From Pseudomonas sp. 7SR1 (GTDB lineage: Bacteria > Pseudomonadota > Gammaproteobacteria > Pseudomonadales > Pseudomonadaceae): 64,000 bases of DNA. Shown one piece after another: positions 1-64,000 of this stretch (position 1 is its first letter; the number at the start of each line of letters is the position of its first letter). The DNA is taken from the NCBI RefSeq assembly GCF_900156465.1, contig NZ_LT707064.1, positions 1,462,001-1,526,000 on the forward strand, read 5' to 3'. The translations under genes were made by a program, and so were the position numbers. Below the pieces are notes generated by a model, which was not told where the DNA came from, did not search any database, and saw only the letters and a program-made list of their open reading frames with translations.

Positions 1-747
1 TGGCACCCACTCCGACTTCAAGCTTCCAAAAAAACGCTCCATTGGGGCGTTGTCCCAGCATTCACCTTTACGACTCATGCTGTGCACAAGCCCGTGCCTA
101 TTTATTTCATTCCTGAATTTATGGCTGGTGTACTGGCAGCCTTGATCAGAATGAAACAGCACTCCCTTTGGGCGGCCTCGCAACTCGACCGCCATCCGCA
201 GTGCCTCGCAAGTCAGCGCGGCGTCAGAAATCAACGAGAAAGACCAGCCCACGATCCGGCGAGCGTACAAATCCAGAACAGCCGCAAAATACAGCCACCG
301 ATTGCCGACCTTGATGTACGTCACATCGCCACACCACACCTGGTTGATCGCCGTGACATCAAACTTGCGTTTGAGCAGGTGCGGCGTCACCAGGGCTTCC
401 ACACCGGAAGATTTGTACTTGTGCCGTCGACGCTGCCGACTCGCAACACCGGCTTCACGCATCAAACTGCGAGCCATATGTCGCCCGACACGATGCCCCT
501 TTGCTTGCAGCTCCTTGGAAAGGGTGCGAGCCCCCGCGGATGCTCTGGATTCCTTGTGATGCTCGACCAGCACGGCTTTAAGTTTCTCCCGCTCAGGCTT
601 CACCTTGCCTTGGCGCTGCCGCCAAGCGTAAAAGCTGCTGCGGTTGACTCCAAACGCCCGACAGCAATTGTTAACGCCGTACTGCTCGTCCAGCTCATCG
701 ATCAACGAGAATGATCTTTGGAGTCCAAAAGCAGGAGAGCACTGGCC
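1..747 (-). CDS. IS3-family transposase OrfB (DDE integrase), partial
   Basis: This is the catalytic half of the IS3 transposase. It is read in the -1 frame relative to orfA, starting from the A6G slip site, and stays open for 249 codons to the window edge. The rve/DDE core is visible: the first Asp in CGDVTYI, the second in FHSDQG, and the catalytic Glu in NAPMERFFGSLK, preceded by the family signature SRKGECWDN. An N-terminal HTH_21-like stretch (KSSGVEAL upstream of the core) is also present. No independent good start codon is seen, so expression is expected as an OrfAB fusion by frameshifting. The C-terminus lies left of base 1. Nothing visible inactivates it. Confidence 0.9.
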
Positions 748-1010
748 TTTTTTAGGATTTCAATGTCCAGGTCTTTTTGCCTGAGCAACGCTTTGAGCCG
801 CTGAATCTCTCGCTGATCGGCGGTAATCGCCTTGGCCCCTTGCGGGGTTGAGCCCAAGCGTTCTTGACGCACCTGATCGACCCAACGGCGCAAGGCCGTT
901 GGGCCAATATCCAAACTGGCACAGACCTCTGGGACCGACTGGCCCTCGTCCAGCACCAAGCTGGCAGCCTTGAGCTTGAATTCCCTGGAATAAGATTTAC
1001 GCATAGCCAA
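702..1010 (-). CDS. IS3-family transposase OrfA (HTH)
   Basis: OrfA is 102 residues long, the usual size for this family. Residues about 5-50 form a helix-turn-helix Tnp_1 domain (YSREFKLKAASLVLDEG, then SVPEVCASLDIGPTALRRW) that binds the inverted repeats. The C-terminal half (IQRLKALLRQKDLDIEILKKASALL) is a leucine zipper used for OrfA-OrfAB multimerisation. The gene starts with ATG and overlaps orfB; the AAAAAAG heptamer lies about 17 codons before its stop. It looks intact. Confidence 0.9.
   Translation of the reverse strand: MAMRKSYSREFKLKAASLVLDEGQSVPEVCASLDIGPTALRRWVDQVRQERLGSTPQGAKAITADQREIQRLKALLRQKDLDIEILKKASALLLLDSKDHSR
746..755 (-). other. Programmed -1 frameshift site of IS3 element
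   Basis: On the minus strand the sequence reads CTAAAAAAGG in the orfA frame as CTA AAA AAG. Slippage by -1 on A6G moves ribosomes into the open orfB frame (GGC CAG TGC...). The A6G heptamer is the best-known IS3 frameshift signal. Readthrough yields the OrfAB transposase. Confidence 0.75.
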
Positions 1011-1053
1011 ACACCTCAGATTTGAGCGCCATCATAGCGCCCGATTGAAGTGT

Positions 1054-1075
1054 CCAAAATCATTAGGCCAGTTCA
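1054..1075 (-). repeat. Terminal inverted repeat of the IS3 element
   Basis: On the minus strand the end reads TGAACTGGCCTAATGATTTT and continues into the orfA leader. The partner repeat is outside the window, so the exact length is inferred. Confidence 0.5.
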
Positions 1076-1317
1076 CAGCAGCCCCCCAAAAGGCTGAATG
1101 CGATCTACATGGCACAACGCGGCGGCCGGGTTCAGGGCGAGAGGCCTCCTGCCCCCAATCTCTCTGTGGGAGCGGGTGTTGGCGACACAGCATCTGCAAC
1201 AGCCCCCCAATCCCTGTGGGAGCGAGCTTGCTCGCGATGAATCGACACGGTTCCAGACCAAAACAAGTCTCCCGCATCGCCGGTAAACCCGGCTCCTACA
1301 GCCCCCACCTACACACC
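1076..1317. other. Non-coding stretch with degenerate REP sequences
   Basis: No credible gene is seen between the IS end and the dispersed repeat. The stretch holds one good REP (1213-1239) and two decayed ones: a CTGTGGGAGCGGGTGTTGGCGA-like copy near 1165 and a GGTAAACCCGGCTCCTAC-type fragment near 1282. The open frames here are by-products of the GC-rich palindromes. Confidence 0.6.
1213..1239 (+). repeat. REP element (GTGGGAGCGAGC family)
   Basis: The core GTGGGAGCGAGCTTGCTCGC contains the palindrome GCGAGCTTGCTCGC. It is the same family as the copies near 18.2, 25.6 and 37.8 kb in this window. Such REPs are abundant between genes in P. fluorescens-group genomes. Confidence 0.85.
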
Positions 1318-1430
1318 TCCACCAAGCTACGCATCCTTGCGCCTTTGCCTACAACTACGCCAGAATCCGCCCGCTTGTGCGCCTTGTCCCGGGGTTCTAT
1401 TGTTTTCCTGCCACTGCCCATCAGTGGTCG
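1318..1430 (+). repeat. Dispersed intergenic repeat, copy A
   Basis: This stretch (CATCCTTGCGCCTTTGCC, then CAGAATCCGCC, then GGTTCTATTGTTTTCCT) matches copy C at 8231-8390 from its left end and copy B at 5266-5383 from CAGAATCCGCC onward. The match to both fades after about 1418, where copy A continues into a different 3' block, the folded leader of the downstream DUF6124 gene. The arrangement looks modular. The same frame is open in all three copies, but differences between copies mostly change amino acids, so it is treated as a DNA or RNA element. Confidence 0.7.
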
Positions 1431-1617
1431 GGTTTAGTAGCCCGGTTAAGGATACGGTCGCATGAGTCTCATCAGTCGGGCATTGCCCGCACTTGATGGT
1501 GGCTGTGCGCATGGCGCCTTCGGGCGCGCCGGGTTTTCCGTTTTCCTACCGGTCTACTAACTTGCGCACAGCTGCCTCCCTTTCGTTTAGTAGCGAGACG
1601 GTAGCGGCCTACTAACA
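1430..1617 (+). promoter_or_regulatory. Highly structured leader upstream of the DUF6124 gene
   Basis: The leader contains GTTTAGTAG at 1432-1440 and 1585-1593 and the complementary CTACTAAC at 1554-1561 and 1609-1616, so each arm has two possible partners. It also holds a perfect 10-bp pair GCTGTGCGCA (1502-1511) / TGCGCACAGC (1563-1572), a CGGGCA-T-TGCCCG hairpin near 1477-1490 and a GCGCC-TTCG-GGCGC tetraloop hairpin at about 1514-1527. The pairings are partly exclusive, which suggests an RNA switch or a site-specific DNA element. It ends just before the Shine-Dalgarno AAAGGAA of the next gene. Confidence 0.6.
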
Positions 1618-1631
1618 AAGGAAACGTGAAA

Positions 1632-1994
1632 ATGTTCAAAGCAACTCCAAATCCCCCAGATGCAGACCCCACCCCGCAATCCGCAAAATCCAAAGCCAAG
1701 CAGCAAGACGAAACCACCAAACGTGTGCTCGATCACTACCTGCTACCGAAATCGGAAAAATCTCAAGACGACCCCAAACCGGGCCAGCTATTCACCGTCG
1801 TGAAAGGCCTCGATAACGAATGCTTGCTCGCTAATCTCAGTGAGACGCTGGCTTCGGCTGATGCCATGGTGAGTGATCTGGCGTTTGATCTGGATGGATC
1901 ACGGCGTCATGTGGCACTGGGGATTCAGCAGTTGATTGAGCTGGGTTCGTTGTTGGCGAATCGGGTGTTGGATAACGTGGAGCCGCGGCAGTAG
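1632..1994 (+). CDS. DUF6124 family protein
   Basis: This 120-residue cytoplasmic protein matches the Pseudomonas DUF6124 family. Its N-terminus starts MFKATPNPP, followed by a charged linker with an RVLDHYL segment (about residues 35-41), then a conserved C-terminal helical part with NLSETLASADAMVSDLAFDL and VALGIQQLIELGSLLANRVLDN. The family has no established function and is usually present in several copies per genome. ATG at 1632 is preferred over the GTG two codons upstream because AAAGGAA (1617-1623) lies 8 nt before it. An elaborate folded leader precedes it and an intrinsic terminator follows, so it is a stand-alone transcript. Confidence 0.75.
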   Translation: MFKATPNPPDADPTPQSAKSKAKQQDETTKRVLDHYLLPKSEKSQDDPKPGQLFTVVKGLDNECLLANLSETLASADAMVSDLAFDLDGSRRHVALGIQQLIELGSLLANRVLDNVEPRQ

Positions 1995-2013
1995 TATTTT
2001 TTTCTCCAATGAA

Positions 2014-2042
2014 AAAACCCGACGTTTTGCGTCGGGTTTTGG
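2014..2042 (+). terminator. Intrinsic terminator of the DUF6124 gene
   Basis: A perfect 11-bp stem, AAAACCCGACG / CGTCGGGTTTT, encloses a 5-nt loop 20 nt after the stop codon. The T run is the stem's own 3' side, and the A-rich left side makes it usable from both directions. Confidence 0.85.
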
Positions 2043-2251
2043 TTATTTAAAGCCATGGGAATTTACCGGCAGCTAGTTGGGACGGGTTTCACATTCTGCT
2101 TCGCGCCAGCTGCATGTGCTATCAGGTTTTACTGCTTTTAGTTTCCGACACCATGGCTGGCCCCGTCGAAGCCTTGCCGAAAGTTGCAAGAACGTCGTGG
2201 CGGTCTATGCTCAGGCTGCCGAACATAGTCTAAGAATCCACGGTGGACTTT

Positions 2252-2668
2252 ATGACAAAGCCTCTTCGCTATCTGTCCATTCTTTACCTAGTGCAAGCAC
2301 CACACCTAGCTATCGCGCAAGACGCCGCTCCGAGTTTCCATCAAATGACAACCACGCCAGAGAATGCAAGATTCGAAATAGTTCATTCACCGCTGGCAGC
2401 CAAATGGACTTTTCGCTTGGATCGATACACTGGAAATATCGGACAGTTGGTAAAGACGGCTTCCGGAGGAAGTGCGTGGGATTCTATGAATGTAATCGGC
2501 CTACCTAAGGTGGATAGCACATATGGCCCCAGGTTTGTTTTACTTACTTCAGGGCTGGCCGCTAGATTCACGTTCCTGATGGATACTCAAAGTGGCAGGA
2601 CTTGGGAGCTAACAAACCTCAGCAAAGGAAATGAAGAGCCAGAAACTGCATGGCAACCGTTCGACTAG
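2252..2668 (+). CDS. Small exported protein with two internal repeats, unknown function
   Basis: The product is 138 residues with a probable Sec signal peptide (MTKPLRYLSILYLVQAPHLA, cleavage near AIAQ-D). The mature part contains two copies of a roughly 45-residue unit: RFEIVHSPLAAKWTFRLDRYTGNIGQL and RFVLLTSGLAARFTFLMDTQSGRTWEL align as RF-x3-hydrophobic-x-S-x-LAA-x-(F/W)TF-x-(L/M)D-x2-(T/S)G. Each unit also continues into a W-containing tail (AWDSMNV; TAWQPF). The pattern suggests small beta units, as in beta-propeller or carbohydrate-binding repeats, but no family is recognised. ATG at 2252 is chosen over GTG 2243 because GGTGGA lies just before it. Composition is more AT-rich than the core genes, consistent with acquisition. 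Confidence 0.6.
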   Translation: MTKPLRYLSILYLVQAPHLAIAQDAAPSFHQMTTTPENARFEIVHSPLAAKWTFRLDRYTGNIGQLVKTASGGSAWDSMNVIGLPKVDSTYGPRFVLLTSGLAARFTFLMDTQSGRTWELTNLSKGNEEPETAWQPFD

Positions 2669-2847
2669 TAACAAAATTGTTCAAAAGGGGACTCCCATTA
2701 GCCGGTCTCAAGTCAAGGCTAAAAGCCAACTTGCCCTGCAGCTTTTAACTGCTGGGTTCCCCCTTATCCCAACCTGCCTGGTTGAACCTGTCGTACTCGT
2801 TTTCTCATCAATGGCTACGACCGAGTCGTGCCTGACACCCATATGGA

Positions 2848-3842
2848 TCAAGCGGTAGCGATAAATCTTGCACCGCCCTGGCAGTGAACTGCCCCAGAGA
2901 AACGTTGGTGCCGCCTCGCCACCACACCATTTGTCTTGGCTTTCTTTTTCTCGAAAAATCGTTTGGCATCTTCGCTGAATCGCCGGGCAAAATTGGCCGC
3001 TTCAATGAAGCTCCAGATCAGGTAAGCGTTGCCGTTTTTAGCGTTGCCTTCACCTTTCTTTTTACCATTGGAGTAATGGGCACTTTCTACGCACCGAGCA
3101 TAGGAAGCAAAGTTACCTACCTGCGCAAAACGTCCGATATCACCCGTTTCCAGCATGATCACCGTCGCGAGCACTTCACCTACCCCCGGCATCGTTTTCA
3201 GCAAGGAATACTCAGGTCGTAATTTGACCTGTTGAAGCAGTCGCTCTCCAGGCCAGCGATTTGGACCTCAAGCGCCTGGATAACGGCAACATTGGCCTTC
3301 ATCGCCAAGGCTACATCCGTTGACAGGCCCAGCCTGTCAACGGATGTAGCCGAAAAGCCTTTGACCTCATTACAGCTGAAGCTATGCCCAAGCTGGCGTG
3401 CCGCAATGTTTTCAACGGCCAGGATGTGCTGGGTTCTTGTACGTACCAACTGAATTCGTTTACGCGCCAAATCTCGTAGCGCTCGTTCGTGCGGTGGATG
3501 AATATAGCCCGTCGGCAGAATCCCTAGGCGCAGCAAATGCGCGAGGAATGCTGCATCATTCCTATCGTCCGAATGCTTTAAACCGTCATAGCGTTTCATT
3601 GCCACCGGGTTCGCCAATTTGACGTCAAAACCCACAGCCATAAGGCCGTCGACCAGCCAATACCAGTTGTACGTTGACTCAACCACCACGCCAACCAGCT
3701 CATCACGGTGTGGTTCGAGGAGTGAGAGAATCGGCTTAAGCTCATTGGGACAGCGTCGGCTAATCAGGACTCTGTCCGCTTCGTCGGTTACCACCACAAC
3801 GCTGTTGTTCGAATGCAGATCTATGCCACAGAATTTCATCAC
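2848..3842 (-). pseudogene. IS110-family transposase, frameshifted
   Basis: The N-terminal part (from 3842, RBS GAGGAGG) carries the RuvC-like DEDD domain: GIDLHSNNSVVVV with the first Asp, VESTYNWYW, and the DRNDAAFLAHLL segment with the later acidic residues. The C-terminal Tnp_20 domain (LKTMPGVGEVLATVIMLETGDIGRF, then SYARCVESAHYSNGKKKGEGNAKNGNAYLIW) lies in another frame. One base appears to be missing near 3240-3245, where LESDCFNRSNYD replaces an expected LLQQVKLRPEYSLLKT continuation. The extreme C-terminus after AKTNGVV also departs from the family and may be truncated. It is therefore judged inactive. Confidence 0.85.
3309..3351. repeat. Perfect 19-bp palindrome inside the IS110 pseudogene
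   Basis: The arms GGCTACATCCGTTGACAGG and CCTGTCAACGGATGTAGCC are exact reverse complements around the loop CCCAG. In the transposase frame this encodes ATSVDRLGLSTDVA, so it lies within coding sequence and does not disrupt that frame. Confidence 0.8.
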
Positions 3843-4039
3843 GGCCTCCTCAGCAAAAGTCTAAGTTCGCACCTTGAATTTTGCGCCACCTCTGTGAGGT
3901 GGGGAGGCCGGCCAGATGATTCTCAGATTTATTTCAGAATAATACCCCCTTCTTTAGAGTTCGCGTAATACACCCAGCTCACCGATTCATATTTTAATCA
4001 GAGTAGCGTCCGCGCCTTTCCACGTTTTTCTGAGAGCAA
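3843..4039. other. Non-coding flank upstream of the IS110 transposase
   Basis: In the IS110 group the 5' non-coding end carries the bridge RNA that guides recombination. The segment 3843-3930 contains CCACCTCTGTGAGGTGG (3889-3905), a short hairpin, and could be the remnant of that region. No IS end could be placed. The remainder up to the lipoprotein stop holds nothing recognisable. Confidence 0.3.
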
Positions 4040-5191
4040 CTACTTTATTTCCCAGTATGGCCCTACCTGGCCTGCCCTTACGCGCAAACCACTTCTACTA
4101 TCTGGACGGTCTCCACTAAATAAATTAAGAATATCGCCTATAACAGACCTAGACTCCGACACATAAGAGTGGTTTAAAAAGTCCGTCTTAACAGCGCTCG
4201 CATCAATAAATTCAATACCACTGTATATTTTTATGATTTCTGGCACATCCCCGGCGCGCTTGTAATGGTGAAGCATCTTTGAAGTCAGCAAAGCCTTATC
4301 ATTACTTGAAGCGTACAAAGTAATCGGAGCATTCACGTCAGCTATCTTCGGAATTATTATATCGACAAACTGTTCAGAATCTACATCTGGAGCAGCCAAG
4401 ACGACCTCCTTCAGCTTGTAGCGCAAATCTGGGTGCTCAAGTTTTAAACGCGCCAATGAGCTCAAGACTGCTCTATTCCCCATACTGTGAGCAATTAAAA
4501 AAGTCTTTTCTATCTTGGGATTAGAAAGGTGATCCACAAGGAAGTTGTACAGTGCAGGCTCTGACCATTCGACACTAGCCTCATCCGCAGCGTACGAGAG
4601 TACCTTCCCATTTGCTGGCCAGCTAAAAAATAAGGGAACGCCGGAAAAGTTCAGATCATAAGCCATTTGTGCGGTGCGCTTTGCTGCATCAGCAAAACTG
4701 ACATTGTAGCCATGCACAAAGAGTAGCGTAGAATTCGACTTATTAACCAATCCCAAATTTAGTATTTTATCAAACTCTTGTTTACTGATCGTCTGTCCTC
4801 CCAAAAGCATCACATGCTTATCAGGATCCTCCTTTAACTGATACCATCTTTTCTCCTCAACCACTCCAACTTTATGCCCAACCGGAATTGAGACCATACA
4901 ATACCCGTACTTGGTATCTCCAAAGCTGCCCCGGCGGCCACTATATGCCTCTGTACAGCGTTCGGGGTCTAGTTGCTTTCTGTTCGTTGCAAATAGGACC
5001 TTAACCAACCCATGAGCACCATCAGCGGCTGGCCGAATAACTCCTAGCTCACCGTTATCAACTGCACCTGTATTTGCTCCATAGCCCGCATTGGGTTCAA
5101 CTACGCCGCCATCATTGACAACATCAGATTTTAATTGGCAGCCACTCAAGATAAATAAAACGAGAATGTGAAGTAGCAAAAATGGTTTCAT
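4040..5191 (-). CDS. DUF900-type alpha/beta hydrolase lipoprotein
   Basis: The predicted 383-residue protein has a lipoprotein signal peptide (lipobox ILSGC, Cys18), so it should be membrane anchored. The domain after residue 64 resembles the DUF900 alpha/beta-hydrolase family: VLFATNRKQ, then LLFVHGYNVSFADAAKRTAQ near 156-176, the FFSWPANG strand, and the nucleophile elbow IAHSMGNRA with Ser236. A plausible Asp occurs in AAPDVD, and a late His in FLNHSYVS. The gene is clearly more AT-rich and uses more A/T-ending codons than the core genes, and it lies between an IS110 remnant and a dispersed repeat, which suggests horizontal acquisition. Lipase or esterase activity is an inference; substrate unknown. 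Confidence 0.75.
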   Translation of the reverse strand: MKPFLLLHILVLFILSGCQLKSDVVNDGGVVEPNAGYGANTGAVDNGELGVIRPAADGAHGLVKVLFATNRKQLDPERCTEAYSGRRGSFGDTKYGYCMVSIPVGHKVGVVEEKRWYQLKEDPDKHVMLLGGQTISKQEFDKILNLGLVNKSNSTLLFVHGYNVSFADAAKRTAQMAYDLNFSGVPLFFSWPANGKVLSYAADEASVEWSEPALYNFLVDHLSNPKIEKTFLIAHSMGNRAVLSSLARLKLEHPDLRYKLKEVVLAAPDVDSEQFVDIIIPKIADVNAPITLYASSNDKALLTSKMLHHYKRAGDVPEIIKIYSGIEFIDASAVKTDFLNHSYVSESRSVIGDILNLFSGDRPDSRSGLRVRAGQVGPYWEIK

Positions 5192-5525
5192 GTTTTCCTC
5201 CTTGATAAGAAACGATCTAGAGCATTATGGATTAGGAGTGTGATATGTCAAAAAGCCACTGCCGACAGAATCCGCCGACTTTGCAGCCTTGCCCTCGGAC
5301 TCTATCGTTTCCTTACCACTGACCGAGCCGGTATCGATAACACTCAGGTACGCTAGGAGCCCTCGGGAAAGTCATTGGCCCGGGGGAGTAGAGGAAGGCC
5401 CACCCTCTTATTCCGTGAAGCACACTAATGTGACCTAGCTCGGGCAGAAAAGCGCTGCTATCCACCCTCGTACACTGCCAATCTGCTGCCTTAATGCCTG
5501 TAGTAAAAAGGAGGTTTACATCGCC
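5192..5525. other. Intergenic region holding dispersed repeat copy B
   Basis: It separates the divergent lipoprotein and YwqG-like genes. Apart from the repeat at 5266-5383 it carries the strong Shine-Dalgarno AAGGAGG (5508-5514) for the gene at 5526. No promoter stands out. Confidence 0.6.
5266..5383 (+). repeat. Dispersed intergenic repeat, copy B
   Basis: From CAGAATCCGCCG to GTCATTGGCCCGG this aligns without gaps to 8271-8383 and is estimated by eye at about 85-88 percent identical. Shared blocks include CTCTATCGTTTCCTTA, CGAGCCGG and CCTCGGGAAAGTCAT. Most differences are non-synonymous in the one open frame, so coding conservation is unlikely. It lies about 140 bp upstream of the YwqG-like gene. 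Confidence 0.75.
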
Positions 5526-6221
5526 ATGGACATCCAGGAAATCAAGCAACGCCTAGCCCGCCCCGCCGTGAAGCTCATTGCCGGCGGCTTTCGTCCTGCC
5601 GGCACCGATGAAGAAAGCTGGCTGGGCAACGTCTTCCTGTTCCGGCCTGATGAAGATGTACCCACCAACCAGGCGGGGCAACCGTTGCTCCCCTATGCGC
5701 AGTTTTACCTGCCTGCCCTGCCAGTCCACAGCCCGCTGCTGTCGGGAGTTCGTGTATTGACGGTGTTCATTTCAAACCCGTTCCCCGAGCACTTTGAGCC
5801 GATGGGGAATAATTGGGTCATCCGCGAATATGGGCCGGACGATGTGTTGGTGCGCAAGTCTTTGCCGGTGGCAGGTACATTCCTCAAACCCTTCCCACTG
5901 ACGGCACAAGCGGTGCCGGAGGACTTTCCACTGTGGGATGGCGGTGGTGTCCCGGAGGACCTTGAGCAAGCAATCCTCAGGCTGGAACGCGCGGGCGAGA
6001 TACAGAGCTATTACGACTTGATCACCCACACCTACGAACACAAAATCGGCGGTTACCCTTCGTTTTGCCAGTCGGGTGTTGATCCAGGTGAAGGGTTCGA
6101 GTTTGTGTTCCAGATCTCATCGGACGCGAAGATCAATCTGAATGTGGTCGACAGTGGGAGCCTGATGTTCTGGAAGCACAACGAAACTGGGGACTGGGCG
6201 CTTTATTACGACTTTTACTAG
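5526..6221 (+). CDS. YwqG-like (DUF1963) protein
   Basis: The 231-residue soluble protein resembles the DUF1963/YwqG family in layout: an N-terminal strand block (LIAGGFRPAGTDEESWLGNVFLFR), a central PLLPYAQFYLPALP segment similar to the family's PMxFLAQI region, and C-terminal KIGGYPSFCQSG followed by FEFVFQISSDAKINLNVVDSGSLMFW, equivalent to the family's KLGGYPxWIQ and FQIDSD...WGDxG elements. The family's biochemical role is unknown; members often occur among toxin-immunity and accessory genes. The start is fixed by AAGGAGG 12 nt upstream. A strong hairpin terminator follows, so the next gene may be separately transcribed. Confidence 0.65.
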   Translation: MDIQEIKQRLARPAVKLIAGGFRPAGTDEESWLGNVFLFRPDEDVPTNQAGQPLLPYAQFYLPALPVHSPLLSGVRVLTVFISNPFPEHFEPMGNNWVIREYGPDDVLVRKSLPVAGTFLKPFPLTAQAVPEDFPLWDGGGVPEDLEQAILRLERAGEIQSYYDLITHTYEHKIGGYPSFCQSGVDPGEGFEFVFQISSDAKINLNVVDSGSLMFWKHNETGDWALYYDFY

Positions 6222-6226
6222 GAATA

Positions 6227-6265
6227 GGGGAACAGATTTATTTTCAGAAAATAAATCCCCTTTTT
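6227..6265 (+). terminator. Intrinsic terminator after the YwqG-like gene
   Basis: GGGG-AACAG-ATTTATTTT / AAAATAAAT-CCCC followed by TTTTT forms a 13-bp stem with a 5-nt bulge and a CAG loop. The left arm (GGGAACAGATTTATTTT) belongs to a family of GGGACAGATTTA sequences; a decayed relative lies at 10097-10138. Confidence 0.75.
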
Positions 6266-6294
6266 GTCCATCGCTGATCCTCAAAGGAAGATGT

Positions 6295-6777
6295 ATGGCA
6301 ACCGCACTGCATACCGGGACGCACGCCGGCTATAGCACTCTTGATTGGAACGATGGATACGACGTTAACCTGGGCGAACTCATTCGCCAGCTTCCTCAGC
6401 TCGTACGTGGCCGTTATGTGGCAATTGCTGCGTCGGATAGCGGGCCCTATAACCTTAGCGCTGCTGAGATTGCTAGCGGATGGCAACGTGTAGGTGACTT
6501 GGCGATCAGCCCTATCATTACGGATATCGCTCAGCTGCCCACACCGGGCTTTGATGAGTGGTATGTTTTTGAGCGCTTACCTGATCAGGTAAGGCTCTCC
6601 AAATTTAGCAGCGCTATCGCATTTCAACCGTTCGGAGAGAGCGATAAGGTCGACGAGTTCTGGTCACAAATTGAAGATTTACAACCAGTACATGCTCTGC
6701 TTGGCGGCTGTAGCCTCTTACTGATAACTCAAGACGCCGCAATACATGAGAACGTACTTACGTTCTATTCAACCTAA
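6295..6777 (+). CDS. Hypothetical cytoplasmic protein
   Basis: The gene encodes 160 residues with no signal peptide or membrane segment and no family recognised. It is acidic and aromatic-rich, with segments such as GYSTLDWNDGYDVNLGELIRQLPQLV, GFDEWYVFERLP and SDKVDEFWSQIEDLQPVHALLGG. Its size and style resemble polymorphic-toxin immunity proteins, but no toxin gene is next to it, so this is only a suggestion. The Shine-Dalgarno AAAGGAAG lies 4-5 nt before ATG. It follows the YwqG-like gene after a terminator. The Leu- and Ser-rich, moderately AT-rich composition fits the accessory character of this zone. Confidence 0.6.
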   Translation: MATALHTGTHAGYSTLDWNDGYDVNLGELIRQLPQLVRGRYVAIAASDSGPYNLSAAEIASGWQRVGDLAISPIITDIAQLPTPGFDEWYVFERLPDQVRLSKFSSAIAFQPFGESDKVDEFWSQIEDLQPVHALLGGCSLLLITQDAAIHENVLTFYST

Positions 6778-6895
6778 GGGCTGAGGCGATGTCTTGCACA
6801 GATCTGCAGGAATAAGGGGATAGCGCCGTCAGCACTGCGTGCCGGTTGATGTCGGTCGGCACGCGTGTCCATTGTCCTGGCCTTGGTTTGGCTGC

Positions 6896-7735
6896 TTAAC
6901 TTAAAGACTCCGCAACCGAAGCAGTCCCCCGCCCAATCAACCGCCCCAACACCCCACTCTCATCAAACAACGCCCCCTTCTCCGCCGCCGCATCAGAATC
7001 CGCCAGCAACGCCGCCAACCCCGCCGGCAATCCCACACTGACCAGCACCCCCTCAAACTCAGCCTGCGGCAAATTCTGATAAACCACCGGCTTACCGGTT
7101 TTCTCACTGATCAACGCAGCCAGCTCAGTCAAGGTGTAGCTGCTATCCCCCGCCAGTTCATAGACTTTGCCCGCCTGCCCCTCAGTAGTCAGCACCACCG
7201 CTGCGGCTTGGGCGTAGTCGGCACGGGGCGCGGAGCTGATGCGGCCCTCGCCGGCGCTGCCGAGCAGGACGCCATGTTCCACGGCGCTCGGCACGTTCGC
7301 CAGGTAGTTTTCGGTGTACCAGCCGTTGCGCAGCAAGACGTGGGGCACGCCCGAGGTTTTCAGGGCGGCTTCGGTATCGCGATGTTCAGCGGCCAAGCCC
7401 AGGGTGGAGATGTCGGCGTGCAGGACGCTGGTGTAGGCCAGGAGCGAGACACCCGCGGCCTTGGCGGCATCGATCACGGCGCGGTGTTGGGCGGCGCGGC
7501 TGCCCAGTTCATTGGAGGAGATCAACAGCAGTTTATCGACGCCTTTGAGCGCGGCAGTCAATGTGGCCGGCTGGTTGTAGTCGGCGGTGCGTACCACCAC
7601 GCCCCGTGCGGCCAGGTCCTGGACTTTGCCGGGGTCTCGGACCAGGGCGACGATTTGCCCGGCTGGCACGCGTTCAAGCAGGGACTGGATAACGAGACGG
7701 CCCAGTTGGCCGGAGGCTCCGGTGATGGCGATCAT
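6896..7735 (-). CDS. qorB: NmrA/QorB-like NAD(P)H:quinone reductase
   Basis: The 279-residue atypical short-chain dehydrogenase has an N-terminal Rossmann motif MIAITGASGQLG, a basic NADPH-type residue pair after beta-2 (VRDPGKV), and the NmrA-like pattern LLLISSNELGSRAAQHRAVIDAA, LLRNGWYTENY and YELAGDSSYTLTELAALIS. This matches the E. coli QorB/YtfG family, NADPH-dependent quinone reductases. ATG 7735 is chosen because the protein then begins directly at the first Rossmann strand; the longer frame adds 16 unlikely residues. The gene is divergent from an HxlR regulator, the same pairing as ytfG-ytfH, which implies redox- or quinone-responsive control. Confidence 0.85.
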   Translation of the reverse strand: MIAITGASGQLGRLVIQSLLERVPAGQIVALVRDPGKVQDLAARGVVVRTADYNQPATLTAALKGVDKLLLISSNELGSRAAQHRAVIDAAKAAGVSLLAYTSVLHADISTLGLAAEHRDTEAALKTSGVPHVLLRNGWYTENYLANVPSAVEHGVLLGSAGEGRISSAPRADYAQAAAVVLTTEGQAGKVYELAGDSSYTLTELAALISEKTGKPVVYQNLPQAEFEGVLVSVGLPAGLAALLADSDAAAEKGALFDESGVLGRLIGRGTASVAESLS

Positions 7736-7821
7736 GACAAATACCTTGATGGGGAAAGGACGAAAAGCCATCCTAGGGACCAAGGTAACTTTTTGTAAGT
7801 ACGTACATAAAGGTAAGTATC
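7736..7821. promoter_or_regulatory. Divergent qorB/HxlR promoter region with direct repeat
   Basis: GTAAGTA occurs at 7795-7801 and again at 7813-7819, with GTACGTAC between them. HxlR dimers bind repeats of this kind in divergent intergenic regions, so this is a likely autoregulatory operator. The second repeat overlaps the AAGGTAAG ribosome site of the regulator. Confidence 0.45.
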
Positions 7822-8220
7822 GTGGACACAGCCACCGGAAATTCCGAGTCGTTCAGCGCCGCTGTTCGACGCGGCGATGTACTGAGCGCCGACTGCCCTT
7901 CTCGGGAGGTCCTCAAGCACATGACCAGCCGCTGGGGCGTGCTGGTGCTGGTCATCCTGCTGAGCGGAATGCACCGCTTCAGCGAGCTGCGCCGCAAGAT
8001 CGGCGGGGTCAGTGAGAAGATGCTGTCGCAGACGTTGCAGGAGCTTGAAGCGGATGGGTTGGTCAACCGCAAGTCGCTGCCGGTGGTGCCGCCGCATGTG
8101 GAGTACCGCTTGACGCCGTTGGGGCGGGAGGCGGCGGAGCATCTTGAGGTGATGGTGAATTGGATCGAGGAGAAGATTCCGCAGATTATGGCGGTGCGGC
8201 GGGGTCGGTTGGGGGTCTGA
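7822..8220 (+). CDS. HxlR-family transcriptional regulator
   Basis: The 132-residue winged-helix protein of the HxlR/DUF24 family has the hallmark CPSREVLKHMTSRWGVLVL (Cys near residue 25) followed by FSELRRKIGGVSEKMLSQTLQELEADGLVNRK and the wing VEYRLTPLGREAAEHL. In QorR, YodB and similar members the conserved N-terminal Cys senses quinones or electrophiles. The start is GTG at 7822, preceded by AAGGTAAG. Because it is divergent from qorB, it most likely represses qorB and itself, with release by quinone modification of the Cys. Confidence 0.9.
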   Translation: MDTATGNSESFSAAVRRGDVLSADCPSREVLKHMTSRWGVLVLVILLSGMHRFSELRRKIGGVSEKMLSQTLQELEADGLVNRKSLPVVPPHVEYRLTPLGREAAEHLEVMVNWIEEKIPQIMAVRRGRLGV

Positions 8221-8230
8221 CCACCGCACC

Positions 8231-8390
8231 TCCAAGCCACATATCCTTGCGCCTTTGCCTACAACCGCACCAGAATCCGCCGGCTTCTCAGCCCTGCCCT
8301 CGAACTCTATCGTTTCCTTAACACTGGCCGAGCCGGCATCGATGACACTCAGGCATGCTAGCTCCCCTCGGGAAAGTCATAGGCCCGGCC
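8231..8390 (+). repeat. Dispersed intergenic repeat, copy C
   Basis: This is the longest copy. Its left part (ATATCCTTGCGCCTTTGCC) matches copy A and its right part (GAGCCGGCATCGATGACACT, then GGGAAAGTCAT) matches copy B. It therefore bridges the two shorter copies and defines an element of about 150 bp. It ends about 70 bp before the Xre-ImmA gene. Confidence 0.75.
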
Positions 8391-8427
8391 GCATCCAGCT
8401 TTCGGCAGCTAGCTTTTTGGTGGCTCA

Positions 8428-8462
8428 TGTTCACCGGTACACACCGTCTATATACTCAAATC
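8428..8462 (+). promoter_or_regulatory. Candidate promoter giving a leaderless Xre-ImmA mRNA
   Basis: TATACT at 8451-8456 ends 6 nt before the chosen ATG at 8463, and no Shine-Dalgarno is visible. A transcript starting at or near the A of the ATG would be leaderless. The -35 region is weak. Confidence 0.4.
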
Positions 8463-9611
8463 ATGGAACGTATCCAATCAATCAATCTCGCGCGGATAGA
8501 CTGGTGTTGTACCGATCACGGTATGACGCGGGACGAGCTCGCCCGTGAGATCGGTATAGCACCTGCCAGCTTTGAAAAAGTGATGGCCGGCGAGACGGGA
8601 CTGACCTTCAACCAGTTGCGTAAGCTGGCAGCCTTTTTCGGGCGAGGCACCTTGTTTTTCATGGAGCCAGGGCCGGTCAACGAGGCAAAGGTGCACTCGC
8701 CGCAGTTCCGCACCTTGAGCAATCAGAAACCGGAACTTTCGCACCGCCTGAAGCTGCTGGTTGAGCGAGTGGAGCGTCAACGCGCAGTGTTCCTTGCACT
8801 ACGTGAGGAGCTTGATCCGACAGAGGTCGTACGCTTCTCGCCGCCCGACCTGGCAGGCCTGAGCATTCCTGACGCGGCCAACCGTGTGCGTGAATGGCTG
8901 GGGCTGGCGAACCGTAATAATTTCGACAGTTATCGTAAGGCCATCGAAGCGCGCGGCCTGTTGGTCTTCCGCAGCAATGGCTACACCGGTAAATGGCAGA
9001 TTGCGAAAGAAAGCCCGATTCTCGGTTTTTCGCTCTACGATCCTGATTGCCCGGTAATCGTCATCAAAAAGCAAGATGCAGATACCCGCCAAAGCTTCAC
9101 GTTGATGCATGAGTTGGGGCACCTACTTATTCATCGTGCAAGCTCGATTGACGATGAAGAGGATTTGTATTCGGCGAACGATGAAGAGCAAGAGGCGAAT
9201 GCTTTTGCCGGCCATCTATTGGTCCCCGATCGGTTTCTATTAAGCATTCATGACGATGAGCGCCCTGTTGAGGCGGCCGAATTTGATGGCTGGCTGGAAC
9301 CACAACGCAGGGCGTGGGGTGTGAGCGGCGAGATGATCCTACGGCGCCTGATGGATGCCGGACGTTTGCCAAACGAAGCCTATGCCGCATACCGACGGTG
9401 GAGCCAGCAACGAGTGATGCCTGAAAAAGAGGGTGGCAGCCGAGAGCACCGCAATCGCGAACCCCGGCACATTTTCGGCGATGGTTACGTCCGCACAGTG
9501 CTGGATGCCATGAACGCTCGTCGTATCACTCTCGCCAAGGCAAGCAGCTATCTCGACAACCTTAAGATCTCGGACCTGCACAAGCTGGAACGCTTCTATG
9601 CAGGTGTTTGA
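8463..9611 (+). CDS. Xre-type HTH / ImmA-IrrE family metalloprotease
   Basis: The 382-residue two-domain protein has an N-terminal Xre helix-turn-helix at about residues 18-62 (MTRDELAREIGIAPASFEKVMAGETGLTFNQLRKLAAFF) and an ImmA/IrrE Zn-peptidase (COG2856) with HELGH at 216-220 and the third ligand in EEQEANAFAGHLLVP. COG2856-Xre proteins act as antitoxins or as repressors that are removed by proteolysis. ATG 8463 is chosen because it begins the HTH domain; the 36 extra upstream codons run into the dispersed repeat. It overlaps the next gene by 14 bp, so the two are translationally coupled, the arrangement described for the COG2856-DUF4411 toxin-antitoxin pair. Confidence 0.85.
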   Translation: MERIQSINLARIDWCCTDHGMTRDELAREIGIAPASFEKVMAGETGLTFNQLRKLAAFFGRGTLFFMEPGPVNEAKVHSPQFRTLSNQKPELSHRLKLLVERVERQRAVFLALREELDPTEVVRFSPPDLAGLSIPDAANRVREWLGLANRNNFDSYRKAIEARGLLVFRSNGYTGKWQIAKESPILGFSLYDPDCPVIVIKKQDADTRQSFTLMHELGHLLIHRASSIDDEEDLYSANDEEQEANAFAGHLLVPDRFLLSIHDDERPVEAAEFDGWLEPQRRAWGVSGEMILRRLMDAGRLPNEAYAAYRRWSQQRVMPEKEGGSREHRNREPRHIFGDGYVRTVLDAMNARRITLAKASSYLDNLKISDLHKLERFYAGV

Positions 9612-10077
9612 TGCCTCATCCATGCTTTACGCATGGGATAACTACCCTATCGCGCAGTTTCCGGGTCTTTGGGCATGGATGGCGGACCGAGTGATGCAAG
9701 GGGTGATTCGGATGTCCGAGGTTGCCGCCGAAGAGGTTGGACACAAAGCCCCGGAGTGCGTGACTTGGCTGAAGGATTCAGGTCTGCAAAAGATGCCTGT
9801 GACCGAGGCGATCCTGTTGGAAGCCTTTCGTATAAAAGGATTGCTCGAGATCGAAGAAGACAAATACGGTGCTGGGGTCGATGAAAACGATCTATACATC
9901 ATTGCGACCGCGAAGCTCAATGGCTGCGAGTTAGTCACGGATGAGGCGTTTCAGCCTTCTGCGAACAAGCAAAAGCGCAATTGGAAAATTCCTGCTGTTT
10001 GCAACATGGAAAGTGTGCAAACCCCTTGGATCAACTTCCTCGACTACATCAAACGATCCCAAGCGGTTTTTGGGTGA
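9598..10077 (+). CDS. DUF4411 PIN-like protein, probable toxin partner
   Basis: The 159-residue protein begins MQVFDASSMLYAWDNYP, giving the first PIN-fold acidic residue at Asp5. It continues with EVGHKAPECVTWLK, the central VDENDLYIIATAKLNGCELVTDEAF block holding two further acidic clusters, and a C-terminal IPAVCNMESVQTPWINFLDYIK. This matches DUF4411, a PIN-domain-like family of predicted RNases. The gene lies directly after the Xre-ImmA protein with overlapping codons and no ribosome site of its own, so dosage is tied to the partner. Toxicity has not been shown from sequence; the pair is called a toxin-antitoxin module by genomic association. Confidence 0.8.
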   Translation: MQVFDASSMLYAWDNYPIAQFPGLWAWMADRVMQGVIRMSEVAAEEVGHKAPECVTWLKDSGLQKMPVTEAILLEAFRIKGLLEIEEDKYGAGVDENDLYIIATAKLNGCELVTDEAFQPSANKQKRNWKIPAVCNMESVQTPWINFLDYIKRSQAVFG

Positions 10078-10096
10078 CTTCAACTGATTGAGTACA

Positions 10097-10138
10097 AAAC
10101 GGGACAGATTTACTTTCAATCAATAAACCCGCCCCCTT
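10097..10138. repeat. GGGACAGATTTA-type palindromic repeat, decayed
   Basis: CGGGACAGATTTACTTTCAA followed by TCAATAAACCCG resembles the terminator-like palindrome at 6227-6265 but with broken symmetry. It lies between two convergent genes and could act as a weak bidirectional terminator. Confidence 0.4.
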
Positions 10139-10143
10139 CCCTA

Positions 10144-11310
10144 TCAAACCACCGAAGCCTCAACCCCTCTGGAACGCCAGGCAAAACCCAGCACCATCAG
10201 CAGCCCCACCCCCGCCATCGCCGCGCCGGCCAGGGGGATCGCCGGGTAGCCCAGCCCGGCGTTGATCACCGCGCCACCCAGGGCCGCGCCGATGGCGTTG
10301 CCGAAATTGAAGGCCCCGATATTCACCGCCGAGGCCAGGTTGGGAGCGTCCTTGGCGGCTTCCATCACGCGCATCTGCAAGGGCGGTACCAGGGCGAAGC
10401 TGGCGATGCCCCAGACCAGGATGGCCACGCTGGTCGGCAGCGACCAGCGCATCAGGACGGTGAACGCCAGCAAGACGACGATGAGCACGCTCAGGGAAAC
10501 GATCAGGGTGCGGTCTATCGAACGATCGGCCGCCCTGCCGCCCCACATGTTGCCCAGTGTCAGCCCCACGCCAAACAGCACCAGCATGGCAGTGATGAAG
10601 GCGGTGGATGCGTGGGTCTCGCTGCTCAGGATCGGCGCAATGTAAGTGAAGACGGTGAACATCGCCCCCGAGCCGACCACGGTGAGGGCCAGCGCGGCCA
10701 GTACCGGGCCACGGCCGAGCACGCGGATTTCCGCCGCTGCGCCGCCGCTTTTCGGCAGGGGCACATCGGGCAGGGCGAACCACAATGCGACCATGGCCAG
10801 CACGCCGAGACCGGTGATGCCCCAGAAGGCCGTGCGCCAGCCGAACAGATCGCCAAACCAGGCGGCCAGCGGCACGCCGCCGATGGTCGCCAGGGTCAGG
10901 CCCATGAACATGGCGGCGACCGCTCCTGCGCGTTTTTCCGGGGCGACCACGCTGGCGGCGACGATGGAGCCGACGCCAAAGAACGCGCCGTGGTTCAGCG
11001 AGGTCACCACCCTGGCCGCCAGCAGGCTGTAGTAGTCGGTCGCCAGCGCCGACATCAGGTTGCCCAGGGTGAATATGGCCATCAACCCGATCAGCAGATA
11101 GCGCCGGGGGACCCTGCCGGTGGTCAGGGTCATCAGCGGCGCGCCCAGCAGCACGCCCATGGCGTAAGCACTGACGAGCAAGCCTGCCGCCGGAATGGAA
11201 ACGCCGAGGTCCGCCGCGATGCCGGGCAACATGCCCATAGGGGCGAACTCGGTGACGCCGATGCCAAAGGCACCGATAGCGAGTGCGACGAGTGGAGGAT
11301 TGATCTGCAT
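10144..11310 (-). CDS. MFS transporter, DHA1 (AraJ/YdhP-like) family
   Basis: The 388-residue inner-membrane exporter has about 12 hydrophobic helices. Family cues are the first helix GAFGIGVTEFAPMGMLPGIA, the conserved loop between helices 2 and 3 (GAPLMTLTTGRVPRRYLLIG), and the motif-C-like GLTLATIGGVPLAAWFGDLFGWRTAF. These match arabinose-export-like and drug-export DHA1 transporters. The start is set at 11310, where AAGGAG lies 8 nt upstream; the longer frame would run through the promoter. It is divergent from a LysR gene 95 bp away, which probably controls it. The substrate cannot be deduced. Confidence 0.85.
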   Translation of the reverse strand: MQINPPLVALAIGAFGIGVTEFAPMGMLPGIAADLGVSIPAAGLLVSAYAMGVLLGAPLMTLTTGRVPRRYLLIGLMAIFTLGNLMSALATDYYSLLAARVVTSLNHGAFFGVGSIVAASVVAPEKRAGAVAAMFMGLTLATIGGVPLAAWFGDLFGWRTAFWGITGLGVLAMVALWFALPDVPLPKSGGAAAEIRVLGRGPVLAALALTVVGSGAMFTVFTYIAPILSSETHASTAFITAMLVLFGVGLTLGNMWGGRAADRSIDRTLIVSLSVLIVVLLAFTVLMRWSLPTSVAILVWGIASFALVPPLQMRVMEAAKDAPNLASAVNIGAFNFGNAIGAALGGAVINAGLGYPAIPLAGAAMAGVGLLMVLGFAWRSRGVEASVV

Positions 11311-11322
11311 GGAAGACTCCTT

Positions 11323-11337
11323 ATCTGTGCCGCAGAT
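11323..11337. promoter_or_regulatory. Candidate LysR-type box between MFS gene and its regulator
   Basis: ATCTG-TGCCG-CAGAT is a perfect dyad that contains the T-N11-A pattern (T11324, A11336) typical of LysR recognition sites, within the 94-bp divergent intergenic region. Confidence 0.45.
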
Positions 11338-11404
11338 GCTACGATCCTGGATTTCCTGGCGGTAGATCGCTTTTTCTACAAACACTTATGCGCAAGGAGC
11401 ACAA

Positions 11405-12298
11405 ATGGACATTCAGGGCCGGTCAGGTGAAATGACGGTGTTCGCCACGGTGGCCCAGGAAGGCAGCCTCTCGGCGGCGGCGCGAGCGCTGGGGCTGACT
11501 CCCTCGGCGGTCAGCCGGATCATCGCGCGCACCGAGCAACGGCTTGGCACCCGCCTGCTGTTGCGCACGACCCGGGCGATCACGTTCACCATCGAGGGCG
11601 AGGCTTACCTGCGCGCCGCCCGGCGGATCCTGGCCGACATGGCCGAGGTCGAAGAAGCCATTGCCGACCAGGGCGTACCCAAGGGGCGTCTGCGGGTCAG
11701 TGCGGCCCTCGGCCACGGGCGGCAGACCATCGTTCCGCTGGTGGCGGCGTTCAGTGCCCGCTACCCGAATATCGTCATCGACCTCAGCCTGGGGGACGAA
11801 GTGGTGGATATTCTCGCCGGTCAGGCCGACGTGGCAGTGCGCTTCGGCCATTTGCCCGACAGCCCGCTGACGGCACGCAAGATCGGTGAAACCGGCCAGG
11901 TGGTGGTGGCCTCGCCGCAGTACCTGGAGCGCCATGGCACACCTCAGGAGCCGGAAGAGTTGTTGAGCCACAACTGCCTGCGCTTCAACTTCCGCCGCGC
12001 CGAACCCAACTGGCCGTTCATCCGCAACGGGAAAGCGTTTTCCCTGAAGGTCAGCGGCAATATCGAATGCAGCAGTGGGGAGGCCCTGGCGCAACTGGCC
12101 CGGGTAGGCGCCGGCATCGCCCGTATCGGCGAATTCAGCGTGGCCGAGGATCTGCAGCGCGGCGACCTGGTACCGCTGCTGGAGCCTTGGAACCCCGGCG
12201 ATAGGGAACCGATCCATGCCGTGTTCGTGGGCGGTGCGGCGATGCCGGCGCGGGTGCGGGTGTTCGTGGATTTCCTGGTGGAGCATCATCGGATGTAA
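11405..12298 (+). CDS. LysR-family transcriptional regulator
   Basis: The 297-residue protein has an N-terminal winged HTH (MTVFATVAQEGSLSAAARALGLTPSAVSRIIARTEQRLGTRLLLRTTR, residues about 10-57) and a periplasmic-binding-like effector domain (GRLRVSAALGHGRQTIVPLVAAF to the end). The effector half resembles the CrgA/DsdC-like branch that includes AaeR-type and redox-related regulators (LSHNCLRFNFRR, IARIGEFSVAEDLQRGDLVPLL). AAGGAGCACAA precedes the ATG. Its placement divergent from the MFS exporter suggests it activates or represses that gene. The inducer is unknown. Confidence 0.9.
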   Translation: MDIQGRSGEMTVFATVAQEGSLSAAARALGLTPSAVSRIIARTEQRLGTRLLLRTTRAITFTIEGEAYLRAARRILADMAEVEEAIADQGVPKGRLRVSAALGHGRQTIVPLVAAFSARYPNIVIDLSLGDEVVDILAGQADVAVRFGHLPDSPLTARKIGETGQVVVASPQYLERHGTPQEPEELLSHNCLRFNFRRAEPNWPFIRNGKAFSLKVSGNIECSSGEALAQLARVGAGIARIGEFSVAEDLQRGDLVPLLEPWNPGDREPIHAVFVGGAAMPARVRVFVDFLVEHHRM

Positions 12299-12363
12299 GC
12301 CGACCCAACCCTCTTTGGCCCTCATCGCCGGCAAGCGCCCTCGCCACGAAACGCTTCCCAATG

Positions 12364-12392
12364 AAAAAAACCGGCCTACCGAGCCGGGTTTT
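12364..12392. terminator. Bidirectional terminator downstream of the LysR gene
   Basis: AAAACCGGC / GCCGGGTTTT with a 7-nt loop is flanked by A7 on the left and T4 on the right. It lies between convergent genes and can serve both strands. Confidence 0.6.
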
Positions 12393-12423
12393 GGGTGCTT
12401 CTCGAAACAACAGACGGATAAGC

Positions 12424-12455
12424 GAACCGGGCCTTTGGCGCCCAAGACCCGGTTC
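12424..12455 (-). terminator. Hairpin downstream of the exported hydrolase gene
   Basis: GAACCGGG / CCCGGTTC with an inner TTGG-CGC-CCAA pair makes a strong stem 8 nt after the stop codon of the minus-strand hydrolase. It has no T run of its own and probably works together with the terminator at 12364-12392. Confidence 0.45.
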
Positions 12456-12462
12456 AGTGGAG

Positions 12463-13266
12463 TCAGCCCTTGGAACTGGCTTGGGCCGCTTCGATGATCA
12501 GCTCCGCGACTTTATCCGGGTTGGACGTCATCACCACGTGGGAGGCGCCCTGGACGGTGACGGTCTTTTTCGAGCCCGCACGGTCGGCCATGAACTTAAG
12601 GGCAGCTTCGGGGATGTTTTTGTCCGCCGAACCGTAGATGAACCAGGACGGCGTTTTTTTCCAGGCCGGTTCGCCAGACGCTTCCTTCAAGGCCGCCTCG
12701 CTGATGGGCCGTTGGGTGGCGGCCATCAATGCGGACTCGGCCACCGGCACGTCGGCGGCAAACTGTTGGCCGAATTTGTCCTGCTGGATGTAGAGATCCT
12801 TGTTGCCGTCGTCCAACTGCACCGGAGCGGCCAGGGTCGGTCCGAGGGTACCGCCAGGGTAGCGGCCGGACAGCTCGATGGCGGTTTCGCCTTTGTCCGG
12901 CGCGAAAGCCGCGACATAGACAAGCGCCTTGACCCGTGGGTTGCCGTGCACCGCGTTGGTGATCACGGCGCCACCGTAGGAGTGACCCACCAGGATCACC
13001 GGGCCAGGGGTCTGCTCGACGATGTCGGCGACGTAGTCGGCGTCCTGCTTCACACCACGCAGCGGGTTGGCGGCGGCCACCACCGGGTAACCCTGGTTCA
13101 GCAACCGGGCGGCGACGCCATTCCAGCTGGACGACTCGGCGAACGCGCCATGCACCAGCACGACGGTAGGCTTGGTGGCATCGGGTTGCGCGGCGGCGCT
13201 GTGGAGCGATGTCAGAGCCAATGCGGCGGTGACGGTGACGGCCAAGAGCGATTTGAGCTTGAACAT
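12463..13266 (-). CDS. Exported alpha/beta hydrolase
   Basis: The 267-residue protein has a Sec signal peptide (MFKLKSLLAVTVTAALALTS, cleavage after HSAAA), so it is periplasmic or secreted. The fold elements are clear: VVLVHGAFAESSSWNGVAARLL near residue 35, the nucleophile elbow GHSYGGA with Ser96, and the late GASHVVMTSNP with the catalytic His. The family includes EstC-like esterases and salicylate-esterase or hydroxynitrile-lyase-like enzymes; the substrate is not predictable. The start is chosen for AAAGGA 6-7 nt before ATG 13266 and because it starts the signal peptide. It follows another hydrolase gene by 71 bp on the same strand. Confidence 0.82.
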   Translation of the reverse strand: MFKLKSLLAVTVTAALALTSLHSAAAQPDATKPTVVLVHGAFAESSSWNGVAARLLNQGYPVVAAANPLRGVKQDADYVADIVEQTPGPVILVGHSYGGAVITNAVHGNPRVKALVYVAAFAPDKGETAIELSGRYPGGTLGPTLAAPVQLDDGNKDLYIQQDKFGQQFAADVPVAESALMAATQRPISEAALKEASGEPAWKKTPSWFIYGSADKNIPEAALKFMADRAGSKKTVTVQGASHVVMTSNPDKVAELIIEAAQASSKG

Positions 13267-13337
13267 GATCATTCCTTTTCTGTTATGGCTATTGTTGTGC
13301 TCATGTCCCGGGCGGCACATGAGCGGATGCGATGGGC

Positions 13338-14204
13338 TTACTTGCCCAGGAAGTCCAGCAGATCCTGGTTGAGGCGGTCCTTGTGGGTGTCGGTCAGACC
13401 GTGCGGCGCGCCCGGATAGACGATCAACTCGGCGTTGCGCACCAGCCTGGCGGCGGCATGGGCGGAGGCGTCGATCGGGACGATCTGATCATCGTCGCCG
13501 TGCACGATCAGTGTCGGGACGTCGAACGTGGCCAGGTCGGCGCGAAAGTCCGTCGCCGAGAACGCCGCGATGCAGTCATAGGTGTTTTTGTGGCCCGCTT
13601 GCATGCCCTGCACCCAGAACGAATCGATCAGCCCCTGGGAGACTTTCGCCCCGTCGCGGTTGAAGCCGAAGAACGGACCCGACGCGATGTCGCGATACAG
13701 CTGCGAGCGGTTGTCCAGCGAGGCCTGGCGCAGGCCGTCGAACACTTCGATCGGCAGGCCGCCTGGGTAGTCTTCGGTCTTGAGCATCATCGGCGGAACG
13801 GCGCTGATCAGTGCGGCCTTCTTCACTCGGTCGGTACCGTGGCGGCCGATATAGCGGGTGATTTCGCCGCCACCGGTGGAGAACCCCACCAGGGTGATGT
13901 CGTTGAGGTCCAGGGTGTCGATCACGGTGGCCAGGTCATCGGCGTAGTGATCCATGTCGTTACCTTCCCACGGCTGGCTGGAGCGGCCATGGCCGCGACG
14001 GTCGTGGGCGATCACCCGATAGCCTTTGTCAGCCAGGAACAGCATCTGGGATTCCCAGCTGTCGGAATTCAGCGGCCAGCCGTGGCTGAAGGTGACGACT
14101 GGCCCATCTTTCGGGCCCCAGTCTTTGTAGTAGAGCTGTACGCCGTCCTGAGTGGTGATATAGCTGCCGGCCTGGGCCTGAGGAGTCTGGGTGCGAGTGC
14201 TCAT
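13338..14204 (-). CDS. Alpha/beta hydrolase, non-haem chloroperoxidase/arylesterase type
   Basis: The 288-residue cytosolic enzyme shows [17 protein letters not shown] with the oxyanion region, [25 protein letters not shown], and the nucleophile elbow GFSTGGGE (Ser109). The acid appears in [11 protein letters not shown] and the catalytic His in [13 protein letters not shown]. These are the signatures of the cofactor-free haloperoxidase / perhydrolase / aryl esterase group. These enzymes hydrolyse small esters or lactones and show perhydrolysis as a side activity. A Shine-Dalgarno (AAGGAAACAAAA) precedes the ATG. It probably forms a transcription unit with the exported hydrolase downstream. 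Confidence 0.88.
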
Positions 14205-14313
14205 TTTTGTTTCCTTGTTTTTAGGCAGTCGGAATGACTGCTTCCGAGAAATCTATCGAAGCGATATGTCGTGTCTGAGAAGGCGGCTTCGTTTGCTGTG
14301 GATCGCAGGTCTA

Positions 14314-14961
14314 TCAGGAGGCGACCGCCCCTCGGCGCATCGACGCCTGCCTGGCTTGGCTGCGTTTGTTGGCCATGGCCAGCTTGCCCACCAGGCGGAT
14401 CGCCACGGCGGCGCAGGTGATGCCGAAGGGCAGCACGTACCAGTCGCTCATCGGGATGCGTTTGAAGTTGGAGAAGGCAAACACAGCGGCGATGATCCAC
14501 ATGCCGGTGACGTGCAATGTCTTCCATGCCTTGGGTCCCAGCAGTCGGGCTGGCCCTTTGAATGACGTCAGTGCCATCAGCAGGATGAAGGCGTAGGCGG
14601 TGCCGCCCGGGATGTTGTTGGCAACGGTGCGGGCCGGCCAGAACTCGGTGTTGAGCTGCCCATACCCGTAGATCAGTACGGCATGTATCAGGTGGGAGAA
14701 GGCAAAGGCGAGGCCGATGAAGCGCCTCTCACGAACCAGTGCCTTGGAAAGTGGTGAAGGCACCAGTACGGCGAAGGCCGATGCGGTGAACGCGATCAGG
14801 AACAGTACGAAGGAAGAACGGGCGGTGGCGCGGATGGCGCTGCGCAGTCCCTCCACCAGATCAGGTTGCACCGCCACGGTCGCGATGCTCATCGCCACCA
14901 CCAGGGCGGCGATCAGGCCGAACAGTTGCCAGCCCTGGGGGCGGTAGGATTGGGTATTCAT
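14314..14961 (-). CDS. Ferric-reductase-like transmembrane protein
   Basis: The 215-residue integral membrane protein has about six helices. A ferric-reductase-like core is suggested by paired histidines in helices 3 and 5 (FSHLIHAVLIYGYGQL; KTLHVTGMWIIAAVF), as in haem-binding MsrQ/YedZ proteins. It lacks NAD- or FAD-binding domains, so it would act as a membrane haem subunit or an isolated relative. CAGGAGAACTTGCG precedes ATG 14961, which defines the start. It is the first gene of a minus-strand group leading into the two hydrolases (109 bp gap). Function is inferred only from topology and histidines. Confidence 0.6.
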   Translation of the reverse strand: MNTQSYRPQGWQLFGLIAALVVAMSIATVAVQPDLVEGLRSAIRATARSSFVLFLIAFTASAFAVLVPSPLSKALVRERRFIGLAFAFSHLIHAVLIYGYGQLNTEFWPARTVANNIPGGTAYAFILLMALTSFKGPARLLGPKAWKTLHVTGMWIIAAVFAFSNFKRIPMSDWYVLPFGITCAAVAIRLVGKLAMANKRSQARQASMRRGAVAS

Positions 14962-15171
14962 CGCAAGTTCTCCTGTCGTGAGGGCTCGCCATTCGGGGAT
15001 CCGGTGGCGAGTCGATGGGGAGAATTCTTGCAGCGGCATGTATACCGGCTATGTTCGACAACCGGCGGTTATACGTTCTTATGAGTATGTGAATGGGCTG
15101 GATACAGTGGCTTACAAATGGCCCCTGGATCCGGCCGGTAGAGGCTGCACACAAGGTGCAGCCAGCACGGC

Positions 15172-16485
15172 CTACCGATCGACGCTGAAGTCGAGGGTCA
15201 CGCAAAGACCACCGCCGTCGCGGTTGCGCAGGCTCAGCGAGCCGCCAATCGCGTTGGCCAACTGCTGAGCGATGGCAAGGCCCAGGCCGGTGCCGCCAGT
15301 GCTGCGGTTGCGTGAGCTTTCCACCCGGTAGAACGGCTTGACCACCTCGGCCAGGATCTCCTCGGGAATCCCCGGCCCTCGGTCAAGCACCTTGATGGAA
15401 ACGCCTGTGCTGGCGTTGCCGCAGATTTCCACTTCGGCGGTGCCGGCGTACTTCAGCGCGTTATCCACCAGGTTCACCAGGATACGACGCAGGGCATGGG
15501 GTCTTGTCTCGATGACCGCGCCGTTCTTGCCGATCAGGCTGACCTCTCGACCGGTGTCCTGGTAGTCGCACACCAGGCTGTCGAGAAAGGAGTCCAGGCT
15601 GATACGGCAACTGGTTTCAGTCGCGCCATGGACGCTGCGCGCATAAGCGACACCTTCACGCACCAGGTGCTCGATTTCGTCCAGGTCGTTGCCCAGTTTG
15701 TCTTTCTCGACCGAGTCATCCATGAACTCGGCGCGCAGCTTCATGCGCGTAATGGGCGTCTGCAGGTCATGGGAAATGGCCGCGAGCAATTGCATGCGTT
15801 CTTTCAGGTACGCGGCGATACGCGCCTGCATGCTGTTGAAGGCCCGGGCGGCATACGCCACTTCCCGGGGGCCGTTTTCATCCAACTGCACCGGGTGTGC
15901 GTTCGGGTCGAGGTTCTCGACCGCCTCGGCCAGGCGGCTGAGGGGGCGGATCGCGATCCGCACGGCAAGCCAGGTACAGCCGATCATCAACACCAACTGA
16001 CCGAACAGGACAAAGGGCAACCAGGGCGACAACGGCCTGACCGAAGGGCGCACATCGATGGTGACCGGGCTGCCGTCAGCCAGTCGCACCTGGGCCTGGA
16101 AATGCTGGCGAGGGCCGGGGATCTCGACGAAGGTCAGGTCATAGTTGCGGCCCAGGGAGGCCTGCAGTGACTGCGCCGCAGTCGCAGCGAGATCGTTCGA
16201 GGTCAGTGCAATGCCAGGGTCGTGCTCGCGCAGCAGATAGTCGTAGTTGCGACGCTGCAGGCGTTTGGTCCACTCCAGGCGCTCGGCGGCCGGCAGACGG
16301 TCGAGAATGGCGATGGACGTCGCTGTGTCGTGTTCGAAGTTGCCCAGCATCGCCGTCTTGGTGCTCTGGTAGCGTTCGTAGTACTGGGCTGCGAACGTCA
16401 GGGATTGGGCGAGGATCAGACCGACAAGGAACACCAGCCACAGCCGCGAGGCCAGCGTGCGGGGCCATTGCAAGGCGAGCTTCAT
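15172..16485 (-). CDS. Sensor histidine kinase
   Basis: The 437-residue inner-membrane kinase has TM1 at about residues 13-32, a periplasmic sensor of about 120 residues and TM2 at about 157-177. These are followed by HAMP (IRPLSRLAEAVENLDP), HisKA with SHDLQTPITRMKL (His239), and a HATPase_c domain with N box LVDNALKYA, G1 DRGPGIP and G2 GGTGLGLAIAQQL. It resembles EnvZ/RstB-type OmpR partners. Its ATG overlaps the stop of the response-regulator gene by 4 bp, so the two are co-translated. The Q after the HD pair (HDLQTP instead of HDLRTP) is seen in several Pseudomonas kinases. The signal is unknown. Confidence 0.92.
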   Translation of the reverse strand: MKLALQWPRTLASRLWLVFLVGLILAQSLTFAAQYYERYQSTKTAMLGNFEHDTATSIAILDRLPAAERLEWTKRLQRRNYDYLLREHDPGIALTSNDLAATAAQSLQASLGRNYDLTFVEIPGPRQHFQAQVRLADGSPVTIDVRPSVRPLSPWLPFVLFGQLVLMIGCTWLAVRIAIRPLSRLAEAVENLDPNAHPVQLDENGPREVAYAARAFNSMQARIAAYLKERMQLLAAISHDLQTPITRMKLRAEFMDDSVEKDKLGNDLDEIEHLVREGVAYARSVHGATETSCRISLDSFLDSLVCDYQDTGREVSLIGKNGAVIETRPHALRRILVNLVDNALKYAGTAEVEICGNASTGVSIKVLDRGPGIPEEILAEVVKPFYRVESSRNRSTGGTGLGLAIAQQLANAIGGSLSLRNRDGGGLCVTLDFSVDR

Positions 16486-17222
16486 GCCTGTTCCCCAAGC
16501 ACTTCCACTGCAAAGGTAAAGACGTAGCCTTCGTTGCGCACAGTCTTGAGGTAGAGGGGTTCGCGCGCGTCATCCATCAAACGCTGCCGCACGCGGCTGA
16601 CCAGCAGGTCAATGGAGCGATCGAAGATGTCCGCGTCACGGCCCTGGGTCAGGTTGAGCAGTTGGTCGCGACTCAGTACCCGCTGGGGATGATCGAGAAA
16701 TACCCGCAGCAGCCTGTACTCGGCGCCGCTCAGGGAGACGAGCGTGTCGTCTTCATCGAGCAGATGGCGGGCGGTGGTATCCAGGCGCCACCGGCCGAAC
16801 TTGAGCAGCCGGCCGCTTTCGGTGACGACGAAGTTGGGCGGCAGCATGCGGGTACGCCGAAGCACGGCATTGATCCGCGCCAGCAGCTCCCGGGCAGCGA
16901 AGGGTTTGGCCAGGTAGTCGTCGGCCCCCATCTCCAGGCCAATGATGCGGTCGGTCTCGTCGGTGCGAGCCGTCAGCATCAGCACGGGGGTCGCCTTGTG
17001 TTTTCCGGCGCGCAGTTCGCGACACAGCAGCAGCCCGTCATCCCCCGGCATCATGATGTCGAGCACGATCAGATCCACCTGGTTGGTTTCGAGAAAGGCC
17101 CGCATCTGGCGCCCATCGGCAACCACGGTGGTGCGCAGACCGTTTTTCTTCAGGTAGTTGCCGACCAGCTCCCTGATTTCCCGATCATCATCCACGATCA
17201 ATACGTGATCGACATGTTCCAT
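16482..17222 (-). CDS. OmpR/PhoB-family response regulator
   Basis: The 246-residue regulator has a receiver domain with VDDD at 10-13, the phospho-acceptor Asp55 in LIVLDIMMPGDDG, T in MLTARTD and K in LAKPF. The C-terminal winged helix contains LSGAEYRLLRVFLDHPQRVLSRDQLL and the recognition helix DRSIDLLVSRVRQRL, ending EPLYLKTVRNEGYVF. The cognate kinase follows immediately. The gene is divergent from a DUF2790 gene, and the shared upstream region carries a 10-bp-phased direct repeat of the kind OmpR-family regulators bind. Confidence 0.93.
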   Translation of the reverse strand: MEHVDHVLIVDDDREIRELVGNYLKKNGLRTTVVADGRQMRAFLETNQVDLIVLDIMMPGDDGLLLCRELRAGKHKATPVLMLTARTDETDRIIGLEMGADDYLAKPFAARELLARINAVLRRTRMLPPNFVVTESGRLLKFGRWRLDTTARHLLDEDDTLVSLSGAEYRLLRVFLDHPQRVLSRDQLLNLTQGRDADIFDRSIDLLVSRVRQRLMDDAREPLYLKTVRNEGYVFTFAVEVLGEQA

Positions 17223-17340
17223 GCCCTGCTCTCCGAAATGCGCGCATCAGTTGCGCAGTATGGCGATGCTTTGCTGCCGGATGGCAGGGCACCGCAGTTC
17301 AGCCTGTCCAGACCGAGGCCAAGCAAAAACAGTGGCGATT

Positions 17341-17358
17341 GTATCGCTCTGTATCGCA
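17341..17358. promoter_or_regulatory. Candidate OmpR-type binding site
   Basis: TGTATCGC-TC-TGTATCGC is an exact direct repeat with a 10-bp period, placing both half-sites on one DNA face. It lies between the response-regulator gene and the divergent DUF2790 gene. Confidence 0.5.
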
Positions 17359-17389
17359 ACCCACCTCAGATACGTAACCCATCCAACCG

Positions 17390-17420
17390 AGGTATTTCTC
17401 GACACAGCCGAGATACCTCC
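17390..17420. promoter_or_regulatory. Palindrome in the TCS/DUF2790 intergenic region
   Basis: GAGGTAT-TT-CTCG and CGAG-ATACCTC pair over 11 bp around ACACAGC, with two unpaired T on the left. It could be a dyad operator or an mRNA hairpin in the leader of the DUF2790 gene. Confidence 0.45.
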
Positions 17421-17497
17421 CAGGCCTTTAATGAGCTCCATCGAGACAACATGAATCGCCTCGATGACGCCATCGAACTCATTGAAGGAAAACGACC

Positions 17498-17764
17498 ATG
17501 AACCTGAAAACCATTGCCACTGCTTGCCTGATGACCGCCCTGAGCGCCGGCGCATTACCCGCCATGGCCCAAGCCAACGCAGCAAGCGAAACCTACTCCT
17601 ACGGCACCCACCTGGACATTGCGAAAGTGGTTTCGCTGACCGAAGACGCTGGCCAGACCTGCGGGTTGGTGAATGCGCACATCACCTACCTCGACTCCAT
17701 GGGCGAACAGCGAGCCCTGACATACCTCAAGCAGGCAGCCGATTGCAACAATCAAGGGGGCTGA
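17498..17764 (+). CDS. DUF2790 family secreted small protein
   Basis: The 88-residue protein has a signal peptide (MNLKTIATACLMTALSAGALPAMAQA). The mature domain carries the DUF2790 pattern YSYGTHLDIAKVVSLTEDAGQTCGLVNAHITYLDSMGEQRALTYLKQAADC, with its two conserved Cys probably forming a disulfide. The family is restricted to Pseudomonas and relatives, is periplasmic, and lies frequently next to two-component systems, some linked to metal or envelope stress. GAAGGAAAACGACC precedes the ATG. Being divergent from a TCS operon, it is a likely regulon member. Its molecular function is unknown. Confidence 0.82.
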   Translation: MNLKTIATACLMTALSAGALPAMAQANAASETYSYGTHLDIAKVVSLTEDAGQTCGLVNAHITYLDSMGEQRALTYLKQAADCNNQGG

Positions 17765-17773
17765 GGTGGGAGC

Positions 17774-18085
17774 TCAGGGATGGCGATCCAGTTTCCTGAG
17801 GAACACCGCCATCTCTTTTTCCGCCTGTTTGTCGCCATGGGCGCGGGCGGCCTCAAGGCCTTGTTCCCAGGCACGACGTGCTGCCGCCAGGTCGCCTTGC
17901 CCTTGATGAGCCTTGCCCAGCAGTTTCCATGCGGCTGAATATTTGGGATCGAATTCGACGCAGCGCTGCAGGTGTTCGGCGGCGCGGGTGAATTCGCCGA
18001 GGTCCAGGTACCCCTTGCCCAGGCCGAAGCGCAGCAGTGCGTTATCCACGCCCTTGGCGAGCATTTTTTCCAGGGAGTCGAGCAT
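17774..18085 (-). CDS. Tetratricopeptide-repeat protein
   Basis: The 103-residue soluble protein is made almost entirely of TPR helices: LLRFGLGKGYLDLGEFTRAAEHLQRCVEFDPKYSAAWKLLGKAHQGQGDLAAARRAWEQGLEAARAHGD forms about two and a half repeats with the consensus W/L-G-Y-A-F-A-P positions. Such small TPR proteins serve as interaction modules. ATG 18085 is chosen because AAGGAC lies 6-7 nt upstream; the longer frame would run into a REP element. It converges on the DUF2790 gene with a 9-bp gap. Confidence 0.75.
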   Translation of the reverse strand: MLDSLEKMLAKGVDNALLRFGLGKGYLDLGEFTRAAEHLQRCVEFDPKYSAAWKLLGKAHQGQGDLAAARRAWEQGLEAARAHGDKQAEKEMAVFLRKLDRHP

Positions 18086-18133
18086 GGCGGCGTCCTTATT
18101 GGTTGTGTCAGGGGTTGATCCGTTGGCTGCTAG

Positions 18134-18233
18134 ATAGCTATCGCGAGCAGTCTGGCTCCCACAGGGGTCGGCGTTGTTCACAACATTTGTGAGCAATGAA
18201 GATCCTCTGTGGGAGCGAGCCTGCTCGCGATGA
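18134..18233. repeat. Inverted pair of REP elements (REPIN-like)
   Basis: A minus-oriented copy (ATCGCGAGCAG...GGCTCCCACAGG, 18134-18167) and a plus-oriented copy (TGTGGGAGCGAGCCTGCTCG, 18204-18233) face each other about 40 bp apart. This is the REP-doublet layout mobilised by RAYT transposases. No RAYT gene is in the window. Confidence 0.8.
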
Positions 18234-18261
18234 GGCCCTTTGCGTCACTGCGCATCCCGGA

Positions 18262-19635
18262 TCAGAAGAAACTCAACCCCACGTGGAACAGCTTCTCGAC
18301 GTCGCGAATGTGCTTCTTGTCCACCAGGAACAGGATCACATGGTCGCCGGCCTGGATCATGGTGTCGTCATGGGCGATCAGCACTTCTTCATCGCGGATG
18401 ATCGCGCCGATGGTGGTACCCGGTGGCAGGCCGATGTCGCGGATGGCCTTGCCGATGACCTTGCTGGACTTGGCGTCGCCGTGGGCGATCGCCTCGATGG
18501 CCTCGGCCGCGCCACGACGCAGGGAGTGCACGCTGACAATGTCGCCACGCCGCACGTGGGCCAGCAGGGTGCCGATGGTTGCCAGCTGCGGGCTGATGGC
18601 GATGTCGATCTCGCCGCCCTGGATCAGGTCGACATAGGCCGGGTTGTTGATGATGGTCATCACCTTCCGCGCCCCCAGGCGCTTGGCCAGCAGCGACGAC
18701 ATGATGTTGGCTTCGTCGTCGTTGGTCAGGGCCAGGAAGATGTCGGCGTCGGCGATGTTTTCTTCCAGCAGCAGGTCACGGTCCGAGGCGCTGCCTTGCA
18801 ATACCACGGTGCTGTCGAGGGTGTCCGAGAGATAACGGCAGCGCGCCGGGTTCATCTCGATGATCTTCACCTGGTAACGGCTTTCGATGGCTTCGGCCAG
18901 ACGCTCGCCGATCTGCCCGCCACCGGCGATCACGATGCGCTTGTTTTTCTCGTCGAGGCGACGCATTTCGCTCATCACCGCGCGGATATTGGCCTTGGCG
19001 GCGATGAAGAACACTTCGTCGTCGGCTTCGATCACCGTGTCGCCCTGAGGCAGGATCGGCCGGTCACGTCGGAAAATCGCCGCGACCCGCGTTTCCACAT
19101 TGGGCATGTGCTGGCGCAGCTGGCGCAACTGCTGCCCTACCAACGGGCCGCCGTAGTAGGCCTTGACCGCCACCAGTTGCGCCTTGCCTTCGGCAAAGTC
19201 GATTACCTGCAAGGCGCCGGGGTGCTCGATCAGGCGCTTGATGTAGTTGGTCACCACCTGCTCGGGGCTGATCAACACATCCACCGGAATCGCTTCGTTG
19301 TCGAACAGGTCGGCGCGGGTCAGGTAGGCCGCTTCCCGCACCCGGGCGATCTTGGTCGGGGTGTGGAACAGGGTGTGGGCCACCTGGCAGGCCACCATGT
19401 TGGTTTCATCGCTGTTGGTCACGGCCACCAGCATGTCGGCATCGTCGGCGCCGGCCTGGCGCAGCACTGTCGGCAGGGAACCGCGTCCTTGCACGGTACG
19501 GATATCGAGACGATCGCCCAGGTCCCGCAGGCGCTCGCCGTTCGTGTCGACCACGGTGATGTCATTGGCCTCGCTGGCCAGATGCTCAGCCAGCGAACCC
19601 CCCACCTGCCCTGCACCGAGGATGATGATTTTCAT
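18262..19635 (-). CDS. trkA: Trk system potassium uptake protein TrkA
   Basis: The 457-residue peripheral membrane protein gates TrkH/TrkG potassium channels. It has the duplicated RCK architecture: first TrkA-N with [17 protein letters not shown] at the start and the acidic end of beta-2 (VDTNGERL), TrkA-C, then a second TrkA-N with [16 protein letters not shown] near residue 232 and a second TrkA-C ending in [20 protein letters not shown]. Both glycine-rich NAD(H)-binding loops are intact. Length equals that of the E. coli protein. It is the last gene of the def-fmt-rsmB-trkA run on this strand, 24 bp after rsmB, the standard order in Pseudomonas. Confidence 0.97.
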
Positions 19636-19659
19636 CCGGTCACTCCTATCGAATCGGTC

Positions 19660-20970
19660 TTAACCGCGTGTGGCGGCGATCTTGATCAGCTTGGCGTAAT
19701 AAAACCCATCGTGGCCGCCCTCCTGGGCCAGCAACTGGCGGCCGTGTGGCTGCTTCAGGCCGGCCTGGCTGGCGATGTCCAGCTCCCGGGCGCCCGGAGT
19801 CCGGGCGAGGAAGGCGTCGATCACCTCGGTGTTCTCGGTCGGCAACGTCGAACAGGTGGCATAGAGCAGGATGCCGCCCACCTCGAGGGTCAACCACAGG
19901 GCATCGAGCAATTCGCCCTGCAGAACCGCCAACGCGGCGATGTCGTCCGGCTGGCGGGTGAGCTTGATATCAGGGTGGCGACGGATCACGCCGGTGGCCG
20001 AACACGGTGCATCCAGCAGGATCCGCTGGAACGGCTTGCCGTCCCACCAAGAAGCGGTGTCGCGGCCATCGGCAGCGATCAGCTCGGCTGCCAGGCCCAG
20101 GCGTTCGAGGTTCTCCTTCACCCGCACCAGGCGCTTGGCTTCCAGGTCCACGGCCACCACACCGGCCAACCCGGGCTCGGCTTCGAGGATGTGGCAGGTC
20201 TTGCCCCCCGGGGCGCAGCAGGCGTCCAGCACCCGTTGGCCTGGCGCCAGGTCCAGCAGGTCGGCGGCCAGTTGCGCGGCTTCGTCCTGGACGCTGATCC
20301 AGCCCTCGGCGAACCCCGGCAGCGTGCGTACGTCCCCCGGAGTTTCCAGCAGGATGCCGTCGCGGCTATAGACGCAGGGCCTGGCCGGGATGCCCGCCTC
20401 GCCCAGCAAAGCCAGGTAGGCATCGCGGGTGTGATGGCGGCGGTTGACCCGCAGGATCATCGGCGGATGGGCATTGTTGGCGGCGCAGATGGCCTCCCAT
20501 TGCTCGGGCCAGAAGGCCTTCAGGGACTTCTGCAGCCACCGCGGATGGGCGGTGCGCACCACCGGGTCATGTTCCAGCTCGGCCAGCAGGCTTTCGCTTT
20601 CGCGCTGGGCGCGGCGCAGCACGGCATTGAGCAGGGCCTTGGCCCACGGCTTCTTCAACTTGTCGGCGCAGCCTACGGTCTCGCCGATGGCGGCGTGGGC
20701 CGGAACGCGGGTGTAGAGCAACTGATAGAGCCCCACCAGCAGCAGGGCTTCGACGTCGGCATCGGCAGCCTTGAACGGTTTCTGCAAGAGCCTGGCGGCC
20801 AGCGCTGACAACCTCGGCTGCCAGCGGGCGGTGCCGAAGGCCAGGTCCTGGGTGAAACCGCGGTCGCGGTCTTCGACCTTGTCCAGCTGGGTCGGCAGGG
20901 AACTGTTGAGCGAGGCTTTGCCACTGAGGACCGCGGCAAGCGCCCTGGCGGCGGCCAGACGCGGGTTCAT
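19660..20970 (-). CDS. rsmB: 16S rRNA (cytosine967-C5)-methyltransferase RsmB
   Basis: The 436-residue enzyme methylates C967 of 16S rRNA with SAM. An N-terminal NusB-like domain (residues about 5-130, [19 protein letters not shown] and [14 protein letters not shown]) precedes the methyltransferase. The latter shows the SAM site [16 protein letters not shown], motif [20 protein letters not shown] with one conserved Cys, and motif [21 protein letters not shown] with the catalytic Cys. Its ATG overlaps the fmt stop by 4 bp, indicating coupling. Length and all motifs are normal. Confidence 0.97.
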
Positions 20971-21926
20971 GAGGCGTCCGCCACGTGGCCCAGCACGGTG
21001 CCGACGGCAAATTTCTCACGGCGACTGTTGTACAAATCGCTGAAATTCAGCGCCTTGCCGCCGGGCAATTGCAGACGCGTCAGACACAAGGCCTGCTCGC
21101 CGCACGCGACAACCAGACCGTCCTTGCTGGCATCGAGGATCTGCCCGGGGGAGCCCGCACCTTCGGCGAGGCGGGCGGCCAGCACCTTCAGCGTCTCGCC
21201 GCCCAGCGTGCTGTGGCAGATCGGCCAGGGATTGAAGGCGCGCACCAATCGCTCCAGCTCGATGGCCGGACGGCTCCAGTCGATGCGGGCCTCATCCTTG
21301 TTCAACTTGTGGGCGTAGGTGGCAAGGCTGTCATCCTGCACTTCGCCGGCCAGCGTACCGGCAGCCAGGCCGGCGATGGCCTGGACCACGGCCGGCGGGC
21401 CGATGAGCGCGAGACGGTCATGCAGGCTGCCGCCGGTATCGTCGGCGCCGATGGGGGTCGTCACCTTGAGCAGCATCGGCCCGGTGTCCAGGCCGGCTTC
21501 CATGCGCATCACGGTCACGCCACTCTCGGCATCGCCCGCTTCCACGGCGCGCTGGATCGGCGCCGCACCGCGCCAGCGCGGCAACAGTGAAGCGTGGCTG
21601 TTGATGCAACCCAGGCGCGGAATGTCCAGCACCACCTGAGGCAGGATCAGGCCATAGGCGACCACCACCATCAGGTCCGGCTTCAGCGCGGCCAGTTCAG
21701 CCTGGGCCTGTGGGTCACGCAGGGTCGGCGGCTGCGAGACGGGCAGGCCATTTTCCAGGGCCAGTTGCTTGACCGGGCTGGGCATCAGTTTCTGCCCGCG
21801 ACCGGCGGGCCGATCCGGCTGGGTGTAGACCGCAACGATGTCATGGGGGCTGGCCAGCAGGGCCTTGAGGTGTTCGGCGGCGAACTCGGGCGTGCCGGCA
21901 AAGACGATGCGCAGTGGCTCAGTCAT
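20967..21926 (-). CDS. fmt: Methionyl-tRNA formyltransferase
   Basis: The 319-residue enzyme formylates Met-tRNAfMet using 10-formyl-THF. The N-terminal catalytic domain has [32 protein letters not shown] and the active-site segment [22 protein letters not shown] with the conserved N, H and a later Asp in GLDTGPML. The C-terminal OB-like domain starts around [17 protein letters not shown] 21926 is the family start. It lies 71 bp from def, with a strong hairpin terminator between them, so def may be partly uncoupled from fmt. Confidence 0.97.
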
Positions 21927-21956
21927 GGGAAGCTCTCGATTACAAAGCGGTCGCAT

Positions 21957-21986
21957 AAAGAAAAAGGCTTGCCGCGGCAAGCCTTT
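21957..21986 (-). terminator. Intrinsic terminator between def and fmt
   Basis: AAAGGCTTGCC-GC-GGCAAGCCTTT is a perfect 11-bp stem with a very small loop. On the minus strand it is followed by TTTTTCTTTA. It lies after the def stop codon and before the fmt start, so it would end or attenuate the def transcript. Confidence 0.75.
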
Positions 21987-21997
21987 GAAGGGGGGCA

Positions 21998-22504
21998 TCA
22001 AGCATTCTGGCGATGGATCTTTTCCAGTTTTTTCTTGATCCGGTCACGCTTGAGCGTAGACAGATAATCCACGAACAGCTTGCCGTTGAGATGGTCGCAT
22101 TCGTGCTGGATGCACACCGCCAGCAAGCCTTCGGCGATCAGTTCGTACGGCTTGCCGTCACGGTCCAGGGCCTTGATCCTGACCTTCTGCGGGCGGTCGA
22201 CGTTTTCGTAGAAGCCTGGGACCGAGAGGCAACCTTCCTGGTACTGCTCCATCTCGTCGGTGAGGGTTTCGAACTCCGGATTGATGAACACCCGCGGCTC
22301 GCTGCGGTCTTCGGAGAGGTCCATCACCACGATACGCTTGTGTACGTTGACCTGGGTCGCGGCGAGGCCGATGCCTGGCGCTTCATACATTGTTTCAAAC
22401 ATGTCATCGACCAACTGGCGCACTTCGTCGTCCACTACGGCCACCGGTTTGGCGATAGTGCGCAGGCGCGGATCGGGAAACTCGAGAATGTTCAAAATGG
22501 CCAT
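21998..22504 (-). CDS. def: Peptide deformylase
   Basis: The 168-residue Fe/Zn enzyme removes formyl groups from nascent proteins. All three motifs are intact: [16 protein letters not shown] with the metal-binding Cys, and HECDHLNG, with two His ligands and the catalytic Glu. Length is typical of the type 1B enzyme of gammaproteobacteria. ATG 22504 gives the conserved [14 protein letters not shown] start. The gene is divergent from the LysM-protein gene, an arrangement conserved in Pseudomonas. Confidence 0.97.
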
Positions 22505-22682
22505 AAGCTTGATAAATGCACGTGTGAGGTAAAGTCGGGTGGCTGGCCTGGCGTGTCTTGGGATGCAGGCTACCGTTGTAAAACGTCGCTCTTGGAGCTG
22601 CCCTGAAACGCAGCAGCCCACGGAGCGAGCCATGGGGGCTCTGGCGTTTTACGCGAACGCACATGATAAAGGGATTCACCGC

Positions 22683-23708
22683 ATGAGGAAATCACTACTC
22701 GCCCTGCTCCTTCTGGCCTCGGCCGGCATCGCGCACGGGCAAGTGCAACTTAGGGAAGGTTTTCCGCAGCAATACACAGTGGTGCCGGGGGACACGCTGT
22801 GGGACATTTCCGGCAAATACCTGCGCGAGCCCTGGAAATGGCCCGAGCTCTGGCAGGCCAACCCGCAGGTCGAAAACCCGAACCTGATCTACCCCGGCGA
22901 CACCCTGTCGCTGGTCTACGTCAACGGCCAGCCCCGATTGACCCTCAGCCGCGGCGCCTCGCGGGGCACCATCAAGCTGTCGCCGCGCGTGCGCAGCTCG
23001 CCGGTGGCCGATGCCATCCCCAGCATACCGCTGCAAGCCATCAACAGCTTCCTGCTGAGCAACCGCATCATCGACAGCGCCGAGGACTTCGACAAGGCCC
23101 CCTACGTGGTCGCGGGCGACGCCGAACGGGTCCTCAGCGGCATGGGCGACCGGATCTTCGCCCGCGGCACGTTCGATGCAAACCAGTCGGCGTACGGCAT
23201 CTTCCGTCAGGGCAAGGTCTACACCGATCCCGAAACCAAGGAATTCCTGGGCATCAATGCCGACGACATCGGCGGCGGTGAAGTGGTCGCCACCGAAGGC
23301 GACGTCACCACCCTGGCCCTGCAACGCACCACCCAGGAAGTTCGTCTCGGCGATCGTCTGTTCAGCGGCGAAGAACGGGCCATCAACTCCACCTTCATGC
23401 CCAGCGCACCGAAGTCGCAGATCGACGGACTGATCCTCGACGTGCCCCGGGGCGTGACCCAGATCGGCGCCCTGGATGTGGTGACCCTGAACAAGGGTCG
23501 CCGCGACGGCCTGGCCGAAGGCAACGTCCTGGCGGTGATGAAGACCGGGGAAACCGTACGCGACCGCATCACCGGCGAACCGGTGAAGATTCCCGACGAA
23601 AGGGCCGGCCTGCTGATGGTTTTCCGCACCTACGACAAGCTCAGCTATGGCCTGGTGCTGTATGCCTCGCGGTCGCTGGCGATCCTCGACAAGGTGCGCA
23701 ATCCATAA
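22683..23708 (+). CDS. LysM peptidoglycan-binding domain protein
   Basis: The 341-residue exported protein has a signal peptide (MRKSLLALLLLASAGIAHG). A LysM domain (QYTVVPGDTLWDISGKYLREPWKWPELWQANPQVENPNLIYPGDTLSL, residues about 29-77) anchors it to peptidoglycan. The C-terminal 250 residues (VVAGDAERVLSGMGDRIFARG, LGDRLFSGEER, GALDVVTLNKGRRDGLAEGNVLAVM) are the beta-rich domain typical of the protein encoded next to def/dprA in Pseudomonas. Its exact role is unknown; a cell-wall function is inferred. AAAGGG is placed 8-9 nt before ATG 22683. It precedes dprA on the same strand by 80 bp. Confidence 0.88.
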   Translation: MRKSLLALLLLASAGIAHGQVQLREGFPQQYTVVPGDTLWDISGKYLREPWKWPELWQANPQVENPNLIYPGDTLSLVYVNGQPRLTLSRGASRGTIKLSPRVRSSPVADAIPSIPLQAINSFLLSNRIIDSAEDFDKAPYVVAGDAERVLSGMGDRIFARGTFDANQSAYGIFRQGKVYTDPETKEFLGINADDIGGGEVVATEGDVTTLALQRTTQEVRLGDRLFSGEERAINSTFMPSAPKSQIDGLILDVPRGVTQIGALDVVTLNKGRRDGLAEGNVLAVMKTGETVRDRITGEPVKIPDERAGLLMVFRTYDKLSYGLVLYASRSLAILDKVRNP

Positions 23709-23733
23709 CGGGTCTCACAAGTTACCAACAGAG

Positions 23734-23742
23734 TTATCCACA
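23734..23742 (+). promoter_or_regulatory. Perfect DnaA box between lysM gene and dprA
   Basis: TTATCCACA matches the strict DnaA 9-mer. It is 47 bp upstream of dprA and is the only strict box in this window that is clearly intergenic. Confidence 0.5.
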
Positions 23743-23788
23743 GCTTGTTCCCGTTTGTTCGGGGCTAATAACGATCAAGGATGATCCG

Positions 23789-24889
23789 ATGTCATTGCCT
23801 GAATTCGCTTCGGTTTCCCCGGCGGAACTGGAAGCTCGCCTACGCCTGCACCGCTTGCCGGAGCTTGGGCCCAGACGTTTCATGACCCTGATGGAGGCCT
23901 TCGGTTCGGCCTCCAGCGCCGTCAGCGCGCCGGCCAGCGCGTGGCGTGCGCTGGGGTTGCCCATGGCCTGTGCCGAGGCGCGCCGCAACCCGGATGTACG
24001 CGATGGCGCCGCCCATGCATTGGCCTGGCTGGAGCGCGCGGGCCAGCATTTATTGATGTGGGACCAGCCTGAGTACCCGGCATTGCTGGCGCAGATCAGC
24101 GATGCGCCACCGCTGCTCTTCGCCGCCGGCGACCCCGGGATCCTGGAAAAACCGCAACTGGCCATGGTCGGCAGTCGTCGCGCCTCGCGGCCGGGCATGG
24201 ATACCGCGGCGGCCTTTTCCCGGAGCCTGGCCAGCGCCGGCTTCGTCATTACCAGCGGGCTGGCCCTGGGTATCGATGCGGCGGCCCATCAAGCGGCGCT
24301 GGACGTCGGAGGGCAGACCGTCGGCGTGCTGGGCACCGGGCTGGAAAATTTTTATCCACAGCGCAATCGTCGGCTGGCCGACGCCATGATTGCCCAAGGC
24401 AGCGCAGTGCTTTCGGAATTCCCACTGGACGCTCCACCCCATGCCGGCAACTTTCCACGTCGCAACCGGATCATCAGCGGCCTGTCCCTCGGCGTGCTGG
24501 TGGTGGAGGCCAGTGTCGCCAGCGGTTCACTGATCACCGCACGGCTCGCCGCGGAACAGGGCCGCGAGGTCTATGCCATTCCAGGGTCGATCCATCACCC
24601 GGGCGCGCGGGGCTGTCACCAATTGATCCGCGACGGAGCGGCGCTGGTGGAAACCGTCGAGCATATCCTCGAAGCCTTGCGGGGCTGGCAGCGTCTCCCG
24701 TCGACCTGGGAGCCGGTCGCCTCGGCGCACCCGCTGTTGCGCCTGCTCCACGCCGCGCCGCTTACCAGCGAGGCCCTGGCCGATGCCAGCGGCTGGGCAT
24801 TGCCCAAAGTGCTGGCGGCACTGACCGAACTGGAGATGCAAGGGCTGGCCGTGTGTGACAACGGACGCTGGCTTGCGCGGGCCGGTTAG
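23789..24889 (+). CDS. dprA: DNA-processing protein DprA
   Basis: The 366-residue protein loads RecA on incoming single-stranded DNA in transformation. It has an N-terminal SAM-like region (LRLHRLPELGPRRFMTLMEAFG) and the extended Rossmann-fold DprA domain with LAMVGSRRASRPGMDTAAAFSRSLA, VITSGLALGIDAAAHQAAL, VLGTGLENFYPQRNRRL and FPRRNRIISGLS. A C-terminal winged helix (LTSEALADASGWALPKVLAALTELEMQGLA) completes it. AAGGATGATCCG precedes the ATG. It is followed by tsaC, a conserved adjacency. A DnaA box (24352-24360) lies inside the coding sequence. Confidence 0.96.
   Translation: MSLPEFASVSPAELEARLRLHRLPELGPRRFMTLMEAFGSASSAVSAPASAWRALGLPMACAEARRNPDVRDGAAHALAWLERAGQHLLMWDQPEYPALLAQISDAPPLLFAAGDPGILEKPQLAMVGSRRASRPGMDTAAAFSRSLASAGFVITSGLALGIDAAAHQAALDVGGQTVGVLGTGLENFYPQRNRRLADAMIAQGSAVLSEFPLDAPPHAGNFPRRNRIISGLSLGVLVVEASVASGSLITARLAAEQGREVYAIPGSIHHPGARGCHQLIRDGAALVETVEHILEALRGWQRLPSTWEPVASAHPLLRLLHAAPLTSEALADASGWALPKVLAALTELEMQGLAVCDNGRWLARAG
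24352..24360 (+). promoter_or_regulatory. Perfect DnaA box inside dprA
   Basis: TTATCCACA is part of the codons for FYPQ. It may be fortuitous but belongs to a local concentration of such boxes. Confidence 0.35.
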
Positions 24890-24963
24890 GTTTACCTGCT
24901 GGGTTTTATGGGGAAGATCGGTAAACTGCACGCAGCCTTAATTGTGTGTTGCGGAGAACTTTC

Positions 24964-25521
24964 ATGGTCAACAGTTGGCGTGTGCAACAAGCCGCGCGAG
25001 AAATTCGCGCCGGGGCGGTGATTGCCTATCCAACCGAAGCGGTCTGGGGCCTGGGCTGCGATCCGTGGAACGAGGAGGCGGTGGAGCGCCTGCTGGCGAT
25101 CAAGTCGCGGCTGCCCGACAAGGGCCTGATCCTGGTGGCCGATAACATCCACCAGTTCGATTTCCTGTTCGAAGACTTCCCCGAAACCTGGATGGACCGC
25201 ATGGCCAGCACCTGGCCGGGGCCCAATACGTGGCTGGTACCTCACCAGAACCTGCTGCCGGAATGGATTACCGGCGTGCACGACACGGTAGCCCTGCGGG
25301 TCAGCGATCACCCCACCGTACGAGACCTGTGCTCGCTGGTCGGGCCGCTGGTGTCCACCTCGGCCAACCCTCAGGGTCGCCCGGCGGCGCGCACGCGGAT
25401 TCGTGTCGAGCAGTACTTCCGTGGGCAGATCGACCTGGTACTCGGCGGCAACCTGGGTGGGCGCAAGAACCCCAGCGTGATTCGCGACCTGGCGACAGGG
25501 AAGGTCGTGCGCCCGGACTGA
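24964..25521 (+). CDS. tsaC: Threonylcarbamoyl-AMP synthase TsaC (YrdC/RimN)
   Basis: The 185-residue protein forms L-threonylcarbamoyladenylate from threonine, bicarbonate and ATP for tRNA t6A37 synthesis. It has the TsaC/YrdC fold motifs: [34 protein letters not shown] (KxR motif), [15 protein letters not shown], the [10 protein letters not shown] segment, and [16 protein letters not shown]. Length equals the E. coli short form. ATG 24964 with GGAGAA upstream is chosen. It lies 74 bp after dprA. Confidence 0.95.
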
Positions 25522-25555
25522 GGCGGGATACAAATTCTGCATCCTGCACAGAACC

Positions 25556-25650
25556 CCCTGTGGGAGCGAGCTTGCTCGCAATAGCGTCAGGCCAGCCAAC
25601 ATTGAAGTCGACTGATACGCCGCCATCGCGAGCAGGCTCGCTCCCACAGG
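25556..25650. repeat. Inverted pair of REP elements (REPIN-like)
   Basis: A plus copy (GTGGGAGCGAGCTTGCTCGC, 25556-25586) and a minus copy (ATCGCGAGCAGGCTCGCTCC, 25623-25650) face each other between convergent tsaC and qorA. The mRNA hairpin would help separate the two transcripts. Confidence 0.85.
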
Positions 25651-25678
25651 TTCTGCAGGACACCTTCGTCCGTGTAGC

Positions 25679-26656
25679 TCAAGGCAGGAGGATGGTCGAC
25701 CCCGTCGTCCGCCGCGCCGACAGTTCGGTCTGGGCCTTGGCCGCTTCCGCCAGCGGATACCGCTGGTTGATATCCACCGTGAGCTTGCCGCTGCTGATCA
25801 TCCCGAACAGTTCGTCGGCCATGCGCTGCAGGTTTTCGGCGTTGTTGGCGTAGGTTGCCAGGGTCGGGCGGGTGACATACAGCGAGCCTTTGGCCGAGAG
25901 GATCCCCAGGTTCACACCGTCCACCGCACCCGAAGCGTTGCCGAAGCTCACCACCAGGCCACGGGGAGCGACGCAGTCCAGGGAGGTCAGCCAGGTGTCC
26001 TTGCCCACCCCGTCGTACACCACCGGGACTTTCTTGCCGTCAGTCAATTCCAGCACACGCTGTACGACGTTTTCCTTGCTGTAATCGATGGTTTCCCAGG
26101 CGCCATGGGCCTTGGCGACAGCGGCTTTTTCCGGCGAGCTGACGGTACCGATCAACTTCACGCCCAGGGCCTTGGCCCATTGGCAGGCCAGGGAACCCAC
26201 GCCCCCGGCGGCGGCATGGAACAGGATGGTTTCGCCCGCCTTGATTTCATAGGTCTGGCGCAGCAGGTACTGCACGGTCAGGCCCTTGAGCATCACGCCG
26301 GCGGCCTGTTCGAAACCGATGGATTCGGGCAGATGCACCAGGTTGGCTTCGGGCAATACATGCACATCGCTGTAGGCGCCCAGCGGACCGCTGCCATAGG
26401 CCACCCGGTCGCCCACCTTGAATCGCGTGACAGCACTGCCGACCGCTTCCACCACACCCGCCCCTTCGGAACCCAACCCCGAAGGCAACGCCGGTGGTGG
26501 GTAGAGGCCGCTGCGGTAGTAGGTGTCGATGAAATTCAGGCCGATCGCCCGATTGCTGACGCGCACCTGCTGCGGCCCCGGCTCGGCAGGCTGGTAGTCC
26601 ACGTACTCGAGTACCTCGGGACCGCCGTGGGAACTGAACTGGATACGTTTGGCCAT
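25679..26656 (-). CDS. qorA: NADPH:quinone oxidoreductase (zinc-independent MDR family)
   Basis: The 325-residue enzyme reduces quinones by one electron with NADPH. A GroES-like N-domain (RVSNRAIGLNFIDTYYRSGLYPPPALPSGLGSEGAGVVEAVG) lacks the zinc-ligand Cys cluster of alcohol dehydrogenases. The NADPH-binding motif is HAAAGGVGSLACQWAKALG, followed by GTVSSPEKAAVAKAHGAWETIDY. It closely fits E. coli QorA. ATG 26656 has GGAGAAAGTGAAG before it. It is divergent from hemF, a conserved layout in Pseudomonas. Confidence 0.93.
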   Translation of the reverse strand: MAKRIQFSSHGGPEVLEYVDYQPAEPGPQQVRVSNRAIGLNFIDTYYRSGLYPPPALPSGLGSEGAGVVEAVGSAVTRFKVGDRVAYGSGPLGAYSDVHVLPEANLVHLPESIGFEQAAGVMLKGLTVQYLLRQTYEIKAGETILFHAAAGGVGSLACQWAKALGVKLIGTVSSPEKAAVAKAHGAWETIDYSKENVVQRVLELTDGKKVPVVYDGVGKDTWLTSLDCVAPRGLVVSFGNASGAVDGVNLGILSAKGSLYVTRPTLATYANNAENLQRMADELFGMISSGKLTVDINQRYPLAEAAKAQTELSARRTTGSTILLP

Positions 26657-26796
26657 CTTCACTTTCTCCTTGTCGCGGGCTTTTTACCAAGCCTGCTATC
26701 GGACTCCTAAGCCTGGCCTTCGTCAACTGTGGCGTTGCCGAACGCGATGTTATCCTGTGCGCCCATTTGCCACCCGGCCCGTCGTACGCCGCGTAG

Positions 26797-27735
<939 letters not shown>

Positions 27736-27748
27736 ACGGGGAACGACC

Positions 27749-28570
27749 ATGGACCGCTACGTTGTAATGGGTAACCCGATCGGCCACAGCAAGTCGCCGT
27801 TGATCCATCGCCTGTTTGCCGAGCAGACCGGACAGACGCTGGACTACAGCACCCTTCTGGCCCCCCTGGACGATTTTGCCGGTTGCGCACGGGAATTTTT
27901 CCGCGAAGGTCGCGGGGCGAATGTCACGGTACCGTTCAAGGAAGACGCCTTCCGACTGGCCGACAGCCTGACCGAGCGGGCGCAGCGGGCCGGGGCGGTC
28001 AACACCCTGAGCAAGCTGGACGACGGCCGCCTGCTGGGCGACAACACCGATGGTGCCGGGCTGGTGCGGGACCTCACCGTCAACGCCGGCTTCAGCCTCA
28101 AGGGCAAGCGCATCCTGTTGCTGGGCGCGGGCGGGGCCGTGCGTGGTGCCCTGGAACCGCTGCTGGCCGAAGCGCCGGCCTCGGTGATCATCGCCAACCG
28201 CACGGTGGAAAAAGCCGAATTGCTGGCGGAGCTGTTCGCTGACCTGGGCCCCGTCTCGGCCAGTGGCTTCGATTGGCTGCGAGAGCCGGTGGACCTGATC
28301 ATCAATGCGACGTCTGCAAGCCTGTCCGGAGACGTACCGCCGATTGCCGCAAGCCTGATCGAACCCGGCAAGACCTTCTGCTACGACATGATGTATGGCA
28401 AGGAGCCGACTTCGTTCTGCCGTTGGGCCCGTGAGCAAGGCGCGGCGGTGGCGATGGATGGCCTGGGGATGCTGGCCGAACAGGCCGGCGAAGCGTTTTT
28501 TCTGTGGCGCGGGATACGCCCGGACACGGCGCCGGTACTGGCGGAGCTGCGCCGCCAGTTGGCCCTGTAG
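27749..28570 (+). CDS. aroE: Shikimate dehydrogenase (NADP+)
   Basis: The 273-residue enzyme reduces 3-dehydroshikimate to shikimate. The N-terminal substrate domain shows [16 protein letters not shown] (SxS substrate loop) and [11 protein letters not shown] with the catalytic Lys. The NADP domain has [29 protein letters not shown] and [11 protein letters not shown], and the end has [22 protein letters not shown] 27749 follows GGGGAACGACC. It is likely cotranscribed with hemF. The hemF-aroE order is conserved in Pseudomonas. Confidence 0.97.
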
Positions 28571-28579
28571 GCTTTTGGC

Positions 28580-28620
28580 TTGTGGCGAGGGGATTTATCC
28601 CCGTTGGAGTGCGAAACAGT
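28580..28620 (+). repeat. REP-like element (GTGGCGAGGGGATTTATCCCC family)
   Basis: TGTGGCGAGGGGATTTATCC followed by CCGTTGGAGTGCGAAACAG. It is a single copy of the second REP family in the window, whose palindrome is GGGGATTTATCCCC. It lies directly after aroE. Confidence 0.75.
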
Positions 28621-28622
28621 CC

Positions 28623-28652
28623 AAAAAAAGCGGAGCGATGCGACGTTCCGCT
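28623..28652 (-). terminator. Intrinsic terminator of the SulP gene
   Basis: AGCGGA / TCCGCT with a 12-nt loop containing further GCG pairing; the minus strand ends in T7. It lies about 45 bp downstream of the sulP stop codon. Confidence 0.65.
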
Positions 28653-28698
28653 AAATCCCCTTCCACAGGCGTATGGGCCTTGAGCTCTCTGCGCGCCT

Positions 28699-30267
28699 TC
28701 AGTCTTCGAAGAGAATCGGGCAGTGCTGCGGCCCCTCCAGCTTCATCAACTCCTCCACCACATGGGGCCTGGCCTTGCGCAAGGTCAGGCGGCGTCCCTG
28801 GGTGCGCAGCCGGCGGGCTTCCTGATGGAGCATTTCCACCCCGGAATAATCGATGAAGTTGATCTGCTGGGCATCGATCACCACCTGTTGCGCCTGCAAA
28901 CGTTGCAGGCGTACCTGCAGGTAATGGCTGGCCCCGAAAAAGATCGAACCACCGACCCGCAGGATATCGGCGTCCCCTTCGCGGGAGTGCTGCACTCGGG
29001 GCTGCGAGGTGCGCTTGAGGTAAAAAAACAGCGAGGCCAACACACCGGCATAGATGGCGGTCTGCAGCTCCAGCAGCAAGGTGGCCAGGCACGTCAGGCC
29101 CATCACCATGAATTCGGAGCGGCTTACCCGGTACAACGCCCGGATGCCACGATGGTCCACCAATCCCCAGGCAATCAGCAGAATGCTGCCGGCCATGGCC
29201 GGAATAGGGATGTGCGAGATCAGCTTCGCACCGGCCACCGCGAACAAGGCCACCCACAATGCCGAGAACACCCCGGCCAGGGGCGAACAGGCCCCCGCTT
29301 CATAACTGAGGCCGGAGCGAGTGAAGGAACCGGCCGACAACGAGCCGGAAAAGAAACCTCCCACGATATTGGAAAGGCCCTGGGCCCTGACTTCCTGGTT
29401 CGCATCGAGCAATTGCCCGGAGCGTACCGACAGCGAACGGGCAATGGACAAACTGGTCACCAACCCCAGCATGCCCACCGCAACGGCCCCGGGTAGCAGA
29501 CGCAGTATCAGCTCCAGGTCCAGCGGCAGCGGCGTGAAGGGCGGCAGGCGCCCGACAAAGGCACTGACCAGCGCCACATGCCCGAACATCGTCGGCCACA
29601 GCCAGACCACCAGACTGCTGATGACCAGGGTTATCAACAGGCTCGGCCAGCGCGGCAGCAGCCGCTTGAGCACCACACCCAGCACCAGTGTTGCCAAACC
29701 CAGCAGCAAGGAAGGTTTATCCACAGCCTGGATATGGCTGAGCAACATCAACAGGCCCTTCAGCGCCGTGGCTTCGTTCGGCAGGTCCAGGCCCAGCAGG
29801 TTGGGCAATTGCCCAAGGGCGATGACCACCGCCGCGCCCAGGGTGAAACCCAGCACCACCGAGTGCGAAACGAAATTCACCAGGGCGCCGAAACGCAACA
29901 GCCCCAGCAACCATTGGAAAATGCCCGCCAGTACCGTCAGCAGCAGGATCAGGGTGATGTAGTCCTGGGAAGCCGGCACGGCCAGAGGGCTGACGCTGGC
30001 GTACAAGACGATGGAGATCGCCGCCGTAGGCCCGCAGATCAGGTGCCACGACGATCCCCACAGGCAGGCGATCAGCACCGGCACGATGGCCGCGTACAAA
30101 CCGTACTCCGGGGGCAAGCCGGCAATCAGGGCGTAGGCGATGGATTGCGGCAACGCGAGAATCGCACCGCTCAGGCCGACGATCAGGTCGCGGCCGACAC
30201 TCTGGCGGGTCTGCCGGGGCAGCCAGCTCAGGAAGGGAAAGAGTGAATGGCGCGTGGGGATTGCCAT
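28699..30267 (-). CDS. SulP/SLC26-family anion transporter with STAS domain
   Basis: The 522-residue inner-membrane transporter has about 14 membrane segments. It starts with the SulP signature (RDLIVGLSGAILALPQSIAYALIAGLPPEYGLYAAIVPVLIACLWGSS), continues with QEVRAQGLSNIVGGFFSGSLSAGSFTRS, and ends in a cytoplasmic STAS domain (VVIDAQQINFIDYSGVEMLHQEARRL, about 430-522). The family carries sulfate, bicarbonate or other oxyanions. Its neighbours, a choline-type binding protein and choline sulfatase on the same strand, suggest a role in choline-sulfate or sulfate traffic. Specificity cannot be read from sequence. A DnaA box (29717-29725) lies inside. Confidence 0.9.
   Translation of the reverse strand: MAIPTRHSLFPFLSWLPRQTRQSVGRDLIVGLSGAILALPQSIAYALIAGLPPEYGLYAAIVPVLIACLWGSSWHLICGPTAAISIVLYASVSPLAVPASQDYITLILLLTVLAGIFQWLLGLLRFGALVNFVSHSVVLGFTLGAAVVIALGQLPNLLGLDLPNEATALKGLLMLLSHIQAVDKPSLLLGLATLVLGVVLKRLLPRWPSLLITLVISSLVVWLWPTMFGHVALVSAFVGRLPPFTPLPLDLELILRLLPGAVAVGMLGLVTSLSIARSLSVRSGQLLDANQEVRAQGLSNIVGGFFSGSLSAGSFTRSGLSYEAGACSPLAGVFSALWVALFAVAGAKLISHIPIPAMAGSILLIAWGLVDHRGIRALYRVSRSEFMVMGLTCLATLLLELQTAIYAGVLASLFFYLKRTSQPRVQHSREGDADILRVGGSIFFGASHYLQVRLQRLQAQQVVIDAQQINFIDYSGVEMLHQEARRLRTQGRRLTLRKARPHVVEELMKLEGPQHCPILFED
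29717..29725 (+). promoter_or_regulatory. Perfect DnaA box inside the SulP gene
   Basis: TTATCCACA; on the gene strand it encodes VDK. Part of the 23.7-33.8 kb box concentration. Confidence 0.35.
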
Positions 30268-30337
30268 GGGGCCTCAGGGATGGGGTTTGGCGAAAGAGTA
30301 ACAGGACAGCGCGCCGCTCTCTCTGTGAAGGTCATAT

Positions 30338-30461
30338 CTGTGGCGAGAGGATTTAACCCGCTGGGTTGCGAAACCTCCCCGATCGGTTGGCGCCATCCCT
30401 GGCACGCTGGGGGGCTTCAGGGCTGCTTCGCAGTCCAACGGTGATAAACCCCCGCCACAGG
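30338..30461. repeat. Inverted pair of GTGGCGAGGGG-type repeats
   Basis: A plus copy (TGTGGCGAGAGGATTTAACC, 30338-30371) and a minus copy (GGTGATAAACCCCCGCCACA, 30439-30461) enclose about 65 bp. Both copies are slightly degenerate. They lie between choX and sulP. Confidence 0.65.
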
Positions 30462-30467
30462 CCGGCC

Positions 30468-31388
30468 TTACAGCTTGGCTTTCACCGCCGCCAGCGCATC
30501 CTTGCCATCCAGGGTCTTCACGCCGTCCAGCCATTTGTCCAGCACCGCCGGGTTGGCCTTGATCCAGGCCTTGGCCGCTTCGGCGTTGCTGACCTTGTTG
30601 TTCACCACGTCGGCCATGATGCTGTTTTCCATTTCCTGGGTGAAACTCAGGTTGGTCAACAGCTTGCCAACGTTCGGGCAGGCCTGTGCATAACCCTTGC
30701 GGGTCAGGGTATAGACACTGCCTGTCTCGCCGAAATATTTCTCGCCACCCTTGAGGTAATGCATCTTGAGCTGCACGTTCATGGGGTGCGGCGTCCAGCC
30801 GAGGAAAGTCACGAATTTCTGTTTCTTCACGGCCCGGGACACTTCCGCCAGCATCGCCTGTTCGCTGGACTCCACCAGTTTCCACTCGCCCATGCCGAAA
30901 TCATTGGTCTTGATGATTTCCTTCAAGGACAGGTTGGCCGGGGCGCCAGAACCGATGCCGTAGATTTTCTTGTCGAACTTGTCGGCAAATTTGTTCAGGT
31001 CGGCAAAGTTATGCACACCTGCATCCCACACGTAATCCGGAACCGCCAGGGTGAACTCGGTGCCGTCCAGGTTCTTGGCCAACTGCGTGACATCGCCCGT
31101 GGCCACGAACTTGTCATAGAAGCCCTGCTGCGCCGGCATCCAGTTACCCAGGAAGACGTCGACCTGACCGTCCTTGAGGCCGCCGAAGGTGATCGGCACC
31201 GCCAGGGTATCCACTCTGGGCTTGTATCCCATGCCGTCCAGCAGCAAACCGGTAATGGCGTTGGTCGCCGCGATATCGCTCCAGCCCGGGTCGGCCATCT
31301 TCACCGTTTCGCAGCTCTGCTCGGCCCACGCCGAAGCACTGCTCAACGCCAACAGCCCGGCGGTCAGTACTGTGGATAACTTTTGCAT
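30468..31388 (-). CDS. choX: Choline/betaine-type ABC substrate-binding protein
   Basis: The 306-residue periplasmic protein has a signal peptide (MQKLSTVLTAGLLALSSASAWA). The OpuAC-like domain contains CETVKMADPGWSDIAATNAITGLLLDGMGY, DVFLGNWMPAQQGFYDKF and FVTFLGWTPHPMN, matching choline-binding ChoX and its relatives, whose aromatic-box Trp and Tyr bind the trimethylammonium group. No ABC permease or ATPase gene is adjacent, so it must use a partner elsewhere. It follows betC by 15 bp and is probably cotranscribed. The Leu4 codon is the rare TTA and creates a DnaA box. Choline sulfate as ligand is an inference from context. Confidence 0.88.
   Translation of the reverse strand: MQKLSTVLTAGLLALSSASAWAEQSCETVKMADPGWSDIAATNAITGLLLDGMGYKPRVDTLAVPITFGGLKDGQVDVFLGNWMPAQQGFYDKFVATGDVTQLAKNLDGTEFTLAVPDYVWDAGVHNFADLNKFADKFDKKIYGIGSGAPANLSLKEIIKTNDFGMGEWKLVESSEQAMLAEVSRAVKKQKFVTFLGWTPHPMNVQLKMHYLKGGEKYFGETGSVYTLTRKGYAQACPNVGKLLTNLSFTQEMENSIMADVVNNKVSNAEAAKAWIKANPAVLDKWLDGVKTLDGKDALAAVKAKL
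31009..31017 (+). promoter_or_regulatory. Relaxed DnaA box inside choX
   Basis: TTATGCACA fits TTATNCACA. A second relaxed box (TGTGCATAA) lies at 30685-30693 in the same gene. Confidence 0.3.
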
Positions 31389-31431
31389 GTGCTTCCCCTT
31401 ACGTTATTGGTTTTGGCAGGGTTGTGGATAA
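31371..31431 (-). promoter_or_regulatory. Two perfect DnaA boxes at the betC-choX junction
   Basis: TGTGGATAA occurs at 31371-31379 (choX codons 4-6) and at 31423-31431 (betC C-terminal codons), same orientation, start-to-start spacing 52 bp, about five helical turns. Confidence 0.45.
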
Positions 31432-32918
31432 CGGGCCTTGCGCTCCAGATCGTCGAGGTCGATGTGATTGCGCATGTACTGCTGGCTGGCGTCCACCAGC
31501 GGCTGGTGATCCCAGCTCTTGAGTTTGCCCAGGGTCAGCGCCTGGGCGACGAAACGACGGCGCCGCTGACTGGCGAGCACCTGTCGATGAATGCCTGGGA
31601 TGTCCCACTTGGCTCGCGCTTCGGCGAGAAAATCGGCGAATAGCTGCTGGTGATCCGGCGATTGGCTGAGATCCTCCAGTTCCCTGGGATCGTTTCGAAC
31701 ATTGAACAGCAGGCACGGGTCGTCTTCGCTGTAGATGAATTTCCACGGACCACGACGGATCATCATCAAGGGACTGATGGTGCCTTCGGCCATGTATTCA
31801 CCGAACACTTCATCGTGCCCGCCCTGCCCTTGCAGGTGCGGCACCAGCGACCGGCCATCCAGGGGCAGGCCCGGCTCCAGGGTGCCGCCGGCCAGTTCCA
31901 CCAGGGTCGGCAGCAGATCGGCAGTGGACACCGCCGCGCCGACGCGACCGCTGGCGAATTGGCCAGGCGCACTGATCAGCAGCGGCACACGAGCGGCCAT
32001 CTCGAACCAGTGCATTTTGTACCAGAGGCCTTTCTCACCGAGCATGTCCCCGTGATCGCCGGAGAAGATGATGATGGTGTCGTCCATCAGGCCGGTATCC
32101 TCCAGGGTCTGCAGCAGCTTGCCGATGTTGCTGTCGATGTAGCTGCACGCACCGAAGTAGGCACGACGGGCATCGCGAATCTTATCCACAGGCAGGGGCT
32201 TGTCCCACAGATCATAGACTTTCAACAGGCGCTGGGAATGCGGGTCGAGCTCGCTTTGCGCCGGCGTGTGGGGCAGCGGGATGTCCTTGTCTTCATACAG
32301 GTCCCAGAAGGTCTTGGGAATCGTGTACGGGTCATGGGGGTGGGTCATCGACACGGTCAGGCAGAACGGCTGGTCGCCGTCCTCGCGGATGTGGTCGAAC
32401 AGATACTGCTGGGCCTTGAAGACCACCTCTTCATCGAAGTCCAGCTGATTGGTTCGTACGCAAGGCCCGGCCTGCAACACCGAAGACATGTTGTGGTACC
32501 AGCTCGGCCGCACGTCCGGTTCGTCCCAGTTCACGGCCCAGCCGTAGTCGGCGGGGTAGATATCACTGGTCAGGCGTTCTTCGTAGCCGTGCAACTGGTC
32601 GGGTCCGCAAAAGTGCATCTTGCCGGACAGCGCCGTGCGATAGCCCAGGCGTCGCAGGTAATGGGCATAAGTCGGGACATCAGCGGGAAAATCCGCCGCG
32701 TTGTCGTAGGCGCCGATCTTGCTGGGTAACTGGCCGCTCACCAGGGTAAAGCGCGACGGTGCACACAGCGGGCTGTTGCAATACGCGGCGTCGAATACCA
32801 CGCCCTGGTCGGCCAGGCGTGACAGGTTTGGCAGCTTGATCGGCGAAGAGCCATAGATCGGCAACATTGGCGCGGCCATCTGATCGGCCATGATGAAAAG
32901 AATGTTCTTGCGCTTCAT
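31404..32918 (-). CDS. betC: Choline sulfatase BetC
   Basis: The 504-residue cytosolic sulfatase hydrolyses choline-O-sulfate to choline and sulfate. ILFIMADQMAAPMLPIYG starts the alkaline-phosphatase-like fold with metal-binding Asp. The formylglycine motif is LCAPSRFTL (Cys52-x-Pro-Ser-Arg). IIFSGDHGDMLGEKGLWYKMHWFE carries further metal ligands. The C-terminal tail (RRRRFVAQALTLGKLKSWDHQPLVDASQQYMRNH) is the choline-sulfatase-specific extension that completes the active site of the oligomer. ATG 32918 matches the family start; an upstream ATG (32936) has no ribosome site. It leads an operon with choX and is divergent from a LysR regulator. Confidence 0.95.
   Translation of the reverse strand: MKRKNILFIMADQMAAPMLPIYGSSPIKLPNLSRLADQGVVFDAAYCNSPLCAPSRFTLVSGQLPSKIGAYDNAADFPADVPTYAHYLRRLGYRTALSGKMHFCGPDQLHGYEERLTSDIYPADYGWAVNWDEPDVRPSWYHNMSSVLQAGPCVRTNQLDFDEEVVFKAQQYLFDHIREDGDQPFCLTVSMTHPHDPYTIPKTFWDLYEDKDIPLPHTPAQSELDPHSQRLLKVYDLWDKPLPVDKIRDARRAYFGACSYIDSNIGKLLQTLEDTGLMDDTIIIFSGDHGDMLGEKGLWYKMHWFEMAARVPLLISAPGQFASGRVGAAVSTADLLPTLVELAGGTLEPGLPLDGRSLVPHLQGQGGHDEVFGEYMAEGTISPLMMIRRGPWKFIYSEDDPCLLFNVRNDPRELEDLSQSPDHQQLFADFLAEARAKWDIPGIHRQVLASQRRRRFVAQALTLGKLKSWDHQPLVDASQQYMRNHIDLDDLERKARYPQPCQNQ
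32182..32190 (+). promoter_or_regulatory. Perfect DnaA box inside betC
   Basis: TTATCCACA; on the gene strand it encodes VDK. Part of the same box concentration. Confidence 0.35.
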
Positions 32919-32932
32919 GTGTTCGCGGCATT

Positions 32933-32951
32933 CCATAGTGAGCGGTTATGG
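32933..32951. promoter_or_regulatory. Candidate LysR-type box upstream of betC
   Basis: CCATA-GTGAGCGGT-TATGG is a dyad with the T-N11-A pattern (T32936, A32948), in the 114-bp region between betC and its regulator. Its place right at the betC start would suit repression, or activation if the mRNA starts further upstream. Confidence 0.4.
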
Positions 32952-33032
32952 GAAATTGCTGCGATCGAGCATGTGCCCCGTGTCTGTTACGGTAAAGCCC
33001 ATGCAGAACAATGACTAGGATAAGCACAGCTT

Positions 33033-33983
33033 ATGTATGACGCCTTGGGTGACCTGTCCCTGGACCTGTTCCGTGCCTTTGAAGCCGCGGCTCGCCAACG
33101 CAGCTTCACGGCGGCGGCCGTCGAGCTGGGGACCACGCAGCCGGCCATCAGCCAGCAGATCAAGCGCCTTGAAGAACAGCTGGGCACGCGCCTGTTCGAC
33201 CGGATCTATCGCGGGATCGAGCTGACCGAGGCCGGCACGATCCTGTTCGAACAAGTGCAGGCGGGGCTGCAGAACATCGACGAGGGACTCAACGCCATCA
33301 CCGCTCAACGCCAGCACGAAGTGCTGCAGGTGGCCACGGACTTCGCTTTCGCGGCCTATTGGCTGATGCCGCGCCTGCACCGTTTCCATGCGGCCAACCC
33401 ACAGGTGGATGTCAGCCTGGTGACCAGCGAGCGTAACCACAACATGCTGCGTACCGATATCGACGTTGCTGTGCTGTTTGGCGACGGTCGCTTTAAACAA
33501 GGCGAAAGTCGCTGGTTGTTCAGCGAAGAAGTATTTCCGGTGTGCAGCCCGCTGCTGCTCAAGGAACGTCCCCTGCCCTTGTCCGCCCAGGCGTTGTCCG
33601 AGCTGCCCTTGCTGCACTTGCGAGGCAGTAACAGCAGCAACTGGTTCGACTGGAGCGGCGTGTTCCGGGAACTGGGCATCACCTCGCCACCGGCCCCCGG
33701 GCAACTGCGTTTCGACAACTACACCCTGCTGATCCAGGCGGCGATTGGCGGCCAGGGCGTCGCCATTGGCTGGCGGCACCTTGTGGATAACTTATTGGCC
33801 CAAGGCCTGCTCTGTCGTCCGATTACCGAGACGGTGCTGTCGCGGCTGGGGTACTACGTCGTCTTGCCCCAGCGCAAAAGACGCGGCGTCCTGATCAAGC
33901 AGTTCGTGGACTGGCTGATGGAAGAACAGGCCAACAGTGGCGAGTCGCTTACCGGCTTGCCATTACCGTCGATTGCCGTCTGA
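33033..33983 (+). CDS. LysR-type regulator of choline sulfate use
   Basis: The 316-residue LTTR has an N-terminal HTH (LSLDLFRAFEAAARQRSFTAAAVELGTTQPAISQQIKRLEEQLGTRLFDRIYRGIELTEAG) and an effector domain of the GcvA/TrpI-like class (VLQVATDFAFAAYWLMPRLHRFHAANPQVDVSLVTSERNHNML). The order LysR-betC divergent is the standard one in Pseudomonas, where this regulator is annotated as the choline-sulfate utilisation activator. TAGGATAAGCACAGCTT precedes the ATG, giving a moderate Shine-Dalgarno. A DnaA box (33782-33790) lies near its 3' part. Confidence 0.92.
   Translation: MYDALGDLSLDLFRAFEAAARQRSFTAAAVELGTTQPAISQQIKRLEEQLGTRLFDRIYRGIELTEAGTILFEQVQAGLQNIDEGLNAITAQRQHEVLQVATDFAFAAYWLMPRLHRFHAANPQVDVSLVTSERNHNMLRTDIDVAVLFGDGRFKQGESRWLFSEEVFPVCSPLLLKERPLPLSAQALSELPLLHLRGSNSSNWFDWSGVFRELGITSPPAPGQLRFDNYTLLIQAAIGGQGVAIGWRHLVDNLLAQGLLCRPITETVLSRLGYYVVLPQRKRRGVLIKQFVDWLMEEQANSGESLTGLPLPSIAV
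33782..33790 (-). promoter_or_regulatory. Perfect DnaA box inside the LysR gene
   Basis: TGTGGATAA within codons for LVDN. It is the last strict box of the concentration. Confidence 0.35.
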
Positions 33984-34016
33984 GTGGCCAGGGCGCTCGC
34001 TCGTCGGGGCTGGGGA

Positions 34017-34676
34017 TCAGGTGGCAGCCATGAAATTCACATGTTCGCCCACATGCAGGTTCAGGCGCAGCTCATCGGCAATGCCGACCGCCACACGGTT
34101 GAGCCTTTCGAGGGACTCGGCCACGCCGGGTTCCAGGCTGGTGCTGACCTGGCTGAAATGCTCGATACTCAACCCGGCGGCGGCATAGGGTGAGTTGACG
34201 AGGGTCCATTGCAGCGAGCTGTGTCGCAGGGCATCGAGGATCTCCTCGGCGGCATGACGCTGCAGGTCATCTTCGACCTGTTCCTCGTCCAGCACAGCGA
34301 AATCCCCCACCAGGAACAACCGGGAAACCTTGACCGCCTGCATCCCGGCAATCAAGGCATCCACCGCCAGCACCTGTTCCACCGGGCCCGGAATGAGCGT
34401 GCGCTCCACCTGTTCGCTGTTCATCGGCAAACCCGGAGCGTTCAGCAGACACACCACCGCGTCGGTACCGGCGACGCTCTGCTTGACCCGTTCGGGATCA
34501 TAGAGATCCCCCGTCTTGGCCCGCAGGCCCGGACGCGGCGCCAGCGCCGTGAGATCATCGAGAATGGCAATGACTTCATGCTGGCGCCGCAGCATCTCAG
34601 CCATCAACGCACTGCCGAGGCTGCTCATGGCACCATAGAGCACCACTTTGATGACCGGGGTTTCGGCGTTCTTCAT
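34017..34676 (-). CDS. NAD(P)-binding NmrA-like oxidoreductase
   Basis: The 219-residue protein has a Rossmann fold of the COG2910-like type: VVLYGAMSSLGSALMAEMLRRQHEVIAIL at the N-terminus (G-x5-G-type loop, A for G at one place), followed by KTGDLYDPERVKQSVAGTDAVVCLL and RLFLVGDFAVLD. The typical Ser-Tyr-Lys catalytic triad is not evident, so it may be a sensor or a flavin-related reductase. It is monocistronic, with its stop close to the convergent LysR gene. The AAGGAAAACAGCC sequence precedes the ATG. Substrate unknown. Confidence 0.72.
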   Translation of the reverse strand: MKNAETPVIKVVLYGAMSSLGSALMAEMLRRQHEVIAILDDLTALAPRPGLRAKTGDLYDPERVKQSVAGTDAVVCLLNAPGLPMNSEQVERTLIPGPVEQVLAVDALIAGMQAVKVSRLFLVGDFAVLDEEQVEDDLQRHAAEEILDALRHSSLQWTLVNSPYAAAGLSIEHFSQVSTSLEPGVAESLERLNRVAVGIADELRLNLHVGEHVNFMAAT

Positions 34677-34760
34677 GGCTGTTTTCCTTTTTTACCGCAT
34701 GTAAGCCTCTGACCCGTGGAAAACCCGGAGGGTTCGGCCTTGCAGGACAAGGAGTGAAAG

Positions 34761-35099
34761 ATGCAACGGATCAAGGGCTATCATGCCCACGTCTATTTCG
34801 ATGCCAGCACCCTGGACCAGGCCCGGGCACTGTGTGAGGAAGCGGCGCAGCTGTTTGCGCTGAAGATGGGCCGGGTCCACCAGCGTCCGGTCGGCCCTCA
34901 TCCGGACTGGAGTTGCCAGCTGGCGTTCGACCCGCAGTACATCGGCGTAGTCCTGCCGTGGCTCGCGCTCAATCGCAATGGCCTGGTGATCTTCCTGCAC
35001 CCGGACACCGGCGATGACCTGAAGGACCACACCGACCATGCGATCTGGATGGGCGCGATGCGGCCGTTGAATCTTTCGGTGTTTGCCGCAAGAACTTGA
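34761..35099 (+). CDS. DOPA 4,5-dioxygenase family protein
   Basis: The 112-residue protein matches the small DOPA 4,5-dioxygenase (DopA-dioxygen) family. KGYHAHVYFDASTLDQARALCEEA gives the two N-terminal His, GRVHQRPVGPHPDWSCQLAFDPQ another cluster, and NGLVIFLHPDTGDDLKDHTDHAIWMG the C-terminal one. These His/Glu clusters are likely Fe(II) ligands. The bacterial proteins are distant from the plant and fungal enzymes and their natural substrate is unclear. AAGGAGTGAAAG lies just before the ATG. It is divergent from the NmrA-like gene by 84 bp and could share a promoter region. Confidence 0.8.
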   Translation: MQRIKGYHAHVYFDASTLDQARALCEEAAQLFALKMGRVHQRPVGPHPDWSCQLAFDPQYIGVVLPWLALNRNGLVIFLHPDTGDDLKDHTDHAIWMGAMRPLNLSVFAART

Positions 35100-35104
35100 T
35101 TGCT

Positions 35105-35240
35105 CCTGTGGCGAGGGGATTTATCCCCGCTGGACTGCGCAGCAGGCCCAAAAGGGCAGAGTGCATTCTCCGGGTATTACACGATGACAGGTTTCATGGC
35201 CGCTTCGCGCCCCAGCGGGGATAAATCCCCTCGCCACAGC
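35105..35240. repeat. Inverted pair of GTGGCGAGGGG-type repeats
   Basis: The plus copy (TGTGGCGAGGGGATTTATCC, 35105-35150) and minus copy (CAGCGGGGATAAATCCCCTC, 35201-35240) are nearly perfect and enclose about 50 bp. This is the best-preserved doublet of this family here. Confidence 0.8.
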
Positions 35241-35350
35241 AGTGCCGCCTAACAAGGTCATCATCTGCGGCTCGTCCCCCATTTACCCTGCGAAAGCTTG
35301 ATGAAAGCTAGCGCGATTAGGATCGCCCCCACTCCCGGCAAAAGACCGGC
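35241..35350. other. Upstream part of the citrate transporter leader
   Basis: No gene. TTGATG at 35298-35303 might be a -35 element, but the -10 is weak. Nothing else is recognised before the hairpin at 35351. Confidence 0.35.
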
Positions 35351-35399
35351 GGCCCGAGACGCAGCTCGAATGCGCGTCTGGCCTTTTTAACAACAACAA
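35351..35399 (+). promoter_or_regulatory. Terminator-like hairpin and AACAACAACAA motif in the citMHS leader
   Basis: GGCC-CG-AGACGC and GCGTCT-GGCC pair over 10 bp (35351-35354, 35357-35362 with 35374-35383) and are followed by TTTTT, which is terminator-like. Immediately after comes AACAACAACAA (35389-35399), the A-N-A-rich repeat bound by Hfq/Crc in Pseudomonas catabolite repression. A citrate transporter is a plausible target of that system. Confidence 0.5.
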
Positions 35400-35479
35400 T
35401 GGTGACCCTGATGTCCTCTGCTATTCATCCCGTCGTACCCACTCCATCCGTCCGTTCCGTGCCTCTCGTTCTGCGCTGA
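35399..35479 (+). CDS. Possible 26-codon leader peptide upstream of citMHS
   Basis: An ATG directly attached to the AACAACAACAA motif opens a 26-codon frame, MVTLMSSAIHPVVPTPSVRS and so on, ending in TGA at 35477-35479, 48 bp before the transporter start. There is no Shine-Dalgarno. Translation is unproven; it could be a leader peptide or chance. Confidence 0.25.
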   Translation: MVTLMSSAIHPVVPTPSVRSVPLVLR

Positions 35480-35527
35480 CCTCTGCGGTTCGCCTTTACC
35501 CGCCACGCCACGCCTGGAGTATTCCCC

Positions 35528-36835
35528 ATGCTGACTTTCCTTGGCTTCGCCATGGTCATCACCTTCATGTTCCTGATCATGACCAAGCGCCTGTCCGCGC
35601 TGATCGCCCTGATCATCATTCCGATCCTGTTCGCCCTGTTCGGTGGTTTTGCGCCGAAAATCGGCCCGATGATGCTCGAAGGCATCACCAAGCTCGCCCC
35701 GACCGGGGTGATGCTGATGTTCGCGATTCTGTATTTTGCGCTGATGATCGATTCCGGCCTGTTCGACCCGGCCGTGCGCAAGATTCTCAAGCTGGTCAAG
35801 GGCGACCCGCTGAAAGTTTCGGTCGGTACCGCCGTTCTGGCGCTCGTCGTCTCCCTCGATGGCGACGGCGCGACCACTTATATGATCTGCGTGGCCGCGA
35901 TGCTGCCGCTCTACAGCCGCATCGGCATGAGCCCACGGATCATGGCCGGCCTGATCATCCTCGCCGGCGGCGTGATGAACATGACCCCTTGGGGCGGCCC
36001 GACGGCGCGTGCGGCCAGTGCGTTGCATGTCGACCCGTCCGACATCTTCGTTCCGATGATCCCGGCGATGGCCTTCGGTGTCGTGGCGATCCTGGTGATT
36101 GCCTATATGTACGGCAAGCGCGAGCGTGCGCGCCTGGGTGAACTGCACCTGGTGGGCGAGGAAATGGATCACAGCGAGATCAGCGTTTCCCAGTTCCCGG
36201 ACGCCCGCCGTCCGAAGCTGATCTGGTTCAACGGCGCGCTGACCCTGGGCCTGATGTGCACCCTGATCGCTGGCCTGCTGCCGCTGCCGGTGCTGTTCAT
36301 GGTGGCCTTCAGCATCGCGATGATCGTCAACTACCCTTGCCTGCAGCAGCAGAAAGACCGCGTTGCGGCGCATGCCGGTAGCGTACTGGCGGTGGTCGGG
36401 CTGATTTTCGCGGCGGGTATCTTCACCGGCATCCTGTCCGGTACCGGTATGGTCGACGCCATGTCCAAGAGCCTGTTGGCCGTGATCCCGGATTTCCTCG
36501 GCCCGTACCTGGCCGTGATTACCGCGCTGGCCAGCATGCCGTTCACTTTCTTCATGTCCAACGACGCATTTTATTACGGGGTGTTACCGGTGCTGGCCGA
36601 AGCAGCCAGTCATTACGGTATCTCGCCGGTTGAAATGGCACGTGCCTCCATCGTTGGCCAGCCCGTGCACCTGCTGAGCCCGCTGGTTCCGTCCACCTAC
36701 CTGCTGGTAGCCTTGGCCGGGATCGAGTTCGGCGACCACCAGCGCTTCACGCTGAAGTGGGCAGTACTGGTTTGCCTGTGCATAATGTTCGCCGCCTTGC
36801 TGATGGGGATTTTTCCGCTGTTCAGCACTCTATAA
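35528..36835 (+). CDS. CitMHS-family citrate transporter
   Basis: The 435-residue inner-membrane symporter has about 12 helices and imports metal-citrate complexes with H+. Landmarks are the start MLTFLGFAMVITFMFLIMTKRLSALIALIIIP, VVSLDGDGATTYMICVAAMLPLYSRIGM, GGVMNMTPWGGPTARAASAL and FFMSNDAFYYGVLPVLAEAA, all characteristic of CitM/CitH proteins. Length fits the family. CTGGAGTATTCCCC is the ribosome site. The long structured leader with an Hfq/Crc-like motif suggests repression during growth on preferred carbon sources. Confidence 0.93.
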   Translation: MLTFLGFAMVITFMFLIMTKRLSALIALIIIPILFALFGGFAPKIGPMMLEGITKLAPTGVMLMFAILYFALMIDSGLFDPAVRKILKLVKGDPLKVSVGTAVLALVVSLDGDGATTYMICVAAMLPLYSRIGMSPRIMAGLIILAGGVMNMTPWGGPTARAASALHVDPSDIFVPMIPAMAFGVVAILVIAYMYGKRERARLGELHLVGEEMDHSEISVSQFPDARRPKLIWFNGALTLGLMCTLIAGLLPLPVLFMVAFSIAMIVNYPCLQQQKDRVAAHAGSVLAVVGLIFAAGIFTGILSGTGMVDAMSKSLLAVIPDFLGPYLAVITALASMPFTFFMSNDAFYYGVLPVLAEAASHYGISPVEMARASIVGQPVHLLSPLVPSTYLLVALAGIEFGDHQRFTLKWAVLVCLCIMFAALLMGIFPLFSTL

Positions 36836-36910
36836 AAGCAACACATGACGCTGCGTCGCTCTCGTACGAACCGAAGCGACGCGGCCTAACAAACGCTCAA
36901 AGGAACTCAC
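36836..36910 (+). other. Short leader between citMHS and terC
   Basis: GCGTCGCT (36853-36860) and AGCGACGC (36873-36880) form an 8-bp hairpin without a T run. terC genes are often controlled by a Mn-sensing yybP-ykoY riboswitch, but this segment is too short and lacks its conserved loops. Confidence 0.3.
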
Positions 36911-37678
36911 ATGGAATGGCTGACCAACCCGGAAATCTGGGTTGCCTTCTTTACCCTGACGGCCCTGGAAATTGTCTTGGGCATCGATAACATCATCATG
37001 ATTTCGATCCTGGTCAGCCGCATGCCCAAGCACATGCAGGCGCGCACCCGGATTTTCGGTCTGGCCCTGGCCATGATCACGCGGATCCTGCTGCTGTTGT
37101 CCATCACCTGGGTCATGCGCCTGACCACCGATTTGTTCGAAGTGTTCGGCAAGGGTATCTCCGGTCGTGACCTGATCCTGTTCTTCGGTGGCCTGTTCCT
37201 GCTGTGGAAAAGCTCCCAGGAGATGTACCACGCCCTGGAAGGTGAAGACGAAAGCAACGAGGCGCCTGCGGGCAAGGGCGGCAGCTTCATCTACACCATC
37301 ATCCAGATCGCGATCATCGACATCGTGTTCTCCCTGGACTCGGTCATCACCGCCGTGGGCATGGTCTCCCATGTACCGGTCATGGTGGCGGCGATCATCG
37401 TGGCGGTCCTGGTGATGATGCTGGCCTCGGGCACCATCAGCCAGTTCATCGACAAGCACCCGTCGCTGAAAATGCTGGCGCTGTCGTTCCTGCTGGTGGT
37501 CGGTACCGTGCTGATCGCCGAGTCCCTCGATGTGCATGTACCTAAGGGCTACGTCTACTTCGCCATGGCGTTCTCCCTGGCGGTGGAAGCCATCAACATC
37601 AAGATGCGCACCGCGATGGCCCGCAAGCGCAAGCAGCAGGATCCAGTGAAACTGCGCAAGGATGTTCCCGGTCAGTAA
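36911..37678 (+). CDS. TerC family membrane protein
   Basis: The 255-residue integral membrane protein has about seven helices. The TerC hallmark LEIVLGIDNIIMISILVSRMP lies at residues about 17-37 and the second acidic motif IIDIVFSLDSVITAVGMV near 135, both with the Asp pair implicated in metal binding. Relatives (Alx, YceF, MeeF/MeeY) export manganese or metallate exoenzymes. It lies 75 bp after the citrate transporter on the same strand and before a clear terminator, so the two may form one operon linking metal-citrate uptake with metal export. AAAGGAACTCAC is the ribosome site. Confidence 0.92.
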   Translation: MEWLTNPEIWVAFFTLTALEIVLGIDNIIMISILVSRMPKHMQARTRIFGLALAMITRILLLLSITWVMRLTTDLFEVFGKGISGRDLILFFGGLFLLWKSSQEMYHALEGEDESNEAPAGKGGSFIYTIIQIAIIDIVFSLDSVITAVGMVSHVPVMVAAIIVAVLVMMLASGTISQFIDKHPSLKMLALSFLLVVGTVLIAESLDVHVPKGYVYFAMAFSLAVEAINIKMRTAMARKRKQQDPVKLRKDVPGQ

Positions 37679-37697
37679 CGATACGGGGCAATGAACG

Positions 37698-37722
37698 AAG
37701 GGGCTCTCTGGAGCCCCTTTTT
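37698..37722 (+). terminator. Intrinsic terminator after terC
   Basis: GGGGCTC-TCTG-GAGCCCC followed by TTTTT, 20 nt after the stop codon: a 7-bp GC stem with a tetraloop. Confidence 0.92.
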
Positions 37723-37739
37723 CATGCCCGGAGAAAGGC

Positions 37740-37832
37740 CCCTGTGGGAGCGAGCTTGCTCGCGATAGCGGTCTGTGGGCAATGAAGAGGTTGAATGTCG
37801 GGGCCCCATCGCGAGCACGCTCGCTCTCACTG
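37740..37832. repeat. Inverted pair of REP elements (REPIN-like)
   Basis: Plus copy CTGTGGGAGCGAGCTTGCTC (37740-37771) and minus copy CATCGCGAGCACGCTCGCTC (37806-37832, slightly decayed). They lie between terC and the Na/Pi transporter gene. Confidence 0.82.
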
Positions 37833-37989
37833 GAGCTGAGGGGGTATTTTTATGACAGTTTTGTTTCAAACGATTCTTTAGCTGTGTAATGCTGGCGTCC
37901 GAACCGTTCGCCAACTACAGCTTAAATACAAGAACGAAGAATGTGGCACCGTCAATTTGTCCCTTTGGGACGCTAACAGGGGGCTTCTC

Positions 37990-39648
37990 ATGCTGACCCT
38001 GCTCAACTTGCTCTCCGCCGTGGCCCTGCTGATCTGGGGCACGCACATTGTCCGTACCGGCATCCTGCGGGTCTACGGCTCGAACCTGCGGCACGTCATC
38101 AGCCAGAACATGTCCAGGCGCTGGCTGGCTTTCATCGCCGGTATCATGGTCACGGCCATGGTCCAGAGCAGCAATGCCACCGCCATGCTGGTCACCTCCT
38201 TCGTCGGCCAGGGCCTGATGGCATTGACTCCTGCCCTGGCGACCATGCTGGGCGCCGACGTCGGCACGGCACTGATGGCCCGGGTGCTGACCCTGGACCT
38301 GTCCTGGCTGTCGCCCTTGCTGATTTTCCTCGGGGTGATTTTCTTCCTGTCGCGCAAGCAGACGCGCGTCGGGCAGATGGGGCGGGTGGGCATCGGCCTG
38401 GGCCTGATCATCCTGGCGCTGCAATTGATCGTCGAGGCCGCCGCGCCCATCACCCACGCCCAGGGCGTGAAAGTGATCTTCGCTTCGTTGACCGGTGACA
38501 TCCTCCTCGACGCCCTGGTCGGTGCGGTCTTTGCCATGGTGTCCTACTCCAGCCTGGCCGCCGTGCTGTTGACCGCCACCCTGGCCGGCGCGGCGGTGAT
38601 CAGCCTGCCGGTCGCCATTGGTCTGGTGATCGGCGCCAACATCGGCAGCGGTGTGCTGGCCTTCCTGGGTACCAGCATGCAGAACGCCGCCGGCCGCCAG
38701 GTGGCACTGGGCAGCTTGCTGTACAAGCTGATCGGGCTGTTGCTGATCATTCCGGTGCTCGATCCGCTGGTAGGCTGGCTCGACAGCCTGGACTTCAGCC
38801 CCCAGGAAACGGTCATCGGCTTCCATCTGCTCTACAACGCCGTTCGTTGCCTGGTCCTGCTGCCCAGCGTCGCCCCCATGGCGAAACTCTGCGCCTGGCT
38901 GCTGCCAGACCGTCCAGACACCAATGGCACGGCCAAGCCACGCCACCTGGACCCGGCCGCCCTCGCCACCCCAAGCCTGGCCCTGGCGAACGCGGCCAGG
39001 GAAACCTTGCGCATCGGCGACCAGATCGAAAACATGCTCGAAGCCATGCTCGACGTGCTGCGCGGCCAGCAGACGGCCGTCACCCAGGAGGTCCGGCGTG
39101 TCAGCGACGACGTCGAAGCCTTGTGCAGCGCCATCAAGCTGTACATGGCCCAGATGCCCCGCGAGGACCTCAGTGAACAGGACAGCCGCCGCTGGGCGGA
39201 GATCATCGAGCTGGCCATCAACCTGAAGCTGGCCAGCGACCTTATCGAACGCATGCTGCGCAAGGTCCAGCAGCAGAAGACCTCGCAGCGGCGGTCCTTT
39301 TCCGAGGTGGGCCTGGAGGAGTTGGCGGGGCTGCACAGCCATCTGATCGCCAACCTGCGCCTGGGGCTGTCGGTGTTTCTCAGTGGCGACCGGGAAAGCG
39401 CCCGTCAATTGCTGCGTGAGAAACGGCGTTTTCGCGCCCAGGAAAGGCGCATGGCCCATGCTCACGTCAGTCGTTTGCAGCGCAAGGTCATACAAAGCCT
39501 GGAGACCAGTTCCCTGCACTTGGATCTGATTGCCGACATGAGGCGTCTCAACTCGCTGTTCTGCGGCAGTGCCTATGTGGTGCTGGAAAGTGCCGAGATC
39601 GGCGCCCTGGCGGCCGATGAAATCTCGGACATCACCCATTCGCCTTGA
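37990..39648 (+). CDS. Na/Pi cotransporter family protein
   Basis: The 552-residue membrane protein has an N-terminal Na/Pi-cotransporter (PF02690) duplication. The first QSS-type motif is MVTAMVQSSNATAMLVTSFVGQGL near residue 60, and the second unit is AMVSYSSLAAVLLTATLAG. The C-terminal half (from about 330) is cytosolic and helical, PhoU-like (ETLRIGDQIENMLEAMLDVLRG, MRRLNSLFCGSAYVVLES). Family members take up phosphate with sodium, and the PhoU-like tail may regulate this. ATG 37990 has CAGGGGG upstream; a TTG start 11 codons earlier lacks support. Only a single PHO-box half site was noticed upstream. Confidence 0.88.
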   Translation: MLTLLNLLSAVALLIWGTHIVRTGILRVYGSNLRHVISQNMSRRWLAFIAGIMVTAMVQSSNATAMLVTSFVGQGLMALTPALATMLGADVGTALMARVLTLDLSWLSPLLIFLGVIFFLSRKQTRVGQMGRVGIGLGLIILALQLIVEAAAPITHAQGVKVIFASLTGDILLDALVGAVFAMVSYSSLAAVLLTATLAGAAVISLPVAIGLVIGANIGSGVLAFLGTSMQNAAGRQVALGSLLYKLIGLLLIIPVLDPLVGWLDSLDFSPQETVIGFHLLYNAVRCLVLLPSVAPMAKLCAWLLPDRPDTNGTAKPRHLDPAALATPSLALANAARETLRIGDQIENMLEAMLDVLRGQQTAVTQEVRRVSDDVEALCSAIKLYMAQMPREDLSEQDSRRWAEIIELAINLKLASDLIERMLRKVQQQKTSQRRSFSEVGLEELAGLHSHLIANLRLGLSVFLSGDRESARQLLREKRRFRAQERRMAHAHVSRLQRKVIQSLETSSLHLDLIADMRRLNSLFCGSAYVVLESAEIGALAADEISDITHSP

Positions 39649-39708
39649 ACATCTGGCGCGTTGTCCAGTCAACAAGGTTGGACTGTCAGTCGCCAGGATG
39701 CTCATTTT

Positions 39709-41085
39709 ATGCGTGGTCTGTTACTCGCCCTCCTCTTGCTAGGCTCGTTGCCCGTGGCGGCCCTGGATCGGTTCCAGGTCGAAGGGTATACGCTGCCCAA
39801 CGGCATGCAGCTATTGCTCAAGCCCGGCAGCGAACGCGGGCATGTCGCGATCCGGCTGGTGATTGGCGTGGGCCTGGACGATTTCAGTTGCGCCGACAAG
39901 GAGCTGCCGCACCTGCTCGAGCATGCGCTGTTCAGCGGGATCGACGAGGGTGGCGAGGGCGCGCTGGAAGAGCGCATGCAGGCATTGGGCGGCGAGTGGA
40001 ACGCCTTCACCAGTAACGCCGACACCACTTTTGTCATCGAAGCGCCGGCGAGCAACCAGCGCAAGGTGCTGGACCTGCTGCTGGCGGTGCTGACCCGCAC
40101 CCGCATCGACGACAAGGCCCTGGAAGCGGCCAAGCGGGTGGTCGAACGCGAGGATGGCGGCCACTACACCCACCTGCAACGCTGGCTCGACCGTCAGGAC
40201 CTGGGCCACAGGGCCAGCAATCAGCTGGCGGTGGAACTGGGCCTGCGCTGCGCGGAGCGGGCCGAGGTGGGGCAACACTCCCTCGCCCGCCTCGAACAGG
40301 TTCGCAAAAGCTGGTACGCACCGAACAACATGACGCTGATTGTCGTCGGCGATCTCGACCGGGTGCTGCCGGCCTATCTGGAACGCACCTTTGGCGCGCT
40401 CGAACCGGTCGAGCCCAGCGCCCACAAACCGCTGCCGCAGATTCGCTACAGCGCGGTCACCAAGCGCAACCTGATCCGCGGCCTGTCAGGGGATGGCGCC
40501 AAGCTGCACTGGCTGTTCCCGGAGCCGGTGCTGGACCAGCAGCACGACGAAACCTTCGATCTGCTCAAGGACTACCTGGACTGGGCGCTCTATCGCCAAC
40601 TGCGCCTGGCCAGTGGCCTGTCCTACGGCCCCTGGGTGGAGCGGGAAGTGTTCGGTGGCGTCGGTTTCTTCAGCCTGAACGCAGACCTGGCCCGCGAGGA
40701 CCTGCCAGAAGCCGAGGCGGCGCTCGAGGCGCTGCGCAACACGTTGCTCAAGGACGGACTGGATCCCGACACGTTCATGCGCATCAAGCGCGCGGCCATC
40801 GCCCATCAGTCCTGGGCGGTACAAGGCAACAGCGCACTGGCCGATTACTACTGGGGCGCCCTGGGCGACTACGAGGACGGTCGCTTCGCCAACCCCGCCG
40901 TGCGCCTGCAGGCGGTGAGCCTGGAACAGGCCAACCAGGCCCTGGACGAACTGCTCAAGGATCCGGGTTACCTGCGCATCGAAAAGCCGCTGCTCAGCGA
41001 CGATGAACTGGTATGGACCCTGGTCGCCTTGATGGGGCTGCTGCTGGCCTGGGTGGCGTGGCGCCTGCGCCGACGCAGGGCCTGA
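39709..41085 (+). CDS. M16-family zinc metallopeptidase, membrane anchored
   Basis: The 458-residue protein has a signal peptide (MRGLLLALLLLGSLPVAALD). A pitrilysin-type N-domain carries the inverted zinc motif HLLEHALF (HxxEH) near residue 76, with a later Glu ligand expected about 75 residues on (in the RVVERE region). An M16_C domain follows (YLERTFGALEP, then LDWALYRQLRLASGLSYGPWVERE). The extreme C-terminus is a single membrane helix plus basic tail (VWTLVALMGLLLAWVAWRLRRRR), so the protease should be tethered to the inner membrane facing the periplasm. One HxxEH half is present, implying a dimeric or single-unit enzyme. AGGATG lies upstream of the ATG. Confidence 0.87.
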   Translation: MRGLLLALLLLGSLPVAALDRFQVEGYTLPNGMQLLLKPGSERGHVAIRLVIGVGLDDFSCADKELPHLLEHALFSGIDEGGEGALEERMQALGGEWNAFTSNADTTFVIEAPASNQRKVLDLLLAVLTRTRIDDKALEAAKRVVEREDGGHYTHLQRWLDRQDLGHRASNQLAVELGLRCAERAEVGQHSLARLEQVRKSWYAPNNMTLIVVGDLDRVLPAYLERTFGALEPVEPSAHKPLPQIRYSAVTKRNLIRGLSGDGAKLHWLFPEPVLDQQHDETFDLLKDYLDWALYRQLRLASGLSYGPWVEREVFGGVGFFSLNADLAREDLPEAEAALEALRNTLLKDGLDPDTFMRIKRAAIAHQSWAVQGNSALADYYWGALGDYEDGRFANPAVRLQAVSLEQANQALDELLKDPGYLRIEKPLLSDDELVWTLVALMGLLLAWVAWRLRRRRA

Positions 41086-41243
41086 CCCGCCCGGCCGGTA
41101 TCATGGGTAGCGAACGGGTTTATCCCAATCGGCCGCCGGGCGGAACACTTCCCGCGACACAGGTGATCACGAGCCTCGCCATGCCGATGCCCGGACGATA
41201 CTCTATCGGGGATATTTCCTACGTCTTGATGTGAAACCGCCGA

Positions 41244-42269
41244 ATGCAAAACCTGACTCACTATATCCAGCGCCTTCTTGAACTGATGAAGCGCTACCCG
41301 GGGGTCATCGCGCTGGGCGGTTTCGTGTCCGGGATCGGCAGTTTCATGCTGGTGGACCGCCAGCAGGGCCTGGCGAGCTGGATCGCCATCGTGATGTTGG
41401 TGAGTTGGCTCTGGCTGATGCTGGAAAACAGCCTGACCCGCCTGTTCGCGCGGGTTTTCAAACGGGAAATTCCCCAGCCGCTGTTGCGTTACGCCACGCA
41501 GATGATCCACCAGGAAAGCCTGTTCTTCGTCCTGCCGTTTTTCTTCGTCACCACCACCTGGAACAGCAGCCAACTGCTTTTCACCGGCCTGCTCACCGCG
41601 GCGGCACTGATTTCCATCATCGACCCGCTGTACTACAAATGGCTGGCGCCCCGGCGCTGGGCCTTCCTGGCGTTGCACACCCTGACGCTGTTCGCCGCCC
41701 TGCTCACCGCATTGCCGGTCATCTTGCACCTGACCACCGACCAGAGCTTCAAGCTGGCCCTGGGCACGGCCATGCTGCTGTCGTTTCCCAGCCTCGCTTC
41801 GATCTTCCCGATCCGCACCGTGCGCAACGCCCTGGCGATCCTGTGCATCACCCTGGGCATTGGCGCTGCCGGCTGGGTGCTGCGTTCCTGGGTACCGCCC
41901 GCGACATTGTGGATGACCGAAGTGGCGATCAGCACTCAGCTGGAAGACCGCACACCCGGCGCCAGCCTCAAGGAAGTCAGCGCCGCCCAGATCCGTGGCA
42001 ACGGCCTGTACGCCTACACGGCGATCAACGCACCACGCGGGCTCGACGAGCGGATCTATCACGTCTGGCAATTCAACGGCAAGGAAGTCGATCGCATCGC
42101 CCTGGACATCCACGGTGGGCGCAAGGAAGGCTATCGCGCCTGGACCCACAAGCAGAACTTCCCGGATGACCCGGCAGGCAAATGGCAGGTGCGGGTGCTC
42201 ACGGAAAATGGCCAGGTGATCGGTGTGCTGCGTTTCAATGTGAGCGCCGCTGCGCCCGCAGCAAAATAA
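41244..42269 (+). CDS. DUF5924 / DUF2914 membrane protein
   Basis: The 341-residue protein has about seven N-terminal membrane segments (YPGVIALGGFVSGIGSFMLV through AILCITLGIGAAGWVLRSW). The soluble C-terminal DUF2914 domain contains LYAYTAINAPRGLDERIYHVWQFNGKEVDRIALDIHGGRKEGYRAWTHKQNFP and GKWQVRVLTENGQVIGVLRF. DUF2914 is a beta domain likely located in the periplasm, with the membrane part called DUF5924. No function is established. It stands alone, 158 bp after the M16 gene, and precedes the Mla-like operon by 43 bp, so cotranscription with that operon is possible. Confidence 0.8.
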   Translation: MQNLTHYIQRLLELMKRYPGVIALGGFVSGIGSFMLVDRQQGLASWIAIVMLVSWLWLMLENSLTRLFARVFKREIPQPLLRYATQMIHQESLFFVLPFFFVTTTWNSSQLLFTGLLTAAALISIIDPLYYKWLAPRRWAFLALHTLTLFAALLTALPVILHLTTDQSFKLALGTAMLLSFPSLASIFPIRTVRNALAILCITLGIGAAGWVLRSWVPPATLWMTEVAISTQLEDRTPGASLKEVSAAQIRGNGLYAYTAINAPRGLDERIYHVWQFNGKEVDRIALDIHGGRKEGYRAWTHKQNFPDDPAGKWQVRVLTENGQVIGVLRFNVSAAAPAAK

Positions 42270-42312
42270 TGACAGTCATGCTATTAGGTAGCGCTGTTCA
42301 AACCGAACGAGC

Positions 42313-43470
42313 ATGGAGCTTATGACCCCCAGCCCCCCTATGGGCAGTGCCCGACTCGACACGTCCGGCTCGCCGGCGCAACTGTGGATCAGTGGCGACT
42401 GGACCCTGGCCCATTACGCCCAGCTCAAGCGCTTGAGCGAATCGCTGCGCGGCCAGTACGACGAAAACGCCCGGATCGATCTCAACGGCCTCGGCGCCCT
42501 CGACACCGCCGGAGCCTCGCTATTGGTGGAGCTGCTGGGTTCGGAAAGGCTGGGCAAGACCGCCGAACACCCGGACTGCAGCCTGCCGGCAGCCGAGCGC
42601 GCCCTGCTGCAGACCGTGTATTGCTCGCTGACGGATTTCTGCGTACCGGACAAAGAGCCGAAAGTCAGCGTCGTGACCCAATTGCTGACACGCATCGGAC
42701 GGGCCGTGGAGAAGGTCTGGCAGGACACCCTGCAGTTGCTCGGCTTTGTCGGCCTGATCCTGGAAACCCTGGCCCGCGGCCTGTTCCACCCACGGCGCTG
42801 GCGGATTACCCCAATGGTGGTTCACATCGAGCAGACCGGCCTGGACGCGGCACCCATCGTGGCCTTGCTGACGTTCCTGGTGGGAGCGGTGGTGGCCTTC
42901 CTCGGGGCGACGGTGCTGGCGGATTTCGGCGCCAGTATCTTCACCGTGGACTTGGTGGCGTTCTCGTTTCTGCGTGAATTCGGCGTGTTGCTGACGGCGA
43001 TCCTCATGGCCGGTCGTACCGCCAGCGCATTCACCGCGCAGATCGGCTCGATGAAGGCCAACGAGGAAATCGACGCCATCAGGACCCTCGGCCTCGATCC
43101 TGTCGAGTTGCTGGTGCTGCCCAGGGTGCTGGCCCTCCTGGTGGCGCTGCCCATGCTGACATTCGTGGCCATGCTCGCGGGCATCATTGGCGGCGGCGTG
43201 GTGTGCGCCCTTTCCCTGGGCATCTCTCCGGCCATGTTCCTGTCGCTGCTGCAATCGGACATCGGCGTGCAGCACTTCGTGGTGGGCATGGTCAAGGCGC
43301 CGATCTTCGCGTTTCTGATCGCTGCCATCGGCTGCCTGGAAGGCTTCAAGGTCAGCGGCAGTGCCGAATCGGTCGGGGCCCACACCACCTCCAGCGTAGT
43401 GCAGTCGATTTTCGTGGTGATCGTGCTGGATGCCGTGGCCGCGCTGTTTTTCATGGAGATGAGCTGGTGA
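42313..43470 (+). CDS. MlaE-family ABC lipid-transport permease with N-terminal STAS domain
   Basis: The 385-residue protein starts with a STAS-like domain (residues about 18-90: QLWISGDWTLAHYAQLKRL, DLNGLGALDTAGASLLVELLG), equivalent to a separate MlaB. It continues with an MlaE permease (QTGLDAAPIVALLTFLVGAVVAFLGATVLADFGASIF, then REFGVLLTAILMAGRTASAFTAQIGSMKANEEIDAI), where the EIDAIRTLG loop contacts the ATPase. It is the first gene of a four-gene set (permease, ATPase, MCE, lipoprotein) that moves phospholipids between membranes. Two ATGs compete (42313, 42322); neither has an ideal ribosome site. Its stop overlaps the next start (GTGA). Confidence 0.92.
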   Translation: MELMTPSPPMGSARLDTSGSPAQLWISGDWTLAHYAQLKRLSESLRGQYDENARIDLNGLGALDTAGASLLVELLGSERLGKTAEHPDCSLPAAERALLQTVYCSLTDFCVPDKEPKVSVVTQLLTRIGRAVEKVWQDTLQLLGFVGLILETLARGLFHPRRWRITPMVVHIEQTGLDAAPIVALLTFLVGAVVAFLGATVLADFGASIFTVDLVAFSFLREFGVLLTAILMAGRTASAFTAQIGSMKANEEIDAIRTLGLDPVELLVLPRVLALLVALPMLTFVAMLAGIIGGGVVCALSLGISPAMFLSLLQSDIGVQHFVVGMVKAPIFAFLIAAIGCLEGFKVSGSAESVGAHTTSSVVQSIFVVIVLDAVAALFFMEMSW

Positions 43471-44270
43471 GTCGACCTCGTGCTACACCCGCCGACGCGG
43501 TGATCCAGGTGCGCGGCCTGTGCAATCGCTTTGGCCGCCAGAGCGTGCATGAAAACCTCGACCTGGACGTCTACAAAGGCGAGATCCTCGCCGTGGTGGG
43601 CGGCTCCGGCAGTGGCAAGTCGGTGCTGCTGCGCAGCATCGTCGGCCTGAACCAGCCCAGCGAGGGTTCGGTGCGGGTGTTCGGCCAGGACTTGCCAAGC
43701 CTGCCCCCGGCACAACGCTCACGGGTGGAACGACGCTTTGGCGTGCTGTTCCAGAAGGGCGCGCTGTTTTCGTCCCTGACGGTGACAGAGAACGTCGCCC
43801 TGCCGCTGATCGAACATGCCGGCCTCAGCCGGGCCGACGCCGAACACCTGGCGGCGGTGAAACTCGCCCTGGCCGGACTGCCGCTCTCGGCCGCGGACAA
43901 GTACCCCGCGTCGCTGTCCGGCGGCATGATCAAGCGGGCCGCCCTGGCCCGTGCGCTGGCCCTGGACCCGGACATCCTGTTTCTCGACGAACCCACTGCC
44001 GGACTCGACCCCATCGGCGCGGCGGCCTTCGACCAGTTGATCCTGACGCTGCGCGACGCCCTGGGCCTGAGCGTGTTCCTGGTCACCCACGACCTGGACA
44101 CCCTCTACACCATCACGGATCGAGTAGCGGTGCTGGCCCAGAAAAAAGTCCTGGTGGCTGATGTCATCGACAAGGTGTCGGAAACCGACGATGCCTGGAT
44201 TCATGAATACTTTCATGGCCCTCGCGGCCGCGCGGCGCTGTCGGCCGCTACACAGTCCAACGAGGTTTGA
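43467..44270 (+). CDS. MlaF-like ABC transporter ATPase
   Basis: The 267-residue ATPase of the lipid transporter starts with GTG at 43467, overlapping the permease stop. Motifs: Walker A GGSGSGKSVLL, Q-loop FQKGALFSSLTV, signature LSGGMIKRAALARAL, Walker B DILFLDEPTAGLDP and H-loop LVTHDLDT. The SGGMIKR signature with M-x-K/R is typical of the Mla subfamily. Cys and Gly in CNRFGRQ form the A-loop region. It is translationally coupled upstream and ends 1 bp before the MCE gene. Confidence 0.94.
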   Translation: MSRPRATPADAVIQVRGLCNRFGRQSVHENLDLDVYKGEILAVVGGSGSGKSVLLRSIVGLNQPSEGSVRVFGQDLPSLPPAQRSRVERRFGVLFQKGALFSSLTVTENVALPLIEHAGLSRADAEHLAAVKLALAGLPLSAADKYPASLSGGMIKRAALARALALDPDILFLDEPTAGLDPIGAAAFDQLILTLRDALGLSVFLVTHDLDTLYTITDRVAVLAQKKVLVADVIDKVSETDDAWIHEYFHGPRGRAALSAATQSNEV

Positions 44271-44271
44271 C

Positions 44272-45210
44272 ATGGAAACCCGAGCCCATCATGTGCTGAT
44301 CGGCCTGTTCACCGTCATTGTGGTGGTCAGCGCCCTGCTGTTCGGCCTCTGGCTGGCCAAGTCCAGCGTGGACAGCGAGTTCAAGGATTACGAAGTGGTG
44401 TTCAACGAGGCTGTCAGCGGCTTGTCCCGAGGCAGCTCGGTGGAATACAGCGGCATCAAGGTCGGGGACGTGGTGAACCTGCGCCTGGATCCGAACGATC
44501 CGCGCCGGGTGCTGGCGCGAGTGCGCTTGAGCGGTGAAACGCCGATCAAGCAGGACACCCAGGCCAAGCTGGCACTGACGGGCATCACCGGCACCTCGAT
44601 CATCCAGCTCAGTGGCGGCACGCCCCAGAGCCCGCCATTGACCGGGCACGACGGCGAACCGCCGGTGATCGTCGCCGCGCCCTCACCCATCGCCCGCCTG
44701 CTCAATAACAGCGACGACGTGATGACCAACATCAACCTGCTGCTGCACAACGCCAACGAGGTGTTTTCCTCCGACAACGTCCAGCGCCTGAGCAATACCC
44801 TGGATCATCTGGAACAAACCACCGGGGTCATTGCCGATCAGCGTGGCGACATTCGCCAGGCCATGCAGCAACTGGCGTCCATCGGCAAACAGGCCAGCGC
44901 CACGCTGGAGCAGACCACCGCGCTGATGCGCAACGCCAATGGGCTGCTCAACGACCAGGGCAAACAGGCGTTCGGCAATGCCGGCCAGGCCATGGAGTCC
45001 CTGGCTCGCAGCACGGCGACCCTCGACAGACTGCTGGACGACAACCGCGACGCGCTGAACAACGGCATGCAAGGCCTCAACGCCCTGGCGCCGGCCGTGC
45101 GCGAGCTGCGGGAAACCCTGAGTGCCCTGCGCGGTATATCCCGGCGCCTGGACGCCAACCCCAGCGGCTATCTGCTGGGCAATGACAAGGATAAGGAGTT
45201 CACGCCATGA
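44272..45210 (+). CDS. MCE-domain (MlaD-like) lipid-binding protein
   Basis: The 312-residue protein is anchored by one N-terminal helix (HHVLIGLFTVIVVVSALLFGLWLA). A single MCE domain follows (residues about 38-115: YEVVFNEAVSGLSRGSSVEYSGIKVGDVVNLRLDP and KLALTGITGTSIIQLSGG). The long C-terminal helical tail (about 150-310) is rich in Q, N and T with heptad-like patterns and probably forms a needle or channel like PqiB/YebT or LetB-type proteins. It is longer than E. coli MlaD (183 residues). The set is therefore closer to the PqiABC-like branch combined with an Mla ABC engine. Confidence 0.92.
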   Translation: METRAHHVLIGLFTVIVVVSALLFGLWLAKSSVDSEFKDYEVVFNEAVSGLSRGSSVEYSGIKVGDVVNLRLDPNDPRRVLARVRLSGETPIKQDTQAKLALTGITGTSIIQLSGGTPQSPPLTGHDGEPPVIVAAPSPIARLLNNSDDVMTNINLLLHNANEVFSSDNVQRLSNTLDHLEQTTGVIADQRGDIRQAMQQLASIGKQASATLEQTTALMRNANGLLNDQGKQAFGNAGQAMESLARSTATLDRLLDDNRDALNNGMQGLNALAPAVRELRETLSALRGISRRLDANPSGYLLGNDKDKEFTP

Positions 45211-45839
45211 AGCCGTTCAATCGATTCGTCTGTCCGGCGCTGGTGCTGACAGCGTTTATCCTGCTGACCGGGTGTTCGATCCTGCCCAAGGCCGAGCCGT
45301 CGGACATCTATCGGCTGCCCGCCAGCCAGGCGTCGGCCTCGGCCGGCACGCCGGTGAGCTGGTCGTTGCGCCTGGCCAGCCCGCAGGCCAGCGAAGTGCT
45401 CAACAGCCCGAAAATCGCGGTCATTCCCCAGGGCAACCTGTTCAGCAGCTACGCCGCCTCGCGCTGGAGCGATCCCGCCCCGGTGTTGCTGCGCAATCGC
45501 TTGCTCGACGGCTTTGCCCAGGACGGACGGGTCAGGCTGCTGAGTGTCGCCGACAGCAACCTGCAGGCAGACCTGGAACTGGGCGGGCAATTGCAGGCGT
45601 TCCAGACCGAATACCAGGGCTCGGCCGCCAGCGTGGTGGTTCGCCTGGATGCATTGCTGGTGCGTGGTTTCGACCAGCGCATCCTGGCCAGCCGCCGCTT
45701 CGAAGTGCGCCAGCCCTTGAGCGATGTGAAGGTACCGGCGGTGGTGGATGGCTTTGGCCGGGCCAGTGACCGGCTGACCGCCGAGGTGGTGAACTGGACG
45801 CTGGAGCAGGGTCAGCGCTTCGCGACCCCGGCGCCCTGA
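45207..45839 (+). CDS. ABC-type transport auxiliary lipoprotein (PqiC/DUF330-like)
   Basis: The 210-residue lipoprotein has the lipobox LLTGC (Cys at about 23). The domain (IYRLPASQASASAGTPVSWSLRLASPQASEVLNSPKIAVIPQGNLFSSYAASRWSDPAPVLLRNRLLDGFAQDG) is the ABC_trans_aux fold, similar to PqiC and LptE/TolB-like outer-membrane partners. It would sit at the outer membrane and receive lipid from the MCE needle. It overlaps the MCE gene by 4 bp and ends 3 bp before the convergent SpmAB-type gene. Confidence 0.9.
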   Translation: MKPFNRFVCPALVLTAFILLTGCSILPKAEPSDIYRLPASQASASAGTPVSWSLRLASPQASEVLNSPKIAVIPQGNLFSSYAASRWSDPAPVLLRNRLLDGFAQDGRVRLLSVADSNLQADLELGGQLQAFQTEYQGSAASVVVRLDALLVRGFDQRILASRRFEVRQPLSDVKVPAVVDGFGRASDRLTAEVVNWTLEQGQRFATPAP

Positions 45840-45842
45840 ACC

Positions 45843-47072
45843 TCAGCCAAAGAACCAGTAGCACACGCCGATCGCCCCCAGCACGCCGGCCAGCTCCGCC
45901 AGCAGCGCGCACCCCACCGCATGCCGCGCCCGCTGGATGCCCACGGCGCCGAAGTACACCGCCAGCACATAGAAGGTGGTTTCCGTGCTGCCCTGGATGG
46001 TGGCTGCCACCAGGGCCGGGAAGCTGTCCACCCCGGAAGTCTTCATGGTTTCGATCAGCATCGCCCGGGCGGCGCTGCCGGAGAAGGGCTTGACCATGGC
46101 CGTGGGCAAGGCGTCGACGAAACGCGTGTCCCAACCCGCCCACTGCACCAGGTGCCGGATGCCATCCAGGCCGAAATCCAGCGCGCCCGAAGCCCGCAGC
46201 ACGCCCACGGCGCAGAGCATGGCCACCAGGTAGGGCAGCAGGCCCTTGGCAACGTCGAACCCTTCCTTGGCACCTTCGACGAACGCTTCGTAGACCTTGA
46301 CCTTGCGCAGCGCGCCGATCACCAGGAACAGGATGATCAGGCCGAACAACGTCAGGTTGCCCAGGATCGATGACAACCCCGCCAAGGCCGTGGCCGAGAG
46401 CGTCGTCAGCATGGCCATGAAACCGCCCAGCACCAACGCACCGGGCACCAGGTACGCCAGCACTACCGGGTCCCACAGACGAAGACGCTGCATGAACGCC
46501 ACCGACAGCAGCCCCACCAGGGTCGAGCAACTGGTGGCGAGCAGGATCGGCAGGAACACCAGGGTCGGGTCCGGCGCACCTTGCTGGGCGCGGTACATGA
46601 AAATCGTCACCGGCAGCAGCGTCAGCGACGACGCGTTGAGCACCAGGAACAGGATCTGGGCATTGCTGGCGATGGTCGGGCTGGGATTGAGGTCCTGCAG
46701 GGCACGCATGGCCTTGAGGCCGATGGGGGTGGCGGCGTTATCCAGTCCCAGCCCGTTGGCGGCGAAGTTGAGGGTAATCAGGCCGATCGCCGGATGGCCC
46801 GGCGGCACTTCCGGCATCAGGCGCAGGAACAGCGGGCCGAGGGCCTTGGCCAGCCAGTCGACGATGCCGGCCTTTTCGGCGATGCGCAGGAACCCCAACC
46901 AGAGGGTCAGGGTGCCGAACAGCAGGACCATGACCTCCACCGACAGCTTGGCCATGGCAAAGATGCTTTCCACCATGGCCGCGAAGATCCCGGCGTTGCC
47001 GCCGACCAGCCACTGCACCAGCGCCGATACGGCCGCCACGATAAAGAAGCCAAGCCACAGGCCATTGAGCAT
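45843..47072 (-). CDS. Nucleoside-recognition (SpmA-SpmB type) membrane protein
   Basis: The 409-residue inner-membrane protein consists of two Gate/nucleoside-recognition units. The first (about 40-190: VMVLLFGTLTLWLGFLRIAEKAGIVDWLAKALGPLFLRLMPEVPPGHPAIGLITLNFAANGLGLDNAATPIGLKAM) resembles SpmA and the second (about 250-400: KVKVYEAFVEGAKEGFDVAKGLLPYLVAMLCAVGVLR and GSTETTFYVLAVYFGAVG) resembles SpmB. In Bacillus these are separate; the fused form is common in proteobacteria, where its role is unknown, possibly transport of small molecules. The N-D-A motif LDNAATPIG and the GSTETTFY motif are intact. Confidence 0.88.
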   Translation of the reverse strand: MLNGLWLGFFIVAAVSALVQWLVGGNAGIFAAMVESIFAMAKLSVEVMVLLFGTLTLWLGFLRIAEKAGIVDWLAKALGPLFLRLMPEVPPGHPAIGLITLNFAANGLGLDNAATPIGLKAMRALQDLNPSPTIASNAQILFLVLNASSLTLLPVTIFMYRAQQGAPDPTLVFLPILLATSCSTLVGLLSVAFMQRLRLWDPVVLAYLVPGALVLGGFMAMLTTLSATALAGLSSILGNLTLFGLIILFLVIGALRKVKVYEAFVEGAKEGFDVAKGLLPYLVAMLCAVGVLRASGALDFGLDGIRHLVQWAGWDTRFVDALPTAMVKPFSGSAARAMLIETMKTSGVDSFPALVAATIQGSTETTFYVLAVYFGAVGIQRARHAVGCALLAELAGVLGAIGVCYWFFG

Positions 47073-47125
47073 CGGTTAAATCCCCCGGAAGATGCGGCGA
47101 ATGATAGCGGGGCTGGCAGAAACGA

Positions 47126-47151
47126 CAAACCCCGGATTTTCCCGGGGTTTG
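47126..47151 (-). terminator. Hairpin, probable terminator of the gltP transcript
   Basis: CAAACCCCGG-ATTTTC-CCGGGGTTTG is a perfect 10-bp stem. Downstream on the minus strand follows TCGTTTC, a weak T run. It could equally act on the plus strand. Confidence 0.45.
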
Positions 47152-47221
47152 CCTGGATGTTGAATGTGCCGTCGCCATCGCGGGCCTTGAAGCCTGATGC
47201 CGATCAGTCAACTGGCACACA

Positions 47222-47337
47222 ACCCGCTGGGCTGCGGAGCAGGCCTGAAACCGGACGACGCGCTAGGTCTGGTCAATGACATCGGCAATGGTGGGGCCGC
47301 TTGGCGGCCCAGCGGGGGATAAATCCCCTCGTCACAA
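47222..47337. repeat. Decayed pair of GTGGCGAGGGG-type repeats
   Basis: Left part ACCCGCTGGGCTGCGGAGCA near 47222, and minus copy CAGCGGGGGATAAATCCCCT with CGTCAC at about 47310-47337. Confidence 0.6.
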
Positions 47338-47357
47338 TCCTGGCCTCAAGGCAGGCA

Positions 47358-48689
47358 TCAATGGCTGGAAGGCTCCCCCGCCGGCAGCGGCTCCTTGCTG
47401 CGCCAGTGTGGCAGGGAGTTCCAGTAGCGCTGGCCCTTGGCATCGTCGTACATGCCTTCCCAACGAGCGATCACCAGCACCGCCAGGGCGTTGCCGATCA
47501 CGTTCAGCGCGGTACGGGCCATATCCATGATGCGGTCGACACCGGCGATGAAGGCCAGGCCTTCCAAGGGAATACCGACACTGCCGAGGGTGGCGAGCAG
47601 CACCACGAAGGATACGCCCGGCACGCCGGCGATGCCCTTGGAAGTGACCATCAGGGTCAGAACCAATAGCAGTTGCTGGCTGATGGACAGGTCGATGCCA
47701 TACAGCTGGGCGATGAAGATCGCCGCGATGCTCTGATAGAGGGTCGAACCATCGAGGTTGAACGAATAACCGGTGGGCACCACGAAGCTGCAGATGGCTT
47801 TCGGTGCGCCGTAGGCTTCCATCTTCTCGATCACCCGCGGCAATACCGTTTCGGAGCTGGCGGTGGAGTAGGCCAGCACCAGTTCGTCCTTGAAAATGCG
47901 CATCAGCTTGAGCACCGAGAAGCCGAACAGGCGCGCAACCAGGCCCAGTACCACGAAGGCGAAGAAGGCGATGGCGACGTAAACCAGGATCACCAGTTTT
48001 GCCAATGGCAGCAGGGAAGCGAAGCCGAAGTTGGCGACGGTCACCGCGATCAGTGCGAAAACGCCGATCGGCGCGTAGTTCATGATCATGTGGGTGACCT
48101 TGAACATGCTTTCCGACACGCCCTGGAACATTTTCACCAGCGGGTCGCGCAGGTCCGGCTGCAGGCTGGAAAGACCGAGGCCGAACAGAACGGAGAAGAA
48201 AATGATCGGCAGCATCTCGCCGCGAGCGGCCGCTGCGAAGATGTTTGACGGGATCAGGTTGAGGATGGTCTGGATAAAGGCATGTTCATGCTGGACTTCG
48301 GCGGCCGTGGCCTGGTACTTGGAAATGTCCACGGTACCCAGGGTGCTCATGTCGATGCCGCTGCCTGGATGGAAGAAGTTGGCCAGCAGCAGGCCGACAA
48401 CAATAGCGATGGTGGTGACGACTTCGAAATAGACGATGGTCTTGAAGCCGATACGCCCGAGTTTCTTGGCGTCACCGACCCCGGCAATGCCGACGATCAG
48501 GGAGGAAATCACGATCGGGATCACGATCATCTTGATCAGGCGAATGAAGATATCGCCTGCCGGTTGCAACACGTTGCTGATCCACCAGGCCTTTTCGCCA
48601 CTGAAATGGTTGAGCAGCGCGCCGAGTGCAATCCCGAGCACCAGGCCGATGAGAATCTGCCAGGCGAGGCTTAGTTTTGCCTTCTTCAT
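47358..48689 (-). CDS. gltP: Dicarboxylate/glutamate:cation symporter (DAACS family)
   Basis: The 443-residue inner-membrane symporter imports glutamate/aspartate or C4-dicarboxylates with H+ or Na+. Transport core motifs are intact: HP1 ASSETVLPRVIEKMEAYGAPKAI, the TM7 region VVPTGYSFNLDGSTLYQSIAAIFIAQLYG (NMDGT-like), and HP2 SKGIAGVPGVSFVVLLATL. The residue pattern is closer to GltP than to DctA. ATG 48689 is chosen because AAGGG lies 8-9 nt upstream and the protein then begins MKKAKLSLAWQI; the longer form starts in the leader. A 704-bp gene-free region precedes it. Confidence 0.92.
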   Translation of the reverse strand: MKKAKLSLAWQILIGLVLGIALGALLNHFSGEKAWWISNVLQPAGDIFIRLIKMIVIPIVISSLIVGIAGVGDAKKLGRIGFKTIVYFEVVTTIAIVVGLLLANFFHPGSGIDMSTLGTVDISKYQATAAEVQHEHAFIQTILNLIPSNIFAAAARGEMLPIIFFSVLFGLGLSSLQPDLRDPLVKMFQGVSESMFKVTHMIMNYAPIGVFALIAVTVANFGFASLLPLAKLVILVYVAIAFFAFVVLGLVARLFGFSVLKLMRIFKDELVLAYSTASSETVLPRVIEKMEAYGAPKAICSFVVPTGYSFNLDGSTLYQSIAAIFIAQLYGIDLSISQQLLLVLTLMVTSKGIAGVPGVSFVVLLATLGSVGIPLEGLAFIAGVDRIMDMARTALNVIGNALAVLVIARWEGMYDDAKGQRYWNSLPHWRSKEPLPAGEPSSH

Positions 48690-49393
48690 ATCATTACCCT
48701 TACTTCGATTGGACACGGACAAAAGCATGGAAGGGACCGCTCATGGCGACACGAATCCGCGCTTTTGCCCCCGTATAAGGTCACCCCGAGCACGCGCTGG
48801 CGGCTGACTGGCGGGCGAAAAAAGGCGCAACTATTGCGAGGCGAGGGGGGATCGTCTAATGCCGTAACCGCCTACCCCATGCCGAATCGGCATGAGTTTT
48901 TCCAAACAAAACGCGCGTCCCAACCGGTTCGAATGTGCCAATTAGGCAGGCAAAAGCGCCGTGAACCGGCCATTTCAGCGTAGCCTGCGCCTTTTTCAGC
49001 GCCAGGAAAACCGCCAGGGCTCAGACAAATTGTCGCAACGTCATTTAATGAAATAGCGCGAACCTTCTCCGATTAACGGTCAGGTCCGGAAGGGAAAGAG
49101 CGCTGGAAGGGCAAAAAACCGCAGGGGATGGGGCACGGCTGGGATAAAAATGACCAGGCGCTCTGGCTCAAGCCTCTTGCGTTGAAAAGCTCTCCGCAGG
49201 TTCGCCCAGCCCCAGGGACTTTGCGAACCTGCGTCGCAGCTTTTACCTGACCCGGCCCTTTCGCAGGCACCCCTTGTGCCCGTAGGTCACTCCGACCCTC
49301 AATGGTCAGAACGTCCCAGCCCCCTGGTCATGCAACAGCCCTCTTCAGGCTGTGCAGAGGGAAAAGCAAGACTGCTGTTCCCGTTGTCGAAAC
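48690..49393. other. Long gene-free region upstream of gltP
   Basis: Both neighbours are read leftward, so this stretch lies upstream of gltP and downstream of the Ivy gene. Short open frames here lack ribosome sites and family matches. It carries the large palindrome at 49185-49244. Small RNA or long gltP leader are the likeliest contents. Confidence 0.5.
49185..49244. terminator. Large palindrome with A/T flanks, bidirectional terminator or sRNA 3' end
   Basis: AAAAGCT (49185-49191) pairs with AGCTTTT (49238-49244) and CGCAGGTTCGC (49195-49205) with GCGAACCTGCG (49223-49233), enclosing a 17-nt loop. Only a 3/4-nt internal loop interrupts 18 base pairs, and both strands end in TTTT. It lies 150 bp beyond the stop codon of the Ivy gene, so it could end that transcript; it is also a candidate small-RNA terminator. 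Confidence 0.6.
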
Positions 49394-49858
49394 TCAGTAC
49401 CAGTTAGGATCCTTCTTGAGTTGCTCCATTAACATTTCCTGCATACCTTCGTCCGGGTTACCCAGGAAACGATAGTCGGCGTGGCGGGTCGGCGATTTGT
49501 CGGCAGGCAGTCCGGCGGGTACCTCGACCAGCAAGGCGTAGGCCTCGTCCTTATCGAAACTGAAGGCCACGAACAGGCGCTTGCTGCGACAGGTGGCCTG
49601 GGTCTCGCACAGCGGACCGACCAGATACTTGTCGCCGTCTTCTTCGACAGCGTTCATCTGTTCCGAATCGCCGGACAGGTTCATGACCCATTCCGGCAAG
49701 CGTTCTTCTTTCTTGACGACCTGCTGCCAGGTCTCGCGGTATTGCGGGTCTGACTCGAGCAACTGGTTGACCCGCATCTGTCCGTCATTGGCAGCCATTG
49801 CCAGGGTGCTGCCGCCCAGGAGCAGGGCGGCTACCCATCCTTTCAACGAAACGCTCAT
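49394..49858 (-). CDS. Ivy-family lysozyme inhibitor
   Basis: The 154-residue periplasmic protein has a signal peptide (MSVSLKGWVAALLLGGSTLAMA). The Ivy-like region is VGPLCETQATCRSKRLFVAFSFDKDEAYALLVEVPAG, where the Cys pair (C-x5-C) frames the loop that plugs the lysozyme active site; the tail RFLGNPDEGMQEMLMEQLKKDPNWY is typical. In Pseudomonas a protein of this type is encoded next to algB together with a DUF1328 gene, as here. The E. coli loop sequence (CKPHDC) is replaced by CETQATC, so inhibition strength or target (lysozyme or lytic transglycosylase) is uncertain. Confidence 0.75.
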   Translation of the reverse strand: MSVSLKGWVAALLLGGSTLAMAANDGQMRVNQLLESDPQYRETWQQVVKKEERLPEWVMNLSGDSEQMNAVEEDGDKYLVGPLCETQATCRSKRLFVAFSFDKDEAYALLVEVPAGLPADKSPTRHADYRFLGNPDEGMQEMLMEQLKKDPNWY

Positions 49859-49860
49859 GG

Positions 49861-50046
<186 letters not shown>

Positions 50047-50106
50047 CTATTTAGTTTGGGTCTGGCGGAGATGGTTCCATGCGCCAAGGACGCAGGGATC
50101 ATCGAG

Positions 50107-50394
50107 TTAAAACACCCAGCGTTCCTGGCGCGGCATGTCGGCCACAGGCTGTGCCTGATCGACGTCCATCATGCGCATCGAAGCGGAAGCCTGGGCGACG
50201 TTGCCCACGGGGCTGAAATGGGTTTGGGGAGCTCTTTGAACCGACACCAGAGGGGCTTCGGGCTGCTGGCTGTAATGCCAGAGAAGCAATTGCTGACCCA
50301 CCACGAGGGTCACAAGCAAAGCCAGAACAGCCCACAACCCCTGCTGTACGCGCAGGGAAGTGATTGAAAATCGGGCGGCACGTTGACGATTCAT
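50107..50394 (-). CDS. Hypothetical single-pass membrane protein
   Basis: The 95-residue protein has an N-terminal basic segment (MNRQRAARFSITSLRVQQ), one membrane helix (GLWAVLALLVTLVVGQQLLLW), and a periplasmic tail of about 55 residues rich in Q, P and V (APLVSVQRAPQTHFSPV...RQERWVF). GGAGGAA lies 8 nt before ATG 50394, a strong ribosome site, and supports it as a real gene. It heads a minus-strand group with DUF1328 and the Ivy-type gene, divergent from algB, suggesting an envelope-stress connection. No family is recognised. Confidence 0.65.
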   Translation of the reverse strand: MNRQRAARFSITSLRVQQGLWAVLALLVTLVVGQQLLLWHYSQQPEAPLVSVQRAPQTHFSPVGNVAQASASMRMMDVDQAQPVADMPRQERWVF

Positions 50395-50865
50395 CCTGGA
50401 ATTCCTCCCCACCCCGGGTGGTGATCTGGTTGGGCGTTTGCACGCTACGTTGATCAGACCATTGCAGGCGGCATGCCAGATTTTTTTATAGAAAAAACTC
50501 TTTTAAATCATAGAGTTATATTAGCCGCAAAAAGACTGGAGAACGCATCCTGCACGATGCTCCAATCTGCGGCCGTGCGTATTGCACGAATGCCCGCGCC
50601 CCTGCCTCTGATATGCAGGCCTTCGTATGCAAGGAAAGTGTCGATCCGGATTCTTTTTGAATTGCCGCTCGCCAATCGATGTCGGAATGGCGTGCCAGAC
50701 CATTCGACACAGGCACAGGGCAAGAAAGGAGATAAATCAGGCTTTTATAATCCCGCCATCCACAGCGAGGCTGCCGATAGGTAGTATTCGCTCAGAATCG
50801 ACCATGCAACTTGCCCGATTTTTCTGACACTAACCAACATCATTCATTAAAGGAGCGTAGGAAAA
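50395..50865. other. Long divergent intergenic region upstream of algB
   Basis: Several short open frames lack ribosome sites or family matches. The algB promoter should be here, but no clear AlgU -35/-10 pair (GAACTT...TCTGA) was found by eye. The segment 50488-50530 is AT-rich. AAAGGAG directly before the algB ATG is the only definite element. Confidence 0.5.
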
Positions 50866-52212
50866 ATGGAATCCGCCACTGAGCATCAAGGCCGCATTCT
50901 GCTGGTAGACGATGAGTCTGCCATCCTGCGTACCTTCCGCTATTGCCTGGAAGACGAAGGCTATACCGTCGCCACCGCCAGCAGCGCCGCCCAGGCCGAC
51001 GCCTTGTTGCAACGCCAGGTATTCGACCTGTGCTTTCTAGATCTGCGCCTGGGGGAAGACAATGGACTGGATGTACTGGCCCAGATGCGCATCCAGGCCC
51101 CCTGGATGCGGGTGGTGATCGTCACCGCCCACTCGGCGGTCGATACGGCGGTCGATGCGATCCAGGCCGGCGCCGCCGATTATCTCGTCAAGCCCTGCAG
51201 CCCGGATCAGTTGCGCCTGGCGACTGCCAAACAGCTGGAAGTACGTCAATTGTCAGCCAGGCTGGAAGCCCTGGAAGGCGAGATGCGCAAGCCCAATGAC
51301 GGCCTGGACTCCCATAGCCCGGCGATGAAGGTTGTCCTGGAAACCGCCCGCCAGGTCGCCAGCACCGACGCCAACATCCTGATCCTGGGTGAGTCGGGCA
51401 CTGGTAAGGGCGAGTTGGCCCGGGCCATCCACGGCTGGAGCAAACGTGCGAAGAAGTCCTGCGTCACCATCAACTGCCCTTCGCTGACGGCAGAGCTGAT
51501 GGAGAGCGAACTGTTCGGCCACAGCCGGGGGGCGTTCACCGGGGCCAGCGAGAGCACCCTGGGACGGGTCAACCAGGCGGATGGAGGCACGCTGTTTCTC
51601 GACGAGATCGGCGATTTTCCCCTGACATTGCAGCCCAAGCTGCTGCGTTTCATCCAGGACAAGGAATACGAACGGGTCGGCGATCCGGTCACCCGCCGGG
51701 CCGATGTCCGGATTCTCGCGGCCACCAACCTCAACCTCGAGGACATGGTGCGCGACGGCCGTTTTCGCGAAGACTTGCTGTATCGCCTGAACGTCATCAC
51801 GCTGCATCTGCCGCCGCTGCGCGAGCGCGCCGAAGATATCCTCACCCTGGCCGATCGTTTCCTGGCGCGCTTCGTCAAGGAGTATGCCCGCCCGGCCCGT
51901 GCGTTCAGCGACGAGGCCCGCGAAGCGCTGCTAGGCTATCGCTGGCCTGGCAATATCCGCGAGCTGCGCAACGTGGTGGAGCGCGCCAGCATCATTTGCG
52001 CCCAGGAAAAGGTGGAAATCAGTCATCTGGGCATGGCCGAACAGCCCGTCAACAACGCGCCGCGCATTGGCGCCGCGCTGAGCCTCGATGAGCTGGAAAA
52101 AGCCCACATAGGGGCGGTACTGGCCACGGCCGATACCCTCGACCAAGCGGCCAAGACCCTGGGCATCGACGCGTCAACGCTGTATCGAAAACGCAAGCAG
52201 TACAACCTTTGA
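50866..52212 (+). CDS. algB: Alginate biosynthesis response regulator AlgB (NtrC family)
   Basis: The 448-residue sigma54-type activator has a receiver domain with Asp59 in FLDLRLGED and Lys109. The AAA+ domain shows Walker A GESGTGKGE (175-183), the sigma54-contact loop GAFTGA (222-227) and Walker B TLFLDEIGD. The C-terminal Fis-type HTH is AKTLGIDASTLYRKRKQYNL. AlgB promotes alginate gene expression and is countered by KinB phosphatase activity. AAAGGAGCGTAGGAAAA precedes the ATG. kinB follows after 10 bp. Confidence 0.97.
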   Translation: MESATEHQGRILLVDDESAILRTFRYCLEDEGYTVATASSAAQADALLQRQVFDLCFLDLRLGEDNGLDVLAQMRIQAPWMRVVIVTAHSAVDTAVDAIQAGAADYLVKPCSPDQLRLATAKQLEVRQLSARLEALEGEMRKPNDGLDSHSPAMKVVLETARQVASTDANILILGESGTGKGELARAIHGWSKRAKKSCVTINCPSLTAELMESELFGHSRGAFTGASESTLGRVNQADGGTLFLDEIGDFPLTLQPKLLRFIQDKEYERVGDPVTRRADVRILAATNLNLEDMVRDGRFREDLLYRLNVITLHLPPLRERAEDILTLADRFLARFVKEYARPARAFSDEAREALLGYRWPGNIRELRNVVERASIICAQEKVEISHLGMAEQPVNNAPRIGAALSLDELEKAHIGAVLATADTLDQAAKTLGIDASTLYRKRKQYNL

Positions 52213-52222
52213 ACGGTAGCTT

Positions 52223-54013
52223 ATGAAACTGGCGATGAAGCTGCGCACCCGACTGTTTCTCAGTATCTCGGCCCTGATCACCGTGGCATTGCTGGGGCTG
52301 TTGCTTGGCCTGGTGAGCGTGATGCAAATGGCCAGTACCCAGGAGCGAGCGGTTCGCGACAACTTCGTTCTGCTGGACCTGGGCCTCAAGTTGCGCCAGA
52401 CCCTCGGTGACCAGTTCATGATCATGCTGGACGAAAAGCCTGATCTGGCAGCGCTGGAAGATTCCAAGCGACATTACTTCGAGCTGCTTGAAGAGGGTAT
52501 CGCCCACGAACAGAGCCTGGACGATCCGGCGGGCAGCTTCAGCCAGTCCAAGACCGATTATCAGCGTTTTCTCGACTCATTCGCCGCTTTTCGCCAACAA
52601 TCGGCCCCACTTGTAGGTATCCAGGACCTCACGGACAAGTTCAATGTGCTACGCAACGGCCTCATCGAGGATTATCGACGCGCGCTGAACAATATCGGCA
52701 AAGCCCAGGCCGAAGCCCAGGATCGGGCACTGCTCATTGCCGGCCTGCTGGGGCTGGTAGGGCTGGCGGTCCTGATCATCGGCTTCGTTACTGCCCATGG
52801 CCTCGCCCGACGTTTCGGCGCGCCGATCGAAGCACTAGCGGCAGCGGCGGATGACATCGGCCAGGGCAACTTCGAGGTAACGCTGCCGGTTTCCTCCGCA
52901 GCCGAGTTGAACCTGCTGACGCGACGCTTCGGGATCATGGCCCAGGCACTGCGCGAGCACCAGGCGATGAACGTCGACGAGTTGCTCGCCGGCCAGCAGC
53001 GCTTGCAAGCGGTACTGGACAGTATCGATGACGGTTTGCTGATGATTGATCGCCAAGGCCAGTTGGAGCACCTCAATCCGGTGGCCCAACGTCAACTGGG
53101 CTGGGATGAGGAACGTCTGGGCCTGGGTCTGGGCGAAGCCCTTGGGCGTCAGGAGCTGGACGAAGAACTGCAGTTGGTCCTGCGGGGCGGAACCCTGGAA
53201 AGGGCGCCGGAAGACCTGAGTATCGAAGTGGATGGCGAGTCCCGGCTGCTGACTTACAGCCTTACCCCCGTCAGCCATACCCAGGGGCATATCCTTGGCG
53301 CCGTCATGGTGCTGCACGACGTCACCGAACAGCGCGCCTTCGAACGGGTACGCAGCGAATTCGTGCTGCGGGCCTCCCACGAACTGCGCACACCGGTGAC
53401 AGGCATGCACATGGCGTTTGGCTTGTTACAGGAGCGCGTGCATTTCCCGGAGGACTCCCGCGAAGCGGACTTGCTCAACACCGTCAACGAAGAAATGCAG
53501 CGGTTGATGCAACTCATCAATGACTTGCTGAATTTCTCCCGCTACCAGAACGGCCTGCAGAAACTGACATTGGCGCCTTGTTCCATCGAAGACCTGCTGG
53601 AAGCGGCGAGGCTGCGGTTTGCCGTCCAGGCCCAGGCCAAGGGCATCGAATTGCTCGTGGCGATCCAGGGTCCGCTACCGCGCGTGCACGCCGATGCCGC
53701 GCAACTGGACCGGGTGCTGGATAACCTGATCGACAATGCCATGCGCCATACCGGCGACCATGGCCAGATCCGCCTCCAAGCACGGCGCCACGGCGAGCGG
53801 GTGATCATCAGTGTCGAAGACAACGGTGAAGGCATCGCCTACGGCCAGCAAGGCCGGATCTTCGAACCTTTCGTCCAGGTCGGCCGCAAGAAAGGCGGCG
53901 CCGGCCTCGGCCTGGCACTGTGCAAGGAGATCGTTCAGCTCCATGGCGGACGCATGGGGGTTTATTCAAGACCCGGGCAGGGCACCCAGTTCTATATGGC
54001 GCTGACGGTCTGA
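52223..54013 (+). CDS. kinB: Sensor kinase/phosphatase KinB
   Basis: The 596-residue partner of AlgB has TM1 at about residues 11-33, a periplasmic helical sensor, TM2 at about 168-190, HAMP (RRFGAPIEALAAAADDIGQGNFEVTLP) and a PAS domain (RLQAVLDSIDDGLLMIDRQGQLEHLNPVAQRQLGW). HisKA carries FVLRASHELRTPVTGM (His386) and HATPase_c has DNLIDNAMRHTG, VEDNGEGI and GGAGLGLALCKEIVQLHGG. Dephosphorylation of AlgB by KinB restrains alginate production in P. aeruginosa. The periplasmic part is diverged from that protein while the cytosolic half is close. The start at 52223 is supported only by a weak GGTAGC. Confidence 0.95.
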   Translation: MKLAMKLRTRLFLSISALITVALLGLLLGLVSVMQMASTQERAVRDNFVLLDLGLKLRQTLGDQFMIMLDEKPDLAALEDSKRHYFELLEEGIAHEQSLDDPAGSFSQSKTDYQRFLDSFAAFRQQSAPLVGIQDLTDKFNVLRNGLIEDYRRALNNIGKAQAEAQDRALLIAGLLGLVGLAVLIIGFVTAHGLARRFGAPIEALAAAADDIGQGNFEVTLPVSSAAELNLLTRRFGIMAQALREHQAMNVDELLAGQQRLQAVLDSIDDGLLMIDRQGQLEHLNPVAQRQLGWDEERLGLGLGEALGRQELDEELQLVLRGGTLERAPEDLSIEVDGESRLLTYSLTPVSHTQGHILGAVMVLHDVTEQRAFERVRSEFVLRASHELRTPVTGMHMAFGLLQERVHFPEDSREADLLNTVNEEMQRLMQLINDLLNFSRYQNGLQKLTLAPCSIEDLLEAARLRFAVQAQAKGIELLVAIQGPLPRVHADAAQLDRVLDNLIDNAMRHTGDHGQIRLQARRHGERVIISVEDNGEGIAYGQQGRIFEPFVQVGRKKGGAGLGLALCKEIVQLHGGRMGVYSRPGQGTQFYMALTV

Positions 54014-54051
54014 AGCCTGGGCTCTGCGCGCCGACAAGTTTCAGACGGGGC

Positions 54052-55668
54052 CTAGGCCTCATCGTCCAGGCGCCGCCCCAACCGTCGTCGTCCTCGTGTG
54101 ATCAGCTCGATGAGCTGCACCGCACTGAGGGCATGGGCAAACAGCCAACCCTGGCCGAACGTGACCCCTTCGCTGCTCAGGTAGGAAACCTGGGCCTCAT
54201 GCTCGATGCCTTCGGCAATCACCTTGAGCTCCAACGCATGGGCCATACGGATGATATGCGGTGCGACACCACTGCTGGCGGCGTCGTGACCGAGTGCATC
54301 GATGAACGCCTTGTCGATTTTCAGGCAGTCCACCGGCAGGGTCTGCAAGTAGGCCAGGCTGGAATAACCGGTGCCGAAATCGTCGATCAATACCTGATGG
54401 CCCAGATCACGCAGCGATTGCAGGTTATCCCGGGCTACCAGCACATCGATCAGCCCGCGCTCGGTCACCTCGAAGGCAATCTGATGCGCCGACACCCGAT
54501 GCCGCTCCAACAGGCGTGCGATCACTTCACCGATGCGCGGCACCATCACGTCACAGGCCGCCAGGTTCACGGATATATAGAGGTGCGGGTTGGCCCGTAA
54601 CAGTTGACCCAACTGATCGAACAGTCTTTGCAGCACAAAATCGGTGATTTGCCGGATCTGCCCCGTATCTTCCGCCATCGGAATAAACAGGTCCGGGCTG
54701 GTCAAGGTACCGTCGGGTCGGCGCCAACGCAGCAATGCCTCGGCGCCGACACAGTTGCGACTGCGCAGATCGAAAATCGGCTGGTACAGCACCTGCAATT
54801 CACCACGCCGGATGGCACCGTGCAGCTCGGCGTCCATGGATTGGCGATGACGAGCCAGGAGAAGGACCTGGAAACCGATCCCCAGACCCAGTACCAGGCT
54901 GATGGGCAGCATCCACCAGGCATTGGCCGGTATCTGGAAACCGTCGCGTGGGGCGATCAGCACCAATTGGTATTCAGGGTTGTCAGTCTGCATTCGATAG
55001 ATCAGCCGGGTGGCCGTCACTTGCAAGGCATTGCGACTTTTCGCGGGCCAGGGCTCCGTCGGTGGCCAGTATTGTTCGGAGCCCAATACGGGAATGGCTC
55101 GCTTGCCATTGTCCAGGACCACCAGCAGGCTACTGCCGGACGGCAGGTCGACCACATCGGTCAGATGTCCGCGAGAGGTGGCGACCCGGAAGTTGCCACG
55201 ACCAAGCATCAACGCAGCGCGGTTCTCGTCGGGTTCGGTGGTGGTGTTGAGCCAATAACTGTAGGTGGGCCCCCAGATATCAGGCGGGCGAGTCACGGAC
55301 AGGCCGGTTTGACGCGGGCGATTGGAGCAGACGCCGCGACTGTCGATATAAGCCGCCTCATAGACGAAGCGGTAGTTGAAGCTGACCTGCTGCAGCGTCG
55401 CGATCATGTCATCATCGCAACCACGCAAGGGCTGCGTCTGCAGATCGTCGAGGCCTTCGCGCAACTGGCCGAACAGCTGTTCCAGTCGCTGCAGGAAGCG
55501 CTCACCTTGAGCATTCATCTGGTCACTTTCACGCTGCTTGACCTGCTGTACCACCACAAACAGGCTTGCGGCCAATAGCAGGGCCGTACTCAGGGCAGCC
55601 GCCACCATCGCCAGAAAAAGAGGGCGATGGAGCCAGCTCTGCAGGGCTTCGCGGGTAGCCGTCATCAT
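54052..55668 (-). CDS. c-di-GMP phosphodiesterase, CSS-motif sensor plus EAL domain
   Basis: The 538-residue inner-membrane protein has TM1 at about 19-42, a periplasmic CSS-motif sensor (AYIDSRGVCSNRPRQ holds the Cys-Ser-Asn; another Cys in RGCDDDM) and TM2 at about 235-258. Its EAL domain keeps the key residues: GAEALLRWRRPDG, the Asn of YISVNLAACD, FEVTERGLID, DDFGTGYSSL, LKIDKAFID and VIAEGIEHEAQ. CSS/EAL proteins in enterobacteria are activated when periplasmic disulfides are reduced (DsbA/DsbB-linked), and dsbA is encoded 4 kb away. Relative to my recollection of P. aeruginosa, it is inserted between kinB and the amidase gene. Confidence 0.9.
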   Translation of the reverse strand: MMTATREALQSWLHRPLFLAMVAAALSTALLLAASLFVVVQQVKQRESDQMNAQGERFLQRLEQLFGQLREGLDDLQTQPLRGCDDDMIATLQQVSFNYRFVYEAAYIDSRGVCSNRPRQTGLSVTRPPDIWGPTYSYWLNTTTEPDENRAALMLGRGNFRVATSRGHLTDVVDLPSGSSLLVVLDNGKRAIPVLGSEQYWPPTEPWPAKSRNALQVTATRLIYRMQTDNPEYQLVLIAPRDGFQIPANAWWMLPISLVLGLGIGFQVLLLARHRQSMDAELHGAIRRGELQVLYQPIFDLRSRNCVGAEALLRWRRPDGTLTSPDLFIPMAEDTGQIRQITDFVLQRLFDQLGQLLRANPHLYISVNLAACDVMVPRIGEVIARLLERHRVSAHQIAFEVTERGLIDVLVARDNLQSLRDLGHQVLIDDFGTGYSSLAYLQTLPVDCLKIDKAFIDALGHDAASSGVAPHIIRMAHALELKVIAEGIEHEAQVSYLSSEGVTFGQGWLFAHALSAVQLIELITRGRRRLGRRLDDEA

Positions 55669-55740
55669 GGGTAATCCGAAAGTTACCAATGAGTTATAGC
55701 TTCTGATTTGACTTTGGGTGTTATCGGCAGACCAGCGTCA

Positions 55741-56520
55741 TTATTTTGTCTGGTTGAGCACCTGCAAAATCGCCGCGCTTTGCGCATCCGGCGTGCCGTC
55801 GAACCGGGCTGGTCGATACCGCATCTGGAACGCCGCCAATACATGGCGGGTGGCCACGTCCCATTCACCGGTCTGGGGCGTTGGGTAGCCGAGCCGAGCC
55901 AGCTCGGCCTGGAACCAACTGGCACTGGGCAGCTGGGCTGCGAAAAGCACCTGCTGGCGCGCCACGGCCCGTTCATCCGGCCATACTCCCAAGCCTGCCT
56001 GGGCCAGGCGCTTCCAGGGAAACAGCGGCCCGGGATCGAGCTTGCGCAGGGGGGCGATGTCACTGTGGCCGATGATGTTGCTCGGGTTGATCGCGTTGCG
56101 TCGGGTGATGTCCTTCAGCAGAACGATCAAGGATTGCACCTGGGCTTCGCTGTAGGGGTACCAGAGGCGGCCAGTGGGTGTGTCGACGAAACCCGGATTG
56201 ACGATCTCGATGCCGATTGAGCTGGAATTGAGCCAGGTCCGCCCCTGCCATTCGCTTTCCCCGGCATGCCAGGCGCGCCGGCTTTCATCCACCAGTTTGT
56301 AGATGGTCGCGTTCCTGTCGTCGCCGATCAGGTAATGGGCACTGACCTCGCCATGGGTCAACAGGGCCAGGGAGCGCTCCAGGGAAGCCGAGGTGTAGTG
56401 GACCACCACGAACTGCACCCGGTTGTCCTGGTTGGCCGAAGGATGGCTGGTATCCAGCCTCGGGCCGCTGGTGCAACCGACCAGGGCCAGCAGAAAAGCA
56501 ATAAGAGGGAAGAATTTCAT
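55741..56520 (-). CDS. N-acetylmuramoyl-L-alanine amidase lipoprotein (AmpDh2-like)
   Basis: The 259-residue lipoprotein (lipobox ALVGC, Cys16) should be anchored in a periplasmic membrane leaflet. The Amidase_2 domain shows VQFVVVHYTSASLERS (first zinc His41), SAHYLI, SIGIEIVNPG (catalytic Glu region) and IIGHSDIAPLRKLDPG with the second His and the Asp ligand. The C-terminal 60 residues (LPSASWFQAELARLGYPTPQTGEWDVATRHVLAAFQMRYRP) are a PG_binding_1 domain. This matches the AmpDh2 paralogue, encoded next to algB-kinB in Pseudomonas, which cleaves muropeptides or sacculus in the periplasm. AGGGAAGAATTTC precedes the ATG. Confidence 0.93.
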   Translation of the reverse strand: MKFFPLIAFLLALVGCTSGPRLDTSHPSANQDNRVQFVVVHYTSASLERSLALLTHGEVSAHYLIGDDRNATIYKLVDESRRAWHAGESEWQGRTWLNSSSIGIEIVNPGFVDTPTGRLWYPYSEAQVQSLIVLLKDITRRNAINPSNIIGHSDIAPLRKLDPGPLFPWKRLAQAGLGVWPDERAVARQQVLFAAQLPSASWFQAELARLGYPTPQTGEWDVATRHVLAAFQMRYRPARFDGTPDAQSAAILQVLNQTK

Positions 56521-56622
56521 GGCACAGGGCGTTTACGGGTGGAAAATAATGCAACAGTGTAACGTATCGCCTGGTGATGATCCGATCCGCCTCCGGATAT
56601 TAAACAAATTGGAACAATTGAC

Positions 56623-58626
56623 TCAGCCCAGCTCCACCCGGTTACGCCCGGCAGTTTTTGCTCGGTAAAGCGCCTGATCGGCTCTTTTGAGCACCTGATC
56701 ACTGCTTTCTCCCGCCCTGAACGCGGTCAGGCCCATGGAGACCGTAATCGTGACCGGCTCGCCCTTGAAATGGAACGGGCAGGCTTCGATGGCGGCCCGC
56801 AGTTTCTCGGCCAGCTTCGCGCCAGCCGCCAACGGTGTGTCCGGCACCATCAGGACGAACTCTTCGCCGCCGAAACGGGCAATGAAGTCGCTGCCACGCA
56901 GGCGTTTACGCAACACCGTAGCGATGATTTTCAACACCCTGTCGCCCGCCAGATGGCCATAGTTGTCATTGATGCGCTTGAAGTGATCGAGATCGAGCAT
57001 GGCCAGCAGCAGGCTGTTGCCTTGCCGTTGCCATTTGGCGACTTCATGCTCGAGACGTTCGCTCCACGCGGCGCGATTGGGCAGCCCGGTGAGGGGGTCG
57101 ATCAGGGCCTTTTGCCGCTGCTCTTCAAGATTCTCGCGGACGACCTGGGCTTCCTGCTCCATGATCGCGACCCGCTCGGCCAGGCTCTTGAGGCGCTCGG
57201 AAACTTCCTGCTCGCGCTGGTCCCGTTGCATGCGGTGCTGGTCCATCGTACCGAGCAAGCCTTCGAGATGGTTCTCCAGCACTTGCTTGAGGCCCTCCAG
57301 GTCATCGGCTTCCTGCATGCTGCTTTGCAAGCCATCGACCTGCTCGCGAATCTGGGTGTCCATTTCCCTGGAAGCGCAAAGATTGTCGGCATGGCCTTCA
57401 CTGGCGGCTCGCAGGCTGCTCTGGAATGATTCCAATCGATCATTGAGGCGCTGCAGATAGGCTTCGAATTCATGCTGCCCGCTGTCGGTGATGGCCAGCA
57501 TGAGCGTGGCGAAATCATCGAGGATCGGTAGCAACTCATACCAGTTCAGGCCATTTCGCAGCCGCTCTCCCATCGCCTCGGCCTGCGGGCGATGACGTTC
57601 GGGCAGGGTCAGGTCACCCAGCAGGCCCAACAGTGTGTCTTCGATATGCTTGGCCACTGAGCTGTAGGAAGGCTCCGGCGAATCGGGCAAGGCATAGTGG
57701 GAATCTTCCGGATCGACGGGCAACGACTCGACGATTTCCGGCTCATCGGCTCCCGCGGCTGATGGCTGCTGCCCGGCTTCCAGAGGCACCTCGCAGACCA
57801 GCTCATCGGGGTTCGACGACGCCGGGGCGGGCACCGGATCTTGCGTCTGGACCGGAGCCGGCGCGACCGGCTCGGTCATCGGATGCGAAACGTCGGCTAC
57901 AGGGACCGGAGTGGACTCAGGCATCGGCGGGATGAAAGCGGCCGGTTCCACGGTTTCGTCGACGGGCCGTACCGGCTGCGCCGCCAGAGGGACGGGCACG
58001 GGCTCCACGGGCGGCGACACCAGCGTCGCTGGCGCAGCCTCGGAGGCGGGTTCGGCGGCGCTCGTGGCAGGCTCATGGGCCTGGGGTGGGGCGTCTTCCT
58101 GGCCGTGGCCACCAAACAACCGCTGCAACAGCCCAGGGCGATGAGCTTCAGCGGGAGTCTCCAGCACGCTCAAGGCCTTGCCCTGCAAACCACTCAGTTC
58201 ACTGAGCAGCAGCGGAATCTCCCGAGCCTGGCCGACTCGTGCCTCCAGGTGTTTGGAAAACTTCTTCAGCGGCCGACTGACTTCCTTCGGCAACGGCAGG
58301 CTCTGCAGCTGAGCGACCAGGGCCGTCAGGGCCGTGCTCATCTGTTCGATCCGGGTCTCGCGGCGCTGCTCGGATTCCAGCACAGCCTTTTCCAGGCGCG
58401 GCAACAGAGCGGCAAGGGCAGCATCCATCTCATCGGTGCGTACCACTTCGCGCATTTCTTTCATGCATTGATCGACAGCCCTGTCCGTGCCCTCAGCGGC
58501 CAGGGTGCTGCGCACCAGGCCACGACGCAAGAGGTCGAGCCGGGCATTCCAGCGTCGTTCGAGCTTCTCCTGCTGTTCGATGCTCCTGAGGTACTTCTCT
58601 CTCCAGCGTTCGGCGTCGTCGCTCAT
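56623..58626 (-). CDS. Diguanylate cyclase with C-terminal GGDEF domain
   Basis: The 667-residue cytoplasmic protein has an N-terminal helical/coiled domain of about 160 residues (ERWREKYLRSIEQQEKLERRWNARLDLLRRGLV). A Pro/Val/Ala-rich linker of about 150 residues follows (SPPVEPVPVPLAAQPVRPV), then a second coiled coil with EEQRQKALIDPLTGLPNRAAW and the GGDEF domain. The active site is FGGEEF (586-590), and the inhibitory I-site RGSD lies five residues before it, so both synthesis and product inhibition are expected. It fits the cyclase encoded at this place in Pseudomonas (DgcH-like). Its stop overlaps the exonuclease-like gene upstream by 4 bp. Confidence 0.93.
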   Translation of the reverse strand: MSDDAERWREKYLRSIEQQEKLERRWNARLDLLRRGLVRSTLAAEGTDRAVDQCMKEMREVVRTDEMDAALAALLPRLEKAVLESEQRRETRIEQMSTALTALVAQLQSLPLPKEVSRPLKKFSKHLEARVGQAREIPLLLSELSGLQGKALSVLETPAEAHRPGLLQRLFGGHGQEDAPPQAHEPATSAAEPASEAAPATLVSPPVEPVPVPLAAQPVRPVDETVEPAAFIPPMPESTPVPVADVSHPMTEPVAPAPVQTQDPVPAPASSNPDELVCEVPLEAGQQPSAAGADEPEIVESLPVDPEDSHYALPDSPEPSYSSVAKHIEDTLLGLLGDLTLPERHRPQAEAMGERLRNGLNWYELLPILDDFATLMLAITDSGQHEFEAYLQRLNDRLESFQSSLRAASEGHADNLCASREMDTQIREQVDGLQSSMQEADDLEGLKQVLENHLEGLLGTMDQHRMQRDQREQEVSERLKSLAERVAIMEQEAQVVRENLEEQRQKALIDPLTGLPNRAAWSERLEHEVAKWQRQGNSLLLAMLDLDHFKRINDNYGHLAGDRVLKIIATVLRKRLRGSDFIARFGGEEFVLMVPDTPLAAGAKLAEKLRAAIEACPFHFKGEPVTITVSMGLTAFRAGESSDQVLKRADQALYRAKTAGRNRVELG

Positions 58627-59501
58627 TCATCGGATCCGCAAGGGGCAGGACTCAGCGCAGGGAAGGCATCGGCCGTGAGCGAACCCGGCAGACGAATTTC
58701 AACCGCGACCGGCAGGTGATCGGAAATGGGTTGAGCCAACACTTCGAACCGTTCGAGGGCCAACGTGGGGCTCAGCAGGATATGGTCCAGGCAGCGCTGA
58801 GGGCGCCAACTGGGGAACGTGGCTTCCAGTTGCGGGGCGAGGAGGCCAAGGTCGCGCAGGGGGGAGGTCTGCAGCAGGTCATTGGCATGGGTATTCATGT
58901 CGCCCATCAGTACCTGATGCTTGTAGCCACTGATCAACTCACGAATGTAGGCCAATTGCATCGTTCGGGTCCGAGCCCCGAGGGCCAGGTGCATCATCAC
59001 CACCACCAGCGCCTCCGGACCTTCACCGAAACGCGCCAGGATCGCCCCGCGCCCCTTGGGCCCCGGTAGCGGATGATCTTCGATGGCCCAGGGCCGCAGG
59101 CGACTCAACACACCGTTGCTGTGTTGGCCGAGACGACCGAGATTGCGATTGAGTTGCTGGTACCAATAAGGAAAGGCGCCCAGTTGAGCGAGGTGTTCGA
59201 CCTGATTGACGTAGCCGGAGCGCAGGCTACCGCCGTCGGCCTCCTGCAGGGCCACCAGGTCGAAATCCTTGAGCAGCTCACCGATCTTCTGCAGGTTGTC
59301 GGCCCGTCCGGTGTGAGGCAGCAAATGCTGCCAGCCCCGGGTCAGGTAGTGCCGATAGCGCTCGGTGCTGATGCCCACCTGGATATTGAAGCTGAGCAGC
59401 CGCAGACGATTGTCAGCGGGCAGGCCCGTAGACGCGATGTGATGCTCGTTGACCCGCGGCTCATGCAGGCCAACGATGCGTTCGGTGCTCCAGCGGGCCA
59501 T
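58623..59501 (-). CDS. Endonuclease/exonuclease/phosphatase-family protein
   Basis: The 292-residue protein of the EEP superfamily shows LRLLSFNIQVGIST (Asn ligand), DLVALQEADGG (Glu), VVMMHLALGARTRTMQLAYI, the catalytic VLMGDMNTHANDLL and the terminal ISDHLPVAVEI with the Asp-His pair. All Mg-coordinating and catalytic positions are present. Substrate (nucleic acid, phospholipid headgroup or another phosphodiester) is not predictable. Its 3' end overlaps the GGDEF gene by 4 bp and it lies 16 bp after dsbA, so the three genes are probably cotranscribed. Confidence 0.9.
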   Translation of the reverse strand: MARWSTERIVGLHEPRVNEHHIASTGLPADNRLRLLSFNIQVGISTERYRHYLTRGWQHLLPHTGRADNLQKIGELLKDFDLVALQEADGGSLRSGYVNQVEHLAQLGAFPYWYQQLNRNLGRLGQHSNGVLSRLRPWAIEDHPLPGPKGRGAILARFGEGPEALVVVMMHLALGARTRTMQLAYIRELISGYKHQVLMGDMNTHANDLLQTSPLRDLGLLAPQLEATFPSWRPQRCLDHILLSPTLALERFEVLAQPISDHLPVAVEIRLPGSLTADAFPALSPAPCGSDE

Positions 59502-59517
59502 GGGGGTGGGGCCGCGC

Positions 59518-60159
59518 TTAGTTGGCGGCAGCCTTGGTGGCCGCTCGCTCTTTGGCGATCAGTTGGTCGGCCAGTTGAAGTGCTTGTTCGGCACCGCCAG
59601 CGGAGCCGATATCAAAGCGGTACTTGCCGTTGACGATCATGGTCGGTACGCCGGTGATCTCGTACTTCTTCGCCAGATCCTTGGCCTTGACGATCTGACC
59701 CTTGATGGCGAATGAATTGAAGGTCGCCAGGAACTTGTCCTTGTCGACGCCTTGTGTGGCAAGGAACTCGGCCATTTCCTCAGGATTGGTCAGGCGCTTT
59801 TTTTCATTCTGGATCGCGTTGAACACTGCGGCGTGAACCTTGTGCTCGACGCCCATGGATTCCAGGGTCAGGAACATCTGGCCGTGGGCATCCCAGGGGC
59901 CGCCGAACATGGCAGGGATACGCACGAAGTTGACGTCAGACGGCAGTTTCTCGACCCATGGGTTGATCACCGGTTCGAAAGCGTAGCAATGCGGGCAGCC
60001 ATACCAGAACAGCTCCACCACTTCGATCTTGCCAGGCGCCGCCACCGGAACGGGGTTGGCCAGTTCGACATAAGGTGCGGCTGGCTTTTCAGCCGCTTGG
60101 GCAGTCATGCCGAACAGGCTGGCGACGACGAGCGCGGCGCTGATGATCAGATTACGCAT
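59518..60159 (-). CDS. dsbA: Thiol:disulfide interchange protein DsbA
   Basis: The 213-residue periplasmic oxidase has a signal peptide (MRNLIISAALVVASLFGMTAQA). The thioredoxin-like domain carries the active site ELFWYGCPHCYAFEP (Cys55-Pro-His-Cys58, as in E. coli) and the cis-Pro loop EITGVPTMIVNGKYR. It introduces disulfides into exported proteins. Likely local clients are the CSS-motif EAL sensor and the Ivy protein. AGGAGTAAAGC precedes the ATG. Its spacing downstream (16 bp) suggests cotranscription with the EEP gene; upstream, the cytochrome terminator separates it. Confidence 0.97.
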   Translation of the reverse strand: MRNLIISAALVVASLFGMTAQAAEKPAAPYVELANPVPVAAPGKIEVVELFWYGCPHCYAFEPVINPWVEKLPSDVNFVRIPAMFGGPWDAHGQMFLTLESMGVEHKVHAAVFNAIQNEKKRLTNPEEMAEFLATQGVDKDKFLATFNSFAIKGQIVKAKDLAKKYEITGVPTMIVNGKYRFDIGSAGGAEQALQLADQLIAKERAATKAAAN

Positions 60160-60251
60160 GCTTTACTCCTGGACAATAAGTGGCCTCGCGAGGCGTGTTT
60201 TTCAGACAGGCCGTGGCGGGTTCAAGTTCGTAGTGTAACGGCAGCGGCCAC

Positions 60252-60278
60252 AAAAAAGGGCGGCCAAAGCCACCCTTT
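60252..60278 (-). terminator. Intrinsic terminator downstream of cytochrome c4
   Basis: AAGGGCGGC / GCCACCCTT (one G-U pair) with a short AAA loop; the minus strand ends in T6. A second hairpin, CGTTGC...GCAACG with AGGGC/GCCCT (60313-60341), precedes it closer to the stop codon. Confidence 0.75.
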
Positions 60279-60354
60279 TGATGTTTGCATCGACAGATTA
60301 ATCGAGCGTTAACGTTGCAAGGGCCAGGCGCCCTCGCAACGCAGGACAATGCAC

Positions 60355-60966
60355 TCAGTGCAGGCCCTGGATGTAGCTGGCTACTGCCGCGATGTCTTCG
60401 TCGCTCAGTTTGCGGGCGATGGTGCGCATGGTCATCGCATCGCCGTCGTTGGCGCGGCCGCCTTCTTCCTTTCGGAAATCGGTCAATTGCTTGGTCACGT
60501 ACTGGGCATGCTGGCCGCCCAGGTGCGGGAAGCCGGCAGCGGCGTTGCCCTTGCCGTCAGGGGAGTGGCAGCCAGTGCAGGCTGGCAGACCTTTGCTCAG
60601 GTTGCCACCACGGAACAGCGCTTCACCCCGTGCCACGAGCTTTGGATCGGCAGCACCCACGCTACCTTTCTGGCTGGCGAAATAAGCCGCGATGTCCGCC
60701 AGGTCCTGATCGCTCAGGTTGTTCAGCAGGCCGGTCATTTCCAGCACGACACGCTTGCCGTCCTTGATGTCCTTCAACTGCTTGGTCAGGTAACGCTCGC
60801 CCTGGCCCGCCAGTTTCGGAAAGTTAGGCGCCATGCTGTTGCCATCCGGGCCATGGCAGGCTCCGCATACGGCGGCTTTCGCCTGGCCGGCGGCGGCATC
60901 GCCAGCGGCATGGGCTATACCGGATATCCCCAAGGTCAACAGCAGACTCACGATCAGTTTGTTCAT
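60355..60966 (-). CDS. Dihaem cytochrome c4
   Basis: The 203-residue periplasmic protein has a signal peptide (MNKLIVSLLLTLGISGIAHA) and two class I cytochrome domains. The haem motifs are CGACH (34-38) and CTGCH (130-134), and the axial Met residues lie in SMAPNFPKL and in AMTMRTIARKLS. Internal similarity (GQGERYLTKQLKDIKDGKR against GQHAQYVTKQLTDFRKEEGGR) shows the duplication typical of c4. It shuttles electrons from the bc1 complex to terminal oxidases. It is followed downstream by dsbA, as in other Pseudomonas, and preceded by the monohaem cytochrome by 46 bp. Confidence 0.95.
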   Translation of the reverse strand: MNKLIVSLLLTLGISGIAHAAGDAAAGQAKAAVCGACHGPDGNSMAPNFPKLAGQGERYLTKQLKDIKDGKRVVLEMTGLLNNLSDQDLADIAAYFASQKGSVGAADPKLVARGEALFRGGNLSKGLPACTGCHSPDGKGNAAAGFPHLGGQHAQYVTKQLTDFRKEEGGRANDGDAMTMRTIARKLSDEDIAAVASYIQGLH

Positions 60967-61012
60967 CAGCTAATCCAACTACGGCTAAGGGTTGAAGAGT
61001 TATGGACCGGGT

Positions 61013-61303
61013 TCACTCGCTCATCCACTGGATGATGGCTCGGTAATCCTCGGCACTGCAGTCCATGCACAAACCACGCGGCGGCATCGCCTTGAAACCC
61101 TGGGTCACGTGTTGCACCAGCGTCTCCATACCTTTCGCCAACCTCGGCGTCCAAGCTTCCTGATCACCCTTGCGGGGTGCCATGGGGAGTTGGCCGGAAT
61201 GACAGGCACCACAAACACGGTTGTACACAGCTTCCGGATCCTGTGTAGCCTGAGCGCTGTAAAGCGGTATCAGGACACCGGCAGCTAGCAGCCATTTCGT
61301 CAT
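61013..61303 (-). CDS. Monohaem cytochrome c5-type protein
   Basis: The 96-residue periplasmic cytochrome has a signal peptide (MTKWLLAAGVLIPLYSAQA), the haem motif CGACH (31-35), and the c5-specific disulfide loop KAMPPRGLCMDCSAEDYRAIIQWM in which the Met is the axial ligand and the CxxC Cys pair forms the disulfide. AAAGG precedes the ATG. It is cotranscribed with cytochrome c4 and is divergent from engB. Confidence 0.92.
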   Translation of the reverse strand: MTKWLLAAGVLIPLYSAQATQDPEAVYNRVCGACHSGQLPMAPRKGDQEAWTPRLAKGMETLVQHVTQGFKAMPPRGLCMDCSAEDYRAIIQWMSE

Positions 61304-61494
61304 AAAACGACCTTTTCAGGGTTGAGAGCGAGCTGCGTTCTGATGCGCAACTTCAGTCTATCGCTCTCGTGAGCCTCATCCTACGCTGGGACAAAGCGCA
61401 CACAAAATCTGCGGCATTATATACTGGCGTCACTGAAACGGAAACGACACAGCTTGCCGCGTCCATTCCCGACGCCGCTCACATCGGAAATCCC

Positions 61495-62136
61495 ATGCAA
61501 CTGAAGAACCCCATCCTTGGCCTGTGCCAACAGTCCACCTTCATGCTCAGCGCCGCCAAAGTCGATCAATGCCCTGACGACGAAGGCTACGAGGTGGCTT
61601 TTGCCGGGCGTTCCAACGCTGGCAAATCCAGCGCGCTGAACACCCTGACCCATGCCAGCCTGGCGCGAACCTCCAAGACGCCGGGTCGCACGCAGCTATT
61701 GAACTTCTTCAAGCTAGACGATGAACGCCGTTTGGTCGACCTGCCTGGCTACGGCTATGCCAAAGTACCGATTCCCCTCAAGCAGCATTGGCAGCGCCAC
61801 CTGGAAGCCTACCTGGGCAGCCGCGAGAGCCTCAAAGGCCTGATTCTGATGATGGATATCCGCCATCCGATGACTGACTTCGATACCCTGATGCTCGATT
61901 GGGCCGTTGCCAGCGGCATGCCGATGCACATCCTGCTGACCAAGGCCGACAAACTCACCTACGGCGCGGCAAAGAACACCTTGCTCAAGGTGCAGTCGCA
62001 GATCCGCAAGGGCTGGGGCGAGGCGATCACGATCCAATTGTTCTCGGCGCCCAAGCGCATGGGCCTGGAAGAAGCCTACGGCGTTCTGGCCAACTGGATG
62101 GAACTGGCGGACAAGGGCAGCGAAACGGCCGAATAG
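61495..62136 (+). CDS. engB: Ribosome biogenesis GTPase EngB (YihA/YsxC)
   Basis: The 213-residue GTPase is needed for 50S assembly. Motifs: G1 GRSNAGKSS (38-46), G2 in [13 protein letters not shown]3 [11 protein letters not shown]4 LLTKADKL and G5 [12 protein letters not shown] 61495 (GGAAATCCC upstream) gives the family start [19 protein letters not shown]; an upstream in-frame extension of 42 codons would cross the promoter region. It converges on ErsA and polA, the standard arrangement of this locus. Confidence 0.96.
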
Positions 62137-62149
62137 CCGAATCGCAGGC

Positions 62150-62281
62150 AAAAAAAACCCCGGACTTCGTATGGGGAGGGGGAAGTTCGGGGTCCAAGTT
62201 CCGGACCGCTAGGGCGGGGTCCAGATATCTGCCAACACTTAACACAACATAGGAGCATTGAAGGGCTTCACCAGCCATTCA
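62150..62281 (-). ncRNA. ersA: ErsA small regulatory RNA
   Basis: The position between engB and polA is that of ErsA (Spot 42-like locus) in Pseudomonas. Reading leftward, a promoter of AlgU type (62287-62314) predicts a start near 62280. The transcript ends in a hairpin of 12 pairs with one G-U (ACCCCGGACTTC / GAAGTTCGGGGT on the plus strand) followed by eight U, about 131 nt in all, close to the known 132 nt. Upstream of the hairpin are CU-rich and GGACCCCG segments suited to Hfq-assisted pairing. ErsA in P. aeruginosa is AlgU-dependent and acts on algC, oprD and biofilm genes. Confidence 0.85.
62157..62193 (-). terminator. Rho-independent terminator of ErsA
   Basis: ACCCCGGACTTC / GAAGTTCGGGGT with a 13-nt loop; on the minus strand it is followed by T8 (62150-62157). 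It can also stop polA readthrough and, weakly, engB. Confidence 0.85.
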
Positions 62282-62286
62282 GAATC

Positions 62287-62314
62287 TCTGAGTAGCAATT
62301 CACGGGTTTAGTTC
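62287..62314 (-). promoter_or_regulatory. AlgU (sigma 22) promoter of ersA
   Basis: On the minus strand GAACTA (62314-62309), 17-nt spacer, TCAGA (62291-62287). This fits the AlgU/RpoE consensus GAACTT-N16/17-TCtgA with two departures. Confidence 0.7.
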
Positions 62315-62366
62315 AGATTATTTTTGGAAATAACCTTAGGAATTTTCCGAACTAACCCGGATTCTC

Positions 62367-62490
62367 ACGTGGCGAGGGGATTTATCCCGTTGGGCTGCAG
62401 AGCAGCCCAGGTGCCTGCGGGACATGCCCGGCGGTGGCGGAACACTGATTTGGGGCCGCTGTGCCCAATGGGGATCAATCTCCTCGCCAA
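62367..62490. repeat. Inverted pair of GTGGCGAGGGG-type repeats
   Basis: Plus copy CGTGGCGAGGGGATTTATCC (62367-62402) and a decayed minus copy CCAATGGGGATCAATCTCCT (62465-62490), between polA and ersA. Confidence 0.65.
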
Positions 62491-62507
62491 GGGGGTGATT
62501 GCTGGGC

Positions 62508-64000
62508 TCAGTGCGCCTCGTCCCAGTTGTTCCCCACGCCCACTTCCACCAGCAGCGGTACGTCCAGTGTGGCGGCGGCACTCATGTGCCGGCGGATGTC
62601 CTCGCGCACTTGATCCACCAGATCCTCGCGCACCTCCAGTACCAGTTCGTCGTGAACCTGCAGGATGACCTTGGCATCCAGCCCCGAGGCAGTCAGCCAG
62701 CGATCCACGGCCACCATCGCTTTCTTGATGATATCGGCCGCCGTGCCTTGCATCGGCGCGTTGATCGCCGTGCGCTCGGCGCCCTTGCGCAGCGCGGGGT
62801 TCTTCGCGTTGATGTCCGGCAGGTACAGCCGGCGGCCGAAGATGGTTTCGACGAAGCCTTGCTCGGCGGCCTGGGTGCGGGTGCGCTCCATGTAGGCCAG
62901 TACGCCTGGGTAGCGGGCGAAATAACGATCGATGTAGGCCTGGGATTGCTTGCGATCGACGCCGATCTGCTTGGCCAGGCCAAACGCGCTCATGCCGTAG
63001 ATCAAGCCGAAGTTGATCGCCTTGGCGCTACGGCGCTGGTCATGGGTAACCGCGTCCAAGTCGACGCCGAACACCTCGGCGGCCGTGGCCCGGTGCACGT
63101 CCAGATCATTACGAAACGCGTGAAGCAACCCTTCGTCCTTGGCCAGGTGCGCCATGATCCGCAGTTCGATTTGCGAATAGTCCGCCGCCAGCAGCTTGTA
63201 GCCTTTCGGCGCGACGAACGCCTGGCGGATGCGTCGGCCTTCGGCCGTGCGAATCGGGATGTTCTGCAGGTTCGGATCGATGGACGACAGACGACCGGTC
63301 GCGGCGACGGCCTGCTGATAATTGGTATGGACCCGGCCTGTGCGACTGTTGATCTGCTCCGGCAGGCGATCGGTGTAGGTGCTCTTTAGCTTGCTAAGGG
63401 AGCGGTACTGCATCAGCACCTTGGGCAGTGGATAATCCTGCTCCGCCAGCTCGGCCAGCACCGCTTCGGCGGTGGACGCCTGGCCCTTGGCGGTCTTGCT
63501 GAGCACCGGCAAGCCGAGTTTTTCGTACAGGATCACGCCCAGTTGCTTGGGCGAGCCCAGGTTGAATTCCTCGCCAGCGATGGCAAAGGCCTCACGCTCA
63601 AGGGCCACCAGCTTCTCGCCCAGTTCGACGCTTTGCACCCCCAGCAGGTTGGCGTCGACCAGCGCCCCCTGACGTTCGATACGCGCCAGGACCGGCATCA
63701 GCGGCATTTCAATTTCAGTGAGCACCTTGTTCAGGCTCGGGATCGCCACCAGTCTTTCCTGCAAGGCCTGATGCAGGCGGAACGTCACGTCCGCGTCTTC
63801 GGCCGCGTAGGGACCGGCCAGTTCCAGGGCGATCTGGTCGAAGCTCAGCTGCTTGACCCCTTTGCCGGCAATGTCCTGGAGATCGGTCTTGCTCTGCCCC
63901 AGGTACTTGAGCGCCAGGCTGTCCATATCGTGACGGGTCGCCGTGGAATCCAGCACATAGGATTCGAGCATGGTGTCGAACGCGATGCCCTGCACCATGA
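62508..64000 (-). CDS. polA: DNA polymerase I, partial (N-terminus outside window)
   Basis: About 497 C-terminal residues are present. They start inside the 3'-5' exonuclease-like domain ([28 protein letters not shown], and [20 protein letters not shown] with its acidic residues) and continue through the polymerase: [34 protein letters not shown], motif [13 protein letters not shown], motif [22 protein letters not shown] and motif [12 protein letters not shown]. The protein fills gaps in replication and repair. The initiator end lies right of base 64000. Its transcript reads toward ErsA, whose terminator may stop both. Confidence 0.98.

Follow-up and report, generated by a model that had tools for sequence, protein, structure and literature searches.

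A C4-type antisense RNA unit before a DUF6124 gene of Pseudomonas sp. 7SR1 and its relatives in the genus

C4 and related antisense leaders

The C4 RNA of bacteriophage P1 is named an antisense RNA in the title of the study by Citron and Schuster (1990). The GenBank record of the phage places the promoter P1c4 first, followed by sites a1 and b1, the 77-nt C4, a second set of sites (a2 and b2) and the icd gene. Sites a1 and a2 both read TTGACAG, b1 and b2 are GTTAGTGC and GTTAGTGA, respectively, and C4 extends from GGTGG to GCCACC and pairs with all four of its own sites at -13.0 to -19.3 kcal/mol. P1 C4 brings about early transcription termination; in the P1 and P7 experiments of Citron and Schuster it reportedly acted in trans, and an effect of Rho is also said to have been seen. 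The specificity of the P1 and P7 RNAs is described as being set by a' (PMC5320573). A motif survey of 2010 listed C4 for Proteobacteria and phages (PMC2864571) and is reported to have predicted it in Pseudomonadales among others (PMC5320573); C4 is also touched on in a review (PMC12197685).

Similar leaders have been described elsewhere. The CI RNA of the satellite phage P4 is an antisense RNA that is cut from an untranslated leader and pairs with sequences 5' and 3' of itself (seqA and seqC) (PMC4825925). The Salmonella RNA IsrK, which derives from a leader, makes a ribosome-binding site accessible on its own mRNA (PMC4825925, section 21). In Burkholderia cenocepacia, C4 and isrK are reported to form one transcriptional unit (PMC4603805), and the C4-like RNAs of Acinetobacter baumannii are apparently processed from longer transcripts (PMC5320573). 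A literature search, mostly outside subscription papers, returned no paper that names DUF6124, one that mentions DUF3077 in passing and no report of an expanded use of C4 before DUF6124. Here we describe a C4 unit in a 64,000-nucleotide stretch of the Pseudomonas sp. 7SR1 genome (the window) and compare it with its relatives.

The leader RNA and its parts

A sequence-only reading of the window had proposed that a structured regulatory RNA forms the leader of a DUF6124 gene, and Rfam models for C4 (RF01695) and the c4-a1b1 element (RF03163) both matched this leader over their full length. The same reading had taken the RNA for a possible riboswitch without a described counterpart; it is instead a C4 antisense RNA together with the a1/b1 targets of C4, and each of the two is an Rfam family. 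Because the leader matches the RNA family of the P1 and P7 C4 above the cut-offs and its layout is like that of P1, the RNA is not an undescribed riboswitch. Judged from sequence and predicted fold, it is a further member of the known C4 antisense family, real and conserved. The elements follow the P1 order of promoter, a1, b1, C4, a2, b2 and start codon, with b2 overlying the Shine-Dalgarno:

1351-1379, + strand: 29-nt box overlapping the -35 element, common to most C4-DUF6124 units of the genome
1375-1403, + strand: predicted sigma-70-type promoter (-35 TTGTGC at 1375-1380, 17-nt spacer, -10 TATTGT at 1398-1403)
1397-1448, + strand: c4-a1b1 element (RF03163; 53.3 bits, gathering cut-off 46.7)
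1429-1444, + strand: a1 hairpin CGGG-TTTAGTAG-CCCG, which holds the first octamer of the sequence-only reading (1432-1440)
1448-1457, + strand: b1, which lies upstream and matches b' less strongly (duplex of -10.0 kcal/mol, rank 2 of 15)
1492-1582, + strand: C4 antisense RNA (RF01695; 70.5 bits, gathering cut-off 45, E 1.1e-11 in the window scan)
1533-1548, + strand: P3 loop with b' (core approximately 1539-1547), the anti-Shine-Dalgarno segment, predicted to pair with its own b2
1554-1561, + strand: a' (CTACTAAC), within the unpaired junction of the C4 fold
1585-1593, + strand: a2 target (GTTTAGTAG), the complement of a', mostly in a small hairpin loop
1609-1616, + strand: fourth octamer of the sequence-only reading, lineage-limited or coincidental
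1617-1626, + strand: Shine-Dalgarno (AAGGA at 1618-1622) and b2 core (1619-1626), assigned from the sequence and the per-locus match of b' and b2
1632-1994, + strand: DUF6124 protein of 120 aa (PF19619, E 1.8e-31, scanned from the GTG at 1626)
2014-2040, + strand: intrinsic terminator closing the single-gene unit (12-pair stem and T-rich tail)

The C4 fold comprises a closed stem and two hairpins with 28 predicted pairs, and the alignment of the window C4 contains two non-standard pairs. The ends of the RNA resemble those of P1 C4 (GGTGG...GCCACC), and from this comparison we infer a mature C4 at approximately 1498-1579. The 10-bp stem proposed earlier between GCTGTGCGCA at 1502 and TGCGCACAGC at 1563 is present as part of the closing stem P1, and the two hairpins proposed with it exist as well, the UUCG-type one as P2 and the other as P3. 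Related leaders also covaried, with at least one double-sided change in each of 17 of the 28 predicted stem pairs among the 15 genomic copies of C4. For a2, 62 of 83 distinct leaders place the core within the loop of a hairpin, versus 38% with shuffled flanks.

The repeated words on which the earlier proposal was built, GTTTAGTAG at 1432 and 1585 and CTACTAAC at 1554 and 1609, lie where it had placed them, and a search of the + strand of the 64 kb found them, like the stem strands GCTGTGCGCA and TGCGCACAGC, at the stated positions only. They had been called mutually complementary octamers. The complementarity is there, but its perfect part is 7 nt long (TTAGTAG/CTACTAA), with one pair more past a bulged U. 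When 1430-1617 was shuffled 20000 times with dinucleotides preserved, 117 of the shuffles held some 7-mer twice together with two copies of its complement; taken as bare words, the quartet is uncommon, yet not extreme. Comparison with other loci, not word statistics, upholds three of the four octamers: those at 1432, 1554 and 1585 correspond to a1, a' and a2 of the C4 system, and the 47 parsed loci (see below) with the a' CTACTAAC have a1 in 47 cases and a2 in 46.

Conservation in other copies, which had been expected of all four words, did not extend to the fourth. An exact CTACTAAC near the Shine-Dalgarno was found in 4 of the 47 loci with the same a' (the window, L050, L051 and L077), and an 8-mer of the locus's own a' was found there in none of the 69 loci with another a'. 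For this reason the proposed switch, a cis-acting riboswitch that would open or hide the Shine-Dalgarno by pairing 1585 with 1609, perhaps upon sensing a small molecule, is not conserved. The four words exist and could pair on paper, and the fourth recurs in three further loci; however, the predicted ensemble of 1410-1640 assigns 0.03 expected base pairs to 1585 and 1609, and two known Rfam antisense families account for the region, which makes such a switch extremely improbable. A small-molecule riboswitch was rejected on the same two counts, the identity of both halves as antisense families and the unconserved fourth octamer. The ensemble assigned 6.4 expected base pairs to a1 with a' and 0.58 to a1 with 1609. 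Alternative pairings with consequences for the Shine-Dalgarno, another part of the earlier proposal, are predicted; the element that matches the Shine-Dalgarno is the P3 loop (b'), which the proposal had not named.

The promoter predicted ahead of a1 would start transcription at approximately 1410. It is weak by consensus, and a generic consensus scan (at least 9 of 12 matches) listed none. Among 64 distinct loci, 57 have the pattern TTGNNN-N17-TANNNT, picked after viewing the aligned leaders, in the interval -200 to -70 relative to C4, versus 15 of 1280 shuffles, and at these 57 loci it sits 100-140 nt 5' of C4. The 29-nt box that overlaps the -35 element had 11 matches in the genome (up to 3 mismatches) and a reversed-pattern control had none. 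Nine of the 11 sites lie 5' of C4-DUF6124 units, one is at a DUF6124 fragment and one is on the opposite strand near the locus L012; the box core GCCAGAATYC was found at 39 of 64 loci. This near restriction of the box to C4-DUF6124 units suggests a shared regulator. A coding origin of the box was considered and seems unlikely, the differences among its copies appearing, by eye, unlike codon changes.

At its 3' end the unit departs from the P1 immI operon, where icd and ant lie downstream, and consists of one gene, DUF6124, with its own terminator. The surrounding DNA carries on the minus strand an HTH_Tnp_1 transposase frame 5' of the unit (702-1010) and, just 3' of it, an IS110-type transposase whose two pieces overlap (DEDD_Tnp_IS110 and Transposase_20; 2848-3842). 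Further minus-strand Rfam matches in the window are the Pseudomon-1/ErsA RNA (62142-62258, 139.7 bits) and the ivy-DE RNA (49240-49330, 89.6 bits).

Likened by description, P4 CI shares with this locus a leader-derived antisense RNA with flanking pairing sites, but it acts by premature transcription termination (PMC4825925). The IsrK RNA of the Salmonella prophage Gifsy-1 (RF01394) also forms the leader of an operon that includes an antirepressor-like gene, but has its own terminator (PMC4825925). Its model matched the a1 region (1410-1472) at 21.6 bits, below the cut-off of 50, and we make no claim that the leader is an IsrK RNA.

Locus-matched pairing and the proposed mechanism

For the pairing analyses we assembled 132 C4 loci, 15 from the source genome, 87 from a search of named relatives, phages and plasmids, and 30 that were the best-scoring hits of other genomes. 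A weak minus-strand match (L126, 28.8 bits) was left out. A simple parser dropped 16 of the 132, 15 for misfit P3 arms or an overlong loop and one (L148) for a short, empty segment; the dropped loci include ordinary-looking folds such as L133 and L010, the latter from the source genome and kept in the 15-locus pairing test. The remaining 116 parsed loci, 64 of them with distinct b' loops, include three from phage or plasmid records. The windows searched for a1, b1, a2, b2 and the promoter were set after viewing the sequences, and the automatic start codon was wrong at a few of the 15 loci, which leaves the duplex tests unaffected.

In the 15 genomic loci b' varies more than a', with 15 b' loops and approximately 10 a' types by eye. 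Duplex energies between b' and the Shine-Dalgarno region averaged -15.1 kcal/mol for a locus's own target and -8.7 kcal/mol for those of the others. The own b2 ranked first in 12 of the 15 loci and second in the other 3, and 0 of 100000 permutations reached as low an energy. The window b' ranked its own b2 first among the 15 genomic targets (-13.1 kcal/mol), in a predicted duplex with one bulge that extends to the start codon. Pairings of a' with a2 or a1 and of b' with b1 were likewise better than every permutation, their ranks being less sharp; a' ranked its own a2 first in 5 of the 15 loci, and the a'-a2 pairing of the window was the weakest (best duplex -6.6 kcal/mol, outside the canonical register). 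When the energies of a' and b' were summed, the own target was best for 13 of the 15 C4s, two pairing slightly better with another locus, and the own C4 was the best partner for 11 of the 15 targets.

The larger set behaved similarly. The 64 distinct b' loops paired with their own b2 at -14.95 kcal/mol and with others at -8.96 kcal/mol (0 of 20000 permutations); the own b2 came first for 29 loops and in the top 5% for 48 (median rank 2), and fell below fifth for 12. A control on a coding stretch showed no such effect in the 64 loops (own -8.60 and others -8.43 kcal/mol, with the median rank at 32 of 64). Because relatedness could inflate tests of this kind, the pairing test was rerun inside the group that shares the a' of the window. 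For its 22 distinct loops the energies were -13.6 (self) and -8.6 kcal/mol (other), with 0 of 50000 permutations as low, and the own target was first for 10 loops over a range of ranks from 1 to 18. At a', too, loci matched themselves: a stretch complementary to the own a' over 7 nt or more was present in a1 at 114 and in a2 at 112 of the 116 parsed loci, and a1 and a2 both had such a perfect match at 111 of 116 versus 13 of 3997 pairings between loci whose a' differ. Judged from these duplexes, pairing specificity appears largely but not wholly private to each locus. The b' loops differ approximately 1.7 to 2.9 times more than the remaining C4. Diversifying selection on b' was considered and is unsupported, b' exceeding the synonymous-site distance in 57 of 1035 pairs (46 of 47 loci) in a comparison that leaves gaps uncounted and uses non-independent pairs.

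The computation establishes the identity of the RNA, its layout and its locus-matched complementarity. A C4-type antisense RNA unit very probably controls the DUF6124 gene, and repression of DUF6124 translation by C4 is its most likely effect. One transcript would run from the promoter at approximately 1375-1403 through a1/b1, C4, a2/b2 and the DUF6124 gene to its end at 2040. C4 (approximately 1498-1579) would be freed from this transcript, with RNase P, which acts in P1, as the probable nuclease, and would fold into the stem with two hairpins. Its a' (1554-1561) could then pair with a2 (1585-1593) and its b', in the P3 loop, with b2 over the Shine-Dalgarno (core 1619-1626), an interaction that would block translation of DUF6124. 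Early transcription termination may ensue, by analogy with P4 and P1. The upstream a1/b1 would compete for C4 and may tune or relieve the repression.

The same parts could also be arranged as an attenuator in cis, in which a1 pairs with the nascent C4 in competition with a2 and a free antisense RNA is not needed. In the folded leader a1 and a' are predicted to be paired approximately half the time, as the 6.4 expected base pairs indicate, and IsrK provides a precedent for a leader RNA that acts on its own mRNA (PMC4825925, section 21). Yet the C4 of the window retains a closed stem and P1-like ends, and its P1 counterpart is an antisense RNA by title (Citron and Schuster, 1990). The locus L057, one of the low-ranking ones, bears on the question as well: a 366-aa frame with IS110-type transposase domains (1612-2940) separates C4 from a2/b2, and b' and the remote b2 still fit each other (-16.9 kcal/mol) across this insertion, be it old or recent. 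We therefore consider action purely in cis unlikely and retain the C4-type antisense RNA as the probable regulator.

C4 units and their proteins in the genome and genus

The source genome holds 15 C4 matches above the cut-off, and 14 of them have a DUF6124 match no more than 120 nt downstream, split over two frames at L010. Downstream of the fifteenth (L008) come two frames of 53 and 96 aa, a DUF3077 gene and then a frame resembling, by eye, a phage primase. Such numbers per genome set these RNAs apart from the C4 of P1 and P7. They recall the Group 1 sRNAs of A. baumannii AB5075, many C4-like RNAs in one bacterial genome, for which the part of the report that describes them gives no common downstream gene family, unlike the DUF6124 genes that follow 14 of the 15 C4s here (PMC5320573). 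Pfam assignments for neighbours of the other 14 units comprised two LysR-type proteins, a sensor domain, an FMN reductase, an AbiEii-type protein, a levansucrase, a glycosyl hydrolase 15, part of a transporter and two frames without a match. Phage families were absent from these 10 frames, chosen by eye and non-randomly from 27 flanking frames.

There are 19 DUF6124 matches in the genome, four of them without a C4 (at 2495801, 1764706, 1123173 and 5472910). One is a natural C4-less unit (L045, G000:C1:2495000-2496600), with an open DUF6124 frame, a below-cut-off hairpin resembling a1b1 and no C4 match; repression is accordingly not essential everywhere. Two further loci of the source genome (L043 and L044) have below-cut-off a1b1-like hairpins without C4, followed by proteins of 89-90 aa without a Pfam match. 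The same protein family lies 3' of C4 in two other genomes (L148 and L149).

RF01695 matched in 54 of 59 genomes of the genus, source included (53 above the cut-off), and in 0 of 14 control genomes. At least 1001 C4 matches were found over the 59 genomes, with at least 54 in one of them; these copy numbers are lower bounds, as up to 61 candidates were scored per genome. PF19619 was present in 47 and PF11275 in 45 of the 59 genomes. Copy numbers of C4 and of DUF6124, the latter counted with fragments, correlated across genomes (Spearman 0.87, and 0.93 once DUF3077 was added, kinship being ignored), although in some genomes numerous C4s accompany few DUF6124 matches (at least 38 and 2, respectively, in G009). 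The spacing of the unit was nearly constant: scored with our own model, 78 of 80 named DUF6124 loci have the end of C4 44-54 nt upstream of the start codon. These are the best 80 of at least 565 confirmed relatives and lean to close relatives. The exceptions were L097, with just 95 nt of upstream sequence, and the split unit of L057.

In the class-wide search, run with stricter filters at which weak hits are lost, C4 occurred in 6 of 114 gammaproteobacterial genomes, the source and, with 1-3 copies each, 5 of the 113 others. In 30 other genomes of the genus, the genes 3' of one C4 locus per genome were classed by eye, representatives alone being checked by profile. Ten were DUF6124-like, 11 had a 52-57-aa frame as at L008, 4 were Bro-N/antirepressor-like (one cut short), 2 had an 89-aa frame, 2 were DUF3077-like and 1 was unclear. 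At L139, L142 and L144, C4 precedes a 175-aa gene of the Bro-N/antirepressor-like class, with a Bro-N match (E 1.4e-11) and a PHROG anti-repressor match at L139, an arrangement reminiscent of ant in P1.

The AlphaFold2 model of the DUF6124 protein (mean pLDDT 75.9) has a low-confidence start, a helix at residues 15-37 and a helical hairpin at 62-114 that is confident over most of its length. Foldseek retrieved nothing at E <= 0.001 for this model from the PDB (232 weak matches) or from viral models (429 weak matches). Evidence that DUF6124 and DUF3077 are homologous is suggestive only (hhalign probability 64.5%, and some proteins match both Pfam models). Links of the two proteins to phages are mixed. 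The DUF3077 protein matched two PHROG families of unknown function and, by tblastn, no phage record; the DUF6124 protein of the window had no match in PHROG, and DUF6124 matched a single phage record, at the record edge. Among phage and plasmid records, 2 of each contained DNA resembling the C4 of the window.

C4 is known from phages, the L008 C4 precedes a DUF3077 gene and a primase-looking frame, and some DUF6124 copies are fragments, all of which would suit a degenerate prophage relic without present function. Against such decay, the median dN/dS of DUF6124 was 0.14 (66 pairs among 12 close relatives), a value that indicates purifying selection in close relatives; further, b' and b2 change together, and promoter-like and terminator-like elements are kept. 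A relic is thus very unlikely, and control of DUF6124 by a C4-type RNA remains our preferred reading.

The riboswitch claim was set aside because a known RNA family explains the element, and the interest of the locus lies in the scale and deployment of that family. We propose, tentatively, that Pseudomonas chromosomes carry domesticated and expanded C4 units, up to dozens per genome, each with a promoter, C4, DUF6124 and a terminator, a near-private pairing code and often the shared box. These could possibly constitute a library of immunity or addiction units derived from the immunity systems of phages or satellite phages, with DUF6124 as the effector held back. The C4 units would also serve as a natural data set on the divergence of an RNA pairing code in the wake of duplication. 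If they are active, a single genus would run many parallel antisense circuits, most of them matched to their own gene, and the DUF6124 and DUF3077 proteins would become testable through the removal of C4.
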